In this document: positions 1 through 23,915 of the stretch, one piece after another
Numbering within the stretch: position 1 is the first letter of the stretch
Layout of the letters: each line of letters begins with the position of its first letter
Virus record (IMG/VR): IMGVR_UViG_3300036790_000447
Coordinates: 1 to 23,915 of that record
Reading direction: 5' to 3' (one strand)
From: a virus
DNA length: 23,915 nucleotides
Position numbers and translations under genes: made by a program
The notes under the pieces: generated by a model
Databases searched by the model: none
The model's input: only the letters and a program-made list of their open reading frames with translations
Told to the model about the DNA's origin: nothing

Positions 1-53
1 CGTCTGAGCCCCGCTGCCCTCTTGTAGCCGTTCACGTAAGGGTAGGAGTTCCC

Positions 54-1343
54 ATGCCCCCCACCGGCGGTATTCGCACGTCCATGGCCTGGCAGGCGCG
101 GTATGGCGCGCTGGGGCAGGCGGTCACCGATGCGGTGTTTTCGCCTGGCCAGCCGCTCGTACCGCCCGATCAGGAGCCGGTGCGCGTCTGGGACTTCCCG
201 GTCGGCGTCAACACGGTCATCACGCCCAGGCCCAGCGAGCCGTTCGGGTTCGCGCACCTTCGGGCCTTCGCCAACGTCGAGCTGGTGCGGCTCGCCATCG
301 AGACGCGCAAGGACCAGCTGGAGAGCCTGCACTGGCGGCTGAACCCGCGCCATGGGGTGGCCGCCACGTCGGCGATCGAGGCGCGGGCGGCGGCGCTGAC
401 GCAGTTCTGGCGCAGGCCTGACGGCGTGCACGATTTCGCCGGCTGGCTGCGGCTGGCGGCCGAGGACCTGCTGGCCATCGACGCGCCGGCGTTCGAGAAG
501 CGCCGCGACCGCGCCGGCCGGCTGATCGGCCTCGACGTGGTGCCGGGCGACACCATCAAGGTGCTGGTCGACGAGACCGGCCGCACGCCGCCGCCGCCAT
601 CGCCGGCCTACCAGCAGATCATCAAGGGCCGCGTCTGGGCCGACCTGACCACGGACGACCTGCTCTACGCGCCGCGCAACCGGCGGCCCAACCACGTGCT
701 GGGGTATTCGCCGGTCGAGCAGATTGTCGTCACCATCCAGACAATCGTCAACCGCCAGGCCGCGCAACTCGCCTACTTCACCGAGGGCAACGCGCCGCTG
801 GGCTTCCTCACCGCGCCGGAGGGCTGGGGGCCGAGCCAGATCCGCGAGCTGCAGCTGTGGCTGAACGCCCAGCTGTCCGGCCAGCCGTCCGAGCGCGCCA
901 AGCTGATCTGGACGCCGGCCGGCGCCGCCTACCAGTCGCTGAAGGACCCGCCGCTGAAGGACGACTTCGACGAGTGGCTGGCGCGCATCGTCGCCTTCGC
1001 CTTCTCCCTGCCGCCGACGCCGTACGTCAAACAAATGAACCGCGCCACGGCCGGCGAGGACCAGGATCGCAGCCTGGAAGAGGGCCTCGCGCCCCTGAAG
1101 CTGTGGGTGAAGCGGCTGGTCGACGCCGTCAACGAGCGCGAGTTCGGCGAGACCGACCTGGAGTTCGCCTGGCATCAGCCGCCGCAGATCGACCCGCTGC
1201 TGCAGTCGCAGATCGACGACGTCGACCTGCGCAACGGCAGCGCCACCGTCAACGAGATCCGCGCCCGCCGCGGCCTGCCGGCGCTGGCCGGCGGCGATGC
1301 GCCCCGCGTCTACGGCGCCGCGGCGCAAGCCCTTTCCGCCTGA
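54..1343 (+). CDS. Phage portal protein
   Basis: This is a 429-aa protein with the character of phage portal proteins, which form the dodecameric ring at the capsid vertex through which DNA is packaged and to which the tail attaches. The middle of the protein has the usual portal landmarks: a helical stretch around residues 78-95 (ELVRLAIETRKDQLESL), the segment DDLLYAPRNRR near 200, GYSPVEQIV near 220, and a long helix rich in Leu/Gln after GWGPSQIRE. The C-terminal NEIRARRGLPAL motif is typical of these proteins. The start at 54 has AGGAG five bases upstream; an in-frame ATG at 84 is less well placed. Length is near the family's usual 400-500 aa. The protease and capsid genes follow, as expected for a head module. 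The preceding terminase gene would lie outside the window. Confidence 0.9.
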   Translation: MPPTGGIRTSMAWQARYGALGQAVTDAVFSPGQPLVPPDQEPVRVWDFPVGVNTVITPRPSEPFGFAHLRAFANVELVRLAIETRKDQLESLHWRLNPRHGVAATSAIEARAAALTQFWRRPDGVHDFAGWLRLAAEDLLAIDAPAFEKRRDRAGRLIGLDVVPGDTIKVLVDETGRTPPPPSPAYQQIIKGRVWADLTTDDLLYAPRNRRPNHVLGYSPVEQIVVTIQTIVNRQAAQLAYFTEGNAPLGFLTAPEGWGPSQIRELQLWLNAQLSGQPSERAKLIWTPAGAAYQSLKDPPLKDDFDEWLARIVAFAFSLPPTPYVKQMNRATAGEDQDRSLEEGLAPLKLWVKRLVDAVNEREFGETDLEFAWHQPPQIDPLLQSQIDDVDLRNGSATVNEIRARRGLPALAGGDAPRVYGAAAQALSA

Positions 1344-1370
1344 CCTTCCTCATTCCCGGAGCCCGTGCGC

Positions 1371-2588
1371 ATGCGCCTCTTTGGTGAGCTCACCAAGATC
1401 GAAGACCAGCCGGACGGCACGCTGAAGGTCTATGGCGTCGCCTCGACCGGCGCGCGCGACGACGCCGGCGAGGTGGTGCTGCCGGCGGCGATGGCGGCGG
1501 CGCTGCCGGACTATGCCCGCTATCCGGCGCTGCGCGAGATGCACCAGCCGACCGCCGCCGGCCGCACGCTGGAGGCCACGGTGGATGAAGAGGGCGCGAC
1601 GCGGATCGTCGCCCACGTGGTCGACCCGGTGGCCATCGCCAAGGTGAGGTCGCGCACCTATTCGGGCTTTTCCATCGGCGGGCGGGTGCTGGCCCGCGAT
1701 CCGGCCGACGCCACCGTGATCACCAAGATCAGGCTCTCCGAGATCAGCCTGGTCGATCGCCCTGCCAACCCGGAAGCGGTGATCGACCTCTGGAAGGCCG
1801 ACCTGGCCGAGCCGGCGTCGCCGCCGAGCAACGACGCGGTGAAGGCCCGCGCCGCCGAGTTGGCGCGGGCGGCGGGCCGCCCCGGCGCGTGGAAGGACTA
1901 CGTCGCCAAGGCGCGCGCCGCGCTGATGGACGGGCAGGGGCATCCGCCGAGCTCCGACGATGCGCCGAGTACGGATGATGAGCCCGCAAACGATCGCGAC
2001 CAGCCCAGCGCCGAAGCGAGCCCGGACGATGCCGATGCGGCGACCGGGCAGCCGGCCGGCCAGAACGATGGGGTCGGCGATCAGCCCGTGGACGACGCCG
2101 ACCAAGCGGCCGAAGCGTCTGAGGTGGCCGCCCGGCTCGCCGAGCTGGCGAGCCAGGATCCGGCGGCGCTGCAGGCCGTCCACGATGCGCTCGCCGCGCT
2201 GGGCGCGGTCTGCGATCCCGACAACTGCCCGGCCGGGCCGGGCGACGCCGAGAAGGCCGCGCCCGCCGGCGATCTCGGCAAGCTCGATGGCGCGGCGCTG
2301 CTCGACGCGGTGCTTGCGAAGGCGCTGCCGCGGGTCGAGGCGCTGGAGCGCCGCCTGCATGAGCAGGGCGAGCTGATCGAGCGGCTGGCCGCCACGCCGA
2401 CGCCGCCGCGCACCGCCGCCAGCCAGCATGCCCGCGCCATCGGCAAGGCCGAGGACGCCGATCCGCTGGCGGCCGCAACCGATCCAGACGCCGCCGCGGT
2501 CCAGCAGGCGTTCGCGGCCCTGACGCCCGACGAGCGCGCCTTCCTCTTGATGAAGGCCTCGCTGCGCCAGCCGATCCCGATCGGCTGA
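1371..2588 (+). CDS. Prohead protease with C-terminal scaffold-like extension
   Basis: The N-terminal ~150 residues look like a phage prohead serine protease of the XkdF/HK97 type, which cleaves scaffold and capsid N-termini during head maturation. Supporting motifs are the candidate catalytic His in REMHQPTAAGRT (about residue 58), the Ser segment YSGFSIGG (about 98-105) and the diagnostic ISLVDRPANPEA about 30 residues later. Residues ~175-400 are different: Ala/Asp/Pro-rich and acidic, then a helical, probably coiled-coil stretch (VEALERRLHEQGELIERLAA). That is what an internal scaffold domain fused to its protease looks like. I see no separate scaffold gene between it and the capsid gene, which supports the fusion reading. 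A GTG at 1365 is an alternative start two codons earlier; neither has a strong Shine-Dalgarno. It sits 27 bases after the portal gene. Confidence 0.82.
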   Translation: MRLFGELTKIEDQPDGTLKVYGVASTGARDDAGEVVLPAAMAAALPDYARYPALREMHQPTAAGRTLEATVDEEGATRIVAHVVDPVAIAKVRSRTYSGFSIGGRVLARDPADATVITKIRLSEISLVDRPANPEAVIDLWKADLAEPASPPSNDAVKARAAELARAAGRPGAWKDYVAKARAALMDGQGHPPSSDDAPSTDDEPANDRDQPSAEASPDDADAATGQPAGQNDGVGDQPVDDADQAAEASEVAARLAELASQDPAALQAVHDALAALGAVCDPDNCPAGPGDAEKAAPAGDLGKLDGAALLDAVLAKALPRVEALERRLHEQGELIERLAATPTPPRTAASQHARAIGKAEDADPLAAATDPDAAAVQQAFAALTPDERAFLLMKASLRQPIPIG

Positions 2589-2677
2589 CGCACACCACGC
2601 CCCCATCCGGCCGCCGGCGCCCTCAGCGTCCGACGCCGCACGTCCTCCCCTTGCCCCTGACCAAGGAGCACCGAGCC

Positions 2678-4216
2678 ATGCCCACCGCCCTCTCGCCCGA
2701 CGAGCTGAAGAAGTCGTTCGTCACCGCCATGTCCCACCCCTCGGAGGACATCGCGCGCACCATCCTCGCCCAGGCCGGCGTCGACCCGGACCGGCTGGAG
2801 AAGACCATCTCCACCGCCACCGGCCTCGTTGCCTTCGACCTGCAGGCCCCGGCCAAGAACCTCTATCCGGCCGCGACGCCGCTGCGGAACCGCGTCCCCC
2901 GCGTCGCCGGCGGCACCGGCACGGCCACCAACTGGCGCCAGGTCACCAACCTGATCGGCTCCGGCTACGACGCCATCGGCTGGGTGGCCGAGGGCCAGCG
3001 CGCCGGCCAGATGAGCTACGCCACCGCCACCAAGTCGGCCTCCTACGTCACCCTCGGCGAGGAGGACGCGGCCACCTTCGAGGCGATCAACGCCGCCATC
3101 GGCTTCGAGGACATCCAGGCCACCATGGCCATGCGCCTGCTGCAGAAGACCATGCTGAAGGAGGAGATGGCGATCCTGGCGGGCAACACCTCGCTCGCCC
3201 TCGGCGCGCCCACGGCGCCGTCGCTGGCCGCCGCCGGCTCGGGCGCGACCCTGCCGGCCGCCACCTATTCGGTGATCGTGGTCGCCCTGACGCTCGAGGG
3301 TTATCGCAACTCCTCGCTCGCCGCGGGCCTCGCCACCTCGAAGACGGTGACCGGCGCCGACGGGAAGACCTTCGCGATCAACGGCGGCTCGTCCAACAAG
3401 TCGTCCGCCGCCACCCAGGCGGTGACCCTCGGCCAGACCCTCTCGGCCACCGTCTCGCCGATCCAGGGCGCGGTCGCCTACGCCTGGTTCGTCGGCACGT
3501 CCGGCAACGAGGTGCTGCAGGCGATCACCCCCCTCAACTCGGCGACCTTCGCCGCGCCGCTGGCCACCGGCACGCAGGCCGCCACCGCGATCAGCGCCGA
3601 CTGCTCCACCAACAGCCTCGGCTACGACGGCCTGCTCACCACGGCGCTGAAGGCCGGCAGCAACGCCTATGTGAAGACCCTGGCCACGGGGACCGCCGGG
3701 ACCGGCACCGCGCTCACCGCCTCCGGCCGCGGCTCGGTCAACGAGATCGACGCCATGCTGGAGGGCATGTGGGACTCGTTCCAGGTCTCGCCCACGGTGC
3801 TGTTCGTCAACAGCCAGGAGCTGAAGAACATCACCAACAAGGTGCTGTCGTCCGGCTCCGGCCCGCTGCTGCAGTACAGCCAAAGCCCGGACGGGGCCGG
3901 CTACCAGCTCGACGCAGGCGGCACGATCTCCACCTACTACAACCCGTTCCTGCTGGACGGCGGCCTGCGCATCCCGGTGAAGATCCACCCGTTCGTGCCG
4001 CCCGGCACCATCCTCGCCTACGCCGAGACGCTGCCGGCGCAGTACCAGTCCAGCGAGGTGCCGAACGTCGCCGAGGTGAAGTGCCGGCAGGACTACTACG
4101 CGATCGACTGGCCGCCGGTGACCCGCCAGCGCCAGAAGGGCGTCTACGTCGAGGAAGTCCTCGCCGTCTACGCGCCGTTCGCCATGGGCGTGATCAGCAA
4201 CATCGCCAACGGCTGA
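2678..4216 (+). CDS. Major capsid protein (HK97 fold) with inserted Ig/FN3-like domain
   Basis: This is a 512-aa protein directly after the protease, in the place and of the size of a major capsid protein. The N-terminal part has an extended region followed by sheet and helix segments. The part from about residue 335 on (NEIDAMLEGMWDSF, LFVNSQELKNI, a basic/aromatic segment before the C-terminus) fits the A domain and spine of an HK97-type shell protein. About residues 177-303 form a discrete Ser/Thr/Gly/Ala-rich block beginning PTAPSLAAAGSG. Its alternating beta pattern (ATYSVIVVALTLEGYRN) is typical of Ig/FN3-like domains that project from phage capsids. The ATG at 2678 is chosen because AAGGAG lies at 2663-2668; a TTG at 2651 would run through that site. 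No separate decoration-protein gene is visible. Confidence 0.85.
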   Translation: MPTALSPDELKKSFVTAMSHPSEDIARTILAQAGVDPDRLEKTISTATGLVAFDLQAPAKNLYPAATPLRNRVPRVAGGTGTATNWRQVTNLIGSGYDAIGWVAEGQRAGQMSYATATKSASYVTLGEEDAATFEAINAAIGFEDIQATMAMRLLQKTMLKEEMAILAGNTSLALGAPTAPSLAAAGSGATLPAATYSVIVVALTLEGYRNSSLAAGLATSKTVTGADGKTFAINGGSSNKSSAATQAVTLGQTLSATVSPIQGAVAYAWFVGTSGNEVLQAITPLNSATFAAPLATGTQAATAISADCSTNSLGYDGLLTTALKAGSNAYVKTLATGTAGTGTALTASGRGSVNEIDAMLEGMWDSFQVSPTVLFVNSQELKNITNKVLSSGSGPLLQYSQSPDGAGYQLDAGGTISTYYNPFLLDGGLRIPVKIHPFVPPGTILAYAETLPAQYQSSEVPNVAEVKCRQDYYAIDWPPVTRQRQKGVYVEEVLAVYAPFAMGVISNIANG

Positions 4217-4225
4217 TCCGCTAGA

Positions 4226-4350
4226 ACCCCTCCCCCGCGAGGGGAGGGGGCAGGGGGTGGGGGGCTGCCGGCCGGTTGGCCGCCCTCCGCCCGAGCGGTT
4301 CGCTCGAACAGCCCCCCACCCCCGACCCCTCCCCTCAAGGGGGAGGGGAG
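4226..4350. repeat. Large GC-rich inverted repeat (chromosomal dispersed palindrome type)
   Basis: Two 42-base arms (4226-4267 and 4309-4350) are near-perfect reverse complements, separated by about 41 bases that contain a smaller GAGCG/CGCTC hairpin. Each arm is itself partly palindromic (cccctccccc...ggggagggg). Elements of this kind are scattered between genes in many alphaproteobacterial chromosomes. This one fills the whole space between the capsid and connector genes and stops three bases before the connector's ribosome binding site at 4354-4359. It may attenuate transcription or protect the upstream capsid mRNA end. It has no T-tract of an intrinsic terminator. The repeat is seen directly; its class is from memory. 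Confidence 0.85.
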
Positions 4351-4365
4351 ACGAAGGAGATCGTC

Positions 4366-4926
4366 ATGGCCGCTGGCGACCTCACCGATCTCGATACCGT
4401 CAAGGCCTGGCTGGGCGTCACCACCACGACCTACGACGCCCAGCTCGGCGGCCTGATCACCGCCGTCTCCAGCTTCGTCGCCAACTACCTCGGGCGGCAG
4501 CTGCTCAGCGCCAGCTACGTCGAGACCTATCGCGGCAACGGCCAGTCGGTGATGCTGCTGCGCAACTTCCCGATCACCGCGGTGGCGAGCGTCGCCTTCG
4601 CCGGCCGCACCGTCACCACGGCGGCGGACCCGGTTGCGCTCACCAGCGGCTTGCTGTTCGACGACCGCACGCTGCAGCTGGTCGGCGGCCGCTTCCCGAT
4701 CGCCCTGCCGGTGGTGGTCAGCTACACGGCCGGCTACGCCGCCGCGCCGGCCGACGTCGCCCAGGCGGCCGTGGAGCTGGTGGGCGAAGCGTTCCGCCGC
4801 CGCGACCGCATCGGCCTCGCCTCCAAGAGCCTTGGCGGCCAGGAGGTGATCGCCTTCAGCCTGAAGGACATGAACGACACCGTCCGGGCGCTGCTGGCGT
4901 CCTACCAGGTGCTGGCGCCCTTCTGA
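4366..4926 (+). CDS. Head-tail connector protein (HK97 gp6-like)
   Basis: This 186-aa protein starts MAAGDLTDLDTVKAWL and continues with LGGLITAVSSFVANYLGR. That is the helix pair typical of gp6-like head-tail connectors, which form a ring below the portal. A central beta-rich segment (TYRGNGQSVMLLRNFPI, VASVAFAGRT, LVVGGRFP-like strands) and a C-terminal helix (AAVELVGEAFRRRDRIGL) also match that family. The start at 4366 is set by AAGGAG at 4354-4359. The open frame extends upstream to 4276, but that part translates the inverted repeat and is not protein-like. Its stop overlaps the next start by one base (TGATG), indicating translational coupling. Confidence 0.85.
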   Translation: MAAGDLTDLDTVKAWLGVTTTTYDAQLGGLITAVSSFVANYLGRQLLSASYVETYRGNGQSVMLLRNFPITAVASVAFAGRTVTTAADPVALTSGLLFDDRTLQLVGGRFPIALPVVVSYTAGYAAAPADVAQAAVELVGEAFRRRDRIGLASKSLGGQEVIAFSLKDMNDTVRALLASYQVLAPF

Positions 4927-5423
4927 TGCTGTCGGTCACCGTCACCGGCGCGGACCAGCTCGCCGCGAAGCTGGACGGCCTGCCAGCCGCCGTCACCGCG
5001 GCCATCGCCGCCAAGTCGGCCGCGCTCGCCGACCAGCTGCTGGAGCTGGTGCGCTCGAAGGCGAGCGGCGGCGTGCTGCAATCGCGCACCGGCGCGCTCG
5101 CCGCCTCGATCGGCGCCGGCGCCCCGACCATCAGCGGCGACAGCGTGGTCACCGCCGTCTTCGCCGGCGCCAACGTCAAGTACGCAGCGATCCAGGAGTT
5201 CGGCGGCGTCACCGCCCCGCACGACATCCTGCCTTCGCGCGCCAAGGCGCTCGCCTTCCTCGCCGGCGGCGGGCAGGTGTTCGCCAGGATCGTGCACCAC
5301 CCGGGCTCGCACATCCCCGAGCGCTCCTATCTGCGCGCCTCGCTCGCCGAGATGGCGGGCCAGATCGAGAGCGAGATGAAGGCGGCGGCCATCGACGCGG
5401 CGCGAAAGCAGATGGGCTCGTAA
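4926..5423 (+). CDS. Head closure / tail-joining protein (HK97 gp10-like)
   Basis: This 165-aa protein has the organisation of HK97 gp10-like proteins, which act at the head-tail joint. An N-terminal strand (LSVTVTGADQLAAKL) is followed by a long amphipathic helix with Lys/Asp/Glu, a loop with RTGALAASI, and the hallmark YAAIQEFGG (about residues 80-88). The last part, ERSYLRASLAEMAGQIESEM, is the usual C-terminal helix. The start overlaps the preceding stop by one base, so it is probably translated by reinitiation. Its place between the gp6-like connector and the tail terminator is the canonical one. Confidence 0.85.
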   Translation: MLSVTVTGADQLAAKLDGLPAAVTAAIAAKSAALADQLLELVRSKASGGVLQSRTGALAASIGAGAPTISGDSVVTAVFAGANVKYAAIQEFGGVTAPHDILPSRAKALAFLAGGGQVFARIVHHPGSHIPERSYLRASLAEMAGQIESEMKAAAIDAARKQMGS

Positions 5424-5428
5424 CCGCC

Positions 5429-5869
5429 ATGATGGATGCCGAACCGATCTACCAGGCGCTCTTCGACCTCACCGTCGGCCTCGCCTGGAGCGGCGGCGGC
5501 GCGCTCGCCTTCTCCTCGCGCCGGGTGAAGACCTTCGAGGACCTGCCGGCCCAGCCGGCGCTCTGCCAGGCCGAGACCGACGAGACCATGGCCCAGGTCA
5601 CCAGCCTGCAGGCGGTGACGACGCTCGGCGCCAGCTGGCTGATCTACCACCAGGCCGGCAAGGACGACGACGCCGTGCCGGCCCAGACCACCAACGCCAT
5701 CCTCGCCGCCGTCCGCGGCCTCTTCGTCGATCCCGACGACCCCGACTTCGCCCAGACCCTTGGCGGCCTGGTCCACAAGTGCTGGATCGACGGCCGCATC
5801 CAGAAGTTCCAGGGCGACCTCGACGGTCAGACCCTGATCGTCGTCCCCCTCAAGATCCTCGCCCCCTAA
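5429..5869 (+). CDS. Probable tail terminator protein
   Basis: This 146-aa protein starts MMDAEPIYQALFDLTVGL and has alternating helix and strand segments. It ends in a strand DGQTLIVVPLKILAP that resembles the end of tail terminator/completion proteins of the gpU/DUF3168-like kind. I do not recognise a strong family motif, so the assignment rests on size and on position after the gp10-like gene and before the tail tube. Such proteins cap the growing tail tube and join it to the head. Two consecutive ATGs (5429, 5432) are possible starts, five and eight bases after the previous stop. Confidence 0.62.
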   Translation: MMDAEPIYQALFDLTVGLAWSGGGALAFSSRRVKTFEDLPAQPALCQAETDETMAQVTSLQAVTTLGASWLIYHQAGKDDDAVPAQTTNAILAAVRGLFVDPDDPDFAQTLGGLVHKCWIDGRIQKFQGDLDGQTLIVVPLKILAP

Positions 5870-5875
5870 ATCTGC

Positions 5876-5935
5876 TCACCCGCGCAGCGGGGACCACGCG
5901 AAGCGTGGTGGAGGGGGCGCAAGCCGCTTCAACCC
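5876..5935. repeat. Short palindromic intergenic element
   Basis: The gap after the terminator gene contains accacgc-gaa-gcgtggt (5893-5909), a perfect 7-bp hairpin with a 3-base loop, inside a stretch (gcgcagcggggaccac...gtggaggggg) that resembles another common alphaproteobacterial intergenic repeat. It lies just before the AAGGA ribosome binding site of the next gene. No T-tract follows. The hairpin is seen directly; the family resemblance is from memory. Confidence 0.6.
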
Positions 5936-5945
5936 AAGGACCCTC

Positions 5946-6140
5946 ATGCCCGACCCAACCGAAGCGCCCGCTCCGGCGCCCGCGCCCCCGCCTGCGCCAC
6001 CCGACAACCGCGCCGAGATCATCGCCGCGCTGATCCGCAACGGCCTTTCCAACGGCCCGATCGCCCAGTCCCAGGCCACCTGGGATCACCTGCAAACCCG
6101 GCTGGGCGAGATCGCCCGCGCCATCCTGAAGGAGCTCTGA
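5946..6140 (+). CDS. Small conserved-position tail protein, unknown
   Basis: This is a 64-aa protein with a Pro/Ala-rich first third (APAPAPAPPPAPP) and a helical remainder (NRAEIIAALIRNGL, WDHLQTRLGEIARAILKEL). AAGGA at 5936-5940 sits five bases before the ATG. It ends three bases before the tail tube start, and its last codons contain the tail tube's AAGGAG, so the two are probably co-translated. I do not recognise the family. The position between terminator and tube suggests a role in the tail module, but nothing in the sequence shows it. There are no Cys residues and no signal peptide. Confidence 0.7.
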   Translation: MPDPTEAPAPAPAPPPAPPDNRAEIIAALIRNGLSNGPIAQSQATWDHLQTRLGEIARAILKEL

Positions 6141-6143
6141 GCC

Positions 6144-6890
6144 ATGGCCCAGTCCGTCTTCGGCGTCGGCTTCCTGTTCGCCACGCCTTCCGGGACCAAC
6201 CCGACGCCCACCCGGTTCGGCCGGCTGCAGGACGTCGCGGTCGACTTTTCCTACGACAACAAGCTGCTTTACGGCTCCAACCAGTACGCGCTGGAGCAGG
6301 CCCGCGGCAAAGCCAAGATCGAGCTGAAGGCGACGGTCGGCGTGGTCGACCCGATCCTCTTCAACAACATCTACTTCGGCCTCACCACCGCGGCCGGCGA
6401 GACGCTGAGCAGCGTCGACGAGACCGCCACGCCTTCAGCCGGCACGTTCACCGTCGCCAACGGCGGCACGTTCAGCCAGGACCTCGGCGTCTACAACACC
6501 GTCACCGGCCTCTGGCTGACCCGCGTCGCTTCGGCGCCTTCCGCCGGCCAGTATGCGGTCAACACCGCCACCGGCGTCTACACCACCAACACCGCCCAGA
6601 ACGGCCAGTCGCTGCGCGTCTCCTACACCTACGCCTCGTCCAGCACCGGGACGAGCCTCGCCTTCACCAACCAGCCGATGGGCGCCGGCGTGATCTTCTC
6701 GGTGCAGCTGGTGAACAAGTTCAAGGGCTCGGACGGCGTCGTCCGCTCGCTCTACCTCAACTTCCCGGCCGTGCAGTGCCCGAAGCTGGCGATGCCGCTG
6801 AAGCTCGACGACTTCACCCTGCCGCAGCTCGACATGAGCGCCCAGGACAACGGCTCGGGCAATGTCTTCAACTACTCGATGACGGGGTGA
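6144..6890 (+). CDS. Major tail tube protein
   Basis: This 248-aa beta-rich protein is at the position of the tail tube subunit, directly before the frameshifted tail chaperones. Its opening (SVFGVGFLFATPSGTNPTP...FGRLQDVAVDFSYDNKLLYG) and the segment ARGKAKIELKATVGVVDP fit tube proteins of long-tailed phages, in which a beta-sandwich barrel stacks as hexameric rings. A Thr/Ser/Ala/Gly-rich central block (about residues 95-170) may be a surface-exposed insertion. AAGGAG at 6129-6134 lies nine bases upstream of the ATG. Confidence 0.8.
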   Translation: MAQSVFGVGFLFATPSGTNPTPTRFGRLQDVAVDFSYDNKLLYGSNQYALEQARGKAKIELKATVGVVDPILFNNIYFGLTTAAGETLSSVDETATPSAGTFTVANGGTFSQDLGVYNTVTGLWLTRVASAPSAGQYAVNTATGVYTTNTAQNGQSLRVSYTYASSSTGTSLAFTNQPMGAGVIFSVQLVNKFKGSDGVVRSLYLNFPAVQCPKLAMPLKLDDFTLPQLDMSAQDNGSGNVFNYSMTG

Positions 6891-6893
6891 CGC

Positions 6894-7271
6894 ATGGCGG
6901 ATGTAACCATCGGCGGGCAGGCGTGGTCGGTCGCGCTGCCCAACTTCAAAAAGCTCAAGGCCGCCTGGCGCTACATCGCCGCCGTGCAGGCCTCCACCGA
7001 CCCGATGGACAGCGTCGAGGCCATCCTCGGGATCGTCACGGTGGGCTCGGCCGTGCCAGCCACCGTCGACGAGCTGGAGGAGGTGCTGACCCCGGCCGAG
7101 ATGCCGGGCCTGCGCCCCTTCATCAACGCGCTGATGATCGAGATCGGCCTCGCCTCCGACGAGGCGCAAGCCGACCCTTTGGACCCCGCGGCGAGCCCTT
7201 CGACGGCGACTTCGACGCCCTCATCTGCGCCATCCTCGCCGGCCTCGGAAGCGCCGACTGGGACGGGGTAG
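6894..7271 (+). CDS. Tail assembly chaperone, short form (gpG-like)
   Basis: This is the zero-frame product, 125 aa, of the tail assembly chaperone locus. The first ~95 residues (ADVTIGGQAWSVALPNF, KLKAAWRYIAAVQAS, ELEEVLTPAEMPGL) form a compact strand-plus-helix domain. After the slippery site at residues 94-96 the remaining ~29 residues are a low-complexity Ser/Thr/Pro/Ala tail, which is what an unshifted read-out usually looks like. Such proteins coat the tape measure protein during tail assembly and are not in the virion. It starts three bases after the tail tube stop. Confidence 0.82.
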   Translation: MADVTIGGQAWSVALPNFKKLKAAWRYIAAVQASTDPMDSVEAILGIVTVGSAVPATVDELEEVLTPAEMPGLRPFINALMIEIGLASDEAQADPLDPAASPSTATSTPSSAPSSPASEAPTGTG

Positions 7272-7471
7272 AGGAGCGCTGGAACCTGCATCGCTACGCG
7301 GCGCTGATGCGGCATTGGAGCTGCGAGGGGCCGCCGGCGTATGTCTCGGTGGCGGCTTATCTGGGGCTGCGCAAGCCGGCCGCGTCGGCCGGCGACTTGC
7401 TCGGGGACGATCTGATGAACTTCCTGAAGGTCTTCCCCGGCGGGGAGTTGGTCGGAGCTGGACGTTCCTGA
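6894..7471 (+). CDS. Tail assembly chaperone, -1 frameshift fusion (gpGT-like)
   Basis: Reading 6894-7181 in the first frame, slipping back one base, and continuing 7181-7471 gives a fusion of about 192 aa. The second part (GPRGEPFDGDFDALICAI, WNLHRYAALMRHW, PPAYVSVAAYLGLRKP) is protein-like and has no convincing start or ribosome binding site of its own. The same gpG/gpGT layout is known from lambda and most long-tailed phages, where a few percent of ribosomes shift and the fusion recruits tape measure to tube protein. The shift is inferred from the heptamer, the overlap and the position before the tape measure gene. Confidence 0.8.
7175..7181 (+). promoter_or_regulatory. Programmed -1 frameshift slippery heptamer CCCTTTG
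   Basis: The zero frame reads gac cct ttg, so the seven bases C CCT TTG fit the X XXY YYZ consensus exactly (X=C, Y=T, Z=G). After a one-base slip the tRNAs re-pair on CCC TTT and reading resumes at gga (7181) in the frame that stays open to 7471. It lies within the zero-frame/-1-frame overlap, about 90 bases before the zero-frame stop. Confidence 0.85.
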
Positions 7472-7712
7472 AACGTTCTTGTCTGACGCGGGAAATGGCG
7501 CTCCATGCCTTGGGGATCAAGAGGATGGCGCTGATCTCGGAGCCGGAAACTTCGGCGAGCACACGTGTCGCGATCGGATACGAAGCGACGACAAAGCATG
7601 TGACGCCGCCGCGGCGACCGAGAGCTCCGGCCTCTGATATTTGCGGCGCGTTCGCCGCGCTTGCACCGCAAGAAACGCCAATCCAAACAAACCGCTAGGC
7701 GGGAGGTCGCGC

Positions 7713-10700
7713 ATGTCCGACAGCGATCTTCAGCTGACGTTTGGCGCCGACGCCGGCGGCCTCGCTCAGGGCGTCGGTCAGGCCAGAGCGGCGATCGCGA
7801 GCCTGGCGCCCGCTGTGACGGCGGCGCAGGCTTCGCTTGACCGGTTCGCCCAGTCGGCGGCCAGAGCGTTCGCGCCGCCGAACGTCAGCGGCTTTTCGAG
7901 CGCTGCATCGCAGGTCACTGCGGCGACGGCCGGGATCTCCGTGTCGGTGTCCGGCGCGGCAGGCGCGATCCGCATGCTTGGCGGAGGCGCGGCGGCCGCC
8001 GCGCAACAGACCGCTCCGCTCGCGCAGGGCCTTACAGCAAGCAGGGCGTCGGTCGACGCTGCCGGCGCTGCGCTGCTGCAATTCGGCGCGCACGCACAGG
8101 TGGCGGCGACGGCGACGGCCAGCGTGAGCCTGAGCTTCACCGCCGGCCAGTCTTCGATAGCGGCCTTGAACGGCGTGGTGGCGGGCGCTGGCGCGGCAAT
8201 GGCGCCTATGAGCACCGTTGTCAGCCGCTTGGCATCGACACTGGGGCAGCTACTCCAGCAGACAAGCCCCGTAGGCGGCGCGCTGAGCGCTGTCAGCGGC
8301 GCGGCGCAATCGATCGCGGGCGTCTTCAGCGGCGTCGGCAGCGCAATCTCTGGCGTCGCCAACGTCTTCAACAGCGTCGCAGGCGCCGTCCACTCCGTCA
8401 GCGGCGTCTTCAACGGCGTCGGCCAGGCAATCTCTGGCGTCGCCAACATCTTCAACAGCGTCGCCGGCGCAGTTCAATCCGTTGGCGGCGTCTTCGACAG
8501 CGTCAGCTCGGCGATCTCAAGCGTATCAGGTGTCGCGCAGTCGATCTCCGGAACGTTCCAGAGCATCGGTTCCGCTGTGAGCGGCGTCAGCGACGTCATT
8601 GGGAGCTTCAATGGCCTCCTGACCAGTCTGACCGATCTCGTGAAGGGGGGCGCTGACGCTCTTAAAGGCGGCAAGGTCGCGCTGGTGGCTTTCGACGCGG
8701 CGGCCGACGCCAATCCGGTCGGCCTGATCGCTCAGGCCGTCCAACTGCTCGTCGGCTGGATCACCAAGCTGATCGATTGGTTGAAGCAGATTGGCGCGCT
8801 CGGCGACGCGTGGGACGGCGTGAAAGCCGGGGGATCGCTGTTCGGCGATTTACTGAAGATCGTCTGGGATACGCTGGTCAACGTCAAGACCGCGCTGGTC
8901 GACGTCCTCACCGGCCACTGGTCGTTCGACAACCTGCAGGCTGGCTTCAACCAGCTAGCCGCCGACATCCGAAAGACGACGGAAGATACGATCCGGCTGG
9001 GCAAGGCCGCGGAGGAGGTCGCCAAGAAGGCGGCCGCCAACATTGCTGGTGGTGGATCAGGAGGCGCAGCGGCCGGCGGTGGCGGCGCGCCTGCGACCAC
9101 GTGTCCGCCAATTCCGAAAGGCGGCGGCGGCGGTGGCGGCAAATCTGTTTCCGGCGGAAGCGCCAATAGCGCCGCCACGGGGATGGAGAAGTACCAAGCG
9201 GATCTGGTCCAAAAAGAAGATCAAGTCCGGGCCAGCACCGGCGCGTGGCTCGCCGATCTCACGCAGATGGACCTCGACTACTGGAACGGCATCCTGGCTC
9301 ACGCCAAGCTTTCAGCGAAGGATAGGGCGGAAGTCGAGCATACCGTCGCTGAACTGAACGAGAAGATCAACGGCGAGAAGCAGACCGACGTCCTCGACCA
9401 GGACAAGGCGCGCATTGAGGCCGACAAGGGCAACGTCGCCGCGCTCACTGCCGACTGGCAGAAGTATACCCGCGACATGGTCAAGGCCTACGGCTTCAGC
9501 GCGACGCAGGTCATCGCCCAGCAACGCGAAATGGTTGCCGAGATCAAAGAGGCGAATAGTGACGTTGCCGAAGCAGCGATCAGGAACGAAGCTTCTCAGG
9601 TCGACGCGATCAAGAAGGGGGTCGATGAAGAACTCTCAACGATCAAGGCAGCCAACGACGCGGCGGTCGACGCGCTGAAGGCCAAGTACGACGCCGGACA
9701 GATCAGCGCGGCACAGTATTACACCCAACTGGCGGCACTGCAGCGAGACGCTGCGGCCCAAGAAGCCGCCGCGATCCAAGCCGGCGTCGAGGCGCAGCGC
9801 GCGGCGACCGTCACCTTGCTGGCTGACGCTAACCTGAGCGCCGAGCAACGCAACACGATCATCGCCGCCGAGGTCGCCGACGACAACGCCGCTGCGGCCA
9901 AGATCAAGGCAATCTGGGACCAGCTTTACAAGGCGCTCGGGGCCGACCGAGCTCAACAACTCGCGAAGTTCAAGCAACAGTGGGACCAAACCATCGGCTC
10001 TCTGACGCAGACCTTCGCCCAAGGGTTGCTGAAGATGGCGCAAGGCGGCGAATCGTTCTCGCAGCTGATGCGCGGCATCGGCCAGAAAATCCTCACCGAC
10101 TGGGTGAACAACATCGCCAGGATGGTGAGCGACTGGGCGAGGGGTATTGCGGCCCAGGTGCTGGCGACGGCCGCCGGTGAGGGGGCGAAGAACAAGGCCA
10201 AAGAGGTTGGCTCCGCGCAGGGTCTGGCGATCGACGGGCTGGCGTCGCTCAAGTCCATCGTCAACGACGCCGCTACGGCCGCCTCCGGCGCCTACCAAGC
10301 CACCGTCAAGGCGATCCCGCCGCCGCTCGGCCCCGTTCTGGGCGCCGGCGCCGCCGCCGCCGCCCTTGCTGCGGTGATGGCGTTCCGGGGCATGGTTTCT
10401 TCAGCCGCCGGCGGCTTCGACATCCCTGCGGGGATCAATCCGCTGACTCAGCTGCACGCCCAGGAGATGGTTCTCCCGGCCCGCCTCGCGAACCCCATGC
10501 GCGACATGCTGGCCAGCTACAGTTCCGGCGGCGCGCCGGCCGCCGGCGGTCACAGCTTCAGCTTTGGCGAAACCCACATCCATGGCGCGCCGAACATGTC
10601 GCCGTCGGACTTCAAGTCGGCGCTGGCCGAGCATCGCTCGAACGTCGCGGAGGCCGTCGCCGGTGCGCTGCGCGGCGGCTGGCGGCCCAGCTACAAGCAG

Positions 10701-10718
10701 CCGGTCGGCGCCCTCTAG
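7713..10718 (+). CDS. Tail tape measure protein
   Basis: This 1001-aa protein sets tail length as a ruler inside the tube. In order it has: an Ala/Ser-rich helical N-terminus; a degenerate 28-residue tandem repeat at about 203-286; a hydrophobic segment (VGLIAQAVQLLVGWITKLIDWLKQ) near 335-360; a Gly-rich linker about 443-490 with CPPIPKGGGGGGG; long coiled-coil helices about 490-760; and a hydrophobic Ala-rich region. The C-terminal segment GGFDIPAGINPLTQLHAQEM is characteristic of lambda gpH-like tape measure C-termini. The ATG at 7713 is favoured by GGGAGG at 7701-7706; an upstream TTG at 7641 has no support. At about 1.5 angstrom per residue the tail would be near 150 nm. The gene uses more A/T in third positions than its neighbours, suggesting module exchange. 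Confidence 0.9.
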   Translation: MSDSDLQLTFGADAGGLAQGVGQARAAIASLAPAVTAAQASLDRFAQSAARAFAPPNVSGFSSAASQVTAATAGISVSVSGAAGAIRMLGGGAAAAAQQTAPLAQGLTASRASVDAAGAALLQFGAHAQVAATATASVSLSFTAGQSSIAALNGVVAGAGAAMAPMSTVVSRLASTLGQLLQQTSPVGGALSAVSGAAQSIAGVFSGVGSAISGVANVFNSVAGAVHSVSGVFNGVGQAISGVANIFNSVAGAVQSVGGVFDSVSSAISSVSGVAQSISGTFQSIGSAVSGVSDVIGSFNGLLTSLTDLVKGGADALKGGKVALVAFDAAADANPVGLIAQAVQLLVGWITKLIDWLKQIGALGDAWDGVKAGGSLFGDLLKIVWDTLVNVKTALVDVLTGHWSFDNLQAGFNQLAADIRKTTEDTIRLGKAAEEVAKKAAANIAGGGSGGAAAGGGGAPATTCPPIPKGGGGGGGKSVSGGSANSAATGMEKYQADLVQKEDQVRASTGAWLADLTQMDLDYWNGILAHAKLSAKDRAEVEHTVAELNEKINGEKQTDVLDQDKARIEADKGNVAALTADWQKYTRDMVKAYGFSATQVIAQQREMVAEIKEANSDVAEAAIRNEASQVDAIKKGVDEELSTIKAANDAAVDALKAKYDAGQISAAQYYTQLAALQRDAAAQEAAAIQAGVEAQRAATVTLLADANLSAEQRNTIIAAEVADDNAAAAKIKAIWDQLYKALGADRAQQLAKFKQQWDQTIGSLTQTFAQGLLKMAQGGESFSQLMRGIGQKILTDWVNNIARMVSDWARGIAAQVLATAAGEGAKNKAKEVGSAQGLAIDGLASLKSIVNDAATAASGAYQATVKAIPPPLGPVLGAGAAAAALAAVMAFRGMVSSAAGGFDIPAGINPLTQLHAQEMVLPARLANPMRDMLASYSSGGAPAAGGHSFSFGETHIHGAPNMSPSDFKSALAEHRSNVAEAVAGALRGGWRPSYKQPVGAL
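8319..8570 (+). repeat. 84-bp tandem repeat inside the tape measure gene
   Basis: Units start at 8319, 8403 and 8487 (ggcgtcttc at each), a period of exactly 84 bp or 28 codons. The first two units are nearly identical in DNA and protein (GVFxGVGxAISGVANxFNSV). The third is diverged (GVFDSVSSAISSVSGV), and repeat-like text trails on after it. Unit gain or loss would change tape measure length, and hence tail length, in 28-residue steps without a frameshift. Confidence 0.88.
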
Positions 10719-10771
10719 CCATCGACCTGGTCGGCCGCGGCCGTCGCTTCGCGCCAGCGGGAAGGGAGCCG

Positions 10772-11509
10772 ATGTCCATCACGCCCTTCGTGCCGCCGAG
10801 CTTCCTCACCAGCCTGCCGAGCGGCATCTGGTCGGGCGTCGACGGACTGCCGGTGCTGCCGTTCCTGCCCGGGCAGTCGGTCGGCGTCTCGAAGTCGCCG
10901 AAGTGGTCGACCACGGTCGTCCGCGCCGCCTCGGGGCGCGAGCGGCGCACGCCCTACTGGAGCTTCCCGCTCTGGCAGTTCGAGCTGCAGTACGAGGTGG
11001 TGCGCCAGCGGCCGACCACGGCCGAGCTCGCGGCGATGTGGGAGTTCTTCAACGTCGCCCAGGGCCAGTATGCGCCGTGGCTGTTCGTCGATCCTTCGGA
11101 TTGCGCGCTGCCCACGAGCGCCCTTCTCGACGCGTCGGGCCAGCCGATCACCGACAGCTCCGGGGCCATCATCACCGACGGGTCCTCGACGCCGGTGAGC
11201 TACCCGTTCGCGGTCGGCGACGGCGCGACCACCCAGTTCCAGTTGACGCGCAGTCTGAACAGCTTCGCCGAGCCGGTCTACGGCGCCTACCAGCCGCTCG
11301 TCCTGGAGAACGGTGCGACCGCCGGCGCGCATACGGTGGCGGGTGGCAAGGTGACCTTCAGCGCAGCGCCCGCAGCCGGCCATGTGCTCTCCTGGTTCGG
11401 CCACTACTATTTCGGCTGCCGCTTCGCGCAGGACGACCTCACCTTCGAGCAGATCGTCAGCCAGCTCTGGGCCGGCAAGTCGCTGAAGTTCACCTCGCTC
11501 AGGGTATGA
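10772..11509 (+). CDS. DUF2460 distal tail protein (GTA gp12-like)
   Basis: This 245-aa protein fits the DUF2460 family, a distal tail (tail-tip ring) component of gene transfer agents and related siphoviruses. Supporting features are the N-terminal SP(K)WSTTVVRAASGRERR segment, WSFPLWQFELQYEVV, the AELAAMWEFFNVAQGQYAPW loop followed by FVDPSD, and the later GDGATTQFQLTRSL strand pair. GGGAAGGGAG ends three bases before the ATG. In GTA-like clusters this gene is followed directly by DUF2163; here about 2.1 kb of other DNA separates them. The last codons (FTSLRV) end five bases before the start of a decayed DUF2163 copy. Confidence 0.85.
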   Translation: MSITPFVPPSFLTSLPSGIWSGVDGLPVLPFLPGQSVGVSKSPKWSTTVVRAASGRERRTPYWSFPLWQFELQYEVVRQRPTTAELAAMWEFFNVAQGQYAPWLFVDPSDCALPTSALLDASGQPITDSSGAIITDGSSTPVSYPFAVGDGATTQFQLTRSLNSFAEPVYGAYQPLVLENGATAGAHTVAGGKVTFSAAPAAGHVLSWFGHYYFGCRFAQDDLTFEQIVSQLWAGKSLKFTSLRV

Positions 11510-11514
11510 CCCCC

Positions 11515-11607
11515 ATGAAGACGCCGATCGACTCGGCGTCACCGTCGCGCTGCTCAACGATGGCACCGACTTCGCAATGATTGATGTCTAAAGCTCACCC
11601 CTAACGG
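11515..11607 (+). pseudogene. Decayed 5' fragment of a second DUF2163 gene
   Basis: Starting at ATG 11515 the sequence matches the beginning of the intact gene at 13619. The first 26 bases align with the intact gene's first 26. There is then a 16-base deletion relative to it, and another 50 bases align (ACCGTCGCGCTGCTCAAC is identical in both). By eye about 62 of 76 aligned bases agree. The conceptual peptide TVALLNDGTDFAMIDVY corresponds to TVALLNGGADFAMVDLY in the intact protein. One further missing base produces a TAA at 11588-11590. Weaker similarity (AAG-TCAC-CCTAAC) may run to about 11607. It sits exactly where the intact DUF2163 gene would be expected, so it marks the left edge of the accessory insert. 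Confidence 0.8.
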
Positions 11608-11633
11608 CGGTGCGGTCGCCGTTAGGGGTGAGC
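11593..11633. repeat. Perfect 17-bp inverted repeat at left edge of the accessory cassette
   Basis: The arms 11593-11609 and 11617-11633 are exact reverse complements, separated by a 7-base loop (gtgcggt). No T-run follows (gggcggtaag), so it is not a standard intrinsic terminator, though it could act as one weakly or insulate the cassette from the late operon. It begins at the end of the DUF2163 remnant and lies about 115 bases before the first cassette gene. Confidence 0.85.
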
Positions 11634-11747
11634 GGGCGGTAAGATGGTATGCGCCCATCCGCCGAACGCTGACGTTGTCGCAAAAAGAAAGCTTTGGTTG
11701 ACGTGCGGCCCCATATAAGAGCCAGTTGGGGTGAGGAGCTACCACGC

Positions 11748-12455
11748 GTGCCACCAACGGCGGCAAACAGCGAAGCTGTGGTTGAAGCGCTTTTCGAAGT
11801 GCGGTTCACGACGTCGCTCTTCCAGGATCTGATAGTCGGGAATCTGGCGGCGAATTGGGCTGACTGGTCGGCGGCGCGGACGCCGTTGGCCGCCATGCCC
11901 GCTGCGATGCGCCTGGCCGATCCGAATCTGGCGGCGATGCCCACGATCGAGTTGCGCGACCCGACCGGACGGCGAATCGTCAAAATCGGAGAAGCTGTTC
12001 TCTCCTACCATCGAATAACGGCCTACCCGCTCTGGCCAGATTTCAAGCAGGAGATTGAGAAATTTCTAAATCAAGCGATCGAGCGCCTACCACAGTTTCG
12101 GGCCACTCGTTCCGGATTGAGGTACGTCAACGTCTTCAATAAGAAGAAGCATGGCGTTACCGACCTCAGCGATCTGGATATTCAGGTCCTGCTCGCGGGA
12201 AAACAGGTGCAGCCGCCTTTGCTGATCAATTACAGACACACCCAGGGGCTCGAGCTGGAGATCATGGCTAGGCTTGCGTCACGGGAATTCGTTGACCAAA
12301 TGCTTTTTCCGGATGCGGTGTGCGTGGCCGACTTCGACGCGTACACGCCGAATCCCACGACTTGGACGTCGTCACGGCCGATAGCGCGTTGGCTTGAGCG
12401 CGCACACGGTTTGGTAAAACGTGAATATATAAAGGTGATAGGATCTCAATCATGA
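11748..12455 (+). CDS. TIGR04255 family protein (accessory cassette gene 1)
   Basis: This 235-aa protein matches my memory of the TIGR04255 family, a sporadically distributed bacterial family of unknown function. Residues 9-20 (EAVVEALFEVRF) are the family's N-terminal signature. AYPLWPDFKQEIEKF (92-106), RATRSGLRYVN (118-128) and the C-terminal WLERAHGLVKREYIKVIG (215-232) are its other conserved blocks. GTG 11748 is chosen over upstream TTG 11694 and GTG 11703 because AGGAG at 11734-11738 sits nine bases before it and the protein then starts close to the family's usual point. No signal peptide or membrane span is present. It overlaps the next gene by ATGA. Base composition is lower in GC than the phage genes, consistent with acquisition. 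Confidence 0.75.
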   Translation: MPPTAANSEAVVEALFEVRFTTSLFQDLIVGNLAANWADWSAARTPLAAMPAAMRLADPNLAAMPTIELRDPTGRRIVKIGEAVLSYHRITAYPLWPDFKQEIEKFLNQAIERLPQFRATRSGLRYVNVFNKKKHGVTDLSDLDIQVLLAGKQVQPPLLINYRHTQGLELEIMARLASREFVDQMLFPDAVCVADFDAYTPNPTTWTSSRPIARWLERAHGLVKREYIKVIGSQS

Positions 12456-13003
12456 TCCTCGGCGGTGCAATCAACATTCCCCCGCCGACCGGCGGCGAAA
12501 TCTGGAGCGTGCTCGCGCGCCCACGAGCGAGCGTGACGGCGCCTGCACTCTGGGCGGCCTCCACTATTCGAGATCCGTCAGTTATCCAGATCACGATGCC
12601 GCCAGCTATTCTGACGATCGATCGCTACGCTAAGCTATCGTCTGGTTGGGATGGCTATGACGGTGTGACGCCAAAGACCTCGACGGTGACCGCGGCGAAG
12701 CGACTCTATTGGGCGCTCCGCGAACTTGCGATCGTCGATCCCGATGTCCAGGTCGCCGGCGACGGCGAGCTGAGTCTAGTCTGGAATGCACCGCACGCGC
12801 ATTTCGAGATTGGCGCGGATGCAGATGGCGGCGTCAGCTATTTTGGCCGCAGCTCATCGCGCGCGCGGCCAGTTATGGGTGAGGTTGACGAGCACTTCGA
12901 CTCACTGCCGGTAGAAGTCTGCGATTTCTTGTCCGCGGTCCGACAATGGCAGAATGCGAGTGCGAAGAGGAATCTCAGAGCGAGCACCCGGGCCCTGGTG
13001 TGA
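12452..13003 (+). CDS. GWDG-motif protein of unknown function (accessory cassette gene 2)
   Basis: This 183-aa protein starts within the stop of gene 1 (ATGA) and is therefore probably translationally coupled. Residues 57-72 (DRYAKLSSGWDGYDGV) and 99-112 (VQVAGDGELSLVWN), followed by HFEIGADADGGVSYFG, form a pattern I have seen in small uncharacterised bacterial proteins: a GWDG motif, a helix, then strands with DG...W. No enzymatic residues can be assigned. The first 45 residues are less conserved in character. No signal peptide or membrane span is evident. It ends by GTGA overlap with gene 3. Confidence 0.72.
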   Translation: MILGGAINIPPPTGGEIWSVLARPRASVTAPALWAASTIRDPSVIQITMPPAILTIDRYAKLSSGWDGYDGVTPKTSTVTAAKRLYWALRELAIVDPDVQVAGDGELSLVWNAPHAHFEIGADADGGVSYFGRSSSRARPVMGEVDEHFDSLPVEVCDFLSAVRQWQNASAKRNLRASTRALV

Positions 13004-13440
13004 TCGTGGCTGGAGAGCAGATGCTACGGCTCTGCTATTTCTCCGAGCACATGGAGCGCGACGGGACCCTCAAGGCTGCCGCTATTCGAACGGACGAATT
13101 GACGCGCCAAGTAGACGGCGAGCCACAAGGACGTGGCTTGTCGGTGGCTCGCGAAGCCCACACCTCTGAGGAGCAACTCGAAGAGAAGGCGCGCAACTTG
13201 CGGGTAGCGTCGCCCACTCAGCGCGCCGAAGTTTGGGTCTACAAGTTCAGCGCAGACGACATCCGGCAAGTGCTACACAACGATAACGAAAGAGCAGTTT
13301 GTCTCGTAGATCGAGCGTTGCCGAACGATTCGTCACACGCCGAAATCTGGGGCGCGAAAGCCGGACGCGACAGAGGTCAACTCCGGGCTATCCGGGACAA
13401 GATCCTCCCTCTGCTACGGCGGTCACACCGCGTCGCTTAA
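13000..13440 (+). CDS. Unknown protein (accessory cassette gene 3)
   Basis: This is a 146-aa protein if it starts at GTG 13000, which overlaps the stop of gene 2 as GTGA. The frame is open back to ATG 12946, which would add 18 residues rich in Glu/Cys and overlap gene 2 by 58 bases; an ATG at 13021 is also possible. Recognisable features are RGLSVAREA (about 45-53), AEVWVYKFSADDIRQV (76-91), LVDRALPND with HAEIWG (102-118), and a basic C-terminus. A GxSV segment early and an HAxIxG near the end recurs in small uncharacterised proteins. I cannot name a family. It is the last gene of the cassette; only a weak CCGCC/GGCGG pairing follows, with no clear terminator. Confidence 0.65.
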   Translation: MIVAGEQMLRLCYFSEHMERDGTLKAAAIRTDELTRQVDGEPQGRGLSVAREAHTSEEQLEEKARNLRVASPTQRAEVWVYKFSADDIRQVLHNDNERAVCLVDRALPNDSSHAEIWGAKAGRDRGQLRAIRDKILPLLRRSHRVA

Positions 13441-13618
13441 GGCGGACGCGATCAACTCCCTTAGGGGCGCAGTCCCGCCGCCTAGTTTCCTCTTCTAGTC
13501 GGCCGTGGGCCTCATCACAGCGAGCCTGCAGGTCGCGGTAGTCACCAACGACGGGCGCGCTCGCTGCCGCGGCGACAGATGCCTCCGCGCGCCAATCACC
13601 TATTTGCGGTTCTGACAG
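13441..13618. other. Right flank of the accessory cassette, no clear gene
   Basis: These 178 bases separate the cassette from the intact DUF2163 gene. No convincing plus-strand gene is present. The last codons before the DUF2163 start can be read as ITYLRF-stop, which resembles the FTSLRV-stop end of the DUF2460 gene and could be a remnant of a second DUF2460 3' end; the match is too short to be certain. On the minus strand an open frame reads DYRDLQARCDEAHGRLEEE, which is helix-like but runs on antisense through DUF2163. The DUF2163 start has no good ribosome binding site here. Confidence 0.4.
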
Positions 13619-14572
13619 ATGAAGACCCCGATAGATGCGGCCTCCGCCGGCGCGGGTGCCACCGTCGCGCTGCTCAACGGCGGCGCGGACTTCGCCATGG
13701 TCGACCTCTACAAGGTGACGCTCAACACCCAGAGCGGCACGCCCGCCATGATCCGCTGGCATGGCGGTCCGATGAGCGCGCCGGTCAGCTTCGCGGCGGC
13801 GGCGGGCCAGAGCACGTCCGCCGATGGGACCTACCAGGCCGGCCCGCTGATCGACCGCGGCAAGATCACCACCAAGCTGGGGCTGGAGGTCGCCACCTTC
13901 GACATGAAGATCTCGACGACCGGCGCCGACCTGATCAACGCCGCGCCGCTCGCCCCTTTTGCACAAGGCCGCGGCTTCGACGGCGCGACGGTGGTGCTCT
14001 ACCGGGCCTTCCTGCCGACATTCGCCTCGCCGATCACCGGGCTCACGGTGGGGTTCTCCGGCCGTGTCACCTCGGTGAAGGACGTCTCACGCACCGGCTT
14101 CACGCTGACCGTCTCGGCCTGGACCGTGCTGCTCAACGTCAACATGGGCCCGGACGTCTTCCAGGCCGGCTGTCTGAACACCCATTACGACCCGGACTGC
14201 GGGCTCGATCCGACCGCCTTCACCTTCGCCGGCGCTGCCGCAGCTTCACCCCCGCCCACCGCTACGTCGTTCGCCACGACCAGCTCGGCGGTCACCGCCA
14301 ACGGCGACCACTACTACGACAAGGGCACGGTGACCTTCACCTCAGGCGCCAACGCCGGCCTCAGCCGCACGGTGCAGACCTACGCGGGCGGCGCGTTCAG
14401 CTTCGCCTTCGGCTTTCCGTTCGCGCCGCTCGCCGGAGACACCTTCACCGCCTTGCGCGGCTGCCTGCTGACGCTCGCCGATTGCGAGGCGCAGCGCACC
14501 GTGCTCGACGCCGAGCAACATTTCCGCGGCCAGCCGTTCACGCCGCCTGCCGTCACCCCGATCGGCGGATGA
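13619..14572 (+). CDS. DUF2163 tail protein (GTA gp13-like, BR0599 C-terminal domain)
   Basis: This 317-aa protein belongs to the DUF2163/phage BR0599 type, a hub/baseplate component of gene transfer agents and related phages. The early part is beta-rich. The middle contains FQAGCLNTHYDPDCGL (about 180-195). The C-terminal end has the diagnostic Cys pair and Phe-x-Gly signature: GCLLTLADCEAQR then HFRGQPFTPP (about 280-308). The paired cysteines are typical of the family and may bind metal. Its stop overlaps the next start by ATGA. Its 5' end is duplicated as a decayed fragment at 11515, showing that DNA was inserted upstream of it. Confidence 0.85.
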   Translation: MKTPIDAASAGAGATVALLNGGADFAMVDLYKVTLNTQSGTPAMIRWHGGPMSAPVSFAAAAGQSTSADGTYQAGPLIDRGKITTKLGLEVATFDMKISTTGADLINAAPLAPFAQGRGFDGATVVLYRAFLPTFASPITGLTVGFSGRVTSVKDVSRTGFTLTVSAWTVLLNVNMGPDVFQAGCLNTHYDPDCGLDPTAFTFAGAAAASPPPTATSFATTSSAVTANGDHYYDKGTVTFTSGANAGLSRTVQTYAGGAFSFAFGFPFAPLAGDTFTALRGCLLTLADCEAQRTVLDAEQHFRGQPFTPPAVTPIGG

Positions 14573-15009
14573 CGCGCGAGGAGGGCAGGGCGGCCGTCGT
14601 CGCCGAGGCGATGACCTGGCTCGGCACGCCCTGGCGCCACCGCGGCCGCGTGAAGGGCGCCGGGGTGGACTGCGCCCAGTTCGTCATCGGCGTCTACGCC
14701 GCCGCCGGCGTGATCGAGGACTTCGACACCGGCGAATATCCGCGCGACTGGCACATCCACCGCGACGAGGAGCGGTTCCTGTCGTTCGCGCCGCGGTTCG
14801 CCCGCGAGATCGACGAAGCGGCGGTGGGGCCGGGCGACATGGTGCTGTTCCGCATCGGCCGCGTCTATTCGCACGCCGCCATCGTGCTCGACTGGCCGAG
14901 GGGCATCCACGCGGCGGTGAACGCCGGCGCGGTGGTGCTGTGCGACCTCGACCGTGACGCCGGCCTCACGTCGGGCCCGCGGAAGTTCTTCACCTACGAA
15001 GGGTGGTGA
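14569..15009 (+). CDS. NlpC/P60 family tail-tip peptidase
   Basis: This 146-aa protein carries the NlpC/P60 cysteine peptidase core: GVDCAQFV with candidate nucleophile Cys35, GPGDMVLF before the next block, and YSHAAIV with His102. A third polar residue is likely His114 (GIHA). In GTA-like tails the homologous protein (gp14) cleaves cell-wall peptides when DNA is delivered. It has no signal peptide, in line with delivery as a virion part. The start codon overlaps the DUF2163 stop (ATGA), and the stop is one base from the hub start. Confidence 0.9.
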   Translation: MTREEGRAAVVAEAMTWLGTPWRHRGRVKGAGVDCAQFVIGVYAAAGVIEDFDTGEYPRDWHIHRDEERFLSFAPRFAREIDEAAVGPGDMVLFRIGRVYSHAAIVLDWPRGIHAAVNAGAVVLCDLDRDAGLTSGPRKFFTYEGW

Positions 15010-15010
15010 G

Positions 15011-17992
15011 ATGGCCGGACGCCAGGCCTCGAATGTCATCACCCGATACGCGGGCATCCAGGTGCAGACGAGCTCGCTCGGCCTGCAGATCCCGGTCGGC
15101 TGGGGCACATTCCGCGGCGGCTGCAACCTCGTGGACTACCTCGACTTCCAGTCGAAGGCGCAGAAGGCCGCCGCTTCGGGCAAGGGCGGCTCGACCGTCA
15201 CCGGCTACAGCTACTCGGCCACCCTGATCCTGGGCGTCTGCGAGGGGCCGATCGACGCGGTGACCCAGGTCTGGGTCGACGGCAAGAACTATGCTCACGG
15301 ATCGAACGGCAGCGGCGTCGCCGACACGGGCTCCACGCCGGCGATGACCCAGGTGGGGCTGACGCTCGGAACCGGGGCCATCGGCCAGTCGCCGTGGGGC
15401 TACCTCACGTCGGTCCACGCCGACCACGCCATCGGCTACTCGGGCCTCGCCATCGCCTACGCGGAAAACTATCCGCTCGACTCCAGCGCCTCGACGCCGA
15501 ACCACAGCTTCGAGATCGTCCGCCAGGCGGCGTTCGATGTCGGCGGCGGCTATTCGGGACCGGATGTCGACCCCTCGCTCGTGGTCGCCGACTTCTTCGA
15601 GAACACCCGCACCGGGGTGCCCAGCTGGGGCGCTGGACTGCTCGACGCCGCCAGCCTGACCACGGCCGCCAACTCCTATCGCAACTACTGCCTCGCCGCC
15701 GGCCTGCTGCTCAGCCCGGTGGTCGACCAGGCCCGCAGCGCCACCGACGCGCTGACCGAGTGGCTGCTGGCCACCAACTCCAACGTCGTCTGGTCCGAGG
15801 GGCTGCTGAAGTTCGTCCCCTATGGGGATACGCCGCTCACCGGCAACGGGGCTGCCTACACGCCGGACCTGACGGCGGTCTATTCGCTGGATGACGACGA
15901 CTACATCGTCAAGGACGCCGGCGATCCGCCGCTGCTGGTCGACATCGAGGATCAGTCCGACGCCTACAACGTCGTCCAGATCGAGTACCTGGACCGCACC
16001 AACCAGTACAACATGGCCGTCGCCCTGGCCTCCGACGCGGCCAACGTCGCCCAGTACGGCATGCGCCGGCAGGACCCGACCACGGTCCACTCGATCTGCA
16101 CGCCCAGCGTCGCGGCGCTGACGGCGCAGCTCTACCTGCAGCGCACGCTCTATGTGCGGGCCCAGTACCGGCTGAAGCTGAGCTGGGCGTTCGCCTTGCT
16201 GGAGCCCGGCGACATCGTGGAATTGACCGACGCCGGCATGGGCCTTTCCGCCTATCCGGTGCGGATCGTCCAGATCGACGAGGACGACAAGGACGGCACG
16301 CTCGACCTGACCTGCGAGGACCTGCTGGCCGGCGTCAGCCACACGCCGCTCTACACGATGCAGGCCTCGGCGGGCACGCAGACCAACGCCAACGTGCCGG
16401 CGCCCGCGGTCGAGGGGAGTGTCGGCCCGATCATCTTCAACCCGCCGGTGAGCCTGACGCCGGGTGGGATCGAGATGTGGGCGGCCGTCGCCGGCTCTGG
16501 CCCGAACTGGGGCGGCGCCAACGTCTGGGTCAGCTTCGACGGGACCAACTACGAGCAGGTCGGCCAGGTCACCGGGCCGGCCCGCTACGGTGTCCTAACG
16601 GCGGCCTTCGCGGCCGGGACCGATCCTGACACCACGGACACCTGCAGCGTCGATCTCACCGCGTCCGGCGGCGACCTGACCAGCGCCGCGCAGGCGGTGG
16701 CCGACGCGGCCGGCACCCTGTGCCTGATCGGCTCGGAGCTGATCGCCTTCGAGACCGCCACCCTGACCGGGCCGAACGCCTACGACCTCACCGGCTACAT
16801 CCGCCGCGGCGTCTCCGGGACGGCGATCGCCGCGCACAGTTCAGGGGCGACGTTCGTCCGGCTCGACCAGCAGCCGTTCCGCTTCCCCTACCTGCCGGTG
16901 CAGGCCGGGCAGCCGGTGTTCGTCAAGTTCCAGAGCTTCAACCCCTGGGGCAATGGCGTGCAGGACCTCTCGGCCTGCGTCGCCTATTCCGCCGTTCCGG
17001 TGCCGCTGGGCGCCAGGGCGCCGGCCACGACGGCCTGGACGGCTGCCGGGACCACCATCACCAACGGCGGGGTCTCGACCCCCGCCATCCTGATCGCCGG
17101 CCACAGCGACAACGTCTCGGCGTCGGCCATCGAGTTCTTCTACCGCCAGAGCGGCACCTCGGCCTGGACCAGCGCCGGCACCACCTCCAACGTCGCGACC
17201 CAGTTCATCATCCTGCCGGGCGCGCCGGGCCAGAGCTACGACGTCGCGGTCGCCTACATCGTCAGCGGCGTACTGGGCCAGCTGCAGGTCGTCGTCTCGG
17301 GGACCACGACCGGCGCCAGCGGCAGCGGCGGCGCGCCGGGCACCGCGGTGCTCAACGAATCGGTCCCGGGCGCGGGCTCGATCACCCTGCCGGCCGGGAC
17401 CTACGACATCGTCCTCACCGGCAACGCCGGCGCGGGCAGCGGCGCGAACAGCGGCGGCAAGGGCTTCAGCTTCGTCGACACCGGCGGCGGCGGCGGCGGC
17501 GTCACCGCGGCGCTGGGCTTCGTGGTCGCCGCCCCGACCCTCTACAGCTACACCCTCGGCGCGGTCGGCGCGGACAGCACCGTCACCGGAACCGGGCTGT
17601 CGCTGACCTCGCATTCCGGAACCGACGCCGGCGCCTTCTCGCAGGGAGCCGGCGGCGCGGCCAGCACCGGCAACACCGCCGGCGGCGCGGCCTCGCTGAC
17701 CGCCTACGCAGGCCACGCCGGCGGCCTCGTCGACACCTGGGACGGCGGCGGCGCCGGGGCGACCATCGCCGTCGCCACCGGCGCGGTCACCGCCCCCGGC
17801 CCCGACAACGTCACCGACGGCCACCCGGGCGCCATCCCCGGCCAGGGCGGCGCCGGAACCTGGGCCGCCAGCCAGGGCGGCGGCGGGGCCAACCTGCTGA
17901 TCATCGCCAGCCCGGCTGGCGGCGCCGTCCTCACCGAAGGCGGCGACACCCTCACCACGGAAAGCGGCAATGAGATCGACCAAGACCCGTAA
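15011..17992 (+). CDS. Tail hub / host-specificity protein with glycine-rich tip
   Basis: This 993-aa protein follows NlpC/P60, the place of the GTA gp15/gpJ-like hub that closes the tail tip and carries receptor-binding parts. The first ~470 residues are hub-like: YSATLILGVCEGPIDAV, ADFFENTRTGV, WLLATNSNVVWSEGLLKF (about 250), then RTLYVRAQYRLKL and LEPGDIVELTD. A middle beta-rich section (about 500-660) includes GTLCLIGSELIAF and YIRRGVSGTAIAAH. An FN3-like segment lies around 670-770. From about 780 to the end it is Gly/Ala/Ser/Thr-rich with GGGGGG runs, resembling glycine-rich adhesin tips. The end VLTEGGDTLTTESG is a motif seen at the ends of phage tail proteins. It overlaps the next gene by 23 bases. 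Confidence 0.85.
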   Translation: MAGRQASNVITRYAGIQVQTSSLGLQIPVGWGTFRGGCNLVDYLDFQSKAQKAAASGKGGSTVTGYSYSATLILGVCEGPIDAVTQVWVDGKNYAHGSNGSGVADTGSTPAMTQVGLTLGTGAIGQSPWGYLTSVHADHAIGYSGLAIAYAENYPLDSSASTPNHSFEIVRQAAFDVGGGYSGPDVDPSLVVADFFENTRTGVPSWGAGLLDAASLTTAANSYRNYCLAAGLLLSPVVDQARSATDALTEWLLATNSNVVWSEGLLKFVPYGDTPLTGNGAAYTPDLTAVYSLDDDDYIVKDAGDPPLLVDIEDQSDAYNVVQIEYLDRTNQYNMAVALASDAANVAQYGMRRQDPTTVHSICTPSVAALTAQLYLQRTLYVRAQYRLKLSWAFALLEPGDIVELTDAGMGLSAYPVRIVQIDEDDKDGTLDLTCEDLLAGVSHTPLYTMQASAGTQTNANVPAPAVEGSVGPIIFNPPVSLTPGGIEMWAAVAGSGPNWGGANVWVSFDGTNYEQVGQVTGPARYGVLTAAFAAGTDPDTTDTCSVDLTASGGDLTSAAQAVADAAGTLCLIGSELIAFETATLTGPNAYDLTGYIRRGVSGTAIAAHSSGATFVRLDQQPFRFPYLPVQAGQPVFVKFQSFNPWGNGVQDLSACVAYSAVPVPLGARAPATTAWTAAGTTITNGGVSTPAILIAGHSDNVSASAIEFFYRQSGTSAWTSAGTTSNVATQFIILPGAPGQSYDVAVAYIVSGVLGQLQVVVSGTTTGASGSGGAPGTAVLNESVPGAGSITLPAGTYDIVLTGNAGAGSGANSGGKGFSFVDTGGGGGGVTAALGFVVAAPTLYSYTLGAVGADSTVTGTGLSLTSHSGTDAGAFSQGAGGAASTGNTAGGAASLTAYAGHAGGLVDTWDGGGAGATIAVATGAVTAPGPDNVTDGHPGAIPGQGGAGTWAASQGGGGANLLIIASPAGGAVLTEGGDTLTTESGNEIDQDP

Positions 17993-18575
17993 CCTGCTGG
18001 CGGCGACGCTGGCTTTCGCGCTGGCGCTGCCGGCCGCGGCCGCGCCGGTGAAGATCAGCGCCCTGCCGTCGGCCTCGGCGGTCAGCGCCACCGACGTGTT
18101 CCCGGTGACGCAAGGGACCTGTCCCGGCAGCTGCGCCACCAACGGCGCGACCGGGGCGCAGCTGAAGACCTGGGTGGAAGCCTCGCCGACGCTCACCACG
18201 CCGCAGCTGGGCGTCGCCACCGTCACCACCCTCGGCGGCAAGAACGCCATCACCTCGATCACGCTGGGGGCCACGGGCCAGGTCGGGTCCGGGGCCACGG
18301 CGGTCTGCGCCGCCAGCCATGCCTGCACCAGCCTCTCCGGCGAGATCACCCTGACCACCGGGACCGGCTCGCTCACCGCCGGAACCCTGTTCACCATCAA
18401 CTTCGCCGACACCCGCGCCAACGCCCCCAACTGCGCCCTCTCGCCGGCGCAGGGCGGCGGCACGGTCAAGAGCGTGGTGTGGTCGGAGACGACCGCCACG
18501 GCCGCGGTGACCGGCGTCGTGGCCCTGGTCGCCAGCACCGCCTACACCGTCGACTACGTCTGCGGCGGCAACTGA
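17970..18575 (+). CDS. Small tail-fibre-like protein with Sec signal peptide
   Basis: This is a 201-aa protein beginning with a clear signal peptide: positive MRSTKTR, hydrophobic LLAATLAFALALP, then AAA before APVK. Just after it comes VKISALPSASAVSATDVFPV, a segment common at the start of phage fibre proteins. The rest (SGEITLTTGTGS, LFTINFADTRANAPNC) resembles the beta-rich fibre domain that follows in such proteins. It has six cysteines after the likely cleavage site, consistent with folding outside the cytoplasm. The start lies inside the hub gene (GGAAAG six bases upstream at 17959-17964), and its stop overlaps the next start by one base. A secreted or periplasmic role is inferred from the leader. 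Confidence 0.75.
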   Translation: MRSTKTRNLLAATLAFALALPAAAAPVKISALPSASAVSATDVFPVTQGTCPGSCATNGATGAQLKTWVEASPTLTTPQLGVATVTTLGGKNAITSITLGATGQVGSGATAVCAASHACTSLSGEITLTTGTGSLTAGTLFTINFADTRANAPNCALSPAQGGGTVKSVVWSETTATAAVTGVVALVASTAYTVDYVCGGN

Positions 18576-19150
18576 TGCCGGCCCTGCTGGTCACCGACCC
18601 GGCCGACATGGACCAGGACGCCGCGGCGTATCCGTGGGTGCGGCGGCTGAAGTACGTCGCCGTCGCCGAGCTGCTGGCCGACTACCGCGCCGCCAACGCC
18701 GCCATCGGCCGCCAGCACTGCCCGGTGGCCGACTACTTCGCCGCCCACCTGGACGACGACATCCTGGAGATCGAGGCCTTCGTCTACGCCCATCCGGAGT
18801 GGGGGCCGCAGGCGCTGGCCGAGAGCTGCCACGCCACCTTGGCCTTCAACACCGCCCGCAGCCATCCGCACGGCCGCCGCATCGCCGCCTGGGCGCAGCA
18901 CTACTGCCTGCTGCACCTGGTGCGCCACCATCCGCCGGAGACCGCCTATGGGCGCAGCCGGGGTCCGTTCGAGGCGATGCTGAAGCATCCGCGGATGGCC
19001 TTCGCCGGCCCCGAGGCCGCCTACGTGGCGCTGGCCTACCTCACCTTGGGCCACCCGAACCCGCGGCGGTTCCTGCAGAAGCCCGAGGTGCGCGCCAAGT
19101 TCCCGCCCGGCCTCGACCTCGCCGCCTTCCCCGCCCCCGACTTCGACTGA
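18575..19150 (+). CDS. Hypothetical protein between fibre genes
   Basis: This 191-aa protein is rich in His, Ala and aromatic residues and mostly helical (PWVRRLKYVAVAELLADY, HLDDDILEIEAFVYAHP, AAYVALAYLTLG). There is no signal peptide, no membrane span and no family I recognise. A cluster of His/Cys (CHATLAFNTARSHPHGRR, HYCLLHLVRHH) is notable but does not form a known metal motif. Coupling to the upstream gene by a one-base overlap (TGATG) and position between two fibre-like genes suggest a fibre-related job such as assembly chaperone. That is inference. Confidence 0.75.
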   Translation: MPALLVTDPADMDQDAAAYPWVRRLKYVAVAELLADYRAANAAIGRQHCPVADYFAAHLDDDILEIEAFVYAHPEWGPQALAESCHATLAFNTARSHPHGRRIAAWAQHYCLLHLVRHHPPETAYGRSRGPFEAMLKHPRMAFAGPEAAYVALAYLTLGHPNPRRFLQKPEVRAKFPPGLDLAAFPAPDFD

Positions 19151-19170
19151 TCACCAGAGAGACCCCGCCG

Positions 19171-21318
19171 ATGCCCAACCGCCTCTTCTCCGCGCTGACC
19201 GCCGCGCTGCTGCTCGCCGCGGCCAGCGCCGCCCCGGCCGGCCCGATCAGCGGCTACCCGGCCGCGACGACGCCGCTCACCGGCTCCGAGACCACGATCG
19301 GCACCCAGTCCGGCGCGACGGTGCAGATCACCACCGGCTCGATCGCCGCCATCCCCTATGCCACGGCGGGGACCTTCACCGTGCCGCAGGTGTTCCCCGC
19401 CCCGGGCGCGTCGAAAGGCTCGATCGTGCTGACGCCCGGCACGGTCAGCGGCACGCCGCCGAACGGCTCGCTCTGGACCACGAGCGGCGGCGTCTTCGCA
19501 CAGGTGGGCGGCGCGACCCTCCAGCTGAACGACGCGGCGGCGGGCTCCAACAACCAGTTTCAGTACAATTGCTCCGGCGTGCTCTGCGGGTCGCCGAACC
19601 TCACCTTCAGCTCCGGCGCGAGCAACTTCAACGGCACAGTGGGCCTGCCCGATACGGGAACGCTGACCTCGGCACTGAACACCTTCGCCAAGCCGATCTA
19701 TCTGAACAACGCCACGACGGTCGGGATCGAGGTCAACGGCAACGGCGCGCAGTTTCCCTGCTTCTACAGCTCGACCACCAACACCGGCGCGCTGGGCACC
19801 GGCGCTACGGTCGGTGCCGGGTGCGGGACTCCGGCGCTCACTTGGACGGGCGCGAGCGGCTCGTTGACCTTCCCGGCCGGCTTCACAAACGACGCTCTGA
19901 GCACTGTCTTCAAGGACCAGAGCGGCGCCAACACGATCTTGATAGTGTCCTATTCGGGGGCGGTGCCTCATGTCGTCGTGCCGTCTGGCGGTGTTTACGA
20001 CGTCGGCTCGGTCGGCCTCTCGTACGAAGGCGCCGGCACGGTCCTCGATATCGGCAACGGCACGAACGGCGACAAGTCCGCCACGGTTAACGCCGCTATT
20101 CTGACCCCCACTTCGGCAGTCAACCTGCCCCTTAACTCGGCCGTAAATCCGGCCGATCAGGTGATCAGCACAGCCAAAGCGTCGTTCGGCGTCCCGCTGG
20201 AGCTGGCGCAGAGCGCGAGCCCGAGCTTCCAGCAACCCGCCAATCAAGCAACTCTTCAGCTCGGCGGCGTGCCATCGGCCTCGTCTGGCGGCAACATGGG
20301 GCTGACGCTGCTGAGCCGCTACCAGGCCCAATATTGCGATCAGTACTCGTCGTACTGCATGGGCCGGCAGATGGATTTTGTCTCCAACGACGGCTTCCCC
20401 GTGTTCGGGATCGAGTCGGGCGCCGAGGACAATCACAGCCTGGAGATCGGTCAGGTCCGCGACGCGGATGACCCGCTGCATATGTCCCAGCTCCTGATCC
20501 TCGACCACATCCTGCCGGCCGGAGCCGTGGAGCACTGGAATGTGACGCCGGGCAGCGGCTATACCGCCCCGATGGCGACCATCAGCGGCTCGGGCTGCAC
20601 CCTCAATCCGTCGTCGACCGGCACAGTCATCACGGCCGGCACCGCGCCGAACAAGACCGTCGTCGGGCTGCTCAACGTTGTCCCTGGCGTCGGCTGCGCA
20701 TCGGTGAGCGCGACCATCAGCGACTCGACCGGTGCCGGCGCTACGGCGACGGCGGTCCTCACCAGCCCGGCGAACGCCCTGAAGGCAACCCCGACTCTGC
20801 TCTGGCACAACGCCAATCCCGGCAGCGGCGCGGCTGCCTTCTATGGGATCGGCCAGTGCGACGAGAATAGCGGGGCTGGCATCGGCCCCAATTGCCTTGT
20901 CCTCGGCGCGGCCGACAATTCGGGCTTCCCCTACGACTACAACAGCGCGCATCAGCCGAACCTGAAGCTTCCGGGGCACGTGATCTACGCTACGCCGAAC
21001 GGCGCCAGTGGCTTCGTCGGCGGCGAGCGTCTGGGCGACGGCGGCGCCCATGTACTCCAGGTGCAGGCCTGCACGACGGCAAGCGCGGACTGTGACGGCG
21101 GCGGCTTCACCGGCGCGGGCGTCCAAACGGGCTTCTACCGCATGACGCCGACGACCGTTGCGGGTCTCGCCACGCTCGATCCGACGCCGGCGGACGGCGA
21201 CTCAGCTTTCGTCACCGACGCGACCGCGCCGACCTTCAACGGTGCCCTGACCGGCGGAGGCACGGTACATACGAGGGTCCACTACGACGGCTCGGCCTCG
21301 GCCTGGAAGGCCGGCTAA
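19171..21318 (+). CDS. Long tail fibre / receptor-binding protein with signal-like N-terminus
   Basis: This 715-aa protein begins MPNRLFSALTAALLLAAAS followed by AAPAGPISGYP, a convincing Sec leader. It continues with a segment common in phage fibres (PLTGSETTIGTQ, QITTGSIAA). The N-terminal ~110 residues share the very high GC of the hub. From about 19500 the DNA becomes richer in A/T and the protein richer in Asn/Ser/Cys, as expected for an exchanged receptor-binding region. VTPGSGYTAPMATISGSGC (about 455) starts a beta domain that recurs in fibres. The C-terminus LDPTPADGDSAFVTDAT ... YDGSASAWKAG is a typical fibre end. AGAGAG-like spacing upstream is weak (agagaga at 19156-19162). Its stop overlaps the end of a decayed minus-strand gene. 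Confidence 0.78.
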   Translation: MPNRLFSALTAALLLAAASAAPAGPISGYPAATTPLTGSETTIGTQSGATVQITTGSIAAIPYATAGTFTVPQVFPAPGASKGSIVLTPGTVSGTPPNGSLWTTSGGVFAQVGGATLQLNDAAAGSNNQFQYNCSGVLCGSPNLTFSSGASNFNGTVGLPDTGTLTSALNTFAKPIYLNNATTVGIEVNGNGAQFPCFYSSTTNTGALGTGATVGAGCGTPALTWTGASGSLTFPAGFTNDALSTVFKDQSGANTILIVSYSGAVPHVVVPSGGVYDVGSVGLSYEGAGTVLDIGNGTNGDKSATVNAAILTPTSAVNLPLNSAVNPADQVISTAKASFGVPLELAQSASPSFQQPANQATLQLGGVPSASSGGNMGLTLLSRYQAQYCDQYSSYCMGRQMDFVSNDGFPVFGIESGAEDNHSLEIGQVRDADDPLHMSQLLILDHILPAGAVEHWNVTPGSGYTAPMATISGSGCTLNPSSTGTVITAGTAPNKTVVGLLNVVPGVGCASVSATISDSTGAGATATAVLTSPANALKATPTLLWHNANPGSGAAAFYGIGQCDENSGAGIGPNCLVLGAADNSGFPYDYNSAHQPNLKLPGHVIYATPNGASGFVGGERLGDGGAHVLQVQACTTASADCDGGGFTGAGVQTGFYRMTPTTVAGLATLDPTPADGDSAFVTDATAPTFNGALTGGGTVHTRVHYDGSASAWKAG

Positions 21319-21670
21319 CGCGCGAAGATCGGCTCAAAGAGCCCGCGCCGCGCCCACTCCTGCGCTCCAAAGATGCTGGGATGATTGTCATCGGCGTAGA
21401 GCGATCGTCCCCGATGATCGCAGGGCAGACGACGCGATCGCAGACCAATGAAGCGTCCAGCCGGGGTCACAGGGCGTCACGGCTAAGGAGCGCATTCGTC
21501 CGCGCTGTGCGCTGATGGAAGGTCACCAGGTCGACTCCGATAAAGGGCGCGAGTCCGAGCTTCGTAAGATCGGCTTCGGCAATCGGCACATTCAGCAGCG
21601 CCGGCCATCATCTTGGTGGTCCCCGCGTGCGAGCCGTCTTCCGCGACGATGTGCTCCCAGACTCTGCGGC
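21315..21670 (-). pseudogene. Decayed SGNH-type acyltransferase C-terminus (O-antigen modification)
   Basis: Read on the minus strand, the last 90 bases encode LYADDNHPSIFGAQEWARRG and GLFEPIFAR-stop. The D-x-x-H-[PL]-S followed by GA is the catalytic Asp-His block at the end of SGNH domains of OafA-like acyltransferases. Immediately upstream, one frame over, comes LDASLVCDRVVCPAIIGDDR, typical of the Cys-containing segment before that block. Further upstream in that same frame, past an in-frame TGA at 21467-21469, is ALLNVPIAEADLTKLGLAP and HQRTARTNALL. A second shift upstream leads to VWEHIVAEDGSHAGTT. So the gene is broken by one nonsense codon and at least two frameshifts, and its N-terminal membrane acyltransferase part is absent. 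Family assignment is from motif memory. Confidence 0.6.
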
Positions 21671-21755
21671 GCCGCCGCGCAGCGTGGCTCATCCATCACC
21701 CGCGTTTCAGTGAGGGCTCCATGCCGAGTCGCGCTCAGTCTTCCAGGGTCGTCGT
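21671..21755. other. Remainder of the 21319-21755 gene gap
   Basis: Together with the acyltransferase remnant this makes a 437-base stretch without an intact gene. It contains several short GC palindromes (gcggcgccgc around 21666-21675) but no promoter or terminator I can support. The AGGG at 21745-21748 may serve the next gene. Confidence 0.5.
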
Positions 21756-22187
21756 ATGAGCGTGACCGCTGCGCCGGCCGTCTCGCCAGGGGATCTGGCC
21801 GCCTATCTGATGCTGGGTGTCGTCACCGCCGGGCAGGTCGCCGGCTGGGTGGCGTCGATCCTCAAGGCGACCCGCGGCGCGGTGAAGGAGGGGGCGGCTG
21901 AGGCGTCGGCCGGCGCGGTGGAGATGGCCGAGGTCAAGTCGGTGGCGGGCGAGCTCGCCCGCGTCGCCACGGCGCTCGAGGACGAAGTCAGGCGCTCGAC
22001 CGACCGGGCGATCGACTGCGCCGGCTGGCGCGCGCGGATCGAGGAGATCGTCAAGCAGCTCGCCGACGGCCAGGCGACGATGGCGCGCACCCAGGAGGGC
22101 CTGCAGCGCCAGATCACCAACGTCGCGCTGCGTCTGGCGCCGTCGGACGCCGTGACGCTGCCGCTTAATACGACACGGCGTCGCTAG
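21756..22187 (+). CDS. Membrane-anchored coiled-coil protein, unknown
   Basis: This 143-aa protein has one hydrophobic segment near its start (about residues 14-37, LAAYLMLGVVTAGQVAGWVA), then a charged helical region with heptad-like Leu/Val/Ala spacing (ELARVATALEDEVRRSTDRA, ARIEEIVKQLADGQATMART), and a basic tail ending TTRRR. This form fits small phage membrane proteins near the lysis genes (holin-associated or i-spanin-like), but no family motif proves it. AGGG seven bases before the ATG is a modest ribosome binding site. It is the first gene after the decayed acyltransferase and starts the distal group. Confidence 0.65.
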   Translation: MSVTAAPAVSPGDLAAYLMLGVVTAGQVAGWVASILKATRGAVKEGAAEASAGAVEMAEVKSVAGELARVATALEDEVRRSTDRAIDCAGWRARIEEIVKQLADGQATMARTQEGLQRQITNVALRLAPSDAVTLPLNTTRRR

Positions 22188-22255
22188 CGTTCCCGTTTCC
22201 GCGGTCTGCTCCGGCGCAGCCGCACCTTCAAGCCCACAAATCGAAAGAGCTCCCC

Positions 22256-22822
22256 ATGCCAAACCGCTTCCTCGCGGCCGCGTGCGCCCTGGCGTGCGCG
22301 GCGTCCCTCGCCGGCTGCGCCGGCTCCGCCGCCAAGCTCGGCGTCAGCCCGATCACCGAGGGCCAGATCGTGCTCGGCGTCTTGATGACCGTCGACGCGG
22401 GCATCGACGCCGGCGAGGCGCTGCACGGCTCCGGCAAACTTACGGGGGCCCGCTGCGTCACCTTCGAGACCGACGCGCCGGAGGCGGCGGCCGCGGCGAT
22501 CGGGCTTTCGGCGGGCTACACGGCCGGCGACGCCGCCGACGCCAACACCGAGCTCGCCGCCCTGGCGACGACGCTGCCGCAAATCCAGAGCCTGCTGGGA
22601 ACCTCGCCGCCGACTCTCTCGCCGGGGGCCGCGTCGCCGGCAACGCAAGGGACTTCCGTCTCGTCGGCCCTGATCGCCCTGCTGCCGCTGGTGCTGACCG
22701 CCGTCACCGACGCCAACACCGTCGAGCAGGCCAGCAGCGGCGCGTCGTTGACGGCCGCGCTGCAGACCCAGGCGGCCCAGTTGCAGGCCGACGCCGCCCG
22801 CGTGGCGGCCGAGAGTTGCTGA
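22256..22822 (+). CDS. Putative lipoprotein
   Basis: This is a 188-aa protein with a lipoprotein signal peptide: MPNR, hydrophobic FLAAACALACAAS, then lipobox LAGC with the lipidated Cys at residue 21. The mature part is Ala/Thr-rich with DAGIDAGEALHGSGKL near 45-60 and a hydrophobic stretch ALIALLPLVLTAV near 140, and it ends in Cys. No enzymatic motif is visible. AAAGAG at 22240-22245 lies ten bases before the ATG. A phage outer-membrane lipoprotein next to a lipase could act in lysis (o-spanin-like) or in lysogenic conversion; the sequence does not decide. The lipase start follows two bases after its stop. Confidence 0.75.
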   Translation: MPNRFLAAACALACAASLAGCAGSAAKLGVSPITEGQIVLGVLMTVDAGIDAGEALHGSGKLTGARCVTFETDAPEAAAAAIGLSAGYTAGDAADANTELAALATTLPQIQSLLGTSPPTLSPGAASPATQGTSVSSALIALLPLVLTAVTDANTVEQASSGASLTAALQTQAAQLQADAARVAAESC

Positions 22823-22824
22823 CG

Positions 22825-23688
22825 GTGGAGGTTCCGGCGCCGTGCCCGCTGGGGCCGGCCGACGCCGCGCTGGCGCCGACCTGGCGGGCGGCGTGGTCGG
22901 ACCGCACGGCGGCGCTGATGGCGGCCTTCGCCGAGTACGCCTACCGGGACGCGGCCGCGCTGCCGGCCTTGCTCGCGCCCGCCGGTTTCACGCTGGCGGC
23001 GGCGCTCGCCGCCGGCGACGTGGTCGCCTTCCTCGCCGTCTGCCCGGGCGAGCTGGCGGTGCTGGCGTTCCGCGGCACCGCCGACGTCGGCGACTGGGCG
23101 ATCGACCTGAACGCGGTTCCGCGGCCGATGCCCGGCCGGCCGGGCATCCGCATCCATTCCGGCTTCTGGGACGCCTACGCCCGGGTCGCCGCCGAGATCG
23201 CCGCGGCGGTGGGCCAGCTGCCGGCAAACGGCTTTGGCGAGGTCGGCCTCTACATCACCGGCCACTCGCTGGGCGGCGCGCTGGCGCAGATCGCCGCCGC
23301 GGCGCTGGAGCGCGACACCCTGGCCGCCTGCTACACCTTCGGCAGCCCCCGCGTCGCCAGCGCCGGCTTCGACGCGCTGGTGAAGTGCCCGCACTACCGC
23401 GTGGTCGACGACTGGGACCTGGTCCCCGCCGTGCCGCCGCCCAGTCCGGCCTGGCTGGGCGGCTACCGGCACACCGGCGACGCGCGCCTGCTCGCCGGCC
23501 CGCATCCCGCCGAGGCGCAGCGCCGCGACCGCGACCTGGTCCCGCGCCTGCTCGCCGACCTCTGGTCGCTCGCCGTCTGGCCGCTCACCGGCCGCCTGAC
23601 CTCGGTCGACGACCACATGATCTGGACCTACCGCGCCAAACTCGCCGCCATCGCGGCCGGGCACGCGTCTGCTGGAGCCAAGCCATGA
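22825..23688 (+). CDS. Class 3 lipase family protein
   Basis: This 287-aa alpha/beta hydrolase is of the lipase class 3 type. In order it shows FRGTADVGDWAIDL (82-95, oxyanion region), IHSGFWDAY (110-118), the nucleophile elbow GHSLGG (146-151, Ser148), YTFGSPRV (170-177), VDDWDLVPAVPP (194-205, candidate acid Asp198), and a candidate catalytic His at 264 (VDDHMIW). All parts of the triad are present, so it should be active on acyl esters such as phospholipids or triglycerides. There is no signal peptide. GTG 22825 is chosen because it follows the lipoprotein stop by two bases; TTG 22816 is possible. It overlaps the next gene by ATGA. Class 3 lipases are uncommon in Gram-negative phage lysis regions. 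Confidence 0.88.
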   Translation: MEVPAPCPLGPADAALAPTWRAAWSDRTAALMAAFAEYAYRDAAALPALLAPAGFTLAAALAAGDVVAFLAVCPGELAVLAFRGTADVGDWAIDLNAVPRPMPGRPGIRIHSGFWDAYARVAAEIAAAVGQLPANGFGEVGLYITGHSLGGALAQIAAAALERDTLAACYTFGSPRVASAGFDALVKCPHYRVVDDWDLVPAVPPPSPAWLGGYRHTGDARLLAGPHPAEAQRRDRDLVPRLLADLWSLAVWPLTGRLTSVDDHMIWTYRAKLAAIAAGHASAGAKP

Positions 23689-23810
23689 AGCGCAGACGCC
23701 TGACGCCCTGGCCGCTGTGGGCCATCGCCTTCGGCGCCGTCGCCGCCGCCGGCCTCATCCTCGGTCTGTTCGCTGCCGAACGGTTGCTGGAGCTGTGGCG
23801 CTTCGCTTAG
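23685..23810 (+). CDS. Small single-span membrane protein
   Basis: This 41-aa protein has a positive start (MKRRRL), one hydrophobic helix (WAIAFGAVAAAGLILGLFAA) and a short tail (ERLLELWRFA). The arrangement fits a single-pass N-in membrane protein, as in small holin-like or regulator proteins. It starts inside the lipase stop (ATGA) and is the last gene before the terminator, so it is co-translated with the lipase. No known family can be claimed at this length. Confidence 0.7.
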   Translation: MKRRRLTPWPLWAIAFGAVAAAGLILGLFAAERLLELWRFA

Positions 23811-23832
23811 CGGCTGGCCAGTCACGCACGTC

Positions 23833-23877
23833 AAGGCCCCGGTCCTCCTGCGGGAGGGCCGGGGCCTTTGTCGTTTT
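23833..23877 (+). terminator. Strong intrinsic terminator at the end of the late operon
   Basis: The arms aaggccccggtcctcc (23833-23848) and ggagggccggggcctt (23853-23868) form a 16-bp stem with one T-G wobble and a 4-base loop, followed by tgtcgtttt. This is a classic rho-independent terminator. It lies 22 bases after the last gene, marking the end of the plus-strand transcript. Confidence 0.93.
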
Positions 23878-23915
23878 CAGGCCCTGGAGCCGCGGCGCCC
23901 TCAGTAGTTCGGAAA

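Follow-up and report, generated by a model that had tools for sequence, protein, structure and literature searches.

A three-gene insertion in the tail module of a phage

The DNA analysed here, which we refer to as the window, is a stretch of 23,915 nucleotides from a viral record (IMGVR_UViG_3300036790_000447). Inside its late structural operon lie three plus-strand genes, at positions 11748–12455, 12452–13003 and 13000–13440, which agree with the open reading frames and coordinates proposed in a first-pass annotation of this sequence. Gene 1 encodes a 235-amino-acid member of the TIGR04255 family; it begins with a GTG codon that has GGTGAGGAG upstream, and an alternative TTG start is found at position 11694. 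Gene 2 encodes a protein of 183 amino acids with a GWDG motif. An ATGA at 12452–12455 forms its overlap with the end of gene 1, and an AGGA-like site precedes its start by 8 nt. Gene 3 would encode 146 amino acids if translated from GTG at 13000, or 139 amino acids from ATG at 13021. The first-pass annotation took all three genes to be strictly coupled in translation, and the GTGA overlap at 13000–13003 is indeed present. However, the GTG at 13000 lacks a Shine–Dalgarno sequence, and the ATG at 13021, with GGAG five nucleotides upstream, makes the better start and would leave a gap of 17 nt. The evidence thus supports strict coupling between genes 1 and 2 alone; for gene 3 the GTG start is doubtful, and so is its strict coupling to gene 2.

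The insert is bordered on the left by the gene for a DUF2460 tail protein (10772–11509, plus strand; PF09343, 120 bits) and on the right by an intact gene for DUF2163, the baseplate hub (13619–14572, plus strand). The latter matches PF09931 with 66 bits and PF09356 with 45 bits; Pfam describes PF09931 as the N-domain of the hub, which together with PF09356 confirms the assignment. This intact gene shares 55–70% identity with most relatives. Twenty related viral loci contain both DUF2460 and DUF2163, some of these loci being near-identical to each other; the two genes are neighbours in all 20, and none carries such an insert. The spacing between the two genes is 0–17 nt in most related loci, and is 97 nt up to the start of the match in L023 and L024. 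Because the pair is adjacent in all 20 loci, the three genes of the window represent an insertion relative to its kin, as the first-pass annotation had held. Their GC content is 0.54–0.62 compared with about 0.70 in the surroundings, so they are also lower in GC, as had been noticed; at third codon positions the values are 0.657, 0.679 and 0.660 for genes 1, 2 and 3, respectively, compared with 0.935 for DUF2460 and 0.906 for DUF2163. We conclude that the three genes are of foreign origin in the window phage. Extra genes of different composition, placed between genes that are adjacent in relatives, are one mark of a phage moron; a promoter and terminator of its own are another. No sigma-70-like promoter or T-tailed terminator was recognised at the ends of the cassette, Rfam returned no match, and the non-coding right flank (13441–13618) is without significant match to relatives.

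Two related loci have non-coding and partly repetitive DNA between DUF2460 and DUF2163, of 110 nt in L010 (4891–5000) and 273 nt in L011 (4728–5000); in the L011 spacer, a repeat resembling CAAGCAGCGAGCG...GCGGTAGGG occurs several times. These spacers indicate that the junction tolerates inserts.

A broken copy of DUF2163 marks the left junction

Between DUF2460 and gene 1 we found what is left of the start of an ancestral DUF2163 gene, a decayed stretch that corresponds to its first ~35 codons (~100 nt; 11515 to ~11617, plus strand). The remnant has suffered an out-of-frame deletion of 16 nt and a further deletion of 1 nt, and it runs into a TGA stop codon at 11578–11580. Positions 11535–11590 are 80% identical to positions 13655–13710 of the intact gene. 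In alignments with the DUF2163 starts of relatives the remnant reaches ~11617, and the match of its tail part was equalled in 0–1 of 1,000 shuffles (compared with L003, L004, L007 and L012).

The end of the remnant is overlapped by a perfect 17-bp palindrome with a 7-nt loop (11593–11633; z = −8.1), the only perfect inverted repeat in the window with arms of at least 12 and a short loop. The DUF2163 remnant contains the left arm and the loop; the right arm repeats this sequence in inverted orientation. DNA repair is known to leave scars in the form of fold-back copies, and the palindrome is probably one of them, left where the ancestral DUF2163 was broken. We dropped readings of the palindrome as a terminator, as the end of a mobile element or as an integron attC site, since the alignment with relatives shows that it derives from the DUF2163 remnant. 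We searched upstream of the right-hand DUF2163 copy for a matching remnant of DUF2460 and found none. Together, remnant and palindrome would record the entry of an accessory cassette at an essential tail gene of which an intact copy was kept.

We also considered that the contig might be an assembly chimera that joins two related phages inside DUF2163, which would make the position of the operon in the tail module an artefact. The record is metagenomic, the start of DUF2163 is duplicated with 20% divergence, and the palindrome sits exactly at the junction, all of which speak for this reading. However, the left copy, with its two deletions and stop codon, is decayed and is no piece of a live gene, and a fold-back copy is a scar type known from repair; the three genes, moreover, recur in another viral contig regardless of how this one was assembled. 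A chimera is thus very unlikely.

Gene 1 belongs to a scattered family with no described function

The first-pass annotation likened gene 1 to TIGR04255 (NCBIfam 'sporadTIGR04255'), and the profile search places it in this family with 48.5 bits (E = 9.8e-13) against a curated cut-off of 30 bits. The match covers residues 9–135 of the protein and positions 5–137 of the 252-position profile, so that gene 1 fits the profile in the N-terminal half only. Nevertheless, it keeps the invariant R-x-G-x-R-Y-x-N-x-F, D-x-D and H positions of the family in a multiple alignment, the latter two of which are C-terminal. Gene 1 also matches phrog_5464 in PHROGs (E = 2e-9). TIGR04255 is a scattered family without a described function. 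Searching the open-access literature, we found no paper that names it; the system may be described under another name. Ten further loci exceeded the TIGR04255 cut-off, with 76–153 bits.

An AlphaFold model of the gene 1 homologue in the viral contig L033 showed a confident alpha/beta protein (pLDDT 83.5, pTM 0.81). A fold search of the PDB with this model returned AdoMetDC/prozyme, TBP and PYL with TM-scores of ~0.3 and rmsd values of >10, and we rejected all three as too weak to name the fold. An unnamed viral protein, A0A515MGR4, matched the model with TM-scores of 0.54–0.61. Gene 1 is thus predicted to adopt a compact alpha/beta fold that faintly resembles TBP and helix-grip proteins.

The same three genes occur in a second viral contig

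L033 is a distant phage contig of 49% GC whose nearby genes encode a peptidase M15 and a DUF2335 protein. In it we identified genes for a TIGR04255, a GWDG and an HAEI protein in the same order as in the window, with lengths of 234, 186 and 153 amino acids compared with 235, 183 and 146. Gene 2 of the window matches L033 P0009 with a BLASTP E value of 6e-4 (0 of 2,000 shuffles; z = 6.3), and gene 3 matches L033 P0010 with an E value of 1e-5 (2 of 2,000 shuffles; z = 6.4). Crossed pairs of gene 2 and gene 3 served as negative controls and were equalled by 1,712 and 1,534 of 2,000 shuffles. At the level of sequence, the similarity of the two gene 2–3 pairs is low but significant. The GWDG motif that had been pointed out in gene 2 is present in the L033 homologue, and gene 3 shares G-[LI]-S-V-x-R and HAEI motifs with the 153-amino-acid protein. 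Gene 3 had been listed as unrecognised, and searches of Pfam, NCBIfam and PHROGs placed it in no family above the cut-off; its AlphaFold model reached a pLDDT of 36.

The first-pass annotation had named, as the observation that would speak against a joint system, that homologues of genes 2 and 3 are never found beside TIGR04255 genes elsewhere; L033 holds all three side by side. This second trio, and the three-gene shape of every TIGR04255 locus described below, make a chance assembly of unrelated genes extremely improbable, although GWDG proteins do stand alone in other phages. Such lone proteins, with GWDGYGA and DGEISIEW motifs and without TIGR04255, were seen in L066 (2285–2740, minus strand), L053 (500–727) and L050 (2749–3255, minus strand). 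A search for the GWDG DNA pattern matched 22 viral loci, and TIGR04255 was found in 0 of the 22. GWDG proteins apparently form a common, uncharacterised family.

The pair of genes 2 and 3 found in the window was seen in only one other locus among the 11 that we compared, L033. Single-protein scans of viral contigs with genes 1–3 and of genome contigs with gene 3 found nothing, and a scan of genome contigs for DUF2163 gave no match. Searches by tblastn of phages (genes 1 and 3) and of plasmids gave weak or chance matches, except for TIGR04255 on two plasmids; a match in Variovorax overlapped unrelated frames and was discarded.

A constant first gene is followed by exchangeable gene pairs

To define the cassette, we required gene 1 to be followed within 20 nt by two small genes on the same strand, with a total length of 1.4–1.8 kb. 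The comparison comprised 11 distinct loci, namely the window and ten loci in phages, viral contigs and plasmids that were found by their similarity to gene 1 or its homologues. TIGR04255 was followed by two small same-strand genes in 11 of 11 loci, a count that speaks for this sample, gathered by gene 1 similarity, and not for frequency elsewhere. Gaps between the genes ranged from −35 to +15 nt and total lengths from 1.45 to 1.72 kb. With the trio of L033, this architecture upholds the earlier view of the three genes as one unit.

The two small genes differ between loci. Six loci (L028, L032, L034, L036, L039 and L041) share a second class of gene 2–3 pair, made up of a ~110-amino-acid protein, with an N-terminus that on reading by eye is often hydrophobic, and a ~205-amino-acid protein with QGD and SNxCD motifs. 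L027 carries a third kind of pair, which resembles the second class only faintly in its motifs. In L043 and L040 the third gene is HEPN-like: that of L043 matches HEPN (PF05168) with 27.4 bits against a Pfam cut-off of 22, and that of L040 has no Pfam match and weakly resembles its counterpart in L043. When we inspected the translations, the catalytic RX4-6H motif was missing from both, with RNDCDYDD in L043 and RVQADYKTH in L040, which weakens the idea that these genes encode RNases. Gene 3 of the window showed no relation to the HEPN-like third genes (hhalign probability 0.1%; z = −1.1 and −0.9).

In an all-against-all matrix, gene 1 showed similarity between almost all loci, and the similarity of gene 2 and of gene 3 was confined to members of one class; the pair shared by the window and L033 had nothing significant in common with the other classes. 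Judged by these comparisons, genes 2 and 3 switch class together. In a tree of gene 1, L033 groups with L028 and L036 (support 0.80; 42–44% identity) and not with the window. L033 thus combines a gene 1 close to that of L028 and L036 with the gene 2–3 pair of the window, which would point to recombination between pairs and gene 1; given a small tree with long distances, we regard this pattern as suggestive. The loci thus share a constant gene 1 joined to an exchangeable gene 2–3 pair, and this arrangement recurs in unrelated mobile elements.

Cassettes often occupy sites typical of conflict genes

In L028, L034 and L036 the cassette lies directly behind an integrase, each named from sequence, and in Pseudomonas phage VW-6S it lies between the CI repressor and the integrase. 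In Pseudomonas phage Dobby, a member of the P2 group, the cassette lies at the end of the record that carries the integrase, where it adjoins the portal gene. In P2-like phages of E. coli the interval between gpA and the portal gene is a cos-proximal defence hotspot that holds old, tin and other anti-phage genes (PMC9122126). The Dobby cassette likewise sits beside the portal, whereas the window phage is of a different type and carries its cassette in the tail module. phiCTX, a relative of Dobby, has a cytotoxin gene that Dobby is without (PMC7454045). Elsewhere, the neighbours of the cassette are AbiJ and a resolvase in L027 and a SocA/Panacea antitoxin in L032; VapC and cas6 lie near it in L043. 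Such settings and company are typical of conflict and lysogenic-conversion genes.

Several of these loci are incompletely annotated. In Dobby (L041, 1090–2786) the full TIGR04255 frame spans 1090–1854 and is annotated only as its C-terminal part, 1483–1854; gene 2 is annotated from an internal start. The trio is without annotation in the near-identical record OQ658368 (L042, 990–2686). In VW-6S, a 46-amino-acid 'XerC integrase' (L039, 4411–4551) corresponds to the C-terminal portion of the cassette's small gene 2 product, and the label is likely to be a misannotation. On the Methylocystis plasmid of L027, the interval between AbiJ and the cassette contains two short fragments of WGR domains (4468–4706).

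The company that the cassettes keep could also suit an addiction module that stabilises a prophage or plasmid and is not aimed at phages, with gene 3 as toxin, gene 2 as antitoxin and gene 1 as regulator. The genes are small and overlapping, genes 2 and 3 travel as a pair, and cassettes occur on plasmids and beside VapC and Panacea. However, three genes with a constant gene of 235 amino acids differ from ordinary two-gene toxin–antitoxin systems, and the genes of the window match no known toxin or antitoxin family, and we therefore consider this reading unlikely. A function unrelated to conflict, such as in lysogen physiology, DNA transactions or help against host defences, seems improbable to a similar degree. 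The predicted fold of gene 1, in its faint likeness to TBP and helix-grip proteins, would be compatible with binding of a ligand or nucleic acid, but the recurrent placement beside integrase, repressor and portal, the defence and toxin–antitoxin neighbours and the exchange of the gene 2–3 pair, which is typical of conflict systems, argue against it.

A candidate three-gene conflict system

We hold, with moderate confidence, that the insert belongs to a mobile three-gene cassette that is an undescribed conflict system, most likely anti-phage; this activity is predicted. Several findings weigh against this reading: the window cassette sits among late structural genes without a recognisable sigma-70 promoter, its gene 2–3 pair recurs in one other locus at low similarity, gene 1 fits its family profile in the N-terminal half only, and the HEPN-like third genes are devoid of RX4-6H. 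PADLOC gave no credible match to the window proteins, the best being gene 3 to PDC-M20B (E = 0.0067, 13.6 bits), with none for genes 1 and 2. This result and the literature search are in line with the candidate undescribed system that the first-pass annotation had put forward. The cassette would protect the lysogen, most likely against phage. Gene 1 may engage an infection-related ligand, as the sensor or scaffold common to all cassettes, and the gene 2–3 pair may act as an effector with its own control protein. Exchange of the pair would change the output, and the window would carry the GWDG and HAEI version. The roles might also be reversed, with gene 1 acting and the pair sensing. More tentatively, three-gene anti-phage systems with TIGR04255 as their constant sensor could form a whole family so far undescribed, whose members exchange a cognate pair of effector and control protein like a cartridge and which temperate phages and plasmids have spread over Pseudomonadota, Campylobacterota, Bacteroidota and Deinococcota. 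Heading a three-gene unit turns the TIGR04255 orphans into one testable system. Natural variants for comparison are offered by the window and L033, VW-6S, Dobby, SNW-1 and Thermus, and swaps of the cartridge-like pairs between them could tell the sensing part from the acting part.

Among known systems, the cassette would be a kind of phage-borne accessory conflict cassette, and the chance is real that it is an anti-phage system not described before. Tha, a prophage-borne anti-phage system with a HEPN protein (PMC11087260), resembles the two TIGR04255 cassettes that have HEPN-like third genes. However, these genes lack the RX4-6H motif, the version in the window has no HEPN protein, and the gene architecture is different. 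Like Tab and other phage morons (PMC10884400), the insert in the window is of foreign composition and is not conserved in relatives. It differs from them in having no recognised promoter or terminator, and in consisting of three co-travelling genes that recur in plasmids and in several types of phage.
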